The notes beneath the pieces were generated by a model. That model was not told where the DNA came from. It was given only the letters and a program-made list of their open reading frames with translations, and did no database searches. Below, piece by piece: positions 1 to 56,460 of a stretch of DNA of 56,460 nt. The position numbers were made by a program, and so were the translations under genes. This stretch comes from Flavobacteriales bacterium (GTDB lineage: Bacteria; Bacteroidota; Bacteroidia; Flavobacteriales; Schleiferiaceae), in assembly GCA_002707525.1 (NCBI GenBank), contig PAND01000003.1, positions 21,155 through 77,614 of the forward strand, written 5' to 3'. The stretch's first letter is position 1. The number at the start of each line of letters is the position of its first letter.

Positions 1-648
1 AAGGAAAGGGTCATTGGATCTTTGATATTTACTTATATAACTTGTACCTATAGTCCAACGTAAACCAGCTGAATCTAATTTCGGAAATAATTCAGAGGAC
101 AGGTTATATTCTGCATCTATACCCCTCAGCAGACCGGGACTTTTTTCAAAATAAAATCGCTGACGACCCATGACAGCTTTTAATTGCAGTCCGCTCGTTG
201 GGTTTGCTTTAATTCGAACACCGTCCATGGCATTGTCGTAACCTAATCCACGTTCTTCATAAGAGCGAAACACCATACCGGTTCCGAATTGTTCATAGAA
301 GTTTCCTACAGTGATATCAATACCGTCTTGTTTAAATTGAAGGTAGCGGTAGGTAATACCTTCGCCGCGATAGCCCTCAGGAAATCCGAGCATTACATTT
401 TGATAATTCTCATAACGCAAACCAGCTGAGAAATTACCATCAGCGTACACGAAGTTTGCATAACCCTGCCCTAAAAACTTTTCATCGGGGTAAAACTCAC
501 CCGTAGGATCAATACCTTCATCTCGCAAATACAACTGACCATCCAATTGGAAGTTTCCGTGCAGCTGACCTCCGTATGTGGATTGGTCTTGGGCTAAACT
601 GGGTGTAGTAAAAAGAGCTACGAATCCTAGCGCAATTAATTTCTTCAT
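1..648 (-). CDS. DUF6029 family protein (C-terminus cut by window edge)
   Basis: An open frame runs without stops from an ATG at 648 to the window edge, giving 216 codons; the C-terminus lies outside. It begins with a signal peptide (MKKLIALGFVALFTTPSLAQ, cleavage after Q20). The mature part is rich in Gly and aromatic residues in alternating patterns (GQLHGNFQLDGQLY, FVYADGNFSAGLRYENY, YEQFGTGMVFRSYEERGLGYDNAMDGV), as in an outer-membrane beta-barrel. The wording of these segments matches what I remember of Bacteroidota DUF6029 proteins; no biochemical role is known to me. It starts 4 bases after the stop of the TlpA-like gene, so the two are almost certainly co-transcribed. Likely outer-membrane location; function unknown. 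Confidence 0.8.
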   Translation of the reverse strand, partial: MKKLIALGFVALFTTPSLAQDQSTYGGQLHGNFQLDGQLYLRDEGIDPTGEFYPDEKFLGQGYANFVYADGNFSAGLRYENYQNVMLGFPEGYRGEGITYRYLQFKQDGIDITVGNFYEQFGTGMVFRSYEERGLGYDNAMDGVRIKANPTSGLQLKAVMGRQRFYFEKSPGLLRGIDAEYNLSSELFPKLDSAGLRWTIGTSYISKYQRSNDPFL

Positions 649-652
649 TGAC

Positions 653-1153
653 TTAGTGGCTTGGAGAATGACCTGCAGCGACTTCTGTTACAATTTCAGC
701 GAGCTCTTCTTCATCTCCAGGTGAATAACCACTGTGTTTCCAAACTACTTTGCCTTCGCTATTGAGCACAAGAGTGAACGGAACATTGACTATACCTAAA
801 TTCCTCTTTAAATCTTGATTTTCGTCTAACAAAATTGTGTATTCCCATCCTTGTCCTTGAGCCATTGGTGCTACTCTAGCGGAGTTTCGTGAGTCGTCAA
901 TACTTACCGCAAGGACTTTGGCACCTACTTCTTCTTCCAGATCTATAGCATAATCCATAAACGCAGTTAATTCTTTGATACATGGTTTGCACCAAGTTGC
1001 CCAAAAACTGATAACCGTTGGACCTTCATTGCTTATTGCATCTTTAATGTTTATGCTTTGTCCATCTAAAGTCTTGAGCGTGGTACTTGGTAACTCCTGT
1101 GCTAAAAGCTGTGAAATAGCACATACTGCCAATACGGTTAGAAGATGTTTCAT
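653..1153 (-). CDS. TlpA/ResA-like periplasmic thioredoxin
   Basis: 166 aa. Residues 1-19 are a signal peptide ending LLAQ. The rest is a compact TlpA/AhpC-TSA-type thioredoxin fold with the redox motif W-C-K-P-C (C55, C58) inside FWATWCKPC and a cis-proline at P125 (VPFTLVLN). Proteins of this family reduce or exchange disulfides outside the cytoplasm, in cytochrome c maturation or general thiol redox. The stop lies 4 bases before the DUF6029 start. The upstream neighbour is the Omp28-like gene, which also carries a Cys-Gly-Pro-Cys motif, so a shared thiol role in surface-protein folding is a reasonable inference. A terminator-like hairpin separates it from that upstream gene, so its expression may depend on readthrough or a promoter within about 20 bases. 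Confidence 0.9.
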   Translation of the reverse strand: MKHLLTVLAVCAISQLLAQELPSTTLKTLDGQSINIKDAISNEGPTVISFWATWCKPCIKELTAFMDYAIDLEEEVGAKVLAVSIDDSRNSARVAPMAQGQGWEYTILLDENQDLKRNLGIVNVPFTLVLNSEGKVVWKHSGYSPGDEEELAEIVTEVAAGHSPSH

Positions 1154-1171
1154 GTTCTTGATTCTGAATTC

Positions 1172-1199
1172 AAAAAAAAACGGAGAACCAAATGGCTCC
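1172..1199 (-). terminator. Intrinsic terminator between Omp28-like and tlpA-like genes
   Basis: Read on the minus strand, a GGAGCC / GG-TT-CTCC hairpin (1182-1199, loop ATTT, TT bulge) is followed by G and then nine T (1172-1180). It ends 18 bases before the tlpA-like start codon at 1153, so it either terminates the Omp28-like transcript or acts as a partial attenuator inside the cluster. Confidence 0.7.
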
Positions 1200-1223
1200 T
1201 CGTAAAAATAAGGTAATTAATGC

Positions 1224-3104
1224 TTAATGAGCAACGTTCAATCGTAAGGTCTTGCTTATTCCATTCACGTTTACATTCACAAAATAAAGACCGGCACTTA
1301 AAATACTCGTAGGAACTTCAATTTTTTGAACGCCAGCATCTAAGGTCTTGGCAGATGTATATACTGTTTGGCCAAGCGAATTTACTAAGTTAAGAGTAAC
1401 ATCCGAGCGGTCAATTAAGTCCAATTCTACACCAGCTATATCGTCCGCAGGATTAGGATATACCGCTATGAACTTCGCTACATCATCCATTTCATCTACA
1501 CCAGAAGTAGTGTACTTTCCAAAAGCGCTTTGTAAAACTTCACCTGATGTGTTGTCCTGTAACCAAACAATAACATCCATATTTGATGTGCCTACCCAAA
1601 AATCAAAGGAGCCCTGAGCTGGAGATTGATTTACAGATATAGTTGAATTTGCATAGTGAGTATAGGTATTGCCAGCTGTAATATTGGACATACTATGACC
1701 TCCTGATCCGTCCATGAATTTGCGGAATACATGATAGAACACAGTTTCACCATTCGTCTGTATACTATGATTGATTTGTTTTTCAATCATGGCCATATGA
1801 AGTACCACGTTTGATCCCAAATCTGCTAGTGCGTTTACGGTGGCATCACACTGAATATAATTTCCAGTAGCACTCCATTCAGCAGATAAATTTGCTAATG
1901 ATGGTACATCTTTAACAATGTCAATATTCGCTTGAGAGGTAGGAATATTTGAACCAGAATAAATAACATCTGGCACACCAGATATACCGTAGGCAACGCG
2001 TCTATCTGCAGCTTCTTGGTTGTATGCTGGGTCATTACCCGGACTTGGCCAATTCATTTGATATTTAATTGAAGTTACACGACCTGTTTCTGTATTTGCA
2101 GAGTTGGCATCTAACAATTGTTTGTAACCAGGGTTAAATGAAGCACAAGGACCACAAGTTGAGGAGGTAAATTCTTCAGCTAACACTACGCGATCTGCAG
2201 TTGCCGTTAAGACTTCAAGAGATACATTTAAATTGTCGTTCGCAGTATTTTGATCAAAGGTTCCGTTGATAGGCAGTGCATAGATATCTATAGAATAGGT
2301 TCCTGTTGTAGCAGGGTTCCACGCAGTAGTATGCGTCCATGTATAAGTGTCATAAGGAGCTATACTCAAACCCGAAAGCGCTTCAGTGACAGGCGTACCT
2401 CCGTTAACAGTATAGTTAATAGTTGCGGAGGTAATGGTGGCACCGCCATAATTCCGTAACGTTCCTTCAAAAGTGAAAGGCGCATTGTTGAGCCCCAATG
2501 TTGTTGGAATGTCTAAAGACTCAACAGCTACGTCAAAATTATACGGCGCAAAAACTGAAAAATCATCAATACCTAGTCCATATAACCATCCGCCACCGTC
2601 TTGATAATTGAAGGCAAATTGAACATTGGCATTTCCGCATGCAGGGGTTACGTCTATCCACTGCGTAGTCCAATCTCCTGAGGGGTCAATAGATCCCAAA
2701 GAGGTCCAAGTCGCTCCACCGTTTGTGCTGAAGACAAACTCACCCACTTCAGTGGCCCCTTGATAGGTAGCCCCATAATAAAAGGAATTAAATGTAGCGT
2801 GCATTACGGAGTAGGCACTTAAATCAATAACATCAGTAATGAGGTATTCATTCGATTTATCGCAGTTACAACCGTCATCATTTGTTGCAACAAAATTTGA
2901 GCCGGGGTTTGTAAAGGTAAAATACTGAGAGCTCAGTGAGGTGGGATTGCCACCTAAAAAGCCACCGTCCGTGGCGTTTGTGGTTTGCGTCCAAGTAGAA
3001 GGGACACCATTGTCAAAGTTTTCAGAATAAATAACGCTTTGTCCTTGCGCCATTAAACCTGTTACTGCGCAAAACGCAGCGAGTGATAGTAAAATTTTTT
3101 TCAT
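1224..3104 (-). CDS. Omp28-related secreted protein with T9SS type A sorting domain
   Basis: 626 aa. Signal peptide 1-20 (ending GLMAQ). After it comes a choice-of-anchor-J/MAM-like beta-sandwich (YSENFDNGVPSTW ... GLGIDDFSV, about 25-185), then a CARDB-like segment (about 190-300). Next is the Omp28 region, which opens with a thioredoxin-like TSSTCGPC motif near residues 311-318. The last ~80 residues form a Por-secretion tail (YPNPADDIAG ... GLYFVNVNVNG), the signal for type IX secretion. The protein should therefore cross the outer membrane through the SprA-type translocon encoded at 4573-11862 and stay attached at the surface. Function is unproven; the paired cysteines and the downstream TlpA-like gene hint at a disulfide-linked role. 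It is probably first in a run with the two downstream minus-strand genes, although a hairpin terminator follows it. Confidence 0.88.
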   Translation of the reverse strand: MKKILLSLAAFCAVTGLMAQGQSVIYSENFDNGVPSTWTQTTNATDGGFLGGNPTSLSSQYFTFTNPGSNFVATNDDGCNCDKSNEYLITDVIDLSAYSVMHATFNSFYYGATYQGATEVGEFVFSTNGGATWTSLGSIDPSGDWTTQWIDVTPACGNANVQFAFNYQDGGGWLYGLGIDDFSVFAPYNFDVAVESLDIPTTLGLNNAPFTFEGTLRNYGGATITSATINYTVNGGTPVTEALSGLSIAPYDTYTWTHTTAWNPATTGTYSIDIYALPINGTFDQNTANDNLNVSLEVLTATADRVVLAEEFTSSTCGPCASFNPGYKQLLDANSANTETGRVTSIKYQMNWPSPGNDPAYNQEAADRRVAYGISGVPDVIYSGSNIPTSQANIDIVKDVPSLANLSAEWSATGNYIQCDATVNALADLGSNVVLHMAMIEKQINHSIQTNGETVFYHVFRKFMDGSGGHSMSNITAGNTYTHYANSTISVNQSPAQGSFDFWVGTSNMDVIVWLQDNTSGEVLQSAFGKYTTSGVDEMDDVAKFIAVYPNPADDIAGVELDLIDRSDVTLNLVNSLGQTVYTSAKTLDAGVQKIEVPTSILSAGLYFVNVNVNGISKTLRLNVAH

Positions 3105-3205
3105 CAGTCTTAAAATTAGAGTTCGTGAATTTAATGAAAAGACTCGTTCTAACCGCTAAATATTTTCTTGACATTAGCTATCTTTACACATGTAAAAATG
3201 ATTCA

Positions 3206-3883
3206 ATGAAAAACCTTTTAATATCCTTATTTGCCCTTTTTTCGCTCATCCAATTAAATGCGCAATCACTTACTGTCTCTGAAATGGATACAGTCCTCGA
3301 AGTGAATTCCACCAATACCTCTGATTATGGTTTTTCCATTAAGGTGGAGAATACGAGTTCATCTGAGGTAGAGGTTTATGTTAAACGTGCCTATCATGAA
3401 ATGAATTGCGCTTACGATAGTGGTTATTTCTGTTGGGATTTTTGCTACGGAAGCGATATAGACAATTCTATTGGAAGCGTGGTATTTCAACCTGGAGATA
3501 TTAAATCGGATTTTTCCGGCCATGTGTATTCTCCAAGTTCTGGAAATACATGTATGGATAGTACTAGATATGTTTTTTACAATGGCAAAGACATTAACGA
3601 CTCATTAAGTGTTTGGGTTACCATTTCAGCTGGTCCAACAATGGGATCGGTAGAACTTAATATAAGTGAACATCAGGTTTATCCTAACCCAGCTAGGAAT
3701 ATACTGACCATAGAAGTGCAAAAGGAAGTGGAGTTCACATTATACAATACATTGGGTGAAAAGGTAAAATCCACTCATTTAATTCGGGGAAAAAATGCCA
3801 TCTCTGTAGCTGATATGGCCAATGGTCTTTACCTCTACAGCGTTGATGGATCTTCCTTTAAACGGCTAACTATAAATCATTAA
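3206..3883 (+). CDS. Small secreted protein with T9SS type A sorting domain
   Basis: 225 aa from the ATG at 3206. The frame stays open further upstream, but 3206 is chosen because it places a clean signal peptide at the N-terminus (MKNLLISLFALFSLIQLNAQ). The middle (about 30-150) is a beta-rich domain with six cysteines (NCAYDSGYFCWDFCYG, NTCMD) that I cannot assign to a family. The last ~70 residues are a typical Por-secretion tail (VYPNPARN ... NGLYLYSVDG). Export by the type IX system is therefore likely. It is monocistronic: divergent from the Omp28-like gene upstream and closed by a strong terminator. Function unknown. Confidence 0.85.
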   Translation: MKNLLISLFALFSLIQLNAQSLTVSEMDTVLEVNSTNTSDYGFSIKVENTSSSEVEVYVKRAYHEMNCAYDSGYFCWDFCYGSDIDNSIGSVVFQPGDIKSDFSGHVYSPSSGNTCMDSTRYVFYNGKDINDSLSVWVTISAGPTMGSVELNISEHQVYPNPARNILTIEVQKEVEFTLYNTLGEKVKSTHLIRGKNAISVADMANGLYLYSVDGSSFKRLTINH

Positions 3884-3905
3884 TTGATTAAATGAGTTAA
3901 TAATT

Positions 3906-3927
3906 GCCGCGCTTCGCGCGGCTTTTT
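3906..3927 (+). terminator. Strong intrinsic terminator
   Basis: A perfect 7-bp GC stem (GCCGCGC-TTC-GCGCGGC, 3906-3922) is followed by TTTTT. It closes the transcript of the small T9SS-sorted gene and insulates ruvA. Confidence 0.92.
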
Positions 3928-3987
3928 CATTTTACACACGTAATAAAAGGTTTGAAAGAGCGTTACCCTTAGATTCAACAAACGATT

Positions 3988-4572
3988 ATGATTTACTACG
4001 TAAATGGAGATTTCACTGAGAAAACAGCAACGAACGTGATTGTTGATTGTGCTGGGATTGGTTATGATGTGCAGATTTCATTAACAACCTATGCGGATAT
4101 TGAAGCTCTGAATAAAGGTAGATTGTATACCTATCACCTCATAAGAGAGGATGCCGAAATATTATTTGGTTTTTCAACCAAAAGAGAAAAAGCTTTATTT
4201 GAATTATTGATTTCAGTTAGTGGGGTCGGTGCCAATACCGCTCGGATGATTCTCAGCTCGCTCTCTCCTAATGAAACTGAGCAGGCCATACTCTCTGAAA
4301 ATGCAGGCACACTCCAAGGGGTAAAGGGAATAGGTGCTAAAACAGCACAACGAATTGTTATTGATTTAAAAGATAAGGTGGCTAAAATCGCTTTGGTAAC
4401 TAGCGAGGGTGAAGCCTCAGCTACAAGCAGCGCTAGAGCAGAAGCTCATGCTGCTTTAACCACTTTAGGCATAACTGCCAAGCAGGCAGAAGGAGTTTTG
4501 AATAAGATTTTAAAAGACAGCCCGAAGGCAACTACGGAAGAATTAGTAAGAATTGCCCTTCAGCTGCTGTAA
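3988..4572 (+). CDS. ruvA: Holliday junction branch migration protein RuvA
   Basis: 194 aa, close to the usual 195-205. RuvA binds the Holliday junction and loads the RuvB motor during homologous recombination and replication-fork repair in the cytoplasm. The N-terminal OB-fold domain (1-~62) starts MIYYVNGDFTEK and holds the GIGYDV motif. The two helix-hairpin-helix elements follow (SGVGANTAR near 79-87, KGIGAKTAQR near 114-123). A flexible linker and the RuvB-binding domain III occupy about 147-194 (AHAALTTLGITAKQAEGVLNKIL). The stop codon directly abuts the sprA start with no spacer, so the two are probably translationally coupled. I recall ruvA-sprA adjacency from other flavobacterial genomes; ruvB is not in this window. 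Confidence 0.96.
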   Translation: MIYYVNGDFTEKTATNVIVDCAGIGYDVQISLTTYADIEALNKGRLYTYHLIREDAEILFGFSTKREKALFELLISVSGVGANTARMILSSLSPNETEQAILSENAGTLQGVKGIGAKTAQRIVIDLKDKVAKIALVTSEGEASATSSARAEAHAALTTLGITAKQAEGVLNKILKDSPKATTEELVRIALQLL

Positions 4573-7500
4573 ATGCAGAGAGAATACCATAAATATATAG
4601 TTAAGTTATTGTTCTTACTGCTGTGTTTTCCTTTGGAAGGATTTGCGCAAGACAGCACGGATACTACTAGTGTAGTTGGCAGTATTACTCTTCCTGAACC
4701 AACGAACTTCAGCAGGGAAATTATCTACAATCCTGTTTCAGGAAATTACCTTGTTTATAAGAAAATTGGAGACCTCCGGTTGCCAATCCCTGAAGTTTGG
4801 ACAGTTGATGAATACAGGCAATACATGTATGACCTTTTAGAAAGTCAATATATGGCGGACAAAGCCATGTTATTCAATACTACAGGTGATAGTCCTAGGG
4901 ATGATCAAGGATTAGTTCCTCAAATACAAACAGGGAGTGAGGCTCTAGGTAAGGTTTTTGGAAGTGAATTAGTAGAAATCCGTCCTCAAGGAATGGCTGA
5001 AATCCGGTTTGGAGGGCGCTATCAATATGTTGAAAATCCCGGTATTCCCGTTCGTAACCAAAAGACATTTGCATTTGATTTTGGTCAGCGGATTCAAATG
5101 AATGTAAAAGGTAAAATTGGCGACCGATTAGAATTGGGCATTAACTACGACACAGAGGCATCATTCGCATTTGACAACCAAATGAAGCTAGATTTCGAAG
5201 GCGAAGAGGACGATATTGTTAAGCGTTTGGAAATGGGTAATATCAACATGCCCTTGAACAGTTCCTTAATTACCGGTGCACAGAGTTTATTTGGTTTAAA
5301 AGGTCAATTTCAATTTGGGAACACAACAGTTACTACTGTTTTTTCTGAGCAGCGCTCTCAAAGCCAGAGTATAAATGTTCAGGGAGGAGGAACGACCACT
5401 GAATTTTATATACAAGGAGATCAATATGAGGCTAATCGTCATTATTTCTTATCACAGTTTTTTCGGGATCATTATGAGGAGTATTTAGAGAATTCACCGT
5501 TAATCACTTCTCCTGTACAAATTACCAAAGTGGAAGTCTGGGTAACCAATGAAAGGAGCTCTACCCAAAATTTAAGAAATATTGTTGCGTTCATGGACCT
5601 TGGAGCAGACGAACAATATGCGTATCGAAATCCCACCAGTAATTTATCTGGTATTAGCATATATCCGGGGGCAAATGTAAATATTGAGGGATATCCGAAT
5701 AATGCAAACAATCAGTTAGATCCGTTGACCTTAGAGTTAAATATTCCGGGAAGTAGAGATATAGCAACTGCTAATCAAGATTTAAGTTTAGCAGGTTTCA
5801 CAGAAGCCAAAGAATATGTAGAATTGGCTAATGCAAGAAAGCTAGCTCCTAATCAATTTAAGTTTCATCCACAGCTAGGATATATTACCCTTAACCAGGC
5901 ACTTAATCAAGATGAAGTATTGGCAGTTGCCTTCCAATATACTGCTGGCGGTCGTACTTATCAAGTGGGAGAATTTTCGAATGACGGAGTTACACCACCC
6001 AAAACATTGATTCTTAAATTATTAAAGAGTACAGTTTTAGACGTTCGATTACCCATTTGGGATTTGATGATGAAGAATATCTATACACTTAACGCTTTTC
6101 AGCTTGATCGAGAAGATTTCTACTTGGATGTCCTCTACATGAATGACGAGACGGGCGTTCCTATTCCTTTTTTACCTGATGGTAACCTGAGTGACACACT
6201 TCTAGTAGGGGTGATGGAACTGGATCGATTGAATAATAACAATGATCCATTTCCCGACGGAATTTTTGATTTTGTTCCAAATGTTACCATTGACAAACAG
6301 CGCGGTAGAATAATATTTCCCGTCGTAGAGCCATTTGGGTCAAATCTGGATAGGAAACTTGACACGGAGCAGGCTAGAGATCGCTATGTCTACAATGCAC
6401 TCTATGACAGCACCCGTTTTCGTGCTCAGGAGCAAACCCAAAAGAACAAATTCATTTTAAGAGGTCAATACAAAAGTGCTTCAGGTTCGGAAATTTCATT
6501 AGGAGCATTTAATATTCCTAAAGGATCTGTAACGGTAACAGCAGGGGGACGGACTTTAACAGAGAATCAAGATTATACTGTAGATTATTCCTTAGGACGC
6601 GTTCGAATCATCAACGAGGGCGTTATGAATTCTGGTTCACCCATTAAGGTTAATTTTGAGAACAACACGCTTTTCAACGTTCAAACCAAAAGTTTTTACG
6701 GTACTAATATTGACCATAAAGTCAACGAGCATCTTAATATTGGTGGAACCTGGTTGCATCTAACAGAGCGTCCATTAACTCAGAAAGTGAACATTGGTGA
6801 CGAACCCATTTCAAATACCATTTGGGGAATGAACTCCAATTATAGTAATGATGCTCCGTATTTGACACGTCTTATGGATGCCTTGCCTTTGATAGAAACA
6901 AAGGAAAAATCACAAGTGCAATTTCGTGGTGAATTTGCTCAATTGATTCCTGGATCACCCAGAGGTATACGTATTACGGGCTCTGAAACCACCTATTTAG
7001 ATGATTTTGAAAGCTCACAAACTACCATTGACCTGCGTAGTTTAAACTCTTGGAACCTGGCCTCTACGCCGGGTAATCAGAGTTCATTGTTTCCTGAGAG
7101 TTCTTTAAATAACGATCTGGCTTACGGCTATAATAGAGCTAAGCTCGCTTGGTATATTGTTGACCCTTCATTATATACTGGAGGAAGTTCTGTACCTGCA
7201 AACATTAGAAATGACCCTGAAATCACTTCTGATCAACGTACGCGAGAAGTACTCGTCCAAGAAGTTTTTCCAAATTATTCTCTCGCTCAAAATGAAGCGC
7301 GAAACTTGGCCATGTTTGATTTGGCTTATTATCCTCAAGAGCCAGGTCCATTTAATTTTGATGTAGAAGGCGAACCGGGTATAAGTGCTGGTATAAGCCA
7401 AGACGGTAAGTTATTAGACCCGGCCTCAAGATGGGGTGGGATTATGCGTCCTCTTCAGATAAATAACTTTGAAGAGCAAAACATTGAATTCATTCAATTC

Positions 7501-10500
7501 TGGGTCATGGATCCGTTTTATGAAAACGATAATCCACCAGACGGGGGTGATATATACTTCAACTTAGGAAGTGTTAGTGAAGACATTTTAAAGGACGGTC
7601 GCCAAAGTTTTGAAAACGGTATTCCAGCAAATGGCGATAAAAGTCAAATGGATACCACTCGTTGGGGATATTTAAGCGAGATTCAGCCCATTACAGAATT
7701 CTTTGACAATTCAACCGGTGCAAGGATTGTCCAGGATGTGGGCTTTGATGCACTTTTAGATAGCGAAGAAAGGCTTTGGTCCCCGGCAGGCTCTTCAAGT
7801 TACTTAAGTCGTATTTCAGGAAAGTATGGAACAGGAAGTGCGGCATATCAGCGAGCCTTTCCTGATCCTTCAAGAGATAATTTCCACTTTTATCGCAGCG
7901 ATAGCTTGGACAATGAGAGTGCTAATATTCTACAGCGCTATAAGGGATTTAATGGTACTCAAGGAAATAGCACCACTGTTACGGTAGACGGAGTGCCAGC
8001 TTCAGCAACAAATGTTCCTGATAAAGAAGATGCCAATAGAGATCAGACTCTGAGTAAAACAGAAAGTTATTATCAGTACCGCATATCAATGCGACCGGAA
8101 GATTTGATTGTAGGGGAGAATAACATTTCGGATATCTATGAAACAACAAGTCATGATTTACCAAACGGTATGGCACGCCCTACGCGCTGGATTCAATTTA
8201 AGATTCCCGTTTTTGAACCTGAGAAAAAGGTTGGTGGAATAACGGATTTTCGTTCTATAAGATTCTTAAGAATGTTCCTACGTGAATTTGAGCGTCCAAT
8301 TGTCATGCGCTTTGCTCGTTTTGAATTGGTGCGTGGTGAATGGAGACGTTTTCCATTTTCACTTGATGACGTTAGTGATATTGTCCCGGTAGATGAAGAC
8401 GATAAGACTTCATTTAATGTGAATGCAGTTAATCTAGAGGAAAATGGCGGACGATCTCCAATACCCTATGTTCTTCCTCCAGATATAGAGCGTCAACAAG
8501 TATATGGAGGAACTCAAATAATTCAGCAGAATGAACAAAGTATGTCTCTAGAGATATGCGACATTGAGGATGGTGATGCACGGGCTGTGTTCAGAAACTT
8601 CAACTTTGACATGCGCATGTATAAGCGCCTTCGGATGTTTGTTCACGCGGAAGCAGCAGGTCAGTTTGAAAATTTAAACGATGATGATTTGAGTGTTTTT
8701 GTCCGATTAGGTTCAGATTATAACGGCAATTATTATGAATATGAGGTGCCGTTGAAAGTAACTCCATGGGGTGAGTTACTGCCAGAAGACATTTGGCCTA
8801 ATGACAATAATGTTGATTTAGTTTTTGAGGATTTAAAAACGTTAAAATTGACAAGGAATGCTGCAATGGAGACCGATCCTTCACTCAGTCTGATTAATAA
8901 GTTTACCATTACAACCGTAAACGGAAATAAAATGTCTGTAGTGGGATCACCTAACTTGGGTAACATCAGGACGCTATTAATAGGAATTCGTAATCCAAAA
9001 AAACGCAGCGGTATTGACGGAGATGATGGGCAAGCTAAATGCGCAGAAATTTGGGTAAATGAGCTGCGTTTAAGTGACTTTGATAATAGAGGGGGCTGGG
9101 CAGCGACAGCAACTGCTAGCGCCAAATTGGCCGATGTTGCGAATGTGAATTTGACTGGTACCATGAGTACAATTGGTTTTGGTTCCATAGAACAAACCGT
9201 TAATGAACGCAACAAATTTGCGGAGCGCTCTTACGGTATTCAGACCAATTTGAATATAGATAAACTACTTCCTCAAGAGGCTGGAATCAAATTTCCAATG
9301 TTTTATAGTTTCAATGAGAGTTTTAAATCTCCCCAATTTAATCCGCTGGATCCTGATATTAACTTCAAAGAATCTTTAGCAGCTGTAGAGACACAGGAAG
9401 AGCGCGACAGTTTGAGGTATGCAGGTCAGGAATATCAAATGCGTAAGAGTCTCAATTTTACTAACGTACGCAAGGAAAAAGGTCGGGTAGGAGAAAGGGT
9501 TAGGCAAGGTCCTAAAACTCCTGTGGTGGCAGAAAAAGAAAGTGCTGCGGTCAAAAAGAAAGGCATTAACTGGGCAAATTCCCCTGTGGCAATTAGTAAC
9601 TTCAATGCATCTTATGCCTTTACAGAAAGCGACCGAAGAAATATTAACATCGTGCAAGATCATCGCATCATGCATAAAGCATCTTTAAACTATAATTACC
9701 AAACAAGACCTAAAAACATAGAGCCTTTTAGCAACTTTATAACAAGTGATTATTTGGCTTTATTGCGCGATTTCAATTTTTATTATTTACCGTCTAAGGT
9801 CAGTCTTAGGACGGAAGTTACTAGGCAGCTCGCTACCATGCAGATGCGTAATACGTTTGATCCTAAAATTTCCTTACCAATTACGTACAATAAGGCTTTG
9901 ACCACTCAACGCATGTATGATATTGCCTACGATTTATCTACGTCTTTGAAGTTAGATTATACAGCGACTGCTCAAAGCAGAATAGATGAGTTACCCGGAG
10001 ATCCTAAAACTCAGGCAAATCGTGATACAATAATAGCGGGACTTTCCTCTTTAGGGAGGCCAACGCAATTTCATCAGACCATTAATTTGAACTGGCAAGT
10101 TCCTATTAATTTATTGCCGCTGATGGATTGGACTTCTGCAAGTCTTCGTTATTCTGGTAATTATGATTGGCAAACTAATTCAACGGCAGCATTAAATCCA
10201 AAGTCAAATCCAGATATCTATTTTGGTAACCTTGCGCAAAATTCCAATAGTATTCAATTGACGGCAGATGCCAATTTTGTTAATTTTTATAACCTCGTCC
10301 CATTCTTAAAGAAGGCAAATCAAGGTGGAAGAGCTCAGCCAATAGCGCGCAGAGGCACTCCTCAAAAAAGAGGGTCCAAGGAGGAAGAAAAAGAAGAAGA
10401 GAAGGAGAAAAAGGACTCTAAGATTCTTTTAAGTTTTGCTCGCGTTGTCATGATGCTACGCACAGCCTCATTGACCTATTCGCAGACGAACGGTACAATG

Positions 10501-11862
10501 CTCCCTGGAGTGATTACTAACCCTATATTTTTTGGCCTTGACCCAAAAGCACTCATGTCTCCAGGGTTAGATTTTGTGGTAGGACTTCAGTCTGATGTGG
10601 CAACAAGGGCAGCGGAGAATGGATGGCTAACACAGAATACCAAACAGCCCAATCAATTTAGAAAGACGTTTACTGAGAATTTAAATTTTAGAACGACCAT
10701 TGAGCCTTGGCAGGACCTGCGTTTACAGATAAACGCTACGAAAGTGGTAGGGTTGAATAATTCCTCCATATTTAGATACCATGACCCATTATTGGACTCT
10801 ACTCTTGGCTTAGCTCCTGGGTTTTATAATTTCAATCCAATGGTACAAGGGAATTACAGCATAAGTTTTATGTCAATTGGTAGTGCTTTTGAGTCTGTAG
10901 ATTCCTCCAATTCGCCAGTATATAATTTGTTTCTTGCCAATCGTACTACCATTTCTGAGCGATTACGAGATAATAAAGCAGCAGCGGATCCTACTTATTC
11001 GGGTAATTTCATTTCTGCTGTGGATGATTCTACAGGAACAAGGGAAGGTTATGATGGCTATAGCTTTAATAGCTCAGAGGTTTTGATTCCTGCATTTTTA
11101 GCTGCTTATGGCGATAAAGATCCAACTCAGGTGGAGCTTGATGGAAGGCCATTACTACCTATGCCAAATTGGAATTTAAATTTTAATGGATTGATGAAGA
11201 TTCCTTGGTTTAAGCGGAATTTTCAGACTTTTACAATAACCCATACTTATAAAAGCTTGTACACAATGAATTCGTTTCAAAGCAACCTATTGCTGCAACA
11301 ACGTATTCAAAATGGAGAGCCAGCAAATAATATACGCAATAGTAATGGTGATTTTCTGCCGCTTGAGCAAATTACACAAGTGAGTATTTCGGAAAATTTC
11401 GGGCCTTTTGTTGGCTTGAATATGCGGTTGAAAAATCAAGCTAGTCTTCGACTAGATGTCAAGAGCAATAGGCAGTTGGATTTATCCTTGGTTAACAACC
11501 AATTGTCGGACACTAGAGGTTTTGAACTAATAGTAGGCACAGGATACATCATTAAGGATGTTAGTTTTACTATAGTAAGTGACGGAAAACCACAAAAAAT
11601 AACTTCAAATTTAGATTTGAAATTAGACTTTAGTTTGAGAGATAATCAAACTGTTATCAGGCGTATTCAAGAAGGTGTGGATCAGGTAACTGCGGGTCAA
11701 CAAGTATGGTCTATCAAGGCAAGTGCAGATTACATGCTCTCTTCCAAACTAACGGCAAGGCTCTATTACGATCAAGCTGTGAGTAAGTTTAAAACTTCAA
11801 ACGCCTTTCCTACGTTAAATACAAATGCAGGAATTGCGTTTAGATTTAATCTTGCGCAATAA
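4573..11862 (+). CDS. sprA: SprA/Sov, type IX secretion outer-membrane translocon
   Basis: 2429 aa, within the family's usual 2300-2500. SprA is the very large outer-membrane beta-barrel through which T9SS substrates leave the cell; it is needed for gliding in gliding species. A signal peptide (about 1-26, ending GFAQ) is followed by family hallmarks: GSELVEIRPQGMAEI, FDFGQRIQMNVKGKIGDRL, and the ETTYLDDFESSQTTIDL region near 808-825. Long alternating hydrophobic/aromatic segments run to the last strand (ITARLYY-like end, terminal FRFNLAQ). Two charged low-complexity inserts stand out: a Lys/Arg-rich one near 1633-1665 and a Lys/Glu run near 1933-1953. The start abuts the ruvA stop and gcvH follows. 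It serves the sorting-tail proteins at 1224-3104, 3206-3883 and 31829-34039. Confidence 0.97.
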   Translation: MQREYHKYIVKLLFLLLCFPLEGFAQDSTDTTSVVGSITLPEPTNFSREIIYNPVSGNYLVYKKIGDLRLPIPEVWTVDEYRQYMYDLLESQYMADKAMLFNTTGDSPRDDQGLVPQIQTGSEALGKVFGSELVEIRPQGMAEIRFGGRYQYVENPGIPVRNQKTFAFDFGQRIQMNVKGKIGDRLELGINYDTEASFAFDNQMKLDFEGEEDDIVKRLEMGNINMPLNSSLITGAQSLFGLKGQFQFGNTTVTTVFSEQRSQSQSINVQGGGTTTEFYIQGDQYEANRHYFLSQFFRDHYEEYLENSPLITSPVQITKVEVWVTNERSSTQNLRNIVAFMDLGADEQYAYRNPTSNLSGISIYPGANVNIEGYPNNANNQLDPLTLELNIPGSRDIATANQDLSLAGFTEAKEYVELANARKLAPNQFKFHPQLGYITLNQALNQDEVLAVAFQYTAGGRTYQVGEFSNDGVTPPKTLILKLLKSTVLDVRLPIWDLMMKNIYTLNAFQLDREDFYLDVLYMNDETGVPIPFLPDGNLSDTLLVGVMELDRLNNNNDPFPDGIFDFVPNVTIDKQRGRIIFPVVEPFGSNLDRKLDTEQARDRYVYNALYDSTRFRAQEQTQKNKFILRGQYKSASGSEISLGAFNIPKGSVTVTAGGRTLTENQDYTVDYSLGRVRIINEGVMNSGSPIKVNFENNTLFNVQTKSFYGTNIDHKVNEHLNIGGTWLHLTERPLTQKVNIGDEPISNTIWGMNSNYSNDAPYLTRLMDALPLIETKEKSQVQFRGEFAQLIPGSPRGIRITGSETTYLDDFESSQTTIDLRSLNSWNLASTPGNQSSLFPESSLNNDLAYGYNRAKLAWYIVDPSLYTGGSSVPANIRNDPEITSDQRTREVLVQEVFPNYSLAQNEARNLAMFDLAYYPQEPGPFNFDVEGEPGISAGISQDGKLLDPASRWGGIMRPLQINNFEEQNIEFIQFWVMDPFYENDNPPDGGDIYFNLGSVSEDILKDGRQSFENGIPANGDKSQMDTTRWGYLSEIQPITEFFDNSTGARIVQDVGFDALLDSEERLWSPAGSSSYLSRISGKYGTGSAAYQRAFPDPSRDNFHFYRSDSLDNESANILQRYKGFNGTQGNSTTVTVDGVPASATNVPDKEDANRDQTLSKTESYYQYRISMRPEDLIVGENNISDIYETTSHDLPNGMARPTRWIQFKIPVFEPEKKVGGITDFRSIRFLRMFLREFERPIVMRFARFELVRGEWRRFPFSLDDVSDIVPVDEDDKTSFNVNAVNLEENGGRSPIPYVLPPDIERQQVYGGTQIIQQNEQSMSLEICDIEDGDARAVFRNFNFDMRMYKRLRMFVHAEAAGQFENLNDDDLSVFVRLGSDYNGNYYEYEVPLKVTPWGELLPEDIWPNDNNVDLVFEDLKTLKLTRNAAMETDPSLSLINKFTITTVNGNKMSVVGSPNLGNIRTLLIGIRNPKKRSGIDGDDGQAKCAEIWVNELRLSDFDNRGGWAATATASAKLADVANVNLTGTMSTIGFGSIEQTVNERNKFAERSYGIQTNLNIDKLLPQEAGIKFPMFYSFNESFKSPQFNPLDPDINFKESLAAVETQEERDSLRYAGQEYQMRKSLNFTNVRKEKGRVGERVRQGPKTPVVAEKESAAVKKKGINWANSPVAISNFNASYAFTESDRRNINIVQDHRIMHKASLNYNYQTRPKNIEPFSNFITSDYLALLRDFNFYYLPSKVSLRTEVTRQLATMQMRNTFDPKISLPITYNKALTTQRMYDIAYDLSTSLKLDYTATAQSRIDELPGDPKTQANRDTIIAGLSSLGRPTQFHQTINLNWQVPINLLPLMDWTSASLRYSGNYDWQTNSTAALNPKSNPDIYFGNLAQNSNSIQLTADANFVNFYNLVPFLKKANQGGRAQPIARRGTPQKRGSKEEEKEEEKEKKDSKILLSFARVVMMLRTASLTYSQTNGTMLPGVITNPIFFGLDPKALMSPGLDFVVGLQSDVATRAAENGWLTQNTKQPNQFRKTFTENLNFRTTIEPWQDLRLQINATKVVGLNNSSIFRYHDPLLDSTLGLAPGFYNFNPMVQGNYSISFMSIGSAFESVDSSNSPVYNLFLANRTTISERLRDNKAAADPTYSGNFISAVDDSTGTREGYDGYSFNSSEVLIPAFLAAYGDKDPTQVELDGRPLLPMPNWNLNFNGLMKIPWFKRNFQTFTITHTYKSLYTMNSFQSNLLLQQRIQNGEPANNIRNSNGDFLPLEQITQVSISENFGPFVGLNMRLKNQASLRLDVKSNRQLDLSLVNNQLSDTRGFELIVGTGYIIKDVSFTIVSDGKPQKITSNLDLKLDFSLRDNQTVIRRIQEGVDQVTAGQQVWSIKASADYMLSSKLTARLYYDQAVSKFKTSNAFPTLNTNAGIAFRFNLAQ

Positions 11863-11894
11863 TTGGAATAAAATGCAAAAGCATTTTACATTTG
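11863..11894 (+). promoter_or_regulatory. Bacteroidota-type promoter for gcvH
   Basis: TTG at 11863-11865 and a perfect TAnnTTTG box (TACATTTG, 11887-11894) are separated by 21 bases. The start codon of gcvH is 16 bases further on. The spacer holds a perfect 7-bp inverted repeat, AAAATGC-AAAA-GCATTTT (11870-11887). Confidence 0.6.
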
Positions 11895-11910
11895 TTAAAA
11901 ACAGAAAAGA

Positions 11911-12288
11911 ATGAACTATCCAGATAATTTAAAGTATTCAAAGGATCACGAGTGGGTTCGCGTTGAAGGAGAAGAAGCTTACATTGGAATTACGGCCTTT
12001 GCTCAAAGTGAGCTTGGTGATATTGTCTTTGTGGATGTAGATACAGAAGGCGAGAGTTTAGACCAAGATGAGGTTTTTGGCAGTGTGGAAGCTGTGAAAA
12101 CAGTGAGTGATCTTTATTTGCCGGTTTCGGGTGAAATTGTTGAATTTAACGAAGCGCTTGAAGATACTCCTGAGGCGGTGAATGATGATCCTTATGGCGA
12201 GGGTTGGATGGTTAAGATCAAAATGAGCGATATATCACAATTGGACAATTTGATGGATTCTGATGCTTACCAAGCAATGTTGGGTTAA
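11911..12288 (+). CDS. gcvH: Glycine cleavage system H protein
   Basis: 125 aa, the usual H-protein length. It carries the aminomethyl group on a lipoyl arm between the P, T and L proteins of the cytoplasmic glycine cleavage complex. The lipoylation motif is clear: [16 protein letters not shown] with the acceptor lysine at K63. The conserved start ([11 protein letters not shown]) and the [14 protein letters not shown] segment are also present. Its own promoter appears to lie in the 48-base gap after sprA. The L protein could be the dihydrolipoyl dehydrogenase at 41893; gcvP and gcvT are not in the window. The vanZ-like gene follows after 2 bases. Confidence 0.97.
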
Positions 12289-12290
12289 TC

Positions 12291-12668
12291 ATGCGTAATC
12301 CATGGATATATAGAGCTCCTGCCATTGGTTGGGGCTTTTTTATTCTCTACGCTTGTTTGCTCCCCGCAAGCGATCTTCATTCGCCGTATGACATAAAAAT
12401 CAATGATAAGCTCATTCATTTTGTACTGTACTTCTCATGGATAATCTTGCTTTACTTTGCCACGTCAAGGGCATACCAAAGAGTAATAAATAAAAGGAAG
12501 GTTCTTATATATTGGGTTGCGGCGATTGCCATTGGAGGTTGTATTGAATTAATGCAAAATTGGATGGCGCTCGGTAGATCTGGAGATTCTTTAGATGCAT
12601 TGGCTAATACTGCAGGAGCATTAACAGGAATGGTATGTTCCAGAGTTATCCATAGGGTTTTGGCATAG
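12291..12668 (+). CDS. VanZ family membrane protein
   Basis: 125 aa with about four hydrophobic segments (near 7-22, 40-57, 75-90, 100-118). The family signature is present: DKLIHFVLYF in the second segment, and GGCIELMQNWMALGRSGDSLDALANTAGA near the end, including the DxxDxxxNxxG-type loop. VanZ-like proteins are small inner-membrane proteins; one member confers low-level teicoplanin resistance, but most have no known role. It starts 2 bases after gcvH. Its TAG stop is part of the stem of a long hairpin that extends to the next gene's start codon, suggesting translational coupling to the TonB-like gene. Confidence 0.88.
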   Translation: MRNPWIYRAPAIGWGFFILYACLLPASDLHSPYDIKINDKLIHFVLYFSWIILLYFATSRAYQRVINKRKVLIYWVAAIAIGGCIELMQNWMALGRSGDSLDALANTAGALTGMVCSRVIHRVLA

Positions 12669-12725
12669 TTTTTAGGCTCATTTATGGGTAACCCCTTAAA
12701 AGAGAATCGTATGAGCCTAAAAGTT
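12667..12725 (+). promoter_or_regulatory. Long inverted repeat sequestering the start codon of the TonB-like gene
   Basis: TTTTAGGCTCAT at 12670-12681 is perfectly complementary to ATGAGCCTAAAA at 12711-12722; the 29 bases between would form the loop. In RNA the stem extends to 15 pairs (A667-U725, with two G-U wobbles), taking in the last two bases of the vanZ stop codon. The right arm begins exactly with the preferred ATG of the TonB-like gene. No T-run follows, so it is not an ordinary terminator. Confidence 0.7.
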
Positions 12726-13439
12726 AGAAAGTCTGTGAAGGCTGATTTAGAACATAAACGTCCATTATTTCTAATTCTTGGTTTAGTTCTGTCCTTGTCT
12801 CTCACCTATCTCTCCTTGGAATGGAGCTTTGCAGAACGCAGTTTACTCAACTTTGAATCATGCAATCTAGATCTTTTTGATGAAGAAGATTGGGTTATTC
12901 CAATAACATCGGTGCGAAAACCAATATTGTCTTCAAGTAACTTACAATTAAAAACACAGCCAGATATAATAAAAGTGGTAACCAACGCGTCCGCAATGCC
13001 ATCACTGAATGCTGCGCTATTTGGAAGTTTTGATGAAGAAGGATTTGAGGAAATTATTGATCCGTTTCCAAGTGATATGCCTACATTCCATTTTACTGCT
13101 GTGGAATCAAAACCAATATTTAAAGGTTGTGATAAGCTTGTTAGGGAAGAGGATAGGTTTGATTGCTTTCAAGAAAAGCTACTTGGTTTTGTAGCTCAGA
13201 ACTTTCATGTCAATGACCAAATGATGATGTTCTCTTCAGGGGAAAAGGTTTTTATTGAATTCGTTATTGAAAAAGATGGAAGCGTTAAAAATGCCACCAT
13301 AATTAGAGGTGAGGACCAATTCATCAGAGCAGAAGCCATGCGTTTAGTTAAAAGCTTACCTGAGTTCACACCTGCAAAAATCAATGGAAAGCCAGTGCGT
13401 ATGTCGTATATGCTCCCAATCAATGTAAAACTGCAATAA
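12711..13439 (+). CDS. Energy transducer TonB-like protein, divergent paralog
   Basis: 242 aa from the ATG at 12711. An in-frame ATG at 12684 would add 9 residues, but 12711 aligns best with the next gene. One membrane anchor (about 20-37, FLILGLVLSLSLTYLSL) is followed by a periplasmic linker without the Pro-rich stretch expected in TonB, and a TonB C-terminal domain (about 165-242: VFIEFVIEKDGSVKNATIIRGED ... GKPVRMSYMLPINVKLQ). The C-terminal domain is clearly paralogous to that at 13509-14213. However, the family segment reading FPELARQMGIQGKV in the neighbour is replaced here by VNDQMMMFSSGEKV. It presumably transmits proton-motive force to outer-membrane receptors, or has a specialised partner. 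Its start codon lies in a stable hairpin arm. Confidence 0.82.
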   Translation: MSLKVRKSVKADLEHKRPLFLILGLVLSLSLTYLSLEWSFAERSLLNFESCNLDLFDEEDWVIPITSVRKPILSSSNLQLKTQPDIIKVVTNASAMPSLNAALFGSFDEEGFEEIIDPFPSDMPTFHFTAVESKPIFKGCDKLVREEDRFDCFQEKLLGFVAQNFHVNDQMMMFSSGEKVFIEFVIEKDGSVKNATIIRGEDQFIRAEAMRLVKSLPEFTPAKINGKPVRMSYMLPINVKLQ

Positions 13440-13456
13440 ATACTGCAAAAAACTCA

Positions 13457-13487
13457 TTTGTGCTAACGTATGTTTTGGCTATTTTAG
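13457..13487 (+). promoter_or_regulatory. Promoter upstream of the second tonB gene
   Basis: TTTG at 13457-13460, 19 bases, then TATTTTAG at 13480-13487 (one mismatch to TAnnTTTG). The start codon follows at 13509, giving a leader of roughly 15 bases. It suggests the second tonB can be expressed apart from the first. Confidence 0.6.
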
Positions 13488-13508
13488 CACCTCAATTAGT
13501 TCCAATTC

Positions 13509-14213
13509 ATGAAGAATAGAAAATCCTATATGGCAGACGCGGAAAATAAGAAGAACCTCTTCTTGTTGGTCGGTCTAACGTTGTCCTTAGCTTTAACATT
13601 ATTTTTCTTGGAGTATCGTTCTTATGAAAATGGTCCTGGTGATCTGGGTAAGTTGAGCTTCGACGAAGATGATGAGATTGCCATCATTACGAATAGAACG
13701 CCACCTCCACCACCTCCACCACCTCCGCCAGCACCGCCAGAGGTTATACAAATTGTGGAGAACGATTTGGAAATTGAGGAAGTAGAATTTGAATCTACAG
13801 AAACAGATGAGAGCGAAGAAATTGAAATCGTAGAAGACGATGAAGAAGACGATGAAATTTTCAATTTTGCTGTAGTTGAAAACAAACCGGTTTTTCCAGG
13901 TTGTGAAAAGCGCGCAACGGAGGATGAAAAATTCATGTGTTTCAATCAGGAAATCATGAAGCATATTGGTAAGAACTTTGAATTCCCTGAATTGGCAAGA
14001 CAAATGGGAATACAAGGCAAGGTGTACATCAACTTCGTTATAGAAAAAAATGGAAAAGTGAGTTCGGTAACCATTGCAAGGGGTGTTGATAAGCTTATTG
14101 ATGATGAAGCTATTCGTGTAATCAAAAAACTGCCAACATTTATACCGGCAAAGCAGCGTGGAAAACCTGTTCGAATGCAGTACACAGTTCCTATCAATGC
14201 AAGATTACAATAA
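13509..14213 (+). CDS. tonB: Energy transducer TonB
   Basis: 234 aa. A short cytoplasmic N-terminus is followed by one membrane helix (about 16-35), a run of ten prolines (65-74, then A-P-P) and a very acidic linker (about 85-120, many Glu/Asp). The TonB C-terminal domain fills about 150-234 (MGIQGKVYINFVIEKNGKVSSVTIARG ... VRMQYTVPINARLQ). The domain order is that of a canonical Bacteroidota TonB, which with ExbB/ExbD couples the inner-membrane proton-motive force to TonB-dependent receptors such as the one at 51774-54629. ExbB/ExbD are not in this window. It has its own promoter and a terminator, so it forms a compact unit apart from its divergent paralog upstream. Confidence 0.93.
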   Translation: MKNRKSYMADAENKKNLFLLVGLTLSLALTLFFLEYRSYENGPGDLGKLSFDEDDEIAIITNRTPPPPPPPPPPAPPEVIQIVENDLEIEEVEFESTETDESEEIEIVEDDEEDDEIFNFAVVENKPVFPGCEKRATEDEKFMCFNQEIMKHIGKNFEFPELARQMGIQGKVYINFVIEKNGKVSSVTIARGVDKLIDDEAIRVIKKLPTFIPAKQRGKPVRMQYTVPINARLQ

Positions 14214-14234
14214 CTAGTATATATTTTATTGATG

Positions 14235-14258
14235 GCCCGGACTCTGTTCCGGGCTTTT
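14235..14258 (+). terminator. Intrinsic terminator after tonB
   Basis: GCCCGGA-CTCTGT-TCCGGGC (14235-14254), a perfect 7-bp stem, is followed by TTTT. It separates tonB from cysQ. Confidence 0.88.
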
Positions 14259-14285
14259 CTATTTTAAACTCTTATTTAACCTTTT

Positions 14286-15086
14286 ATGTCGAGTATAGAT
14301 TTAAATGAATTAAGCCTTATTGCGGCCCAAGCGGCGTTAAAAGGTGGCGTGGAAATACTTGATGTGTACAAAAACGAAACTGCCCTTGTAGAGAAAAAAG
14401 GAGACGACAGTCCATTGACACAGGCAGATACTCGAGCACATCAAGCAATTATGAAGCTTTTGGAACCTACGGGTATTCCAATATTAAGCGAAGAAGGAAA
14501 ACATCTTCCTTTTGAGGAACGTTCAGATTGGTCGCAGTTGTGGATTGTTGACCCTCTTGATGGTACGAAAGAATTCATCAAGCGAAATGGTGAGTTTACC
14601 GTCAATATAGCTTTAGTGGAGGACGGCTGCCCAATTATGGGGGTGGTATATGTACCGGTGACTGGAGAACTTTACATAGGATCCAGAGGTCAAGGTGCCG
14701 CAAAGTTGATAATAGAGTCAAATGCAATAATTAGCAGTGAGCAATTGAGTAAAGGTGAAGCCCTTCCTAAAAAAATGGAGCGCGAATTCACGGCAGTTGG
14801 CTCTCGCAGTCACATGAATGAAGAAACTGAGACTTTTCTAGAGACGTATAGAGAAAAGTATGGTGTAGTGGCAATTTTATCAAAAGGATCGTCTTTGAAA
14901 ATGTGCATGGTCGCCGAAGGATTAGCTGATGTATATCCCCGTTTTGCGCCAACGATGGAATGGGATACAGCAGCGGGTCAAGCTGTGGTTGAGGCTGCAG
15001 GCTTTTCTATGTTGGAAAAAGAAAGTAGGCTTCCTTTACGATATAATAAGAAGGACCTTTTAAATCCCCATTTTATTGTCCTTTAA
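14286..15086 (+). CDS. cysQ: 3'(2'),5'-bisphosphate nucleotidase CysQ
   Basis: 266 aa, inositol-monophosphatase superfamily. It hydrolyses 3'-phosphoadenosine 5'-phosphate (PAP), the by-product of PAPS-dependent sulfur assimilation, to AMP and phosphate in the cytoplasm. Metal-binding motifs are intact: SEE at 68-70, DPLDGTKEF at 89-97 (D89, D92) and WDTAAGQAVVEAAG near the C-terminus. The DSPLTQAD motif of CysQ-type members is at about 41-48, and GSRSHMN is present. It lies between two terminated or promoter-separated units, with only about 56 bases before cyoE. Confidence 0.93.
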   Translation: MSSIDLNELSLIAAQAALKGGVEILDVYKNETALVEKKGDDSPLTQADTRAHQAIMKLLEPTGIPILSEEGKHLPFEERSDWSQLWIVDPLDGTKEFIKRNGEFTVNIALVEDGCPIMGVVYVPVTGELYIGSRGQGAAKLIIESNAIISSEQLSKGEALPKKMEREFTAVGSRSHMNEETETFLETYREKYGVVAILSKGSSLKMCMVAEGLADVYPRFAPTMEWDTAAGQAVVEAAGFSMLEKESRLPLRYNKKDLLNPHFIVL

Positions 15087-15142
15087 CTCCGAGGGAATCA
15101 AAAACCTGTATCATATCTTTACCCTTTCAATTTAGCGATTCA

Positions 15143-16021
15143 GTGTTCAAAAAAAGCAATCCATCTTTCATAGGAGAACTAATAAGATTAGGGAAATTCC
15201 GGTTGGGTGTTTCGGTTGTCTTTTCTTCTATTGCAGGGTATTTGCTAGGTTATACGGCGTTCTCTTGGACGCAAACTATATTACTCACTTCCGGCGGTCT
15301 TTTGGTTGTTGCAGCATCAAATGCGTTTAATCAGATTTATGAGGTAAAGCAAGATGCATTGATGCACCGAACTAAAAACCGTCCTCTTCCGGCAGGCACA
15401 TTGACTATTCGCCAAGCGTATTTTTCGGCAGTAATAGCGTTGTTATTAGGCTTGATTTTGTTGTACAGTATAAATACAATGACAGCATTTTTTGGTGGTT
15501 TATCTGTTGTATTATACGCATTAATTTACACTCCTTTGAAGGCTAGAACATCGTTGGCTGTATTCATTGGTGCTTTTCCTGGAGCCATACCCTATATGCT
15601 TGGATGGGTGGCAGCTAGAAATGATTTTGATATAGAGACTGGAACATTATTTGCTCAGCAGTTTTTTTGGCAATTCCCTCATTTTTGGGCAATTGCATGG
15701 TTTTCCTTTGAAGATTACAAAAGAGCTGGATACAACTTACTTCCCTCAGGTGCAAAGAATAGAGCAACACAAACTTTCATAGTTGTATATACCGTTTGTA
15801 TGATTATCGTAGGTATTCTGCCTGCCTTTGGAATCACGGGTGATTTGACACTCAGCTTTCAGGGGGCTGCTTTAGTGGTAGTTTTGGGTTCTTGGGTCTT
15901 GGTGAATGCAATAAAATTATTTAAAAGTGGAGAAGATAGAATTGCTCGCAAACTAATGTTTAGTAGTATTGGTTATCTCACAGGAATGCAGCTCATTTAC
16001 GTTTTAGATAGATTTATATAA
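15143..16021 (+). CDS. cyoE: Protoheme IX farnesyltransferase (heme O synthase)
   Basis: 292 aa, UbiA superfamily with about eight or nine membrane helices. It adds a farnesyl group to heme b to make heme o, the precursor of heme a for the oxidase encoded next. The first prenyl-PP/Mg motif is NQIYEVKQDALMHRTKNRPLP near 65-85, with Glu where many homologs have the first Asp, as I recall for flavobacterial members. WQFPHFWAIAWF and the DYKRAGYNLLP segment mark the family. The start is a GTG; no in-frame ATG exists nearby and the residues LGKFRLGVSVVFSSIAGYLLG fall where homologs begin. A TATCTTTA box at 15114-15121 may be its -7 element. It is first in the oxidase block. Confidence 0.95.
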   Translation: MFKKSNPSFIGELIRLGKFRLGVSVVFSSIAGYLLGYTAFSWTQTILLTSGGLLVVAASNAFNQIYEVKQDALMHRTKNRPLPAGTLTIRQAYFSAVIALLLGLILLYSINTMTAFFGGLSVVLYALIYTPLKARTSLAVFIGAFPGAIPYMLGWVAARNDFDIETGTLFAQQFFWQFPHFWAIAWFSFEDYKRAGYNLLPSGAKNRATQTFIVVYTVCMIIVGILPAFGITGDLTLSFQGAALVVVLGSWVLVNAIKLFKSGEDRIARKLMFSSIGYLTGMQLIYVLDRFI

Positions 16022-16025
16022 TCAC

Positions 16026-16604
16026 ATGGAAACATTAGCGGAACAAAGAAGAAAAGCGTCAAAACCACTCCTCTGGATTGGAATCGGTTCTATCATAATG
16101 GCATTTGCTGGATTGACCTCAGGGTATGTTGTTAGTCGAACAACCTTAGTTGAAAATAGTCAATGGTTAGTTTTTGAGCTCCCGTCAGCATTCAATTACA
16201 GTACTGTAGCAATCGTTCTTTCTTCACTTTCACTTTGGTTAGGCAAAAGAGCTATTTCACAAGATGATAAAATCAAGCTGAAATTATTCTTGTGGGTTAC
16301 TGTGTTGTTTGGTGCATGTTTCGCTGTGTTGCAAGTTCGTGGCTGGTCGCAGTTAATAAATGATGAGGTTTATTTCACTGGACCGGGTTCTAATCCAGCA
16401 GGCTCGTGGGTATATGCCATTTCTTTGTTTCATTTAGCGCACCTTTTTGGTGGAATTTTATCTTTACTTTATACGTTAACAAGAGCGTACAAAGACAAAT
16501 ATTCAAGGGAAGATTACCATGGAGTTGAGCTAACTTCTATTTACTGGCACTTTGTGGACCTTTTGTGGATATATTTATTCATCTTTTTGACTCTTATTCG
16601 TTAA
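16026..16604 (+). CDS. Cytochrome c oxidase subunit III (short form)
   Basis: 192 aa, five predicted membrane helices (near 17-35, 55-75, 85-105, 130-152, 170-190). Family features include SGYVVSRTTL after the first helix, LFHLAHLFGG and the terminal YWHFVDLLWIYLFIFLTLIR, the heme-copper oxidase subunit III end. It begins 5 bases after cyoE and is followed by a second, longer subunit III. Two non-identical subunit III genes in tandem are usual in Bacteroidota oxidase clusters as far as I recall; they differ strongly in sequence and are not a recent duplication. Subunits I and II are elsewhere. Confidence 0.9.
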   Translation: METLAEQRRKASKPLLWIGIGSIIMAFAGLTSGYVVSRTTLVENSQWLVFELPSAFNYSTVAIVLSSLSLWLGKRAISQDDKIKLKLFLWVTVLFGACFAVLQVRGWSQLINDEVYFTGPGSNPAGSWVYAISLFHLAHLFGGILSLLYTLTRAYKDKYSREDYHGVELTSIYWHFVDLLWIYLFIFLTLIR

Positions 16605-16637
16605 GTTTGCACGAATCATTTTTCAAAACCAACCATT

Positions 16638-17558
16638 ATGGCTTTAGACACTGATTTGGTGCAAGATCAAAATCATTGGGGTGGAGGTTCTAGACCTCTT
16701 GAGGCGAGATACGGAAAACTAATGATGTGGTTTTTCTTGCTATCGGATGCCCTTACGTTTTCGGGTTTTTTAACTGCTTATGGACTCATGCGTTTCAAAT
16801 ACGAGAGTACTTGGCCAATAGCGGAGAATGTCTTTACGCACTTTCCAGGTCTAGAGGGTGATCAACCTTTGTTGTATGTGGCGCTCATGACCTTTATTCT
16901 AATCATGTCTTCCGTGACAATGGTTCTTGCGGTAAATGCGGGTGAAAAAATGAACCGTAAAGCAGTTACTAATTGGATGCTCTGGACCATTGTAGGTGGA
17001 TTCATATTCGTTGGCTCACAAGCTTGGGAGTGGTATCATTTTATAATGGGTGATAGCGGTGCCATTGAGACCTCTCGTCAGGAGATTCTCCATGTGTACA
17101 ATGCAGAAGGTGAGCGATTGAGTTTTAGTCAACTTGTGCATGGAATGGAAGAAGGTCATGCGAGTAATCATGGTGAGACATTTAGTAAAGCTGAAGTACT
17201 TAGCTCCCTGGAGAAGAATAAGGATTATTACATGAAAGAACCAGGAAAACTCGGTGAAGCATTTTCTCACCAACAAAGCCTAGACTTTCTTGCATCTGGA
17301 GATGTAGTTCAAGGGGCGAATATGATTCACAACGAATATGGAAGAAAGCAGTTTGCTAATTTCTTCTTCTTTATTACTGGATTTCACGGTTTTCACGTGT
17401 TTTCAGGAGTAATCATCAATTTTATAATATTCTATAATGTATTATTAGGAACCTATGAGAGAAGGGGTCACTACCGAATGGTAGAGAAAGTAGGATTATA
17501 CTGGCACTTTGTAGATCTTGTATGGGTTTTTGTATTTACATTCTTTTATCTCGTTTAA
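16638..17558 (+). CDS. Cytochrome c oxidase subunit III (long form)
   Basis: 306 aa. Helices near 30-48, 75-95, 110-130, 245-268 and 285-304; ends YWHFVDLVWVFVFTFFYLV, the subunit III signature. Between the third and fourth recognisable helices lies a hydrophilic insert of about 100 residues (approximately 133-235, GAIETSRQEILHVYNAEGE ... NMIHNEYGRKQF) that most subunit III proteins lack. It is part of the inner-membrane terminal oxidase, where subunit III stabilises subunit I and assists proton uptake. It starts 33 bases after the short subunit III and precedes subunit IV by 12 bases, so the three are one transcript. Confidence 0.9.
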   Translation: MALDTDLVQDQNHWGGGSRPLEARYGKLMMWFFLLSDALTFSGFLTAYGLMRFKYESTWPIAENVFTHFPGLEGDQPLLYVALMTFILIMSSVTMVLAVNAGEKMNRKAVTNWMLWTIVGGFIFVGSQAWEWYHFIMGDSGAIETSRQEILHVYNAEGERLSFSQLVHGMEEGHASNHGETFSKAEVLSSLEKNKDYYMKEPGKLGEAFSHQQSLDFLASGDVVQGANMIHNEYGRKQFANFFFFITGFHGFHVFSGVIINFIIFYNVLLGTYERRGHYRMVEKVGLYWHFVDLVWVFVFTFFYLV

Positions 17559-17570
17559 TCAAGAGTAATC

Positions 17571-17879
17571 ATGGCAGAACAAGTTGGAACATGGTGGATT
17601 TGGAAGGTATTCTGGATTCTATTGATAATTACAGGAGTCGAAGTGATTTTGGGTATCATTAAGCCAGAATTTTTGCTTGGAGCATTTTTAGGCACGTCCA
17701 TCCTCAATATTATTTTTATCATTTTAACCCTAGTTAAGGCTGGATATATAGTGCAGATTTTTATGCACGTGAAGTATGAGAAAAAAGCTCTAAAGTATGC
17801 TTTGTACTTACCTAGCCTCATTCTCATCCCATATTTAACATTCATTTTGCTTACTGAAGGTACATACTTATTTACATAA
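17571..17879 (+). CDS. Cytochrome c oxidase subunit IV family protein
   Basis: 102 aa with three hydrophobic helices (about 11-30, 38-58, 75-97), matching the CyoD/CtaF-type prokaryotic subunit IV. The conserved VQIFMHVKYEKKALKYALYLPSLI segment links helices 2 and 3. It is a small inner-membrane oxidase subunit thought to help assembly or Cu_B binding in subunit I. Its stop codon shares one base with the ATG of the SCO gene (TAATG), so translation is coupled. Confidence 0.9.
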   Translation: MAEQVGTWWIWKVFWILLIITGVEVILGIIKPEFLLGAFLGTSILNIIFIILTLVKAGYIVQIFMHVKYEKKALKYALYLPSLILIPYLTFILLTEGTYLFT

Positions 17880-18592
17880 TGAAGACAATAACTGTATTTC
17901 AACGGGTAGCACTAATAGCGGTATTGGTGCTACCCGCTTTAGTTTATATCATTTTTGTTTATGGTCAAAATGAAGTTTTCTTTCAGACTTTAGAATATGT
18001 AGGAGAGCGCGGTTATGACGAAGAAAATGAGGATACATTGTTTTATGAAATCCCCGCCTTTGAATTAGTTTCTGCTAAAAATGAATCCTTAACTAAAGAG
18101 GTTTTAGATTCTACTATTTATGTGGTTAGCTTCTTCTTTACAACATGTCCTTCCATTTGTCCAGCAATGAATTTTCATTTAAATGAGATAGAAAGTCGAT
18201 TCAAGGGTTACCCGGATTTTAAATTGCTCAGTATTACCGTCGATCCAAACAGAGATAGCACGGAGGCCCTTGCGTCCTATCAAAAGGAGCGAAACTATAG
18301 CTCTGAGAAGTGGATGTTTGCAACAGGCGGAAAAGAACAAATTTATGATTTAGCTAAAGGGTTATTTTTGAATGCATTCGAAGATCAAACCGCTGAGGGT
18401 GGATTTCTTCATAGCACAAATGCTATAATCGTAGATTGGAACGGAAGAATTAGAAGTAGAAAAGATGATTCAGGGAACATTGTGGGCTCTTATGATGTTT
18501 TAGATATAACTCAATTGAATGACTTAGAGTCAGACATTAAAGTGTTGATTGCTGAATATGAACGTGACAAACACAATTTGTTAGATGATTAA
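17879..18592 (+). CDS. SCO family copper chaperone for cytochrome oxidase
   Basis: 237 aa. An N-terminal membrane anchor (about 8-28) is followed by a thioredoxin-like SCO1/SenC domain. The copper ligands are complete: C90 and C94 in FFFTTCPSICP, and H178 in GGFLHSTNAI. Such proteins deliver copper to, or reduce, the Cu_A site of oxidase subunit II on the periplasmic side. It overlaps the subunit IV gene by one base and the DUF420 gene by 8 bases, placing it firmly in the oxidase operon. Confidence 0.94.
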   Translation: MKTITVFQRVALIAVLVLPALVYIIFVYGQNEVFFQTLEYVGERGYDEENEDTLFYEIPAFELVSAKNESLTKEVLDSTIYVVSFFFTTCPSICPAMNFHLNEIESRFKGYPDFKLLSITVDPNRDSTEALASYQKERNYSSEKWMFATGGKEQIYDLAKGLFLNAFEDQTAEGGFLHSTNAIIVDWNGRIRSRKDDSGNIVGSYDVLDITQLNDLESDIKVLIAEYERDKHNLLDD

Positions 18593-19133
18593 AATACCAG
18601 AAAACAAGAAGGTTCTTAATTTTATTTATGTCGTTAGTGTAGTTGTTCCAGTTGCTGTAGCGCTGATGATGTTTATGCCTGTTCAATGGAAGGTCAGTCT
18701 TGGGCTCATAGAAAATACAAGTGTAAGTATTTTGCCGCTAGTTCACGCTGTTCTTAATGGAATGACGTTTGTATTTCTCATTCTTGCCGTATTCGCCATA
18801 AAGAGCAAGAAAATCATGATTCATAGAACGTTTATGCTACTGGCATTGCTGCTTAGTTCTATATTCTTGTTATCCTATATTGTTTATCATACCACGCATC
18901 CTAGCGCGAAGTTTTTAGGTGAAGGTGGGATTAGAGTGGTTTACTTTTTCATACTCATCTCTCACATTATCTTGAGTGTTCCCGTCATACCCCTCGCGCT
19001 CCTGAGCATATTCAGAGGTTGGACTAATAATATTGAGAAACATAAGAAAATAACAAGATTTTCATTTCCCATATGGCTATATGTCAGTTTTACTGGAGTT
19101 CTCGTATATCTATTTATGCAACCGTATTACTGA
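18585..19133 (+). CDS. DUF420 membrane protein
   Basis: 182 aa with five hydrophobic segments (about 12-30, 47-68, 80-100, 115-137, 160-178). Conserved family features are histidines at the helix ends: PLVHAVLNG, IMIHRTFMLLAL, YIVYHTTHP and ISHIILSVPVIPLA. DUF420 genes often accompany cytochrome oxidase and SCO genes and are suspected to act in oxidase assembly; the exact job is unknown to me. It overlaps the SCO gene by 8 bases and the next small gene by one base (TGATG), showing tight coupling. Confidence 0.9.
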   Translation: MIKIPENKKVLNFIYVVSVVVPVAVALMMFMPVQWKVSLGLIENTSVSILPLVHAVLNGMTFVFLILAVFAIKSKKIMIHRTFMLLALLLSSIFLLSYIVYHTTHPSAKFLGEGGIRVVYFFILISHIILSVPVIPLALLSIFRGWTNNIEKHKKITRFSFPIWLYVSFTGVLVYLFMQPYY

Positions 19134-19342
19134 TGAAGTTTTTAAGTACGACTGCGCTTCTAATATGTATCCCTCTTACTAGTTTTGCTCAATGTAGTAT
19201 GTGTAAGGCTGTAGCTGAAAGTGCCAATGGAGGTGGGTTTGGAACAGGTCTGAATTATGGTATTTTATATTTAATGATCTTCCCTTATCTCATCATTGGT
19301 GGTATAGCTTATCGTTTGTACCGATCTCGAAAAGCCAACTAA
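19133..19342 (+). CDS. Small Cys-X-X-Cys membrane protein of the oxidase block
   Basis: 69 aa from the ATG at 19133, which overlaps the DUF420 stop by one base; an upstream in-frame ATG at 19073 would lie inside DUF420 and break the signal peptide. Residues 1-20 look like a signal peptide ending FAQ. The mature protein then begins C-S-M-C (C21, C24), a short Gly/Asn-rich stretch, one membrane helix (about 42-60) and a basic tail (YRLYRSRKAN). I recall similar small proteins after DUF420 in other Bacteroidota, without an assigned function. Context suggests a role in oxidase copper or heme delivery, but this is inference. Confidence 0.82.
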   Translation: MKFLSTTALLICIPLTSFAQCSMCKAVAESANGGGFGTGLNYGILYLMIFPYLIIGGIAYRLYRSRKAN

Positions 19343-19384
19343 ATATCCTATCTTCGGAGTGCCGCTAATCCTATAGAAGCACCA

Positions 19385-20821
19385 ATGAAGAAATCTAGCC
19401 TAATAGCCTGCTCATTTTTAATAATGAGCTCAATGATAAATGCTCAAGAGAAATGGTCATTAAACAAATGTATTGAGCACGCTAGGGTAAACAACTTAGA
19501 TATTCAAAGAGGATACAATGCGGTCGCGAATGCCGATCTATCCGAGTGGCAAAGTAAATTAGCCTTCTTACCTACAGCCAATATAAATGGTGGCTATTAT
19601 TGGAATTTTGGATTGACGATTGATCCAATAAGCAATACCCGCCAACCAGGTTCAAGACAAACTTTAAGTACCACGGTATCTGGAAATTGGACCTTGCTTT
19701 CGGGAGGTAGAAACATCTATCAATTACAGCAATCTCGATTGAATAGTGTAGCTGCCCTCTATCAATTGGAAGAGGTCAAGAACAATACATTTTTGAATAT
19801 TGCTTCTGCTTACCTCCAAATTATAGTAAATATTCAACTTGAATCCGTTGCTAAAGGGCAGCTCAATACATCTTTGAAAAGTTTAGAACGTACGCAGATT
19901 CTTTATGAAAACGGGGCTATTTCTAGAGATAACTATTTGCAAAGTGTTGCGCAAACTAAAGTAGACGAAGGCAATTTGACGGGCGCAACTAATTCAGTTC
20001 TACTAAGTAAGTTACTCTTATTTCAGATTTTACAGCTTGAAACAGATTTTGAGTCTTTTGATATTGAAGCACCAGTGGTTGATCTCAATCAATTAAGCCT
20101 CAATGATTACGGCAGAGACGACCTTAAGAATCAGGCAATCCAAAAACAACCTTCGGTCAGGGCTGCGAAAGCTTCCTTGGAAAGTGCACAGTATGGGATT
20201 AAACTGGCCAATTCAGGAAGGTACCCAAGCTTGTTTTTTCTGGCACAATTGAATTCAAACTATGTTCAAGGGCTCCCGTATTTTACTGATTTTGTGGAAT
20301 TAACAACGTATACTTTAGTTGAAAATCCATCAACTGGAAATATTGAACAGATTCCTCAAGTCATAAATGTTCCTGATCCTAATTCCCAAATTAATTATAC
20401 AATAGGTAATCAACTTTCCGATAACTGGAATCAATTCATTGGTTTTGGTTTTCAAGTTCCATTATTTAATGGTGGAACCACACATGCTGCGGTTCAACGC
20501 GCTAAAATTCAAGAAAATAACGCTTCATTGGATATTAAAGCCAGTGAGTTATCCGTGCGCCAAACTATAGAAAGAGCATTAGTAGATGCCAAAAACTCCC
20601 TTGCTTTATTTAATGCTGCTAATGCTTCTTCTCAAGCATCAGAATTAGCCTTGAACAACGCACAATTAAATTTTGACGAAGGAGTTATAAGTGCTTTTGA
20701 TCTTGGTTTATCTAAGAACCAATACTTAGCGGCTAAGAGTCAAGAAATTCAAACAAAATTTGACTACCTCTTTAAAGTAAAAGTCCTTGAGTTTTATCTG
20801 TTCAACCAAATATCCCTTTAA
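19385..20821 (+). CDS. TolC family outer-membrane efflux protein
   Basis: 478 aa. Signal peptide 1-20 (ending MINAQ). The mature part has the OEP (TolC) pattern of two repeated halves: KWSLNKCIEHARVNNLDI near the start, long coiled-coil stretches (about 130-260 and 360-460), and the outer-membrane segments WNFGLTIDPISNTR and FIGFGFQVPLFNGG. It forms the trimeric outer-membrane channel of a tripartite exporter. The adaptor gene follows after 12 bases. No inner-membrane pump gene is adjacent, so the transporter partner must be elsewhere. Confidence 0.93.
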   Translation: MKKSSLIACSFLIMSSMINAQEKWSLNKCIEHARVNNLDIQRGYNAVANADLSEWQSKLAFLPTANINGGYYWNFGLTIDPISNTRQPGSRQTLSTTVSGNWTLLSGGRNIYQLQQSRLNSVAALYQLEEVKNNTFLNIASAYLQIIVNIQLESVAKGQLNTSLKSLERTQILYENGAISRDNYLQSVAQTKVDEGNLTGATNSVLLSKLLLFQILQLETDFESFDIEAPVVDLNQLSLNDYGRDDLKNQAIQKQPSVRAAKASLESAQYGIKLANSGRYPSLFFLAQLNSNYVQGLPYFTDFVELTTYTLVENPSTGNIEQIPQVINVPDPNSQINYTIGNQLSDNWNQFIGFGFQVPLFNGGTTHAAVQRAKIQENNASLDIKASELSVRQTIERALVDAKNSLALFNAANASSQASELALNNAQLNFDEGVISAFDLGLSKNQYLAAKSQEIQTKFDYLFKVKVLEFYLFNQISL

Positions 20822-20833
20822 CCTAAATTATAC

Positions 20834-22081
20834 ATGAAAGTCAATTATAAAATAATAGTGCCGATTATCGTTCTTGTGATTGTCGCAATCGTTGCGAAGA
20901 AACAAGGATGGATTAATGGCAATTCAGGAGCTATTGAAGTAACTACGGGGTACATACATAAAAGAACTGTAATAGAGTCCGTAACAGCAAGCGGTAAGAT
21001 CCAGCCTGAGGTTGAAGTGAAAATGAGTCCAGAAGTGAGCGGTGAGATTATTGAAGTAAATGTTGTTGATGGTCAATATGTAGATGAAGGAGCACTTTTG
21101 GTCAAGATTAATCCAGATTTATACGAAAGTGCCATAACCCGGTCAAGAGCTGCAGTCAATAGCGCAAAAGCAGGAGTTGCACAAAGCAAGGCTAGTTTAA
21201 TAGAAGCAAACAAGTTATGGGAACGCAACAAAGTTCTTTTTGAAAAAGGTGCCATTTCTCAGCAAGAATTTGATGCTGCTCAACGTGCCATTACCGTAGC
21301 TGAATTGCAGAAAGAAAGTGCGCAATATAATCTCCAAAGTGCTGAGGCAAATTTGGATGAAGCGTATAAGAATTTAAAGCGCACTTCTATTGTTGCACCA
21401 ATTTCTGGTACGGTGACTAAATTGAATGTTGAGCTTGGTGAACGAGTAGTTGGAACAGCAACTATGACTGGGACTGAGATGCTGCGAATTGCCGAATTAG
21501 ATACAATGGAAGTATTGGTTGAAGTTAATGAAAACGATATCGTTAAACTGATGCTAGGCGATACGGCACTTATTGAGTTAGATGCGTTTTTAGGTGAAAA
21601 ATTTCAGGGTGCGGTAAGCGAAATTGCAAATAGTGCAAATTTGGCAATGGGTGCTTCTGCCGATCAAGTCACCAATTTTGAGGTAAAAATCAGAATCCTT
21701 AATGAAAGTTACGCTCATTTAGAGGAAAAGTATGGAGCCAATCCGTTTAGACCTGGGATGACAGCAACGGTTGAAATCATCACCAATAAAGTGAAAAATG
21801 CTTTGGTTGCTCCTATCCAAGCTGTTGCTGTTAGGGAAGATACATCTGCAACTGCTAGAACGTATGGAAATACGGATGAACAGGATAAGAGTTACGAGGT
21901 AGTATTTATCCCGGAACAAGGCAAATTAGATATCAAGGTGGTTAAAAGTGGCATTCAGGATGATGAATTTATCATTCTAGAAGGTGTTACGGATAGCACA
22001 GAAATAGTTGTTGGACCCTATAGTGCAGTTTCACGACAGTTGAAAAAGGGTTCAATCATAACACTTCAAGAAAAAAAATGA
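20834..22081 (+). CDS. HlyD/MacA-type periplasmic adaptor protein
   Basis: 415 aa. A membrane anchor at about 5-22 is followed by a membrane-fusion-protein layout. Split lipoyl halves are at about 60-90 (KMSPEVSGEIIEVNVVDGQYVDEGALLVKI) and 190-215 (IVAPISGTVTKLNVELGERV). Between them is a coiled-coil hairpin (about 95-185, rich in Ala/Glu/Lys), followed by beta-barrel and membrane-proximal domains (ALVAPIQAVAVRED, EFIILEGVTDSTEIVVG). It bridges an inner-membrane pump and the TolC channel. The sequence looks closest to adaptors that pair with MacB-type ABC transporters, but RND partnership cannot be excluded. Its stop overlaps the tsaB start by 4 bases (ATGA). Confidence 0.92.
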   Translation: MKVNYKIIVPIIVLVIVAIVAKKQGWINGNSGAIEVTTGYIHKRTVIESVTASGKIQPEVEVKMSPEVSGEIIEVNVVDGQYVDEGALLVKINPDLYESAITRSRAAVNSAKAGVAQSKASLIEANKLWERNKVLFEKGAISQQEFDAAQRAITVAELQKESAQYNLQSAEANLDEAYKNLKRTSIVAPISGTVTKLNVELGERVVGTATMTGTEMLRIAELDTMEVLVEVNENDIVKLMLGDTALIELDAFLGEKFQGAVSEIANSANLAMGASADQVTNFEVKIRILNESYAHLEEKYGANPFRPGMTATVEIITNKVKNALVAPIQAVAVREDTSATARTYGNTDEQDKSYEVVFIPEQGKLDIKVVKSGIQDDEFIILEGVTDSTEIVVGPYSAVSRQLKKGSIITLQEKK

Positions 22082-22749
22082 TCCTATGTATTGAAACGGC
22101 AACTAAGAATTGTAGTGTTGCCTTAGTTTCAAAAGGTGTTTGCATAGCGCATCGTTCTCAATTTTCTGATAAATATATTCATGGAGAGCGTTTGCATGGT
22201 TTCATTAAAGAGCTCATGGTGGAGGCTAACCTTTCTTTTCAGGAACTTTCTGGCGTTTGTGTTGGTAAAGGCCCTGGATCTTATACGGGTCTTCGTATTG
22301 GTGTAAGCGCAGCCAAGGGAATATGTTTTGCTGCAAGAAAAAAATTATACAGCATGCCAACCTTAGGTTGCTTTGACTTCAATGCTATTCAAAAAGATTT
22401 TGTCTTAGCGGTTATAGATGCAAGAAGAGATGAGGTTTATGCTTTAAAATGGAAACGCGAGGGAGGCTCTTTTGCCTGCGTTGGAAAAGAACATGCAGAG
22501 GTGGTTGATCTCAACTCTTGGACCGATTGGAAGGAAAAAGAAGTTCATGTTATTGGTGATGCAGCGCAAAAGGTTGCAGGGTTGCATAAAAACCCCATTT
22601 GGAGCTATAGTCAAAACAGTTTTCCTGATGCAGCCTTCATGAATCAATACATAAGAAATGGGGGAATGAATGAAGAAGATGTTGCCTATTTTGAGCCGTT
22701 TTACTTAAAGGATTTTGTTGCGGTTAAGTCTAAGAAAAACTTACTCTAG
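22078..22749 (+). CDS. tsaB: tRNA threonylcarbamoyladenosine biosynthesis protein TsaB
   Basis: 223 aa, the normal size. TsaB is the inactive ASKHA-fold partner of TsaD in the complex that installs N6-threonylcarbamoyladenosine at position 37 of ANN-decoding tRNAs. The N-terminus ILCIETATKNCSVALV and the GVCVGKGPGSYTGLRIGVSAAKG segment are diagnostic. It overlaps the adaptor gene by 4 bases and converges on tag with a 9-base overlap of coding sequences, so both genes' final codons share DNA. No terminator is visible between them. Confidence 0.95.
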   Translation: MILCIETATKNCSVALVSKGVCIAHRSQFSDKYIHGERLHGFIKELMVEANLSFQELSGVCVGKGPGSYTGLRIGVSAAKGICFAARKKLYSMPTLGCFDFNAIQKDFVLAVIDARRDEVYALKWKREGGSFACVGKEHAEVVDLNSWTDWKEKEVHVIGDAAQKVAGLHKNPIWSYSQNSFPDAAFMNQYIRNGGMNEEDVAYFEPFYLKDFVAVKSKKNLL

Positions 22750-23316
22750 ACAATCTTTGTGAGACGGGCATGAGACTAGGTGATCATTGACCATTCCGCA
22801 TGCTTGCATGTGAGCATACGTTGTTGTCGGTCCTAAAAACTTAAATCCAATGGCTTTAAGATCTTTTGAAATTTGAGTAGCCAACGGTGTAAGTGCTGGA
22901 ACCTCTCCAAGGTGCTTTCTCTGATTATCCAAAGGCGTATTATCCATATAAGCCCATAAAATATCTACCAACGTAGTTCCTTTTTCATGAAGCCTTAGAA
23001 GAATCCGAGCATTATCTATGCCAGCTTCTATCTTTTTTCGGTTTCGTATTATGCCTTCATTATTCATTAATTTAACGATGTCCTGCTTATTCATCGCTGC
23101 CATTTTTTTGATATTGAACTGGTAAAATGCCTCCCGAAAATTCTCTCGTTTGTTGAGAATAGTATTCCAGCTTAATCCAGCTTGGAACGTTTCCAAGGTT
23201 AAAAACTCAAACATTTTTTGCTCGTCTCGCAGTGGTCGGCCCCACTCAATATCATGATAGTTTTGGTATAACTCGGAACCTATGCACCAAGCGCACCTTT
23301 GTTCTATTGCATCCAT
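22741..23316 (-). CDS. tag: DNA-3-methyladenine glycosylase I
   Basis: 191 aa. It removes 3-methyladenine from alkylated DNA in base excision repair. The zinc site typical of Tag appears intact: C8 in RCAWC, H21 in YHDIEWG, and the C-terminal NDHLVSCPSH with His and Cys. The base-recognition segment LETFQAGLSWNTILNKRENFREAF holds the conserved Glu. The start overlaps the end of the upstream YyaL-like gene by 13 bases, so the two are co-transcribed. The 3' end overlaps tsaB by 9 bases in convergent orientation. Confidence 0.95.
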   Translation of the reverse strand: MDAIEQRCAWCIGSELYQNYHDIEWGRPLRDEQKMFEFLTLETFQAGLSWNTILNKRENFREAFYQFNIKKMAAMNKQDIVKLMNNEGIIRNRKKIEAGIDNARILLRLHEKGTTLVDILWAYMDNTPLDNQRKHLGEVPALTPLATQISKDLKAIGFKFLGPTTTYAHMQACGMVNDHLVSCPSHKDCLE

Positions 23317-25322
23317 AACTCCAATGCAACTTGCTGTTCACTTGTGGGGAGTGAACATGACCCATGACTACAAATGAAGTAAGTACTTTCCTTAGGATTA
23401 CGATCAAGTGTTAATGGAAGAGTACCAGAGTTCGGACTTTGTAAGTACAGGGTATTGGGCCGGTAATGTGAATTCGTTATTGATTCAAGTAATGTGCTGG
23501 ATTGCGTTCCAATGGCAACAACTTCCTTAGAGGAGTAACTCTGAGCAAGAGCAATGTTGAGCCAATGTGAAAAATTTTGACCGTTTTTAAACACTTTACC
23601 ATGGATACTTCTCACCATATTCGAACTCTTTTCTGCCCACGTTCTTTCACCACCATATGCAGCAAGCTCCCTAAAGAATTGAGCAACAAATGAATTGGCG
23701 CTTGGAATCACATTGTCCTCAATCTCAATAACTTCTTGCCATTTAGCAGAAGATTCGCTAGCATACTTGTAGAAAGGGCTTCCATCTATAGAAAACTGAG
23801 ACTGAATTTCTTGTGCTAGTTTGGTGGCCTTGTTTACGTAGTCTTCAACACCGGTTAAGGCATAACCTTTTAGATAGGCAATTCCTAAGGTAGCGTAATC
23901 GTCCAAAAAGCCTTCATTTCCATTCAATTCGTGGAGTACTTGATGGCCTTTTACAAGCATTCCTTGAATTGAATCAAGTAATTTGAGAGCTAAAGAATCG
24001 AATCCGTTTTCTGGTGCTGCAAGATGCATGTCAAAATACCCTTGAACCAGCATTGCATTGCAATTTGTGAGTGCCTTTGGATCACGAGACGGCTTTGGGT
24101 GAGAGTGCCCCCTTTTTTTAGCCGCATCGATTAGAATAGATTTCCACTGATTTTCCCATTTTAGAGCTTCTGTATTCGATACTTTATGTTGTGTTGCAAC
24201 TTCTTGAAGTGGTTTGCTGCGGTGTAGAATATATTTGCCTTCCCAGCTAGAGTGCGGGGTTATATCAAAGTAATTATTGAAAAAGGTACGGTTTGGTATG
24301 GATAGCGCATTCAATTCATCCGCGCTCCAGGTGTAATATCCTCCTTCTTCTTTTTGATTCTGCGGAGTAGGTGAATCGGCATCTATTGCGCTCGCGAATA
24401 ATCCACAATCTAAAAGCATTTCGTTCTTCAAGAAGTCACCAATACTAATTGCCGTATCCAAAAACACCTTATTTTTAGTTGCTCTTGACGCTCGGGCATA
24501 CAGTCCGAGTAGCTGAGCATTGTCATAGAGCATTTTCTCGAAGTGAGGGACTTTCCAGTATCGGTCTGTACTATAACGTGTCATTCCGCCGTGAATCCAA
24601 TCGTACATGCCGCCTAATGCCATTTTCTGTAGGCTTAATAAGGTGTGTTCTAAAGCTGCGGCATTTCCAGAATGAAGGCTATAATCAAGAAGAAAACTAT
24701 AATTCGAAGGCATTGGAAATTTTGGAGATCCGTTTGGTCCGCCGTGTATTGGATCAATAGTCCGCATCCAGAAGTTTACCACATCATCAAAGTCTTCCTT
24801 GCGAAACCGATCTTTCATGGGGGTTAAGCTAACTTGTATCATTTCTGCCATTCCGGCTTGCATTTGGACTCCATAATCCAATACTTGTTGGGGTTCTTTT
24901 TTCCAAAGTGCTGAGACCTGCTGAAGCGTTGCTATCCAATCAGGTTTTGAAAAATAGGTGCCACCAAATACTGGTGTACCATCAGGTAGAGCAATAATAT
25001 TCAGCGGCCAACCCCCTGTTCCTGTCATCAATTGTAATGCACTCATGTATCGCGAATCTAGATCCGGTCTGGTTTCGCGGTCCACCTTAAATGAAATAAA
25101 ATGTTCATTCATTACTGAGGCAACTTCAGCATCTTCAAAGCTTTCTTCTTCCATGACATGACACCAATGACAAGATGAATAGCCAATAGAAATAACTAGC
25201 AGACGATTACCAGTAATATTGTTTTTCAGTAAGTTTTCATCCCAATTTTGCCAATGCACAGGATTTGTGGCATGCTGCTGTAAATATAAACTGTTGGAAT
25301 TCTCTAAATTATTGAAGTACAT
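23304..25322 (-). CDS. YyaL/SPATA20-like thioredoxin-domain protein (DUF255)
   Basis: 672 aa from the ATG at 25322; a TTG six codons upstream is also open but less likely. The N-terminal thioredoxin-like DUF255 domain (about 1-160) contains SLYLQQHATNPVHWQNW, the redox-like motif C-H-W-C (C51, C54), FKVDRETRPDLD and GTGGWPLNIIALPDG. The remainder is an (alpha/alpha)6 glycosidase-like domain (HGGMTRYSTDRYWKVPHFEKMLYDN, SAIDADSP, DDYATLGIAYL). Length and domain order agree with the family. The molecular function is not established. Likely cytoplasmic, since no signal peptide is seen. It is co-transcribed with tag. Confidence 0.93.
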   Translation of the reverse strand: MYFNNLENSNSLYLQQHATNPVHWQNWDENLLKNNITGNRLLVISIGYSSCHWCHVMEEESFEDAEVASVMNEHFISFKVDRETRPDLDSRYMSALQLMTGTGGWPLNIIALPDGTPVFGGTYFSKPDWIATLQQVSALWKKEPQQVLDYGVQMQAGMAEMIQVSLTPMKDRFRKEDFDDVVNFWMRTIDPIHGGPNGSPKFPMPSNYSFLLDYSLHSGNAAALEHTLLSLQKMALGGMYDWIHGGMTRYSTDRYWKVPHFEKMLYDNAQLLGLYARASRATKNKVFLDTAISIGDFLKNEMLLDCGLFASAIDADSPTPQNQKEEGGYYTWSADELNALSIPNRTFFNNYFDITPHSSWEGKYILHRSKPLQEVATQHKVSNTEALKWENQWKSILIDAAKKRGHSHPKPSRDPKALTNCNAMLVQGYFDMHLAAPENGFDSLALKLLDSIQGMLVKGHQVLHELNGNEGFLDDYATLGIAYLKGYALTGVEDYVNKATKLAQEIQSQFSIDGSPFYKYASESSAKWQEVIEIEDNVIPSANSFVAQFFRELAAYGGERTWAEKSSNMVRSIHGKVFKNGQNFSHWLNIALAQSYSSKEVVAIGTQSSTLLESITNSHYRPNTLYLQSPNSGTLPLTLDRNPKESTYFICSHGSCSLPTSEQQVALELWMQ

Positions 25323-25370
25323 ACTGAAACGGGTAAACAATCTACACTCAAATTTAACCTTAAGTTCTCA

Positions 25371-25398
25371 TTGAACATTCTCTATTGACCTATTTTAG
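25371..25398 (+). promoter_or_regulatory. Promoter for the PiT permease gene
   Basis: TTG at 25371-25373, 17 bases, then TATTTTAG at 25391-25398 (one mismatch to TAnnTTTG); the ATG follows at 25417. The same TATTTTAG variant occurs ahead of tonB (13480) and tyrS (48218). Confidence 0.55.
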
Positions 25399-25416
25399 CG
25401 ATTGAAATTACCTTAT

Positions 25417-27647
25417 ATGTGGTACGAGTTTTTAGTATTCGTCCTTTTTTGCTTGGCCGTAATAGACTTAACAGTCGGGGTTAGTAATGACGCGGCCAAC
25501 TTTTTGAATTCAGCAATAGGTTCAAAAGTAGCTCCGTTTAAAACAATTCTAATAATCGCCTCAATAGGTGTATTAGCAGGTGCTGTATCGTCAGAAGGAA
25601 TGATGGAGGTCGCAAGAAAAGGAGTCTTTGTTCCGAGCTTCTTTACTTTTGATAATATCATGTTAGTATTTGTTGCGGTGATGTTAACGGATATTATTCT
25701 TCTAGATTTCTTCAATCGTTTAGGGCTTCCAACGTCGACTACAGTGAGTATCGTGTTTGAATTACTTGGAGCTGGATTCATAATTGGTTTACTCTACAGT
25801 TACCAACAAAACTTGGATGCTGAATTTTCGGAGTTTATAAATTTCGCTACTGCGGGTAAAATAATATCTGGTATATTTTTATCAATCCTTGTGGCCTTTA
25901 GTTCAGGAGCATTAGTTCAATTTGTCACCCGTCTACTTTTACGTTTAATCTGAAGGCGGGTCTAAAGAAATACGGAGCGGTTTTCGGAGGAATAGCTATT
26001 ACAGCCATTACGTATTTCCTATTAATTAAGGGATTGAAAGGAGCGAGTTTTATTAGTACTGAAACAAGATCTTTTATTGCAGAACATACAGATATCATTC
26101 TGCTTAGCAGTGCTCTTTTTTGGACGATAGCGACGTTCATAATGCAGCGAACTTTTTCGTTGAACCCACTTAAATTTATTGTTCTGGCAGGAACCTTTTC
26201 TTTGGCCATGGCCTTTGCGGGTAATGATCTAGTCAATTTTATTGGAGTTACAGTTGCTGGGTGGCAGAGTTTAGAAGAGTGGTCTTTGGCTGGAGTACCT
26301 GCAGAGTCCTTTTTTATGGATGTTTTAGGTGAAAAAGCTAAGGCGCCAATAGTAATGTTGCTCGGTGCAGGTGCCATAATGGTTATCACACTTTGGACTT
26401 CTAAAAAGGCAAGAAATGTTAGTCAGACGGAAGTTAAGTTAGCACGTCAAGGCGAGGGTGAAGAAAGGTTTAATTCCAATGCATTATCTCGCGGTATAGT
26501 GGGTGTTTTTGTTTCTATAGGTCAGTTTTTAGGGTTAATTATAGGTCAAAGAGCAGTTTACAGAATAAATATGCGATTTGCTCATAACAGGGCCGAAATG
26601 GAGGATGCCTCAGCAAGTTTTGATTTACTACGTGCTTCGGTCAATTTGATGACGGCATCCATTTTAATTTCTTATGCAACATCTCTTCAGCTGCCCTTAT
26701 CTACTACTTATGTGAGTTTTATGGTTGCGATGGGAACGTCGCTTGCCGATCGCGCCTGGGGAATAGAAAGTGCTGTTTATAGAGTTGCAGGAGTTTTACA
26801 GGTGATTGGTGGTTGGATCATGACAGCCGTCATAGCCTTTGCTGCATCTGCGCTTTTCGGTTTAATCATGTTTTATGGCGGGAGAGTAGGTGTGTTGTCT
26901 GTTGTTGCCTTCGCGGGAATTATGCTGATTCGTTCTCATGTTAAGTTTCGAAATTCTGATGAAATTGACTTGGATGTTGAATCTCTTGAAATTAAATCGG
27001 AGTTAAGCGAACAATTTGAAGTTCATAAGGAAGAGGTGGGAAGTGATTTGCGAAACTTGGATAAGATGGTTACGCTGGCATTACGTTCACTTGTAGGTTC
27101 CAATAAAGACATCCTTTTGGAGTGTTCCAAAAGATTGGCCTTAGATAGTAAGAAGCTAGAGAAATCATTTAAGAAGGCCTTTGTAACGCGTGATATGTTT
27201 AATGCTGAAGATCAACTTCTCTATGCAGAATTACATATTAATGCCCACAGAGGGATGACAGAATTGTATAGAGTCGCCTTTAAGCTTAGTGAGAATTGTT
27301 TGAATCACATTACAAATTTTGGTGGTGTCCCTAGAAGTGAGTATCTGGATCTAATTATTGATGCAGAAGATGAAATTAAACGGTATTTAGATGATGTACG
27401 CCGACAAATTTTGTCTGGAAGGGATGAAGAGAGTGGCCAACTTGGAGAAAAAGCAAGAAGAGTGGAACAAAAGCTCAACGGCGCGTTGCGTGAAGAATTA
27501 AATTTTTACACATTGAATAGTGTCAGTAATCGATTAGTTCGATTGCAGGTGAATATCATTCTAGACTTATTGGAATTGATAAAACATGCAGAGGAGGTGT
27601 ATTACATTCATAATGCCTTTAACCAAAGCAACTTAAGATCTTCATAG
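25417..27647 (+). pseudogene. PiT-family inorganic phosphate permease, interrupted by a one-base frameshift
   Basis: Two frames together spell one PiT permease of 743 aa. The first frame ends in a stop at 25951-25953, after LVQFVTRLLLRLI. The next frame continues with TFNLKAGLKKYGAVFGGIAITAITYFLLIKGLKG and runs to 27647. Adding one T to the TTTT at 25937-25940 joins them as RLLFTFNLKAG, as in intact homologs. Both halves hold the PiT signature: D-L-T-V-G-V-S-N-D-A-A-N-F near 15-27, and FAGNDLVNFIGV near 265-276. About 10-12 helices are present, and after about residue 530 there is a cytoplasmic PhoU-like helical domain. There are no other disruptions. A sequencing error or a recent mutation are both possible; two separate proteins are unlikely. 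Start at ATG 25417 (a TTG at 25402 is the alternative). Confidence 0.85.
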
Positions 27648-27674
27648 CTACCGTATTTATAGCGCTTCGATCAA

Positions 27675-29069
27675 TTATTCTGCTTTCCTTTGAGCTTCAC
27701 CGTAGTACTTATAAAAATAAGGTATAGTTTCAATTCCTTTAAAATAATTAAATACGCCGTAGTGCTCATTTGGACTATGGATTGCATCACTATCTAAACC
27801 AAACCCCATAAGTATACTTTTGGCACCTAGAATTTGCTCAAAAAGAGCTACAATCGGAATAGATCCTCCGGATCTAACGGGTAGAGCGGGTACGCCAAAA
27901 GTAGCTTCATAGGCTTTTGAAGCACTTTTGTAGGCTGGGTCAGAAGTATGAGTTACATAGGGTAAACCACCGTGGTGAGGTGTTATGTTAATACACACAC
28001 TGGCAGGTGCTATTTTTGTAAAGTGTTCCATAAATTTCTGCGTGATATTATCAGGGTCTTGGCCAGGTACTAGGCGCATACTGATTTTTGCAAAAGCCTT
28101 GGAAGGAATAACGGTTTTGGCACCTTCACCAATATACCCTCCCCACATACCGTTTACATCTAAGGTTGGTCGAATAGAAGTCCGTTCTGGTGTTGAATAA
28201 CCCTGCTCACCTTTTTCAGCCGGTATGGCTATAGAGGAATTGAATTGTTCTTGACTGAATGGAGCTTGAGCCATAATTGCACGTTCCTCGTCGCTTACTA
28301 TTTCAACGCCATCATAAAAACCCTCAACGGTAATTCTTCCATGGTCATCGTGCAAGGATCCAATCATATCAGCAAGTATGTTCAAAGGATTGGCAACTGC
28401 TCCTCCATATAAGCCTGAATGCAAATCCCGGTTAGGACCTGTTACTTCAACTTCAACATAACTTAGCCCCCGTAACCCTGTGGTAATGGATGGTACGTCA
28501 TTGGCAATCATACCAGTATCGGAGATGAGAATCACATCACATGCCAATTTATCACGATAGTTCTTTATAAACGGTTCAAGATTCATGGAGCCCACTTCTT
28601 CTTCTCCTTCAATCATGAATTTGATATTGCACGGAATATTTCCTTGCTCTTTAAGTATTTCAAATGCTTTGAGGTGCATGAACATTTGTCCCTTGTCATC
28701 GCAAGCGCCACGTGCGAATATGGCACCTTCAGGGTGAATAGCCGTTTTTTTAATCACCGGTTCAAACGGATCCGCATCCCAGAGTTCAATTGGGTCTGCA
28801 GGCTGTACATCGTAATGACCATATACTAATACCGTAGGTAAATTCGTATCAACTATGCATTCACCATATACTATTGGGTGTCCAGCGGTTGGATAAATCT
28901 CCACATTCTCTAAGCCAATAGCATGCATATGGCCTTCAATTGCAGAAGCACATTTTACTACGTCGTCATTAAATGACGGATCAGCTGAAATTGAGGGTAT
29001 GCGAAGTAATTCGAATAGCTCAAATAGAAGGCGGTCTTTGTGGTTTTCAATGAAGGATTTTGGATCCAT
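27675..29069 (-). CDS. M20 family dipeptidase
   Basis: 464 aa, a zinc metallopeptidase of the M20/CPG2-carnosinase group that cleaves dipeptides. Metal ligands and catalytic residues are in place: H85 and D87 in VYGHYDVQP, D124 in GACDDKG and E157/E158 in IEGEEEVGS. The dimerisation/lid domain includes GLRGLSYVEVEVTGPNRDLHSG. No signal peptide is seen, so it is probably cytoplasmic. A strong promoter lies just upstream, and the gene converges on the PiT permease with about 27 bases between stops and no visible terminator. Confidence 0.93.
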   Translation of the reverse strand: MDPKSFIENHKDRLLFELFELLRIPSISADPSFNDDVVKCASAIEGHMHAIGLENVEIYPTAGHPIVYGECIVDTNLPTVLVYGHYDVQPADPIELWDADPFEPVIKKTAIHPEGAIFARGACDDKGQMFMHLKAFEILKEQGNIPCNIKFMIEGEEEVGSMNLEPFIKNYRDKLACDVILISDTGMIANDVPSITTGLRGLSYVEVEVTGPNRDLHSGLYGGAVANPLNILADMIGSLHDDHGRITVEGFYDGVEIVSDEERAIMAQAPFSQEQFNSSIAIPAEKGEQGYSTPERTSIRPTLDVNGMWGGYIGEGAKTVIPSKAFAKISMRLVPGQDPDNITQKFMEHFTKIAPASVCINITPHHGGLPYVTHTSDPAYKSASKAYEATFGVPALPVRSGGSIPIVALFEQILGAKSILMGFGLDSDAIHSPNEHYGVFNYFKGIETIPYFYKYYGEAQRKAE

Positions 29070-29097
29070 AGGACTGAATAATTATGAAATTCGATAC

Positions 29098-29126
29098 CAA
29101 AGTTAAACGTGTACCGATGTATTCAA
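29098..29126 (-). promoter_or_regulatory. Consensus promoter for the M20 dipeptidase
   Basis: On the minus strand TTG (29126-29124), 18 bases, then a perfect TAnnTTTG box, TAACTTTG (29105-29098). The start codon is at 29069. This is the best complete promoter match in the window. Confidence 0.7.
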
Positions 29127-29170
29127 GGCATAAAAATATTTAATCTTAATTTTTTGCTGCTTATTCATTC

Positions 29171-30493
29171 TCACGTCGAATAGAAGATATTGCTCAGGCC
29201 TGATTTTTTCATGAGTTGTATCCATCCTAATTTGAAAATATCTTTTAGGTTGATAGGAATAAAATCGTTGAGGTACCAGAATCCCACAAGAATTCCTGAG
29301 AAATAGGTTGCGATTGAAACATAGGCTACACCGGTTATCCCGCCACCATTAGTCAGGACTAATAGATCCCCTAAGATATTCACCAGAACCATTATTGTCA
29401 CCTTCCTTAAATTAAATTTAGGTTGGTTCAATATATCCAATGCCATTCCATTAAGTCTATCAAAAGGAATCAAAATGATGTAAAGAATAAAAATCTTGAA
29501 AACCTCTTGAGATTCGGAGAATTCAGATCCGGCTATCAATGCTATTAATTCAGGGGTAAAAAACCAAACTAAGCCCAACGGGCAAATCAGCAACCAGAAC
29601 AAATAGCCCATAGATCGGAGCAAAAGGTCCCTCAGTGCTGCTGCACCTTCTTGTTGGTTCACTTGAGCCATTGGGGGGAAATAAGCTGCAATAAATCCTT
29701 GCAGCGGCACTTCAATTACCCTTAGCACTTTCTCAGGTACTCCATAGATAGCAACTGCGGCAGGTCCTAGGAAGGGCATGAGTAAGAAAGTGTCGGAACT
29801 TTTTAAGAGTGACGTTCCAAGGGATGTCCCAAAGGTATATTTACCAAAGTTAAAAAGTACGCTTACGTCTTTCTTGCGACCCTTCTTCCAATTTGATATT
29901 CCATTATATCCGAGACTAGTGATAATTAATCCTGGAATAATTTGTGACGCAATTAAAATATAGATCAGGTCATTTGAATCTAAAACATTAATGGTGATTA
30001 GATAAATACCTATCATAAATACTACTTGGATACTGCACATTATCCAAAGCACTGAAATGTATTTTTCACGAGCACTCATTATCCAAACCCCAATATTAGT
30101 TGCTTGGCTACCTATCATCGCTGCAGGAATCCACCATAGGAAATGAGTATAAGCGAAGGATATGTCAAGAATTGAAAAGAGTAAATAAAGAAGAAAACTA
30201 GCAATTAAAACCACAGCATTAGTGAGAGCGGCCAATTTCCAGGTAGAGCCAATGACGGCACGTTTATGTGACTCTGATGTTTTATCAAAGTATAGTTTTT
30301 GAAAGGCGTTGCCTAGGAGACCAGTTCTTGCCATTTCTAGAAGACCTAACAAGGCAATGAAGAAAATCCATTCTCCTAGCAATTCTGTATTGATAAAGCG
30401 AGCTAGAAGAGCGAAATTCAACATGCCTAAACATGCGGATACAACACTGCTCGCTGTGCTTTGAGTATTCTTGTCTTTAAAAAAATTACGCAT
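29171..30493 (-). CDS. Polysaccharide/oligosaccharide flippase (Wzx-like, MOP superfamily)
   Basis: 440 aa with about 12-14 hydrophobic helices spread along the length, no signal peptide, and the MOP/Wzx layout (STASSVVSACLGMLNFALLARFINTELLGEW at the start; SDTFLLMPFLGPAAVAIYGVPEKVLR near the middle). Such proteins flip lipid-linked oligosaccharides across the inner membrane for surface polysaccharide or lipopolysaccharide assembly. It is divergent from a glycosyltransferase gene, which fits a small surface-glycan locus. The substrate cannot be inferred. Confidence 0.86.
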   Translation of the reverse strand: MRNFFKDKNTQSTASSVVSACLGMLNFALLARFINTELLGEWIFFIALLGLLEMARTGLLGNAFQKLYFDKTSESHKRAVIGSTWKLAALTNAVVLIASFLLYLLFSILDISFAYTHFLWWIPAAMIGSQATNIGVWIMSAREKYISVLWIMCSIQVVFMIGIYLITINVLDSNDLIYILIASQIIPGLIITSLGYNGISNWKKGRKKDVSVLFNFGKYTFGTSLGTSLLKSSDTFLLMPFLGPAAVAIYGVPEKVLRVIEVPLQGFIAAYFPPMAQVNQQEGAAALRDLLLRSMGYLFWLLICPLGLVWFFTPELIALIAGSEFSESQEVFKIFILYIILIPFDRLNGMALDILNQPKFNLRKVTIMVLVNILGDLLVLTNGGGITGVAYVSIATYFSGILVGFWYLNDFIPINLKDIFKLGWIQLMKKSGLSNIFYST

Positions 30494-30582
30494 AGAGGAT
30501 GTGAAAACTTTTTTGAATCAAAATAGCTTATACCTTGAACTCGGTAAAAATAGTAAAGAGTTTACCACGTTGATTTTTGAAT

Positions 30583-31788
30583 ATGAATAAAATCAAGAAT
30601 AGAGATATAGTTGTTATCAGTCCTCAGGCATGGGACGGTGAAATTGGCAGTAATTGTAGGGATATTGCCAGGGAATTAGCAAAACATAACAGGGTGTTGT
30701 ATATCAATAGACCCATGGATTGGGCAACGTACCTTAAGAGTTTTATCAAAAAAAATGAGTCAGCAGTCGTTAGAAAAAAAGTTTTAAGAGGTCAGGTTTC
30801 AGAGTATCAGTATCTAGACCAAAACCTAACGGTTTTTACACCTAAACTTATAATCCCATCTGTTAATTTCTTACCCGATGGGATTTTATATGACCAAGCA
30901 AATAGGAAGATTAATGCCGTGTTTTCCAAAGAGATTCAACGTTCAATAGCACATTTGGGCTTTTCTAACTTCATCATATTTAATGATTCGGATATGTTCA
31001 GAGGGCTGTATTTGAAAGAATTGCTCCATCCTCAATCCTATATATATTACTCTAGAGATAACCTCGTTTTTACAGATTACTATAAAAAGCACGGTCCGCG
31101 TATTGAGCCTATACTTATGGCCAAATCGGATTTGTGTGTCGCTAACTCCGAATTTCTAGCTGAGATTTGTAAAAAGTATAATCCACATAGTTATGATATT
31201 GGTCAAGGTGTTGACTTGACCGAATGGGACCCGTCTACAAACCCTGAAAAACCAAAAGATTTGGAGGGAATCAAAGGGCCAATAATAGGATATGTTGGTG
31301 CATTATTGGCCATGCGTCTAGATATTGAACTTTTGGAAAGATTAGCTTCCGCACATCCTCAATGGAATTTTGTTCTTGTGGGACCACAAGACAATTCTTT
31401 TATCAAGAGTAAACTGCATCAGCTAAGCAATGTCTTTTTTATTGGATCAAAACGACCAGAGGAATTACCTGCGTATGTACATTCTTTTGACGTATGTGTG
31501 AATCCACAAATTGTTAATGAGATGACTGTTGGTAATTATCCGCGCAAAATTGATGAGTATTTGGCTATGGGGAAGCCAGTAGTTGCTACTAATACGCCTA
31601 CAATGCAGACTTTTCTTCCTCATGTGTTTCTGGCTAATAATTTGCAAGAATATAGTTCCTTGATAAAAAGAGCGATAGATTCAAAGACCGTTGAAGAACA
31701 AAATTCTCGTAGAAATTTTGCTCTTTCTCATAATTGGGGCGAGTCCGTTAGAAAACTTGGATTGGCTTTCATGGAATCAACTAAATAG
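30583..31788 (+). CDS. Glycosyltransferase (GT4-like fold, TuaH-like)
   Basis: 401 aa from the ATG at 30583; a TTG two codons upstream is possible. A two-domain GT-B arrangement is seen. The N-terminal half begins RDIVVISPQAWDGEIGSNCRDIARELAKHN and contains NDSDMFRG. The C-terminal nucleotide-sugar domain contains IIGYVGALLAMRLDIELLERLA, FIGSKRPEELPAYVHSFDVCVNPQ and PRKIDEYLAMGKPVVAT, the EX7E-like retaining glycosyltransferase motif. It is probably a cytoplasmic enzyme of surface-glycan synthesis. Divergent neighbour of the Wzx-like flippase. The sugar and acceptor are unknown. Confidence 0.87.
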   Translation: MNKIKNRDIVVISPQAWDGEIGSNCRDIARELAKHNRVLYINRPMDWATYLKSFIKKNESAVVRKKVLRGQVSEYQYLDQNLTVFTPKLIIPSVNFLPDGILYDQANRKINAVFSKEIQRSIAHLGFSNFIIFNDSDMFRGLYLKELLHPQSYIYYSRDNLVFTDYYKKHGPRIEPILMAKSDLCVANSEFLAEICKKYNPHSYDIGQGVDLTEWDPSTNPEKPKDLEGIKGPIIGYVGALLAMRLDIELLERLASAHPQWNFVLVGPQDNSFIKSKLHQLSNVFFIGSKRPEELPAYVHSFDVCVNPQIVNEMTVGNYPRKIDEYLAMGKPVVATNTPTMQTFLPHVFLANNLQEYSSLIKRAIDSKTVEEQNSRRNFALSHNWGESVRKLGLAFMESTK

Positions 31789-31828
31789 CCTCTAAGGGTT
31801 TTTAGTACTGATTTTTCTATATTCGGAC

Positions 31829-34039
31829 ATGCGTTACCTCCTCGTAATCATTGGCGTGTTCTTTTTCCATATAATGGGTGCACAAACAATGACGGTAAGT
31901 TCCGCAGGAAATTATGATGACCCCTATTGGATGGCGTCCAATATTTTGGTAGACTCCACGCTTTCCATTTATAATTCTGGTCAAAATGGATTGCCATTAA
32001 CGCAGCCCTCGTCTGATCAGATAGGTTATTTTCAGGCTAATAATCCTAATTTTCCAATTCAAAGCGGAATAGTCATGGTTGCGGCTCAAAATGCGAGTGA
32101 TGTTATTGCAATGACTACTGGAGTGGGAAATGATGTGACCTTTACTGACCCGGAATTAGCTAGTGTGCTTACTTCTTTAGGTATGTCTGTAGCAACAAAT
32201 CCAATAAAGGACATGGTTGAGATAGAATTCAGTTTTATTGCGCAATCAGATAGCATTTCCTTCAATTATTGTTTTGGTTCACATGAATACGACGGGTATA
32301 CTTGCTCCAATTTTAATGATGTTTTTGGCTTCTTTTTAGAAGGTAGCTATATCAACGGTGTTACAGCCCCAGTTGGGCAAACTATCGTTGAGAATATTGC
32401 AACTATACCGGGTACAAATGTTCCTATCGCTGTCAATACCATAAACCAAGGTTTTCCCTCAAATTCGGGAGGCGCGGCTCAATGTTTAACGGCTAATCCA
32501 AATTACGTTGCGCACAGCATGTATTACAACCCTTCCAATGGAGCAGTGACAACCTTGGATGGATATACGGATAAATTTACTGCAACAGCACAGGTTGAAT
32601 GTGGCGGTTGGTATACGATTCGATTAAAACTCGCTAACGTCAGTGATAATATTCTGAGTTCGGCTGTTTTTCTTGAAGAGAAATCCTTGAAAGGGCCAAC
32701 AATTTCTATTTCGGATTCTACGAACGTAGGTAACTCCTTTAATGATTCTCTAATAGTAGAAGGATGCAATGAGAATCAGATCATATTCTCGCGTTCCTCT
32801 AATTTTGGAATTACCATGAAGATTCCTATTAAAACAGAAGGTAACGCTATTGAGGGAGTTGATTACAGCACATTGCCAGATACAATTACCTTATTACCCG
32901 GCCAACAATCAGATACCTTGACCTTTTGGATTTACGATGATAATGTAGTTGAGGGAATAGATACGCTCATTGTAGTGCAGGATTACGTTTTTACCGATTG
33001 TTACAATTATCCTGTAACTCGAATCCCATATTACATCAGAGATAAAGATTCCCTGTTAGGAGATTTAGTTATTACTTCGAGCTTAGATAGTGTAGATTGC
33101 CCGGGAGACAGTTTGGAATTGTCAATCGTTTTGAATTCATACGAAGGGAATTACGATGGCTATTGGCACATAGATTCCTCTAACGCATTTACTAGGTATG
33201 TTGAAGTTAATTCGGATACTACCTTGTTTTTTACATTGTGGGACGAATGCGGGGATACAATTCTCTTTGCGCAAGATTTATTTGTAAAAGAGTATGATCC
33301 TTTAGTTTACACCAAGGATACGGTGCGGGTTTGTCCAGGTGATTCAGTAATGTTAGTTCCCTTTTATCAGGGAGGTCAATCACCAACGGTTTTTACTTGG
33401 TCAGATAATCTAACGAATACCATTCCAAGAATGGTATTGCCCTATGCAGATTCTTCATTTTATGAATTTATCCTTACAGATGGTTGCGAAACAATACTTA
33501 TTGATAGCGCTATAGCCGTGAACATGCCACAACCGAGTGCCGGTTTTCAATATTTGAACGACCCTTATGTGCCTCTGCGCGTCTTATTTAATGAAAAGGC
33601 CCAGAATGAGGTGAGTTGGACTTGGTATATTGATTCAGTTGTGTTTACTGGCGCAACCTTTGAATATGATTTCCTGAGCCCTGGAGACTATGAAGTAGTA
33701 CAAGTGGTTACTAGTGATTTTGGATGTGTCGATTCAATCAAATTAACCGTATCCGTAGAAACGGACTTTTACCTCTATATACCTGATGCATTCACTCCAG
33801 ATGGAGACGGTCTTAACGAGTGTTTCGAAATAAAAGGTGTAGGCTTCGAAGGGTACGAATTCGCAGTGTATGACAGATGGGGTAACGAAGTCTTCCACAC
33901 ACTTGATATAACAGAATGCTGGGACGGAACCTTTAATGGACAACAGCTGCCTCTGGGGTCTTATAATTATAGGCTTATAGCCGATTTACCTTTTGATAAA
34001 ATAGAAATTTTCACCGGTACATTAAATATCCTTCGCTAA
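31829..34039 (+). CDS. Surface protein with choice-of-anchor L domain and T9SS type B (gliding motility-associated) C-terminus
   Basis: 736 aa. Signal peptide about 1-18 (ending MGAQ). A choice-of-anchor L domain follows (about 45-290; NASDVIAMTTG, LDYEFS-like MVEIEFSFIAQSDSISFNYCFGSHEYDGY). Next is a Calx-beta-like/Ig-like region (about 310-540) and a PKD-like domain (about 565-645, YDFLSPGDYEVVQVVTSDFGCVDS). The CHU-C type B sorting domain ends the protein (IPDAFTPDGDGLNECFEI ... YDRWGNEVFHT ... GSYNYRLIADL). It should be exported by the SprA translocon and may serve adhesion. It sits downstream of the glycosyltransferase and converges with the prenyltransferase gene, with 3 bases between stop codons. 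Confidence 0.9.
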   Translation: MRYLLVIIGVFFFHIMGAQTMTVSSAGNYDDPYWMASNILVDSTLSIYNSGQNGLPLTQPSSDQIGYFQANNPNFPIQSGIVMVAAQNASDVIAMTTGVGNDVTFTDPELASVLTSLGMSVATNPIKDMVEIEFSFIAQSDSISFNYCFGSHEYDGYTCSNFNDVFGFFLEGSYINGVTAPVGQTIVENIATIPGTNVPIAVNTINQGFPSNSGGAAQCLTANPNYVAHSMYYNPSNGAVTTLDGYTDKFTATAQVECGGWYTIRLKLANVSDNILSSAVFLEEKSLKGPTISISDSTNVGNSFNDSLIVEGCNENQIIFSRSSNFGITMKIPIKTEGNAIEGVDYSTLPDTITLLPGQQSDTLTFWIYDDNVVEGIDTLIVVQDYVFTDCYNYPVTRIPYYIRDKDSLLGDLVITSSLDSVDCPGDSLELSIVLNSYEGNYDGYWHIDSSNAFTRYVEVNSDTTLFFTLWDECGDTILFAQDLFVKEYDPLVYTKDTVRVCPGDSVMLVPFYQGGQSPTVFTWSDNLTNTIPRMVLPYADSSFYEFILTDGCETILIDSAIAVNMPQPSAGFQYLNDPYVPLRVLFNEKAQNEVSWTWYIDSVVFTGATFEYDFLSPGDYEVVQVVTSDFGCVDSIKLTVSVETDFYLYIPDAFTPDGDGLNECFEIKGVGFEGYEFAVYDRWGNEVFHTLDITECWDGTFNGQQLPLGSYNYRLIADLPFDKIEIFTGTLNILR

Positions 34040-34042
34040 TTC

Positions 34043-34918
34043 TTACAGGAACGGAAGAGTTAGTACACCAATCACTAGGATGATTTTATAAATGAGGTGA
34101 GCCCATCTAAGGCTACTTAAGTGGTTTGTTTTAAGAGCGATTAGCGTTGCTGCACTCAACAATATGAGTATAATGAAAATACCAATTTCTGCATATTGAT
34201 TGAATAACCCCTTCGTAAAAAATGTAGGTATCCATGCGATCATTGCGCTAGCCATTAAGGCAAAGCGTGTTTTATCCTCACCAAACTCACTGGCCACCGT
34301 TTTACGCCCAATGATGATATCTCCTTTGAGCATCAACAGGTCTTTAAGCATCTCCCTAGAAAATAGTGTTAATCCCAACAAAGCACCAAAGGCAAAGGTG
34401 TGTATTGAGCTAAAATTATGATATACTGACATGGCAAAAAACGGAGTGAGTGCAAGGATGGCCGCACTAGTATGAGATACTATTGGAAGGCTTCTTAAAC
34501 GGTGACTGTGGTACCATAGCCCCAAGGCAAAAAGTCCAAAAAATAACAAAGCCTTGAGTCCAACCCACCAAGCACCTAATAAACCAAGAATCAAAAGGAA
34601 AATTGCCGTATTTAAGCTGGTTCTTCTACTTACTAATCTTTCGAATGCACTTTGCTTAGGACGGTTGATCGTATCCGCAGCGTAGTCATAGAATGAATTA
34701 ATCAAGAATCCAAACCCCAATAGGAAAGCACCTGACCACGTAATTAGATGCGTATTGGTATCTAAAAGAACATTCCATCTTGAGTCATGCGGCGCAAAGA
34801 CGAATAATGCGATCAGGTATTGACCAAGAATTAATAATGCAATATTATACCAGCGTATTTGGCTCATTAAAGCGAGCACCTTCAAAATCTGTAGGCGGCT
34901 GCGGTTTATTTTTTTCAA
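34043..34918 (-). CDS. UbiA-family prenyltransferase (GGGP geranylgeranyltransferase-like)
   Basis: 291 aa with about eight or nine membrane helices. The first polar motif reads NSFYDYAADTINRP (N74, D78, D82, N85), the second REMLKDLLMLKGDIIIGRKTVASEFG near 190-213, both typical of UbiA enzymes that move a prenyl chain onto an acceptor. Bacteroidota members are often labelled geranylgeranylglycerol-phosphate geranylgeranyltransferase because of similarity to the archaeal enzyme, but the true acceptor is unproven. Its start overlaps the mevalonate kinase stop by 4 bases and it ends the queD-fabD-mvaD-mvk-ubiA run, so its prenyl donor probably comes from the pathway in the same operon. Confidence 0.85.
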   Translation of the reverse strand: MKKINRSRLQILKVLALMSQIRWYNIALLILGQYLIALFVFAPHDSRWNVLLDTNTHLITWSGAFLLGFGFLINSFYDYAADTINRPKQSAFERLVSRRTSLNTAIFLLILGLLGAWWVGLKALLFFGLFALGLWYHSHRLRSLPIVSHTSAAILALTPFFAMSVYHNFSSIHTFAFGALLGLTLFSREMLKDLLMLKGDIIIGRKTVASEFGEDKTRFALMASAMIAWIPTFFTKGLFNQYAEIGIFIILILLSAATLIALKTNHLSSLRWAHLIYKIILVIGVLTLPFL

Positions 34919-35841
34919 AACCGATAGACTACTTCCGGATCAAATTTATTGAAGAGTTTGCGAGTCTTCTCATAATCCCGAGTAAAACCCATCACGAAGC
35001 CCCCGCCACCAGACCCACAAAGTTTTAAGTAATAATCTTCAGAGTCTAGTCCTTGTTTCCATAAATCGTGGAAACCGTGTGGAATCATAGGCTCGAAATT
35101 TTCCAAGACTAGTCTACTTAGTTTTTTAAGGTTTGAGAATAGCGGGTTTGTGTCTCCTTCAACAAAGGCTTTGATACAAGCATCATTATACTTCACAAAT
35201 TGATGTTTAAGCATATTTCGGAAGCCTTCTTCTTTGAGCTTATCCATGAATATTTCAACCATAGGCTGAGTTTCACCGGGAACACCCGAATTAAGAAGAA
35301 ATACGGCACCAGCACCAAGCTCACTTGCAGGTAAGTCAACTGATCCTAATTCATTCGTGCTTTTAATCAATAAAGGAAGTCCCATGTAACAAATAGTTGG
35401 GTCTATTCCACTGCTCTTACCGTGGAAATAGTTTTCCATCCAACTAAAAATGGATTTCAACTTTTTAATATCAGTCGAATTCTCAGGGTTTTTTGAAATT
35501 TTATTCCGGCAGTATCGGTCATAAATTGCGGCTACTAATGCACCTGAGCTACCTACTCCAAAACCTTGTGGAATAGAAGAATCAAAGTATAATCCATGGT
35601 TTAGATCTGATTCGAATTGATTCAGATTAAAGTGACAAGGTGCATCTTCTTTCTTAAGATATTCTAAGTAAGCAAATAGGTGTTTGTTACTTGAAGCTTG
35701 AACCGAGTTAAAAGTATCTTCAAATTGAAAAGCTCCTTTATAATAGCCATGGGGTATGCTTAGACCCATGCTATCCTTAATAATCCCATACTCGCCAAAG
35801 AGAAGGATTTTGCCATAAAACAAAGGATTGGAGCGTTTCAT
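34915..35841 (-). CDS. Mevalonate kinase-like GHMP kinase
   Basis: 308 aa from the ATG at 35841, which avoids overlap with mvaD and gives the typical beginning PLFYGKILLFGEYGI; the frame is open to 35883 but that would overlap mvaD by 35 bases. GHMP motifs: the P-loop IPQGFGVGSSGALVAAIYD near 98-116, and the C-terminal CGSGGGGFVMGF near 279-290. It phosphorylates mevalonate (or a phosphomevalonate step) in isoprenoid synthesis. It sits between diphosphomevalonate decarboxylase and a prenyltransferase in an overlapping operon. The exact substrate step is inferred. Confidence 0.88.
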   Translation of the reverse strand: MKRSNPLFYGKILLFGEYGIIKDSMGLSIPHGYYKGAFQFEDTFNSVQASSNKHLFAYLEYLKKEDAPCHFNLNQFESDLNHGLYFDSSIPQGFGVGSSGALVAAIYDRYCRNKISKNPENSTDIKKLKSIFSWMENYFHGKSSGIDPTICYMGLPLLIKSTNELGSVDLPASELGAGAVFLLNSGVPGETQPMVEIFMDKLKEEGFRNMLKHQFVKYNDACIKAFVEGDTNPLFSNLKKLSRLVLENFEPMIPHGFHDLWKQGLDSEDYYLKLCGSGGGGFVMGFTRDYEKTRKLFNKFDPEVVYRF

Positions 35842-35848
35842 ATGTTGC

Positions 35849-36859
35849 TTATAATTGTATTGGTCCACTTCCAACATGGTCACAAAGATAACTACTATCC
35901 TTACAAAATGTTCGTAGTTCTGTATCTATAAACCTCATTATAACCTCTTTATGCGATTCTGGGTATAAAACATGAACATTCGCACCAGCATCTAAAGTAA
36001 AGTATACGGGGTTTTTCGTGGCTTCTCTAAACGCCCAAATACGATTAATTACTTCTAGCGTATTTGGTTTCATTAGGATGAAATAGGGCATGGATGTCAT
36101 CATCATGCCATGAAGCGTAAGCGCCTCACTTTCAACTATGGCACCGAATCTTTCTAAATCGGCATCAAGCATTGCTGTCAGTAGTTTACTCTGATTTTCA
36201 TGCGCTTGGGCAAATCTTGAGGAGGCGTAGGGGTGACCGGTCATAAGACCATGCCCCAATGAACTACTAACTGTTTTCTCACCCTTGTCAATTAATAAGA
36301 TGGTGTCTTGAAAGGTTTTGAATACATCTGCAACATCTACGAACGGAACTGCAAATTCATCATGACTACCTTCTATTTCAGCATGCTTGCCCCATGCTGC
36401 TAATGGGCCGTATACTGAGCGAGAACCAGAGCCAGATCCAAGTCTAGATGCATTGGAGGCTTCTTGGAAGAAATCATCAATACTCAATCCCAAATCTTTT
36501 TTTATACTCATCATACATAGAGCCAGGGCACTCATCCCTGAGGCCGAGGATGCAATTCCTGAACTATGTGGGAAACTATTTGAAGTGTGCACTTCAAAAT
36601 CCATTTCTTGGGCAAACGGAAAAAGATTATCGGTACGCTCTAAGAAGGATTGAATCTTAGGCATAAATGACGGCGTTTCTGTGTCATTTAGAAAAACTTT
36701 AATAGCACCTTTACCTTTTGCATATTTGAGCCTGGTTGATGTGGCTGCAGTACTCAAGGTAAAAGAGATGGACGGGTTAGCAGGTATTTGAACGTCATAT
36801 TTTCCCCAATACTTTATTAAGGCTATGTTCGACGGACTTTTCCAAGCGGTTTCTTTCAT
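35849..36859 (-). CDS. mvaD: Diphosphomevalonate decarboxylase
   Basis: 336 aa, GHMP superfamily. It converts mevalonate 5-diphosphate to isopentenyl diphosphate, using ATP, in the cytoplasm. Motifs: SPSNIALIKYWGKYD near 9-23, the Ser-rich P-loop FPHSSGIASSASGMSALAL near 95-113, MTSMPYF, and the catalytic-Asp region YFTLDAGANVHVLYPE near 275-290. Its start shares one base with the fabD stop and the mevalonate kinase gene follows 7 bases later. The mevalonate route, rather than the MEP route, is thus used here, as in many Flavobacteriales. Confidence 0.94.
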   Translation of the reverse strand: MKETAWKSPSNIALIKYWGKYDVQIPANPSISFTLSTAATSTRLKYAKGKGAIKVFLNDTETPSFMPKIQSFLERTDNLFPFAQEMDFEVHTSNSFPHSSGIASSASGMSALALCMMSIKKDLGLSIDDFFQEASNASRLGSGSGSRSVYGPLAAWGKHAEIEGSHDEFAVPFVDVADVFKTFQDTILLIDKGEKTVSSSLGHGLMTGHPYASSRFAQAHENQSKLLTAMLDADLERFGAIVESEALTLHGMMMTSMPYFILMKPNTLEVINRIWAFREATKNPVYFTLDAGANVHVLYPESHKEVIMRFIDTELRTFCKDSSYLCDHVGSGPIQL

Positions 36860-37746
36860 TATTCGAAACTGATGCCACTCACTTCAGTTGAGCGGTCGAT
36901 TTTTTTAATGAGCCCTTGTAATGTTTTACCGGGACCACATTCTACATATTCATGAACACCTAAAGCAATCATTTGTTGAATGCTTTGTGTCCATTTTACG
37001 GGAGCTGTTAGTTGGTCTATCAAATTTTGTTTTATTTCATTAGGGTCAAGTATAGCCTTCGCTACGCTATTCTGGACTACGGGACAAATGGGTGTATTAA
37101 ACGCTGTTGTAGCTATTGCCGAAGCCAATTCTTCTCTTGCAGGTTGCATCAACGGACTGTGAAAAGCACCCCCTACAGGCAGTACCAAAGCACGTCGAGC
37201 TCCAGCCTCTTTCGCTAATTCGCACGCTGCGTTTATTGCATCAATCTCTCCAGATATCACTAATTGTCCCGGGCAATTGTAATTAGCTGCAACTACAATT
37301 CCTTCCGTACGGTTACAAACATCTTCTACTTGTTCATCCGATAAACCCAAAACGGCAGCCATTGTAGATGGTTTAGCCTCACAAGCTTTTTGCATAGCAG
37401 AGGCTCTTGTGCTTACAAGCTTAAGAGCGTTTTCAAAACTTAACGCACCTGCCGCTGTCAACGCTGAAAATTCTCCAAGACTATGTCCTGCTACCAAGGT
37501 TGGATTAAAATCGCTTCCAAGTAAATTTGCCATGATGACGCTTAAGGTAAATATGGCTGGCTGGGTGACTTTGGTTTCCTTCAACTCTTCCGCAGTACCT
37601 TCAAACATGACTTTACTCAAACTGAAGCTAAGTACGTCGTCTGCTTGGTCAAAAAGTGCTTTAGCCGCATCATTGTTGTTGTATAGTTCTTTTCCCATTC
37701 CTGGGTATTGGGCGCCTTGGCCCGGAAATACAAAGGCTTTACTCAT
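36859..37746 (-). CDS. fabD: Malonyl CoA-acyl carrier protein transacylase
   Basis: 295 aa. It moves malonyl groups from CoA to ACP for fatty acid elongation. The nucleophile elbow GHSLGE has S89, the catalytic His is H196 in GGAFHSPLM, and the conserved Arg lies in VSTRASAMQKA near 114. The N-terminus FVFPGQGAQYPGMGKELY is diagnostic. It overlaps queD by 4 bases and mvaD by one base, so fatty-acid and isoprenoid precursor supply are joined in one transcript. Confidence 0.96.
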   Translation of the reverse strand: MSKAFVFPGQGAQYPGMGKELYNNNDAAKALFDQADDVLSFSLSKVMFEGTAEELKETKVTQPAIFTLSVIMANLLGSDFNPTLVAGHSLGEFSALTAAGALSFENALKLVSTRASAMQKACEAKPSTMAAVLGLSDEQVEDVCNRTEGIVVAANYNCPGQLVISGEIDAINAACELAKEAGARRALVLPVGGAFHSPLMQPAREELASAIATTAFNTPICPVVQNSVAKAILDPNEIKQNLIDQLTAPVKWTQSIQQMIALGVHEYVECGPGKTLQGLIKKIDRSTEVSGISFE

Positions 37747-38156
37747 TCTCCAAAATATTCTATGATGTTGTTATTTGTTTCAGCCAGCTGAATTTTATGC
37801 ATAAGCGCGCCATAATCTGCCACTTTAGGAGCGAGAATCTTCCAAAATTCGCAGGCAATATTCTCTGCAGTAGGCTGCTTTCCTTCCATGAAGTCAATAT
37901 CTAAATTGAGATTTTTATGATCAACTACATCAATGATGTGCGTGCGGATGATTTGCTTTAAATCAAATAAATTCATCACGAAACCTGTATCTGGGTCTAT
38001 CTCACCGCAAACAGTGACCTCTAATTCAAAATTATGTCCGTGGTAATTTTCATTTGAGCATTTACCAAAAATTCGCTTATTCGTTGCTGCGTCCCATTTA
38101 TCATTCCAGAGTTTGTGGGCAGCGCAAAAATGTTCTTTTCGTTTGATGTAAATCAT
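37743..38156 (-). CDS. queD: 6-carboxytetrahydropterin synthase / 6-pyruvoyltetrahydropterin synthase family
   Basis: 137 aa from the ATG at 38156; an upstream GTG at 38198 is rejected because it would lie upstream of the -7 box. Zinc ligands: H14 (FCAAHKL) and H39, H41 (NYHGHNFELEV). The catalytic Cys is C33 in GKCSNENYHGHN. Members make 6-carboxy-tetrahydropterin for queuosine or tetrahydropterin cofactors; QueD is the most likely role in bacteria, but the pterin form cannot be settled from sequence. First gene of the overlapping queD-fabD-mvaD-mvk-ubiA run, with a -7 box 21 bases upstream. Confidence 0.88.
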   Translation of the reverse strand: MIYIKRKEHFCAAHKLWNDKWDAATNKRIFGKCSNENYHGHNFELEVTVCGEIDPDTGFVMNLFDLKQIIRTHIIDVVDHKNLNLDIDFMEGKQPTAENIACEFWKILAPKVADYGALMHKIQLAETNNNIIEYFGE

Positions 38157-38177
38157 TGAAAACCGTTCATTAAGTTG

Positions 38178-38185
38178 CAAAGATA
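38178..38185 (-). promoter_or_regulatory. -7 promoter box of the queD-fabD-mvaD-mvk-ubiA operon
   Basis: A perfect TAnnTTTG (TATCTTTG) on the minus strand, 21 bases before the queD ATG. No TTG is found at the usual distance; that position falls in the loop of the preceding terminator hairpin. Confidence 0.55.
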
Positions 38186-38190
38186 CGATG

Positions 38191-38216
38191 CAAAACACAC
38201 GTTTTTTCTCGTGTGT
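38191..38216 (-). terminator. Terminator hairpin at the end of the ACP phosphodiesterase-side unit / before queD
   Basis: ACACACG / CGTGTGT, a perfect 7-bp stem (38195-38201 with 38210-38216), loop of 8. On the minus strand TTTT follows. It starts immediately upstream of the acpH stop on the plus strand map, so it lies between the 3' end of acpH (38216) and the queD promoter. Because both genes read on the minus strand, queD lies downstream in map order but upstream of nothing else; the hairpin may also be read within the queD 5' region. Its direction is therefore less certain than for the other terminators. Confidence 0.4.
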
Positions 38217-38848
38217 TATTTATTGATTAACGGATGGTAATGAATAAAATCTTCTGAAGCTGCTAGTAATTCAGGATAAAAGTCAATGAACCACTGCTCC
38301 GCAGCAAGGTATTCCGAATCGTTCAACTCTAGTTGAGCGAAGAAATTTGTAAGCTGAGCTATAGCGGGATGTCTCCTGCTCATGCCTCGTGCAGCATTTT
38401 TTATTCCTTGAATAGAAGAATAATTTATTAACCAATTTCCCTCTTTCATGAAAGGCCACATTGTTGATGCTTTCCCTTGAAGTAAATGAGTATTATTAGA
38501 AATTTCATTTGTACAGGTTTCAATGAAATCAATGATTTTCGTGCTAGTAGTAGTTTGTTTTAACCTACTCATAGTATTCCAATGCTTGTGAAGGAAGTAA
38601 TCTCCAAGGAGGTCCAAGGCTATCGGGGCTGTTTTTCCAGCTTTGGGTCGAATTGATTGTTTTGCAAGTTTGGAAAGAGAATGTTCGTCTGCAAATGAAT
38701 CTATGAACCTATGAAGTTCAACACCTAGTACCATTGAATCTGTGGCATCTGATTTCCAGATATTTCCTCTAAAACCGTCACCAGTAAAATTAAAAACCCG
38801 AATCAATTCTTGATTCGGGCTACAATGTAAATGTGCTAGAAAATTCAT
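38216..38848 (-). CDS. acpH: Acyl carrier protein phosphodiesterase
   Basis: 210 aa. It removes the 4'-phosphopantetheine arm from ACP. The N-terminus MNFLAHLHCSPNQ matches the family start, the FTGDGFRGN motif holds the expected metal-binding Asp, and LGVELHRFIDSFAD, IALDLLGDYFLHKHW and GMSRRHPAI follow in the right order. Length is slightly above the E. coli enzyme (about 193). Its start shares one base with the stop of the response-regulator gene, so they are co-transcribed. It ends just before the queD upstream region. Confidence 0.9.
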   Translation of the reverse strand: MNFLAHLHCSPNQELIRVFNFTGDGFRGNIWKSDATDSMVLGVELHRFIDSFADEHSLSKLAKQSIRPKAGKTAPIALDLLGDYFLHKHWNTMSRLKQTTTSTKIIDFIETCTNEISNNTHLLQGKASTMWPFMKEGNWLINYSSIQGIKNAARGMSRRHPAIAQLTNFFAQLELNDSEYLAAEQWFIDFYPELLAASEDFIHYHPLINK

Positions 38849-39216
38849 TATTCGCCTTCTAATACTCGAACTAATTCTTCAGCACTAAATGGTTTATTCA
38901 AAAATTGAATGCCTTCATCTTTTGGAAAGCAGCTATACACGCTTTCAATATCAAAACCAGTCATGACAACGTATTTAGAATCCCTGTAGGTATTTATGCT
39001 TTTAAGAGAATTGATAAGTTCATCAGCATTCATTACAGGCATGAAGAAGTCTGTTAGGATAATATCTACTTCTAGATTCTCATTATGTAAATCAACGTAA
39101 GCAGTTCCCCCATCCTCATAACTTCTAACCACATCGTATCCAATAATGTCTAACAGTTCTTCGAAGGTTTTTCTTAAGTTGTTATCGTCTTCAACTAAAA
39201 CTACTTTATTTTTCAT
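38848..39216 (-). CDS. Single-domain response regulator (CheY-like receiver)
   Basis: 122 aa containing only a receiver domain. The acidic pocket is E9, D10, D11 (LVEDDN), the phosphoacceptor is D56 (IILTDFFMPVM), the conserved Thr is in VVMTGFD and the Lys in LNKPFSAEEL. There is no output domain, so it must act by protein-protein contact, in a phosphorelay or by regulating a partner protein. No histidine kinase is adjacent. It shares one base with the acpH start, an unexplained pairing. Confidence 0.92.
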   Translation of the reverse strand: MKNKVVLVEDDNNLRKTFEELLDIIGYDVVRSYEDGGTAYVDLHNENLEVDIILTDFFMPVMNADELINSLKSINTYRDSKYVVMTGFDIESVYSCFPKDEGIQFLNKPFSAEELVRVLEGE

Positions 39217-39286
39217 AGAGCATGTCTTGGTAATGATAAAAATTAGAATGTGGAATATTCACTTAATGTCAATATGGGTAACTTCA

Positions 39287-39544
39287 TTATTGTGGCCTTA
39301 CTAAGGAGAATTCGAAAGCTTCCATCACAGGATTGATAAGTAGCTTTTCACAAGCTTGTTTTACCAAGACTTTAGCTTCATTATCGTCCATTGCCATTAC
39401 CTCCATAGTGATATGTTTTCCAATACGAACGTTACTACATGATTCTAGACCAATATTTTTCAAATTAGAACTCACTGCCTTGCCTTGGGGGTCAAGCAAC
39501 GCTTTTTGCGGCATAATATTGATTTCTGCAACGAATTTCATCAT
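39287..39544 (-). CDS. purS: Phosphoribosylformylglycinamidine synthase subunit PurS
   Basis: 85 aa, the normal PurS size. PurS links PurL and PurQ in the FGAM synthase complex of purine synthesis. The family pattern is clear: FVAEINIMPQKALLDPQGKAV at the start, the internal VRIGKHITMEV segment and the final NPVMEAFEFSL. Two consecutive ATGs (39544, 39541) are possible starts; the first gives an ATGA overlap of 4 bases with the pssA stop. PurL and PurQ are not next to it. Confidence 0.93.
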   Translation of the reverse strand: MMKFVAEINIMPQKALLDPQGKAVSSNLKNIGLESCSNVRIGKHITMEVMAMDDNEAKVLVKQACEKLLINPVMEAFEFSLVRPQ

Positions 39545-40263
39545 AGACTATTTTTTCTAGTCGATACTATTTGGACTAATTTGCTCACTACTGGTATAGC
39601 CAACACCGTTAATGTAAGTGCTAGCGCTTTGACAAAAATAACTAATACTATGAAAATGAGAACCACAATAAGCTGTGCTTTTCTTCGGAGTTTTTCACCA
39701 TTGTCTTTAAAACTAAGAAAGTGAATGGAAGAATTAATCCAATAGATATTCAGAGCAAGTATGCTGATGAAAAACAAGGTGAGCGCAGCACGTTCGTCTA
39801 TTGATCTTTGTATTATCCAATTCCATTGTTCCCAATCTCCCAGCCACATCCATAATCCAAAAACAAATAATGCATTTGCGGGAGTTGGTACACCAGTGAA
39901 GTCAACTTTTTCGTCTGAAATTAAGTTGAACTTTGCCAAGCGATAAATACTAGAAACCGCTATTCCTGCTCCCAAAACAACGCCCCAAGGTTGTTCAATT
40001 GTTCCGTAATCTGTGAGTATACTAGACCATAAAAACGCCGGAACTACCCCAAAAGAAATGGCATCAGCAAGTGAATCTAGTTGAGTGCCAAGGCTGCCGT
40101 CAACACCTAGTTTTCGTGCGAGCATTCCGTCTAAAAGATCAGCAATTGATGCCAATATTAGGCACGCTGCCACACCCATATTACTTTGAATGAAGATAAA
40201 GTAGATTGCCACCACTCCGCAACCTGCATTCAAAAGTGTTAAAAGATTTGGAATGTGTTTCAT
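39541..40263 (-). CDS. pssA: CDP-diacylglycerol-serine O-phosphatidyltransferase
   Basis: 240 aa from the ATG at 40263 (a TTG three codons upstream is also open). It makes phosphatidylserine, the precursor of phosphatidylethanolamine, at the inner membrane. The CDP-alcohol phosphotransferase motif DGxxARx8Gx3Dx3D is complete at D45, G46, A49, R50, G59, D63, D67. About six to eight membrane helices are predicted. It is head-to-head with lnt, with only 29 bases between start codons, and its stop overlaps purS. Confidence 0.94.
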   Translation of the reverse strand: MKHIPNLLTLLNAGCGVVAIYFIFIQSNMGVAACLILASIADLLDGMLARKLGVDGSLGTQLDSLADAISFGVVPAFLWSSILTDYGTIEQPWGVVLGAGIAVSSIYRLAKFNLISDEKVDFTGVPTPANALFVFGLWMWLGDWEQWNWIIQRSIDERAALTLFFISILALNIYWINSSIHFLSFKDNGEKLRRKAQLIVVLIFIVLVIFVKALALTLTVLAIPVVSKLVQIVSTRKNSL

Positions 40264-40269
40264 GGAGTG

Positions 40270-40288
40270 CAAAGATGCATTATTTTGG
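40270..40288. promoter_or_regulatory. Face-to-face -7 boxes between pssA and lnt
   Basis: Minus strand: CATCTTTG (40277-40270, one mismatch to TAnnTTTG) ends 6 bases before the pssA ATG. Plus strand: TATTTTGG (40281-40288, one mismatch) ends 4 bases before the preferred lnt ATG at 40293. Both would give leaderless or nearly leaderless transcripts. No clear -33 TTG is seen for either. Confidence 0.4.
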
Positions 40289-40292
40289 CACT

Positions 40293-41843
40293 ATGACCGA
40301 TTGGAGAAATTATAAACCGCATTATTTGGCGCTTCTGTCGTCAGCCTGTTTAACTCTTGCTTGGACTTGGAGCCCCATGTTTTTTCTGGTTTTCCCTGGC
40401 TGGGTGCTTCTTTTTCAGCTAGCTGCACAAAAACAACGGCCACTACTTTTCCTGTACATGGCTTTTGCATTATGGAATGCAGCAACTACCTATTGGATTG
40501 CTAATGCTCATCCGCTAGGTGTTATTGCAACGGTCGGGATCAATGGATTTCTTATGGCATTTGCCTTGTGGTTTGGAGTACGCGCTAGAGAAATGCTTGT
40601 ACGACTTGGAATAGGTTCAAAAGTTTCCTGGATTTCGGTAATCGCTTCTTGGATGGCCTTTGAACATTTACACGAATATTGGGGATTGTCCTTTCCCTGG
40701 TTGCACTTGGGTAACACATTCTTTGATTGGCCGGAATTGGTTCAGTGGTATGAATTTGTGGGAACTCCCGGAGGAACTCTTTGGGTTCTTATTGTGGTAA
40801 TAGTTTTCTTCACAAGGGCTACATCAATCATAAAATGGTCATGGCTTCTTCTGCCTGTAGCAATTAGTTTAGTGCTGTATTTCCTTCCTGAAAAATCTTC
40901 TGATACGTATTTGAAGGTAGCCGTGGTTCAGCCGAATATAGATGCCTATGACGAAAAATGGACCACCTCAGAAATCGAGCAAATAGGAAAGGTGGATAGG
41001 TTATTATCTGAAAGTGGTGCAAAGAATATAGATCTTTTGGTTTTACCAGAAACCTTTCTTCCTAAATCAAGACAGGTAAGCGTATTGGGCAAAGGGGTGG
41101 TAGATGCAGCGTTTATTTCCACCATAGATAAGTATGGAAAATCGGCAATTTTTGGTAGCACCACTTATGATTTTCAATTAGAACAAACGTATTCCAATAG
41201 ACCCATGGGGGATCGCTTTTACACCATGTATAATACGGCGCTTTTTCATTCATCTGCTGGACAGCCCTGGCAAATTTACCATAAGGGAAAATTAGTTGTG
41301 GGAGGGGAGTCCATGCCCTTTGTTAAATACTTACAGCCTATTTTAGGTGATTGGGCGATTGAGTTAGGCGGCACTTCAGGTACACTTGGTACTTCTGAGG
41401 AAAGAGTGCTTTTTAAAGACGAACTACTCGGCCTGAAATTGGCTCCGATTATTTGTTGGGAAAATGAATTTTCAGGGTATGCAACAGCTTACTCAAAGAA
41501 AGGTGCAAATTTACTTGCCGTAATAACAAACGATGGATGGTGGGGTAATACAGATGGCCACCTGCAACACATGAAATTTTCAGGTTTAAGGGCTATTGAA
41601 CATCGTAAATATGTAGTTCGCAGTGCGAATACAGGTGTTAGTACGGTAATTGACTCAAAAGGAAATCCACGCGAACAACTTCATTGGGAAGAAGAAGGCG
41701 TGATTATAGATCGGGTGCCTTTGTTGGAAGGTCAAACTCTTTATGTTCAAACAGGCAATTTCTTAGGTCCTGTAATGTCTGTTCTTTTCCTTTTAATTGT
41801 TCTTATGGTGATACTTAGTAGATTTTTTAGAATTAAACCCTAG
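40293..41843 (+). CDS. lnt: Apolipoprotein N-acyltransferase
   Basis: 516 aa from the ATG at 40293; an in-frame ATG at 40275 would add six residues, and the frame is open further into pssA. It adds the third acyl chain to the N-terminal cysteine of lipoproteins at the inner membrane. About six N-terminal helices (to about residue 200) precede a nitrilase-like domain. The catalytic set is intact: Glu in LPETFLPK, Lys in HKGKLVVGGE, Glu in GGESMP, and the nucleophilic Cys in PIICWENEFSGY. A final helix lies at about 485-510. Divergent from pssA; lpdA follows after about 50 bases. Confidence 0.94.
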   Translation: MTDWRNYKPHYLALLSSACLTLAWTWSPMFFLVFPGWVLLFQLAAQKQRPLLFLYMAFALWNAATTYWIANAHPLGVIATVGINGFLMAFALWFGVRAREMLVRLGIGSKVSWISVIASWMAFEHLHEYWGLSFPWLHLGNTFFDWPELVQWYEFVGTPGGTLWVLIVVIVFFTRATSIIKWSWLLLPVAISLVLYFLPEKSSDTYLKVAVVQPNIDAYDEKWTTSEIEQIGKVDRLLSESGAKNIDLLVLPETFLPKSRQVSVLGKGVVDAAFISTIDKYGKSAIFGSTTYDFQLEQTYSNRPMGDRFYTMYNTALFHSSAGQPWQIYHKGKLVVGGESMPFVKYLQPILGDWAIELGGTSGTLGTSEERVLFKDELLGLKLAPIICWENEFSGYATAYSKKGANLLAVITNDGWWGNTDGHLQHMKFSGLRAIEHRKYVVRSANTGVSTVIDSKGNPREQLHWEEEGVIIDRVPLLEGQTLYVQTGNFLGPVMSVLFLLIVLMVILSRFFRIKP

Positions 41844-41860
41844 TACAAGGGTCCTCTATG

Positions 41861-41868
41861 TAACTTTG
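41861..41868 (+). promoter_or_regulatory. -7 promoter box upstream of lpdA
   Basis: Perfect TAACTTTG, 24 bases before the lpdA start. No TTG at the normal distance; instead a short inverted repeat (CCCT-N6-AGGG, 41838-41851) lies just upstream. Confidence 0.5.
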
Positions 41869-41892
41869 TCATTGCTATTAAAATAAAATTCA

Positions 41893-43290
41893 ATGAGTTC
41901 ATACGACGTAGTTGTTATAGGTTCTGGTCCAGGAGGATATGTTAGTGCCATACGCTGTGCCCAATTGGGTATGAAAACAGCTGTAATTGAGAAGTACCAA
42001 ACATTAGGCGGTACTTGTTTAAATGTAGGATGTATTCCTTCAAAAGCACTGCTTGATTCCTCTGAGCATTATCATGCGGCTGTTCATTCATTTCAGGAAC
42101 ACGGAATACAGGTGGACAAGCCACGAGTAGATTTTGCTCAAATGATGAAACGTAAAGCGGGAGTAGTAAGCACCACTTGTGAAGGCATAGATTATTTGAT
42201 GAAAAAAAACGAGATTGATGTTTTGCACGGTTTCGGTTCAATAGTAGATAAAAATACAGTTCAAATAATAGGTAAGGATACTACAACAGTATCTGCAAAA
42301 CATATCATTCTTGCTACAGGCTCAAAACCAATTGAGCTTCCTTTTGCAAAATTCGATAAGGAACGCATCATTTCTTCAACGGAAGCTTTGAGTTTGAAAG
42401 AAATCCCCAAGCACATGATTGTGATAGGAGGCGGTGTGATTGGACTGGAATTAGGTTCTGTTTACAAGCGCTTAGGTTCTGAAGTGACCGTTGTTGAATT
42501 TGCTAAAAGTATAATTCCAACAATGGACGGGGCAATGGGCAAAGAGCTCATGCGCAGTATGAAGAAAATAGGTGTAAAGTTTAGTCTTAGCACGAAGGTA
42601 AGCGGTGTACACCGAGACGGTGAATTGGTTCAAGTAACTGCTATCAACAAAAAAGGTGAAGAAGTTGTATTTGAAGGGGATTATTGTCTAGTCGCAGTCG
42701 GCAGAGGCGCTTATACTGACAAGCTTGGTTTAGAAAATGTCGGAATTGACTCTGATGACAGAGGGCGTATTGCAGTAAATGCTCAATTGCAGACTTCGGT
42801 ACCAAATATTTATGCCATTGGAGATGTTGTTCGTGGTGCCATGTTGGCTCATAAAGCGGAAGAGGAAGGTGTGTTTGTAGCGGAATCAATTGCTGGAGAA
42901 AAGCCGCATATTAACTATGATTTAATTCCTGGAATCGTTTACACTTGGCCTGAAGTTGCTGCAGTAGGAAAGACGGAAGAACAATTGAAAGAAGCAGGTA
43001 CTGAATATAAAATGGGCTCTTTCCCCATGCGCGCATTGGGACGCTCAAGGGCATCGGGTGATATTGATGGCGTAGTGAAAGTTTTGGCAGATAAGAAAAC
43101 GGATGAGGTTTTAGGAGTGCATATCGTGGCAGCTCGTGCCGCAGATATTATCATGGAAGCTGTGACTGCAATGGAGTTCCGGGCTTCTGCAGAGGATATT
43201 GCAAGAATTTGCCACGGTCATCCAACGTATACGGAAGCTTTAAAAGAAGCTGCTTTGGCTGCAACTGGTAATCGAGCGTTGCACAGTTGA
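41893..43290 (+). CDS. lpdA: Dihydrolipoyl dehydrogenase
   Basis: 465 aa, the standard E3 length. It reoxidises the lipoyl groups of 2-oxoacid dehydrogenases and of the glycine cleavage H protein (gcvH at 11911), reducing NAD. FAD-binding GSGPGGYVSAIR at 10-21, redox disulfide C42/C47 in GGTCLNVGCIPSK, NAD-binding GGGVIGLELGSVYKRLGSEV near 178-197, and the dimer-interface catalytic His-Glu in CHGHPTYTEALKEAAL at the C-terminus. Its stop shares one base with the pabB ATG. Confidence 0.96.
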   Translation: MSSYDVVVIGSGPGGYVSAIRCAQLGMKTAVIEKYQTLGGTCLNVGCIPSKALLDSSEHYHAAVHSFQEHGIQVDKPRVDFAQMMKRKAGVVSTTCEGIDYLMKKNEIDVLHGFGSIVDKNTVQIIGKDTTTVSAKHIILATGSKPIELPFAKFDKERIISSTEALSLKEIPKHMIVIGGGVIGLELGSVYKRLGSEVTVVEFAKSIIPTMDGAMGKELMRSMKKIGVKFSLSTKVSGVHRDGELVQVTAINKKGEEVVFEGDYCLVAVGRGAYTDKLGLENVGIDSDDRGRIAVNAQLQTSVPNIYAIGDVVRGAMLAHKAEEEGVFVAESIAGEKPHINYDLIPGIVYTWPEVAAVGKTEEQLKEAGTEYKMGSFPMRALGRSRASGDIDGVVKVLADKKTDEVLGVHIVAARAADIIMEAVTAMEFRASAEDIARICHGHPTYTEALKEAALAATGNRALHS

Positions 43291-44537
43291 TGGAAAGCGC
43301 ATCGACTCATATTGTCGATCCGAGAAGTTTAGAAAATCGGCTATTGGAATTATCCAATAGTCGTTCTTTTTTTGCCTTGTACACGAGCAATAGCTATCCC
43401 AATTCAGAAAAAAGCTACGAATTGATTTTTGGTTGGGGAGCAAAAGCAGTTTACACAGATGAAGAGCTTTTACCTGAACATTTAGAATACGGATGGAAAT
43501 TCGGCTTTTTGAGCTATGAATTGCGCACCAATTTTGAATCGGTTACTCAAGAAAATGAAGGTATAGGGGATTGGCCCAAGGCTCGTTTTTTTGTCCCAGA
43601 GGTAGTAGGAACTTTGCACATAGACGGTCGCTTAGAGGTTTGGTCTGAGTATGCTGTTGATGAGGTTCTGAACGAGGTGCTACTCAACGCTAATGAAGTG
43701 GATTCGGGCACTACTTCTCTCAATTTTCAACCTGTTGAGTCTAGAGAGGACTACATACATAATGTAAACGCGTTAAAAGATCATATACAACGAGGCGACA
43801 TTTACGAAGTCAATTATTGTACAGCGTTTACAGCAGAATTTGAAAAATTAAATAGTGTTTCACTGTTTAAAAAAATGGTAGAAGGGACGCTTGCGCCTTT
43901 TTCTGCATTTGTAAAGATGGACGGTTATGAGCTTTTATGCACGTCTCCCGAACGATATATCAAGCGCGAAGGACGCAAGCTTTGCAGCCAGCCTATTAAA
44001 GGAACGAATCGATACTGTGATGCAGATAACGAGTCCGCCAAAATAGCCTTAGTCCAAAGTGAAAAAGAACGCGCGGAGAATGTCATGATTGTAGATTTGG
44101 TAAGAAACGATCTCTCCAGAGTTGCTGCTACAGGCAGTGTTAAAGTGAGTGAATTATTCGGTACCTACGCGTTTAAAAATGTGAATCAATTGATTAGTAC
44201 CGTGGAAGCTGAACTTCGCGAAGGTGCAACAAACTATGATGTCATTGCAGCATCCTTTCCAATGGGTTCTATGACAGGAGCTCCAAAGGTAAGTGCTATG
44301 GAGCTCGCAGAGCGCTTTGAAAAAGTGGCTAGAGAAATTTATTCAGGATCAGTGGGTTACGTTACTCCTGAAGGTGATTTTGATTTTAATGTGGTCATTC
44401 GCAGCATAGCTTTAAATAGAGATAAGGGTATCGCAACGCTGCACGTTGGAGGCGCTATAACTATATTAAGTGACGCACAACAAGAGTATGAGGAGTGCTT
44501 ATTGAAAGCAGAAAGTGTCTTGAAGGCTGCGAAATAA
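43290..44537 (+). CDS. pabB: Aminodeoxychorismate synthase component I (PabB-like chorismate-binding enzyme)
   Basis: 415 aa from the ATG at 43290 (a TTG one codon earlier is less likely). It converts chorismate with ammonia to 4-amino-4-deoxychorismate for folate, or, in the related TrpE, to anthranilate. The chorismate-binding domain shows QPIKGTNR (the PabB-type Lys), ENVMIVDLVRNDLSRVA, FPMGSMTGAPKVSAMELAE and IYSGSVGYV. PIKGT, rather than the PIAGT of TrpE, favours PabB. The glutaminase subunit PabA is not adjacent. Overlaps lpdA by one base and precedes tilS by 24 bases. Confidence 0.9.
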   Translation: MESASTHIVDPRSLENRLLELSNSRSFFALYTSNSYPNSEKSYELIFGWGAKAVYTDEELLPEHLEYGWKFGFLSYELRTNFESVTQENEGIGDWPKARFFVPEVVGTLHIDGRLEVWSEYAVDEVLNEVLLNANEVDSGTTSLNFQPVESREDYIHNVNALKDHIQRGDIYEVNYCTAFTAEFEKLNSVSLFKKMVEGTLAPFSAFVKMDGYELLCTSPERYIKREGRKLCSQPIKGTNRYCDADNESAKIALVQSEKERAENVMIVDLVRNDLSRVAATGSVKVSELFGTYAFKNVNQLISTVEAELREGATNYDVIAASFPMGSMTGAPKVSAMELAERFEKVAREIYSGSVGYVTPEGDFDFNVVIRSIALNRDKGIATLHVGGAITILSDAQQEYEECLLKAESVLKAAK

Positions 44538-44561
44538 ATTTAGGGGTGGTAAATTCGTCTC

Positions 44562-45836
44562 ATGGATATTCCTTTAATACATCCTGGTTCAAAGGCAGTT
44601 CTCGGTTTTAGCGGCGGGGTAGACTCTGTTGTTTTGAGTCATTTTTTGATTGAACGTTACCAAATTCGACCTTATTTGCTTCATGTCAATTATGGTTTAC
44701 GAGAGGCGGCGGATGAAGACGAAAAATGGTGCCGTTGGTATGCTGCTGAAAATCGTTTTGAAATAATAGTATTCAAAGCAAAGCCTAGTGAGCGTACTGG
44801 ACAAAACATTCAGAATTGGGCACGAGATATCCGATATAAATTTTTCAAAGAACAAGCCGAGCTTCTGGGTGCTCAATACATCTTCACTGCGCATCATGCC
44901 GATGATAGAAGAGAAACTTTTTTGATGAATGCGCTGCGTGGAAGTGGATTAACAACTATGGCTGGAATGAGTAATAGTCAAATTATACGCCCGCTTGCTC
45001 AAATGGACAAAAGTGAGGTTTTGGAGTATGCGCAGCAGCACAATTTAAACTGGGTGGAAGACGCTTCAAATTCAACACTCAAATACAAGAGAAATAAAAT
45101 GAGGCATGTCCTTTTTCCTGTATTGAATGACGTGGAGCCAAGGTGGCGTGGAGGATTAAAAAAGTCCATAGATAATTTAACTCGAGACAGCACATTATTG
45201 AGTGGTCTATTGACTAACTGGGCCAAGGAGTATGTTCTAGAAAAAGACGGAGAATTATACCTGCAAATGGGTACTTGGACGCGTGAAGCCTACGCTCAAG
45301 TATTGCTGTATCGTTATGCCCGGAATTTAGATGCAGGATTTTCCTTTGAGGGGGTCGGCCATGTACTTACAGGTGATAGCGGTCAACGAACTTTAGGCAA
45401 ATCTCACATATTGATTAAAGATCGCGGTCAATTTATCATTGGGTCTATTACGCCAGTAGACCAAGGAGAATATGAGATTAAAAACATTCACGACACAGCA
45501 CATTTACCCTTTGATTTGACCTTTACGCCAAAGCCGATTCAGGAAGTTAAGTTTGTTAATGATCAAGAATGGATTTCAACTTCAATACCTTTTCCTCTAA
45601 CTCTTCGAGTTTGGAAACCTGGAGATAAATTTGTTCCCCTAGGCATGAACGGGCAAAAGAAAATAGCCGATTTTTTGAATGACTTAAGAGTGCCTGGGCA
45701 TCATAAAGAACGGGTATATGTTGCTGAACATCAGGGGCACATACTGTGGGTGTTAGGTTATCGTATTGCTGATTCTTTGAAAGTTGCTACAGGCGCTGAG
45801 ATGGCCTATCTTGCAGAGATAAACCCAAGACTATGA
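44562..45836 (+). CDS. tilS: tRNA(Ile)-lysidine synthase TilS
   Basis: 424 aa. It converts cytidine 34 of the CAU-anticodon tRNA(Ile) to lysidine so that it reads AUA. The PP-loop SGGVDS is at 17-22, followed by the family pattern HVNYGLREAADEDE, ARDIRYKFF, TAHHADDRRETFLMNALRGSG and NLNWVEDASNSTLKYKRNKMRH. The C-terminal substrate-binding domain has WKPGDKFVPLGMNGQKKIADFLND. Its stop overlaps the dsbD-like gene start by 4 bases (ATGA). Confidence 0.95.
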   Translation: MDIPLIHPGSKAVLGFSGGVDSVVLSHFLIERYQIRPYLLHVNYGLREAADEDEKWCRWYAAENRFEIIVFKAKPSERTGQNIQNWARDIRYKFFKEQAELLGAQYIFTAHHADDRRETFLMNALRGSGLTTMAGMSNSQIIRPLAQMDKSEVLEYAQQHNLNWVEDASNSTLKYKRNKMRHVLFPVLNDVEPRWRGGLKKSIDNLTRDSTLLSGLLTNWAKEYVLEKDGELYLQMGTWTREAYAQVLLYRYARNLDAGFSFEGVGHVLTGDSGQRTLGKSHILIKDRGQFIIGSITPVDQGEYEIKNIHDTAHLPFDLTFTPKPIQEVKFVNDQEWISTSIPFPLTLRVWKPGDKFVPLGMNGQKKIADFLNDLRVPGHHKERVYVAEHQGHILWVLGYRIADSLKVATGAEMAYLAEINPRL

Positions 45837-47722
45837 AACGTATTCTTGCCCTGCTTGCGGTAATTGTAACGACTGTGCTGTATGCACAGCCCCAACCTGT
45901 AAAATGGTCTACATCAAATACCATTGAAGAGGATAAAGTTAGAGTTGTAATTCACGCAGATATTGAATCGGGTTGGCATCTTTACAGTCAAAATTTGGAG
46001 GACGGCGGTCCGATTCCAACCTCATTTTATTTAGATACTTCGAGCGCCTTTGTTTCAATGGGTAAATGGAGCGAAGGAGAGGCTCACGTGGAATTTGATC
46101 CAAACTTTGACATGGATCTTGCGTACTTTTCAGAAAGTGCAGATTTTTCAATCCTACTTAAACCTTCGCAGAGCGATTTTGTAGTTAAAGGCGAATTAGA
46201 GTTCATGGTATGTAATGACGAAATGTGTTTACCGCCAACATACGTTGATTTCCGAACGGAAGTTTTGGATGCTCCATTACCTTCACCTTGGGAGGGATTA
46301 GGTACCACTTTTTGGCTAGGATTCTTAGGCGGATTTGCAGCGCTCATCATGCCATGTATTTTCCCTATGATTCCGTTGACGGTAAGCTTTTTTACCAAAC
46401 AGAGTAAAACGCGAAGTCAGGGAATTTTTAAAGCATCTATTTACGGAGTTAGTATCATAGTTATTTATGTTGGCTTAGGTCTATTGGTTACGTTGCTTTT
46501 TGGGGCGGATAGCCTGAATAAAATGGCAACAAATCCATGGTTTAATCTTGCTTTCTTTGCCTTATTTGTAGTTTTTGCTGCCAGTTTCTTTGGAGCATTT
46601 GAAATTACTTTGCCCTCTAGCTGGGTAAATAAGGCAGACGATGCCTCAAATAAAGGCGGGATGCTTGGTATTTTCTTCATGGCGTTTACCTTGAGCTTGG
46701 TTAGTTTTTCTTGTACAGGTCCAATCATTGGCTCACTCTTGGTTAAAGCAGCTTCAGGAGGATCTCTATTAGGTCCTGCAGTGGGAATGTTCGGTTTTGC
46801 CTTTGCCTTGGCTATACCATTCACCTTATTTGCCGCTTTTCCAGGCTGGCTCAATTCTCTTCCTTCATCAGGCGGCTGGTTAAATACGGTCAAGGTTACG
46901 CTTGGTTTCTTAGAGCTTGCCTTTGCATTAAAGTTTTTGTCAACCGCAGACATGGTCATGCAAACACATTTTTTGGAGCGCGAACTATTTCTTGCCATAT
47001 GGGTAGCTATAGCCTTCATTACAGCATTTTATTTGTTGGGAGCTTTCAGAATGCCACTAGATAGTCCTGCACAGAGTATAGGCGTGAGTCGATTGTTTTT
47101 TGCCATCAGTTTCATGATTATGGGCTTCTATATGTTACCAGGTATTTTTGGTGCTCCTGTCAAGCTTATAGCTGGATTCCCCCCACCAGAGCATTATGCT
47201 GAAAGTAAAGGCGGTGCTTATGCCTCTATGGTAACTGCAGTTGCTCAAGGACAGCATACTGCTACTGCTGATTTAGGGGAACATTGCCCTAATGGACTGC
47301 CTTGTTTCAACGATTTCGAAAAAGGATTGGCTTATGCTAAAGAAGTTAACAAGCCAATAATGATAGACTTTACGGGTTGGGGTTGCGTAAACTGCCGTAA
47401 AATGGAGGAAAATGTTTGGGTAGATGAAAGAGTGCATCAACGTCTTCGTGATAATGTAGTTCTAATTTCACTTTATGTGGATGCGCGGCCGGATTTACCG
47501 GAAGAGCAGCAATACACAAGCGAGATAACGGGCCGTAAAATCAAAAATATTGGAAACAAATGGAGTGAGTTCCAAGAAGTGAATTTCAAAGAAGTAAGTC
47601 AGCCGTTGTATGTGATCTTAGGTCACGATGACTTAACTCCGTTAGTTGAAAAGACTGCATATAACCTTGACGTTGAAAGTTATATTGATTGGTTAGATCG
47701 CGGAGTGGAGGCGTTTAAATAA
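45833..47722 (+). CDS. DsbD-like thiol:disulfide interchange protein
   Basis: 629 aa. The order is that of full-length DsbD. Signal peptide about 1-18 (ending LYAQ); N-terminal periplasmic domain about 20-140 with CNDEMC (the expected Cys pair). Then a CcdA-like eight-helix membrane domain (about 155-455) with conserved Cys-Pro elements ALIMPCIFPMIPLTVSFF and FSCTGPIIGSLL. The C-terminal thioredoxin domain has W-G-C-V-N-C (C518, C521). The protein moves electrons from cytoplasmic thioredoxin to periplasmic proteins, potentially including the TlpA-like thioredoxin at 653-1153. Overlaps tilS by 4 bases; no terminator is visible after it. Confidence 0.93.
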   Translation: MKRILALLAVIVTTVLYAQPQPVKWSTSNTIEEDKVRVVIHADIESGWHLYSQNLEDGGPIPTSFYLDTSSAFVSMGKWSEGEAHVEFDPNFDMDLAYFSESADFSILLKPSQSDFVVKGELEFMVCNDEMCLPPTYVDFRTEVLDAPLPSPWEGLGTTFWLGFLGGFAALIMPCIFPMIPLTVSFFTKQSKTRSQGIFKASIYGVSIIVIYVGLGLLVTLLFGADSLNKMATNPWFNLAFFALFVVFAASFFGAFEITLPSSWVNKADDASNKGGMLGIFFMAFTLSLVSFSCTGPIIGSLLVKAASGGSLLGPAVGMFGFAFALAIPFTLFAAFPGWLNSLPSSGGWLNTVKVTLGFLELAFALKFLSTADMVMQTHFLERELFLAIWVAIAFITAFYLLGAFRMPLDSPAQSIGVSRLFFAISFMIMGFYMLPGIFGAPVKLIAGFPPPEHYAESKGGAYASMVTAVAQGQHTATADLGEHCPNGLPCFNDFEKGLAYAKEVNKPIMIDFTGWGCVNCRKMEENVWVDERVHQRLRDNVVLISLYVDARPDLPEEQQYTSEITGRKIKNIGNKWSEFQEVNFKEVSQPLYVILGHDDLTPLVEKTAYNLDVESYIDWLDRGVEAFK

Positions 47723-47752
47723 CACATTATCTGATATTTAAAGTTCATAACA

Positions 47753-47780
47753 AGAACAATTTTCTTACCGTGGATGTTCT
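47753..47780 (+). promoter_or_regulatory. Inverted repeat upstream of the YopX-like gene
   Basis: AGAACA (47753-47758) and TGTTCT (47775-47780) form a perfect 6-bp inverted repeat with 16 bases between, ending 6 bases before the GTG start. It could be an operator or chance; support is weak. Confidence 0.25.
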
Positions 47781-47786
47781 CTTTAT

Positions 47787-48212
47787 GTGTTAGACAAACT
47801 TAATTCAAATGAAACAAGGTATCGCCTAAGAATTGGCGAGGATATTGTGGGTTACGCCCGTGAGATTGGAAGAACACGTTATTATTCGAAAGACCAGTTC
47901 TGGTGGAATGGGGCAATCATCAAACACAATCAAGTGGACGAGTGTATTGGTCTCAAAGATCTCAATAATAGGCCTTTGTTTGAATTCGACATCATTGAAT
48001 ATGCTATTGATGGAGGACGAGATAGAATGGGTTGCATTTTATGGGAACATAAGAAAGAGCAGTTCATCATAAAAGATTTAGACGATATCTCGCTAGATAT
48101 TCCTTTCTCCGTAGATGGATTGGTTCTATTTGCGTCAGAGGATATGAAGTTTCGTGCCCATCTGTTTGCTCAGCCAGATTTAATGCATGCTTTAGGGGTT
48201 AGAGACAATTAA
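47787..48212 (+). CDS. Small protein with YopX-like domain
   Basis: 141 aa starting at GTG 47787; no in-frame ATG occurs before codon ~85. The middle (about 50-95) resembles the YopX domain, where homologs read like CxGLKDxNGxxIYEGDIV followed by a beta-barrel; here it reads CIGLKDLNNRPLFEFDIIEYAI, then GCILWEHKKEQFIIKD. YopX proteins are mostly phage-borne and of unknown function. No phage genes adjoin, and base composition looks like that of its neighbours. It lies alone between the dsbD-like gene and tyrS. An AGAACA-N16-TGTTCT inverted repeat precedes it. Assignment is moderate. Confidence 0.65.
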   Translation: MLDKLNSNETRYRLRIGEDIVGYAREIGRTRYYSKDQFWWNGAIIKHNQVDECIGLKDLNNRPLFEFDIIEYAIDGGRDRMGCILWEHKKEQFIIKDLDDISLDIPFSVDGLVLFASEDMKFRAHLFAQPDLMHALGVRDN

Positions 48213-48253
48213 GACCCTATTTTAGCAATTCGAAAAGTTGCTAATCGATTCAG

Positions 48254-49534
48254 ATGAATACAAATTTTGTAGAAGAGCTACGTTGGAGAGGCATGCTCCA
48301 TGATATGATGCCGGAGACGGAGGAATTATTGACCAAAGAAATGGTTAAGGGCTATATCGGTTTTGATCCCACAGCAGATTCGCTAGGTGTTGGTAATATG
48401 GTTCAAATTATGACCCTTGTTCATTTTCAACGTGCAGGTCACAAACCCATTGCATTGGTAGGTGGTGCCACGGGAATGGTAGGAGACCCCTCTGGTAAAA
48501 GTGCTGAACGTAATTTGTTAGACCTAGATACATTGCAACACAATTTGGATTGTCAAAAACGGCAATTAGAAAAATTCCTAGATTTTGATTGCGGTGCTAA
48601 TAGTGCAGAAATTGTAAACAATTACGACTGGTTCAAGGAATTTGATTTCTTAGGTTTCATACGGGATGTGGGAAAGCATATGAGCGTGAACTACATGATG
48701 GCCAAAGACAGCGTTAAAAAACGCTTAGATACGGGAATGAGTTTTACCGAATTCTCCTATCAGTTAATTCAAGGATATGATTTCTACCACTTGTGGAAGA
48801 ATGATGGGGTGAAATTGCAAATGGGCGGTTCCGATCAATGGGGCAATATTACTACAGGCACAGAACTTATTAGACGATTAGGTCGTGGTTCTGCTCATGC
48901 ATTGACTACGCCACTAATCAAAAAAGCAGACGGCACTAAATTTGGCAAGTCAGAAGGAGGAAACGTTTGGTTAGACCCTCAAAGAACTTCGCCTTATGCC
49001 TTTTATCAATTTTGGTTGAATGCCTCAGACGTTGATGCTGAAAATTACTTGAAGATATTTTCAATTAAATCTAGAGAAGAGATAGAATCTCTCATTGCCA
49101 AGCATCAGGAAGCACCGTTCAAACGGGCACTTCAAAAAGCTCTAGCAGAAGAAGTTACGGTACGGGTTCATGGTCAATCAGACTTGGAAAATGCGTTGGC
49201 TGCCTCGCAGATTTTGTTTGGAAAAGCAACTGAAGAGCAGCTTCGTACTATAGATCGGGCAACGCTTGAAAGTGTTTTTGAAGGTGTGCCTCAATTTGAG
49301 TTGAATGTTTCTGAACTAGGAGGTGGTCTAGATATAGTGCAGGCTTTAGCGGAAACTACAGCTGTGTTTCCCTCAAAGGGCGAAGCTCGCAAGATGCTCC
49401 AAGGCAATGGCGTGTCTATTAATAAAACTAAAGTCGGAGCCAATAAAGTTCTGACCTCTGCAGACGTCATTGCTGGCGGTTTAATCATTGTGCAAAAAGG
49501 CAAAAAGAATTACTTTCTCTTAAAAGTGAATTAA
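48254..49534 (+). CDS. tyrS: Tyrosyl-tRNA synthetase with altered HIGH motif
   Basis: 426 aa, class I TyrRS of the bacterial short type. It activates tyrosine and charges tRNA(Tyr). Conserved landmarks: WRGMLHD and PETEELL at the start, GFDPTADSL (T40), [48 protein letters not shown], and the KMSKS-equivalent TKFGKSEGG near 231-239. A C-terminal S4-like RNA-binding domain ([17 protein letters not shown]) follows. The odd point is the HIGH signature, which reads G-V-G-N at 45-48, so both histidines are absent. A TATTTTAG box (48218-48225) may be its -7 element. The remaining motifs look intact, so the gene does not look decayed. Confidence 0.94.
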
Positions 49535-49535
49535 A

Positions 49536-50000
49536 ATGAGAGTTCGCACACTGACAATACCTATTCTAATTTTTGTTTTATCAATAAGTGGAGTAAGTGC
49601 ACAGGTGGATTACTTAAAACTTAGAGATCGTTATCAACTCTCATGTCGTATCGTAGATTCTGTGGAATTATCGGAGGCCAAGGTGTTTTACGATTCCATT
49701 GCTCAATTTGACATTAGACCCGGGCTTTTGGAATATTATAGTGATCATGCGTTTTTACACTATTTGATGTATCTCAAATGGTCAAATAGGGATGATTTGA
49801 AAATAGCTGCAAACTCCTACAAATTTTGCTGGGTTAAGCATCAGGACATGGATGCTTTATGGAGTCTTGGAATGGTTTATGGAGCGCTTGGTGATTGTAA
49901 ACAATCCATATGGTTTACAGAGCGTTATCTAGAAGAAAGGCCAGATGCTGAGATAGATTATAAGCAGGTTTATTTGAGATACAAAGCGTGTTTGGACTAA
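49536..50000 (+). CDS. Secreted hypothetical protein with TPR-like region
   Basis: 154 aa, starting one base after the tyrS stop. A signal peptide (about 1-22, ending GVSAQ) is followed by an alpha-helical protein. The segment from about 80 to 150 (DDLKIAANSYKFCWVKHQDMDALWSLGMVYGALGDCKQSIWFTERYLEERP) has the spacing of two TPR-like helical pairs, with ALWSLGMVYGALGD resembling a TPR core. Two pairs of cysteines occur. I do not recognise a named family. It is probably co-transcribed with tyrS and converges on the next gene, with 11 bases between them. Confidence 0.7.
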   Translation: MRVRTLTIPILIFVLSISGVSAQVDYLKLRDRYQLSCRIVDSVELSEAKVFYDSIAQFDIRPGLLEYYSDHAFLHYLMYLKWSNRDDLKIAANSYKFCWVKHQDMDALWSLGMVYGALGDCKQSIWFTERYLEERPDAEIDYKQVYLRYKACLD

Positions 50001-50011
50001 AATAATATTAC

Positions 50012-50746
50012 TTAGAGCACCACGTAATCAAAGACGATATCATCGATCTCTTTCAAGAAACGATCATTCGGGCGCTGAAAAAAATAAAACATCCCGAAAT
50101 CCCTCATTTCTGCTCCTTTGAGTTTCGCGTATTCAAATTCTTCTCCCTTATTCACTAAACAGTAAGGAATTCCGCTACGAAATATGATCAGCGTTTGAAA
50201 ATCAGGTTGAGATGGATTAGCACTGCGATTGAGGTAAGCCCAACACTCGTATTCTCCGAAATCCTTGCCTTCCCACCCCTTAGTTTTCAATAGATCTACA
50301 AGTGCGTCTCTTACGGCACCGCCGCGTTTACCTTCAAAGAAATGTTCAATGGTAAGAGTAGGAAAACTTCTACGTTCTAATTGCCTGCCTATTATTTTAC
50401 CGCTAAGAATGATTTCATGATACTTACTCATACGGCGGGCAGTACTTTCCCAAAGGCTGTCTATGGGGAATCCGTCTTGGCAAAATCCTAAAGTATCCTT
50501 CTTTACAGAAAGCAATGCAGCACCTGCCATTAATCTTTTATCCAGTACATTGACATAATCGTCATGTACCCATAGGTGCACGGTAGCGTCGTATTCACCC
50601 CCTTTGAAATTGGATGCGCTGACTCGTACAGAATCTCGTAATTCTAGTTGATCTTCACCATTATTCAATTGGGCTCCGCGTCTAACTACCTGCGAATAGG
50701 TGAATGTGCTCCATGATACCAGGAGCATTACTGCAATTTTTCTCAT
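50012..50746 (-). CDS. Hypothetical secreted protein
   Basis: 244 aa from the ATG at 50746, which overlaps the LuxE-like stop by 4 bases (ATGA); an ATG two codons upstream is also open. A signal peptide (about 1-18, ending TYSQ) is followed by a soluble domain with no motif that I recognise. Charged and aromatic segments (RRSFPTLTIEHFFEGKRGGAV, WEGKDFGEYECWAYLNRSANP) suggest a compact mixed alpha/beta fold. It is the last gene of the LuxE-like pair, and function is unknown. Confidence 0.7.
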   Translation of the reverse strand: MRKIAVMLLVSWSTFTYSQVVRRGAQLNNGEDQLELRDSVRVSASNFKGGEYDATVHLWVHDDYVNVLDKRLMAGAALLSVKKDTLGFCQDGFPIDSLWESTARRMSKYHEIILSGKIIGRQLERRSFPTLTIEHFFEGKRGGAVRDALVDLLKTKGWEGKDFGEYECWAYLNRSANPSQPDFQTLIIFRSGIPYCLVNKGEEFEYAKLKGAEMRDFGMFYFFQRPNDRFLKEIDDIVFDYVVL

Positions 50747-51720
50747 AAACATACCATTAGGTTACAGCCACGGATTTCACTTTTATCCAGACGCCCGTAT
50801 ACCTCAAATGTACCATTTTCAAAAACCCTGCCTTGGTCACTGATAGCTAAAAAACAGCAGCTATTTTGGTTGGCCAGGTCAATGATTTGAAGCGCACCGC
50901 GACTTTCATTTCTCACCGGAGCTCCTAGAGGATCCGAGATATCCCTTGTATAAACACGCATCCATGGTGGACATACAAAGTGTCCGCTATTTTTCATATA
51001 CGCCTGTGACAGTAGTTCGGTCATGCCGTATTCACTGTCAATAGGGCTTGAAGGAAACTTCGCTTTCAACTGAGCATGTACTTGGTCTCGGATAAGTTCT
51101 TTGCGCCGGCCCTTCATGCCGCCCGTTTCCATGACTCGTAGTTGCGGAAAATCCATGGCAGATATGGTTTCTGCAAAGTCCAAAAGTCCAAAGGTTACAC
51201 CTAAAAGTAAAGTGGGGCGTTGCTGCTTTTGAAGTGTTATAAGCACCTTTTCTAACGCTCCATGGTTGTATAGATAAAATCCACTTTCTTTCTTCCCAGA
51301 GCGCTTTATCATGCCCTCAGCCATAGCTACCAATGAAGATCCACTGCGCTCTAGATAACTCGGAAGTAAGGCCAATACCGTCCAATCCTCCAAGTCGCCA
51401 AATTCACGCTCGAATCCTTTTACATAGACCTGCTCGTAATGAGCCAATTCTTTTACCCAATGATTGCTCGGGGTTTCCCCTGTTGTTGCAGATGAAGTGA
51501 ATACAGTCTCTGGAGTAAATGCTCCCGTGACTACCCGGTGTTTCTTATAGAGCTCTACCGGTAAAAAAGGAATGTTTTTCAGTGCTTTGACTGCCTTTGG
51601 CGTGCGATTAATTAAATCACAGAACTTACCGTACACCTGATTATTCGCATACTGATACCGAAACATCTCAAGAGCAGCTGCTTCGAAATTTTGGTCAGTG
51701 ATGTCTGTGAAGTTGCGCAT
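50743..51720 (-). CDS. LuxE/PaaK-family acyl-protein synthetase-like protein
   Basis: 325 aa from the ATG at 51720; the frame is open to a TTG at 51753 but that lies in the terminator stem. The adenylation-type signature is visible: TSSATTGETPSNHW near 85-98, followed by LLLGVTFGLLDFAE and EYGMTELLSQAY. LuxE proteins activate fatty acids as acyl-AMP and load them onto a protein; in Bacteroidota, solitary members of this family have unknown substrates. No luxC or luxD is present. Its start codon directly follows the T-run of a strong terminator hairpin (51721-51749), so the way it is expressed is unclear. A hypothetical gene overlaps its end. Confidence 0.82.
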   Translation of the reverse strand: MRNFTDITDQNFEAAALEMFRYQYANNQVYGKFCDLINRTPKAVKALKNIPFLPVELYKKHRVVTGAFTPETVFTSSATTGETPSNHWVKELAHYEQVYVKGFEREFGDLEDWTVLALLPSYLERSGSSLVAMAEGMIKRSGKKESGFYLYNHGALEKVLITLQKQQRPTLLLGVTFGLLDFAETISAMDFPQLRVMETGGMKGRRKELIRDQVHAQLKAKFPSSPIDSEYGMTELLSQAYMKNSGHFVCPPWMRVYTRDISDPLGAPVRNESRGALQIIDLANQNSCCFLAISDQGRVFENGTFEVYGRLDKSEIRGCNLMVCL

Positions 51721-51749
51721 AAAAAAACCGCGGTCCCAATGGCCGCGGT
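51721..51749 (-). terminator. Intrinsic terminator after the TonB-dependent receptor
   Basis: ACCGCGG / CCGCGGT, a perfect 7-bp stem (51727-51733 with 51743-51749), loop TCCCAATGG on the plus strand, followed on the minus strand by seven T (51727-51721). The next bases are the ATG of the LuxE-like gene. Confidence 0.88.
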
Positions 51750-51773
51750 TCAAAATTACACTTTTGTATGTCG

Positions 51774-54629
51774 TTAAATAGAGTAGCGGAAAGTAAGTTT
51801 AAACGTTCTTCTAGGCGCCCAACGTGAGAAGTATGGGGAGAAGCTATTATAACTGACAAAAATTCTATCTCTAGTATCGTCAAGTATATTGGTAATTCCC
51901 ATTCCCAATTGGTATTGGCGATCCTTCCCAAACCTTTGCATGAGGTTGAAGTTTAAGCTATGAAAAGGCACTTCAAAAACGTCAGGGTTATCTGCAACAC
52001 CTACGATATAGAGTTTTTCTCCTTGGACATTGTAGAAAAGACCGCCTTGAAGACCTTTTTTAGAGTTGTTATAATTCAATCCAATATTAACCATGTAGGG
52101 GCTTTGTCCTTGCATAGGACGAAGTTTATCAATTACTTCACCTATACGCGCTGATACTACTCTAGCCTCATATTCTGTAGAATCACGTGTTACGGCCGAA
52201 TAGATGTACGAGAAGTTAGAATTGATTTCGAAGTTGCTAAGTCTCATAAATCCAAGATTCTTACGCACTTCAAATTCTAGCCCCGCAACGGTAGCATTCC
52301 CTACGTTACGCGGTTGGAAGTTTGACGGTGCAGCAGCAGAATAGGCTACGAGCTCGATTGGATTTTGGAAATATTTGTAAAATCCGGAGAGAGCAACAGT
52401 TTGTCCGCCTTCAAAGAAGTATTCGTAGCGTGCATCTAGGTTGCTGATTATGGTGTTTTGAAGGTCAAGGTTACCAATGAAGGTAATGCCCGTCAATACA
52501 TCTTCAATCTGTGCGGCCGATTTCTCTTTAAACGAAGGGCGCGCTACTGTGCGGAAGGCACCTAGTCTAAGGTTACTATTTTCGTTGACGCTATAGATAA
52601 AGTTTGCTGTAGGAAATAGGTTGAAGTTGTTCAACACGGGTTCCCAGTAGTAATTCAAACCTGTACCCGGTGCAGCAGCTTCTTGCTGATCTACACCAGT
52701 GTAGAATTGGTCGTAGCGCTCTAAGCGAAGACCTACAACTACTTTCATTAGTGCGTTGATGCTGAACTCCTCATTTACGTACGTCCCAAAATCACTTTGG
52801 ATACCTTGGTAGGCGTTGTTTGCCTCATAGTTACCACTGTAGTAGGTACCAGCGTCTGTTCCTACGTTCCAGATATAGCCATTTGACAGGAGGTCGTCCG
52901 CATTGCCTGAAAGGGCGGGTAGGTCTCCCATTGATTTAGTGCGCAATTGGTAGCGCAAGATTTCGTAATCACGGTATTTGAAAGTATAACTCGCTCCGTA
53001 TTTAAATTTTGCATCGCGTCCGCGTACCTCATGGCTGCGCGTCACATCAATGCGGTTAGAAAGATTGAATTCATTCAGGTTACGCCATATTCTATTCGGG
53101 AAACCCGTTTCACCCGGTGCAATAACAAAGGCGTTGTCTTCCGTACGGAAAGAGGTTGATCGAATGTCTTTGTCCGCGATGCGGCTAAAAGTTGGCGCTA
53201 TTCTCCAGTCCACCTTTAAGGTATTGTCTTTGCGGCTGTGCTGTCCGTTGAAAAGGGCAGAGGTAATGGAGCGCTCCGAATATTCAAGGTTGTCTCTTAA
53301 ACCTTCAAAAGAATTTTCGATAGAGGCAGTCTCCATAAATCGGCCCGTGCGTGTCTCACCATTCTGCAAGTGCATCAAGGTAAATCTATACTTATCGTTG
53401 TCATCCTTCATGGAGTATCCGAAAAGACCGCTCATGAACACATTGTTCACGGCCAGAGATCCCTTTTGGGTGCGGTCTGCAAGTAAGTTGTATTGGTTAG
53501 GAAGATTTCCTTTGCGGTAGAAGTTCTGCTCGTACATGCGCGTTGAATCACCGCCCATACTACCATAGAAGTTGGTGTTCGCTTTGTAAGAGAATGATCC
53601 GTTGTATCCGATGGTTTTACCGTTGTTCTTTTTGATTTGGTTACCGCCGCTTATGCCCAATGAGCCATTTACGGGCATCAATCTCGATTGCGCCGCCAAA
53701 ACAGGAGCGAAGCTTTGGGTAAGCTCTGTGGTTATTGGGTCGTCCAAAGCAGGGTTTGGAATGCCGCTGTAGATGTATTGGTTGGGTAATGGGTTGGTTC
53801 TAAAACCGCTATCGAATCCTAAGAAATCGGTCATGGAACCTTGATGACCCAGTCCTTGAATAAGGTGCATGCCCGGCGTATAGCCCAACGAAGAACTAAT
53901 ATTCAATGTCTTTTTAGTAGGAAAATCGACCAATTCAATATTGACAAGACCTCCAGAGAAATCTGCGGGTAAATCTGCGGTGAGTGTTTTAAGTACCACA
54001 ATATTTTGAAGGATGTTTGTTGGGAAAATGTCCATCTGCAGCGAGTTACGGTCAGGATCTAATCCAGGAATATCCATACGCATTAACTGCGTCTTCGTGT
54101 AACGGTCACCTAGTCCGCGAACAAACACATATTTGCCACCTTGAATACTAACACCAGGTACACGGGTTACAGCAGCGGCAGCATTACCGTCACCAACGCG
54201 TTTGAAATTCTGTGCGGAGATGCCATCCATCACCGTAGCACTCTTCTTTTTCACGTCTAAAAGGGCACTTTCTGTATTCCGCATAGCAGATGCTGTCACG
54301 GTGACTGTCATCAATTCATTGGTAGAAGGCATGAGGCGGAGGTTTTCAAAAACAGTGACTCTACCTGCTTCAACCTTTACACCAGAGATGGTTAAGGTGG
54401 CTAAACCTAGAAAGCTGACTTCTACATCATACGTGCCTGGTTCCAAGCTCAATTCAAAGTTCCCGTCAAAATCTGTAAAAGCCACTGCTCCAACAGAAGG
54501 AACTTGCGCACTGGCATAAAAAAGAGCTTCACTAGTTTCGTTCTCATAAACCGTTCCGCGGATGATACCATTCTGCGCGTAAGAAAGAATACTAAAAAGA
54601 AGTGCCGTAAATAGCGCTTTGATTTTCAT
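51774..54629 (-). CDS. TonB-dependent outer-membrane receptor
   Basis: 951 aa from the ATG at 54629; a GTG 11 codons upstream is open but would lie before a clear signal peptide (about 1-19, ending LSYAQ). A carboxypeptidase-regulatory-like domain (about 20-105, GTVYENETSEALFYASAQVPS) is followed by the plug domain (SAQNFKRVGDGNAAAAVTRVPGVSIQGGKYVFVRGLGDRY). The 22-strand barrel ends in aromatic-rich strands (NILDDTRDRIF ... FKLTFRYSI). It probably imports a ligand using energy from TonB (13509). No SusD gene is adjacent; instead a beta-helix lipoprotein gene lies upstream, and a PhoB-like regulator beyond it. The ligand is unknown; phosphorus or metal limitation is a guess from context. Confidence 0.92.
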   Translation of the reverse strand: MKIKALFTALLFSILSYAQNGIIRGTVYENETSEALFYASAQVPSVGAVAFTDFDGNFELSLEPGTYDVEVSFLGLATLTISGVKVEAGRVTVFENLRLMPSTNELMTVTVTASAMRNTESALLDVKKKSATVMDGISAQNFKRVGDGNAAAAVTRVPGVSIQGGKYVFVRGLGDRYTKTQLMRMDIPGLDPDRNSLQMDIFPTNILQNIVVLKTLTADLPADFSGGLVNIELVDFPTKKTLNISSSLGYTPGMHLIQGLGHQGSMTDFLGFDSGFRTNPLPNQYIYSGIPNPALDDPITTELTQSFAPVLAAQSRLMPVNGSLGISGGNQIKKNNGKTIGYNGSFSYKANTNFYGSMGGDSTRMYEQNFYRKGNLPNQYNLLADRTQKGSLAVNNVFMSGLFGYSMKDDNDKYRFTLMHLQNGETRTGRFMETASIENSFEGLRDNLEYSERSITSALFNGQHSRKDNTLKVDWRIAPTFSRIADKDIRSTSFRTEDNAFVIAPGETGFPNRIWRNLNEFNLSNRIDVTRSHEVRGRDAKFKYGASYTFKYRDYEILRYQLRTKSMGDLPALSGNADDLLSNGYIWNVGTDAGTYYSGNYEANNAYQGIQSDFGTYVNEEFSINALMKVVVGLRLERYDQFYTGVDQQEAAAPGTGLNYYWEPVLNNFNLFPTANFIYSVNENSNLRLGAFRTVARPSFKEKSAAQIEDVLTGITFIGNLDLQNTIISNLDARYEYFFEGGQTVALSGFYKYFQNPIELVAYSAAAPSNFQPRNVGNATVAGLEFEVRKNLGFMRLSNFEINSNFSYIYSAVTRDSTEYEARVVSARIGEVIDKLRPMQGQSPYMVNIGLNYNNSKKGLQGGLFYNVQGEKLYIVGVADNPDVFEVPFHSLNFNLMQRFGKDRQYQLGMGITNILDDTRDRIFVSYNSFSPYFSRWAPRRTFKLTFRYSI

Positions 54630-54663
54630 AGAGTTTACGCTTCGTTTCAAAGTGCAAAACACG

Positions 54664-54697
54664 AAAAAAGGTTCGAAACCAATGTCTCGAACCTTTT
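54664..54697 (-). terminator. Intrinsic terminator after the beta-helix lipoprotein gene
   Basis: AAAAGGTTCGA / TCGAACCTTTT, a perfect 11-bp stem (54666-54676 with 54687-54697), loop of 10, followed on the minus strand by a T-run. It ends about 35 bases before the receptor start codon. Confidence 0.9.
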
Positions 54698-54731
54698 AAT
54701 CTTCCTTTAACTTTATGTTAATTACCTGCTC

Positions 54732-55940
54732 TTAGAAAGCACCTTTCATTGATGCATAGGTCCAAGAAAGCTTACTTTCATCGGCACCAACTGTAGGAGC
54801 AGTAACCACTGTAGCGAATGTTGTTGGGTCCCAAGCTGAAACAGCCCCTGATTTGTCCATAAATACTTCAGCAACCGTTTTCCCTGCCGTATAATTGGTC
54901 ATGTCTATTTCAATTGAGGAGAAGTTCAACAAACCGTTTTCGAAATTGTAAGCGCCACCCGTTTCATCAATTTCCCAGTCACCCGCATCGTTAAATCCTG
55001 TGATGTAGATGTTCTGAACGTTACCCATTGCTGAATCGCGGAAGTCAGCAATTTCCGCGCTCATACCGTAGAGGGTTCCATTAGTAGCAGTAAAACCAGC
55101 ACCCGTTGCGCCTTCTGGACCATCTACTTCCATGCCGTGATCAGAATCTGGACCTGCAATGTATACGAAGTTATCTATTGTACCTGAATAGGCTTGGTCA
55201 ATATCGTAGGCATCATCACCTTGCGCCCAAACAACAATGTTAGAGGCATTGACAGAGCCGCCGAAGAATTCTACGCCGTCATCCACGTTTGCTACTACTT
55301 CGATATGGTTAACTACTGTGGCAGAACCAACACCAGCTAGTGTAATTCCGTTAATTTCATTACCGTCACCAATCAAGGTACCGCCGTGGCGAACACTGAC
55401 GTATTCGATTGAACCAGAATTATCTGCTGCATTTGTGCCGCCATAAACAGCGTAGGCCTCGTTTGCAGGAAGACCTTCAATAAGTGCAGTCGCTGCATCT
55501 GCTGAAATGGGTGCATAACCTAACACGATTAGACCGCCCCAAAGACCTGCATCTGTTTCATCAAGGTTGGTGCCTGCTTGCTCGCCCACGGTGATGTTGT
55601 CTAAAATCGATGTCATAATGATTGGAGCACTTTCAGTGCCCTGTGCATCAATCATACCACCTTGAGCGATAATCAAAGTGGATGCATTTGCACCGTCTCC
55701 TTCTTTACCTTTAATAATCGTTCCAGGTTCAATGGTAAGTTCTACTCCTTCGGGAACAACAACGCGACCGTTTAGAACGTAGATAGAATCTCCACTCCAA
55801 GTTTCATCGGTGCTCAGCACTCCAGATTTGTTCACTTCGAGTGAATTGTTGATTGGGTTGTTTCTGTCACCATCGTTGTTGTCACATGAAATGGCAATTA
55901 AGCTGAGGACAATTGCGGGCAATACGTTGTAAAATTTCAT
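54732..55940 (-). CDS. Lipoprotein with right-handed beta-helix repeats
   Basis: 402 aa from the ATG at 55940; the frame is open to 56018 but only 55940 gives a proper lipoprotein signal (MKFYNVLPAIVLSLIAISC, lipobox Cys19). The mature protein is acidic and consists of short strands with Gly/Asn/Asp turns (GRVVVPEGVELTIEPGTIIKG, GGMIDAQGTESAPIIMTS, AQGDDAYDIDQAYSGTIDN), the pattern of a right-handed beta-helix. Similar Bacteroidota proteins are common beside TonB-dependent receptors, often misnamed as transporters; their function is unknown. It is presumably outer-membrane anchored and may capture the ligand for the receptor downstream. Its upstream region is shared with the divergent PhoB-like regulator. 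Confidence 0.85.
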   Translation of the reverse strand: MKFYNVLPAIVLSLIAISCDNNDGDRNNPINNSLEVNKSGVLSTDETWSGDSIYVLNGRVVVPEGVELTIEPGTIIKGKEGDGANASTLIIAQGGMIDAQGTESAPIIMTSILDNITVGEQAGTNLDETDAGLWGGLIVLGYAPISADAATALIEGLPANEAYAVYGGTNAADNSGSIEYVSVRHGGTLIGDGNEINGITLAGVGSATVVNHIEVVANVDDGVEFFGGSVNASNIVVWAQGDDAYDIDQAYSGTIDNFVYIAGPDSDHGMEVDGPEGATGAGFTATNGTLYGMSAEIADFRDSAMGNVQNIYITGFNDAGDWEIDETGGAYNFENGLLNFSSIEIDMTNYTAGKTVAEVFMDKSGAVSAWDPTTFATVVTAPTVGADESKLSWTYASMKGAF

Positions 55941-56134
55941 TTTGTGGTTTTTTGTTTCCCCAAAAGAACGTCGCCAAAGTTGTCTAGATGTTAAGGAATA
56001 ATGACAGTTCAGTAACACTGGTTTTCATAATGATTATACTTAGGTAAACAGATTGTTAAGTCAGTTTTTCTGTCTGATTTAAGTAGATATTAGAGGGAAA
56101 TAAAACAACGTGAACCTTAAAAATTATTTCTCCC
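55941..56134. promoter_or_regulatory. Divergent intergenic region with inverted repeat
   Basis: 194 bases between the beta-helix lipoprotein (minus) and the PhoB-like regulator (plus). An imperfect inverted repeat TTAAGTCAG-N9-CTGATTTAA (56056-56082, 8 of 9 pairs) lies in it, as does a CTGTCAT half-site on the minus strand (56007-56001), which resembles the E. coli Pho box half-site. On the minus strand CAACTTTG (one mismatch to TAnnTTTG) sits about 35 bases before the lipoprotein start. No gene is seen here. Confidence 0.45.
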
Positions 56135-56460
56135 ATGACCAATTTAGAGCCAAAAGTTCTAATCGTTGATGACGATGTTGACATCTTAGAATTTGTAACG
56201 CTCAATCTTTCCAACGAAGGGTTTAAAGTATATACCGCATCAAATGGTCTTGAAGCAATTCAGCGAGCTACAGACATCGCTCCTGATTTAATCATCTTGG
56301 ATGTCATGATGCCCGAAATGGATGGTGTTGAAGCATGCATTAGACTTCGAAAAATTCCAAGCCTTGATGATACCGTTATCGTTTTTTTATCAGCGAGACA
56401 TGAGGATTACTCCCAGATTGCAGGGCTAAATGCGGGTGCTGACGATTACATCACCAAACC
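56135..56460 (+). CDS. PhoB/OmpR-type response regulator (truncated by window edge)
   Basis: 108 codons from the ATG at 56135 to the edge; the output domain is outside. The receiver domain is typical: the acidic pocket in VLIVDDDVDILEF (D12-D14), the phosphoacceptor in LIILDVMMPEMDG (D56), the conserved Ser in VFLSARHE and the DYITKP end. The long acidic start and YxTKP end match PhoB-type members. In this phylum a PhoR-like kinase usually follows. It faces the lipoprotein-receptor pair, which makes a regulatory link likely but unproven. Confidence 0.85.
   Translation, partial: MTNLEPKVLIVDDDVDILEFVTLNLSNEGFKVYTASNGLEAIQRATDIAPDLIILDVMMPEMDGVEACIRLRKIPSLDDTVIVFLSARHEDYSQIAGLNAGADDYITK

Follow-up and report, generated by a model that had tools for sequence, protein, structure and literature searches.

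The window analyzed here (the whole stretch of 56,460 nucleotides of contig PAND01000003.1, from a Schleiferiaceae member of the Flavobacteriales) carries a complete gene for tyrosyl-tRNA synthetase (TyrRS), whose features are collected in Table 1. The encoded protein matches the tyrS equivalog TIGR00234 with 395.9 bits (curated cut-off, 113.8) and, in the Pfam search, the class I W/Y catalytic domain PF00579 with 269.5 bits. Furthermore, a TyrRS fold is predicted, with E. coli TyrRS (6hb6) being the top solved Foldseek match (TM 0.85) of an AlphaFold model with a mean pLDDT of 88.6. The original prediction had also described an intact S4 domain; a C-terminal domain is indeed present, but it is found under the Pfam name SYY_C-terminal, with no S4 model listed. 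With respect to the neighboring open reading frames (ORFs), the short one upstream of tyrS is, we presume, similar to YopX-like phage proteins.

Table 1. Positions of tyrS, its active-site codons and two neighboring reading frames in the window
Feature	Position	Strand	Remarks
ORF upstream of tyrS	47787-48212	+	141 aa; no Pfam match at E 0.01
tyrS, tyrosyl-tRNA synthetase	48254..49534	+	ORF, 426 aa, complete
Codon 40, Thr40	48371..48373	+	Thr in 117/118 His45-less sequences, Ser in 1
Codons 45-48, Gly-Val-Gly-Asn replacing HIGH	48386..48397	+	bases ggt gtt ggt aat
Codons 82-86 (Lys82/Arg86 loop)	48497..48511	+	in His45-less sequences, Lys82 117/118 (1 Arg), Arg86 118/118
Codon 101, CAA (Gln101)	48554..48556	+	residue tracking the loss of His45; sequence comparison
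Codons 229-233, KFGKS, KMSKS-equivalent loop	48938..48952	+	Lys229 and Lys232 in 118/118 His45-less sequences
C-terminal domain (SYY_C-terminal), residues 338-423	49265..49522	+	PF22421, 52.7 bits, cut-off 27
ORF near tyrS	50743-51753	-	PF04443 (LuxE acyl-protein synthetase), matched in part with 32.8 bits

The phmmer alignment of the window protein with B. stearothermophilus TyrRS (2ts1) is gapless across the motif, placing G45 on His45 and N48 on His48 of H45-I-G-H48. The bases and this alignment bear out the earlier reading that Gly-Val-Gly-Asn stands where HIGH is expected, and they rule out a HIGH motif lying elsewhere in the protein. The first position of the motif is Gly instead of the His (or, as in E. 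coli TrpRS, Thr) of the class I signature, and the third, Gly47, is common to all 118 His45-less sequences and to all 211 His45 sequences of >40% identity. What we take to be the tyrosine/ATP-site residues of TyrRS outside HIGH are all retained (Y34, D38, T40, D78, K82, R86, Y169, Q173, D176, D194, and Q195); the claim that T40 and the KMSKS-equivalent loop are intact thus stands, with Thr40, Lys82, Arg86, and KFGKS all present. In the classical mechanism, Thr40 is the partner of His45. In one Gly45 sequence from genus g17 (L163, genome G045), Thr40 is replaced by Ser, leaving both classical phosphate-binding side chains altered. In the AlphaFold model, Gly45 directly precedes helix 46-60, and Gln101 lies within helix 91-105, after the Lys82/Arg86 loop.

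Distribution of Gly45 and its nested covariation with positions 48 and 101

We read 363 TyrRS sequences, of which 350 remained as distinct after removal of 13 identical ones. Position 45 is Gly in 112 of these, Thr in 6, His in 231, and masked in 1, counts that are not to be read as frequencies, since loci were sampled by match rank downward and later hand-picked for family spread. A TyrRS match was found in 83 of the 88 genomes of the window's own family. G-V-G-N is found in all 24 loci from the window's own genome and genus (L001 to L024), with no sister sequence among them carrying a His codon at 45; the wider family (f1) is mixed, with 61 Gly45 and 21 His45 among the 82 loci read. In total, Gly45 loci carry 17 different family codes, and kinship labels together with named records (e.g., Schleiferiaceae and Cryomorphaceae) assign them to Bacteroidota of the window's class. 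Restriction of Gly45 to a single lineage is ruled out by these 17 family codes and by switches inside two genera (see below). Ordinary in its role, the window tyrS encodes an active site that is genuinely unusual and that many Bacteroidota have in common.

The 112 Gly45 loci among the 343 loci of an intermediate data set (repeats included) use all four Gly codons at position 45 (GGT 35, GGA 29, GGG 20, GGC 28), as well as both codons at position 48 (56 and 56) and both at position 101 (45 and 67). Since all synonymous codons are in use at the three positions, it is the residue that is kept and not the DNA. Genomes of up to 5.5 Mb are found among the Gly45 carriers. The earlier view that tyrS is not a decayed gene is upheld by the 112 distinct Gly45 sequences among 350, by the use of all four codons, and by the retention of the other active-site residues. 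Two genomes of family f15, genus g63 (G237 and G246, ~0.3 Mb, 96% complete), gave no match to the window TyrRS query, although a TyrRS match is present in other members of f15 that are about as small (G101, G270, and G273); tyrS of G237 and G246 is possibly very diverged or lost.

A first comparison of 31 Gly45 with 106 His45 sequences (near-copies removed) singled out only residue 101 besides the motif itself, with Gln in 31 of 31 Gly45 sequences versus 8 of 106 others, which mostly have Ile, Val, or Leu. The comparison was widened to 274 and then 343 loci and finally to the 350 distinct sequences, where Gly45 is always accompanied by Gln101 and Asn48 (112/112) and Gln101 is always accompanied by Asn48 (137/137, namely 112 Gly45, 5 Thr45, and 20 His45 sequences). 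Wherever position 48 is His, Ser, or Gly in this set, Gln101 is absent. The five Thr45 sequences with Gln101 are T-I-G-N enzymes from family f76 (L316 and L318 to L321), ~50% identical to the window protein, and the sole His45-less sequence read that lacks Gln101 is L239 (genome G381, family f37), with T-V-G-N and Thr101. In a held-out check, 20 sequences were fetched after the rule had been set, of which two had already been read (L375 = L082, L382 = L050). All 18 new ones fit the rule: 6 have Gly45, all with Gln101 and Asn48, 2 have His45 with Gln101 and Asn48, and 10 have His45 without Gln101.

This strict nested covariation is new here; a literature search, which covered few subscription papers, turned up no account that we recognised of a natural TyrRS without His45 or with Gln101. 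As read from the sequences, the covariation indicates a coupling of positions, not contact. It also makes the notion that this lineage compensates for its missing histidine, put forward in the original prediction, a specific and testable claim, with concrete support in the form of Gln101 and Asn48 beside every Gly45 read.

Possible role of Gln101 and alternative explanations

TyrRS was the first enzyme in which mutagenesis was used to measure how individual side chains stabilize a transition state, and His45 and Thr40 are the foremost case; in the Bacillus enzyme, His45 stabilizes the transition state at its pyrophosphate end. The H45G mutant of Bacillus TyrRS, engineered in a 1985 paper, is reportedly strongly slowed, and the H48N change is said to have a mild effect. 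Mutation of either HIGH histidine of TyrRS is described as lowering activity (PMC5919687). The same His-to-Gly change as in H45G has been made by nature in many Bacteroidota families, apparently together with a partner substitution.

We lean towards the explanation that the window TyrRS is the cell's only, working enzyme, in which the HIGH site was probably remodelled stepwise and Gln101 offsets the lost His45. Position 48 would first have become Asn; Gln101 would then have replaced the aliphatic residue that normally occupies its place in the helix following the loop of Lys82 and Arg86; and His45 would finally have been lost to Gly or, separately, to Thr. The order Asn48, Gln101, His45 loss is proposed because of the nesting. 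Gln101 would reach the pocket opened by Gly45 and hydrogen bond there near the ATP phosphates, either directly or via Asn48, water, or Thr40. The simplest mechanism compatible with the sequences may be that Gln101 supplies a polar contact or helps Asn48 and Thr40 to supply it. The sequence itself, the single gene copy, the conservation, the nested covariation, and the joint switches in two genera are directly shown, whereas we infer the activity of the enzyme, the step order, the proximity of residue 101 to residues 45 and 48, and a part for Gln101 in catalysis.

Several observations qualify this proposal. Gln101 occurs with His45 kept in 20 sequences, which indicates that its first role was not replacement of His45 and fits a permissive step. 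As a counterpoint to replacement, Gln101 is tied more tightly to Asn48 than to Gly45. L239, with Thr45 and Thr101, implies that Gln101 is not strictly required once position 45 is Thr. By class I topology, residue 101 could sit further along the helix than the phosphates.

A bolder version, which we put forward only tentatively, is that the catalytic group itself has migrated, so that Gln101 now makes the contact with the transition state that the first histidine of HIGH makes elsewhere. This would have allowed at least two losses of His45, one to Gly and one to Thr, as well as its return or loss inside genera, in the fixed order Asn48, Gln101, His45 loss. If this were true, TyrRS would have two catalytic solutions able to stand in for each other, with the HIGH motif as one of them. 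The natural series HIGH, HIGN, HIGN with Q101, GVGN with Q101, and TIGN with Q101 makes stepwise rewiring of an essential site testable.

The main rival to compensation by Gln101, which we consider unlikely, holds that Gln101 and Asn48 merely rebuild the pocket by packing after the loss of His45, with no catalytic replacement; activation would be slower, or carried by Thr40, Lys82, Arg86, and the KFGKS lysines, and tolerated where it does not limit growth. If the two sites adjoin, Gly45 with Gln101 versus His45 with Ile, Val, or Leu101 could be an exchange of size, and the retention of all other catalytic residues, as well as the 20 sequences combining Gln101 with His45, agrees with this. However, such a swap needs no polar residue, yet Gln is found in 112 of 112 Gly45 sequences, and the variant is kept across the 17 family codes, the genomes of up to 5.5 Mb included, with no signs of decay.

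It is more improbable still that the pattern reflects shared ancestry, with one old gene type G45/N48/Q101 spread by descent and transfer without functional coupling. The largest Gly45 groups are clade-like, as this would predict. For a tree of 206 sequences (<85% identity) built with columns 45-48, 50, and 101 left out, the fewest changes required are 9 for His45 loss, 11 for Gln101, and 22 for Asn48. A four-state test of correlated evolution (own script, with rates by simplex search, so that values are approximate) gave likelihood ratios for His45 loss of 57.5 with Gln101 and 47.4 with Asn48. By comparison, 178 control columns with the same ancestry (outside 45-48 and 101, with the commonest residue of the His45-less rows at an overall frequency of 0.2 to 0.7) reach at most 25.4 (median, 6.35), which argues against ancestry alone. 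Column 186 (Cys to Val/Ile), associated in raw counts, was rejected as a candidate partner, with a likelihood ratio of only 10.6 on the tree. When 219 columns (frequency, 0.15 to 0.8) were scanned in reverse for partners of Gln101, position 48 ranked first (65.7) and position 45 second (45.1). Position 98, at a distance of one helix turn, came next (34.8), followed by 144 (31.0) and 50 (22.7); the median was 6.7.

Independent pairs between His45 loss and Gln101 number 9 on all branches but 3 on starred ones, a number that does not suffice for a sign test and that favors ancestry. The within-genus switches and the separate TIGN enzymes stand against it. Genus g90 (f30) contains both forms, GVGN/Q101 in L210 and L374 and HVGS/I101 in L204 and L268, as does genus g119 (f59), with GVGN/Q101 in L211, L232, and L381 and HIGS/V101 in L383; this second mixed genus came from the held-out sequences. 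Positions 45, 48, and 101 switch jointly in both genera. Positions 41 and 50 also change in both switches, among many others (L210 and L204 differ at ~80 positions). In a careful tree of 33 sequences, with columns 41, 45-48, 50, and 101 left out, each mixed-genus group is supported at 100/98 and five changes are needed. A single clade of Gly45 rows is rejected only marginally on this tree (p-AU 0.037, for a group picked once earlier trees were known), a point in favor of ancestry. The TIGN rows of family f76 form their own clade (support, 99) that does not adjoin the Gly45 rows. In an earlier tree, L246 (HVGN) and L239 (TVGN) stand beside Gly45 rows on a weakly supported branch (83), a placement that hints at further reversals. 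Large gene conversion is an unlikely cause of the within-genus switches, identity over segments of 40 to 50 residues being 0.66 to 0.96 with no foreign-looking N-terminal block, although short tracts may have been exchanged.

That the window TyrRS is a specialised second enzyme beside a normal one, as the original prediction had offered as an alternative, is very improbable and did not hold up. Even with E values of up to 10 allowed, the window genome yields a single TyrRS match, and the same search is sensitive enough to find a distant TyrRS type at ~30% identity elsewhere in the phylum; with the genome 91% complete, absence alone is no proof. A PF00579 search was run on 24 chosen genomes, all with a His45-less TyrRS (21 Gly45 and 3 Thr45), namely the window's and 23 others of at least 96% completeness. 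Exactly two proteins match in 22 of the 24, one TyrRS and one of 315 to 354 aa, the latter being TrpRS by TIGR00233 in the window genome, TrpRS-like by eye in five genomes, and assigned by size alone in the rest. G003 and G686 have three matches each, the third being a fragment that covers 48 profile positions in G003 and a further protein, TrpRS-like by its size, in G686. The search thus turned up no second TyrRS in these 24 genomes, each of which has one TyrRS-sized match. From single copy and conservation in sequence, the window TyrRS is probably active in tyrosine activation and tRNA-Tyr charging. Many members of genus g23 (family f5; e.g., G112, G119, G153, and G263) have two TyrRS matches per genome, which suggests a second TyrRS-like gene in these genomes.

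Neither gene decay nor an error in sequencing or assembly is a realistic prospect given 112 distinct Gly45 sequences from many assemblies, all four Gly codons at position 45, and the absence of stops inside the TyrRS matches listed.

Comparison with known synthetases

The second bacterial TyrRS type (L324 to L343, ~30% identical), which we take to be TyrZ-like, has the same function and class as the window enzyme; all 20 sequences read keep H-(L/I)-G-H and align Tyr to position 101. The window protein is of the B. stearothermophilus/E. coli type (TIGR00234; class Ic), with which it shares the domains, the fold, and the KFGKS loop, as well as Thr40, Asp78, Lys82, Arg86, Gln173, Asp176, Asp194, and Gln195. 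It differs from this type in having Gly for His45, Asn for His48, and Gln at position 101, to which the alignments match Ile of the two reference enzymes, from Bacillus and E. coli, and Leu of Elizabethkingia 6n0w.

The engineered H45G Bacillus TyrRS carries the same substitution at the same site, but that enzyme was made in the laboratory with an aliphatic residue at 101 and with His48, whereas the window TyrRS has a natural Gly45 with Gln101 and Asn48. The natural variants warn against treating the HIGH histidine as an invariant hallmark of a class I synthetase that is active. E. coli TrpRS, of the same subclass as TyrRS, has TIGN in place of HIGH (PMC10201369). The first His is missing and Asn stands fourth, as in the window enzyme, and the TyrRS of family f76 share the exact T-I-G-N, whereas the window TyrRS differs in having Gly at the first position instead of Thr.
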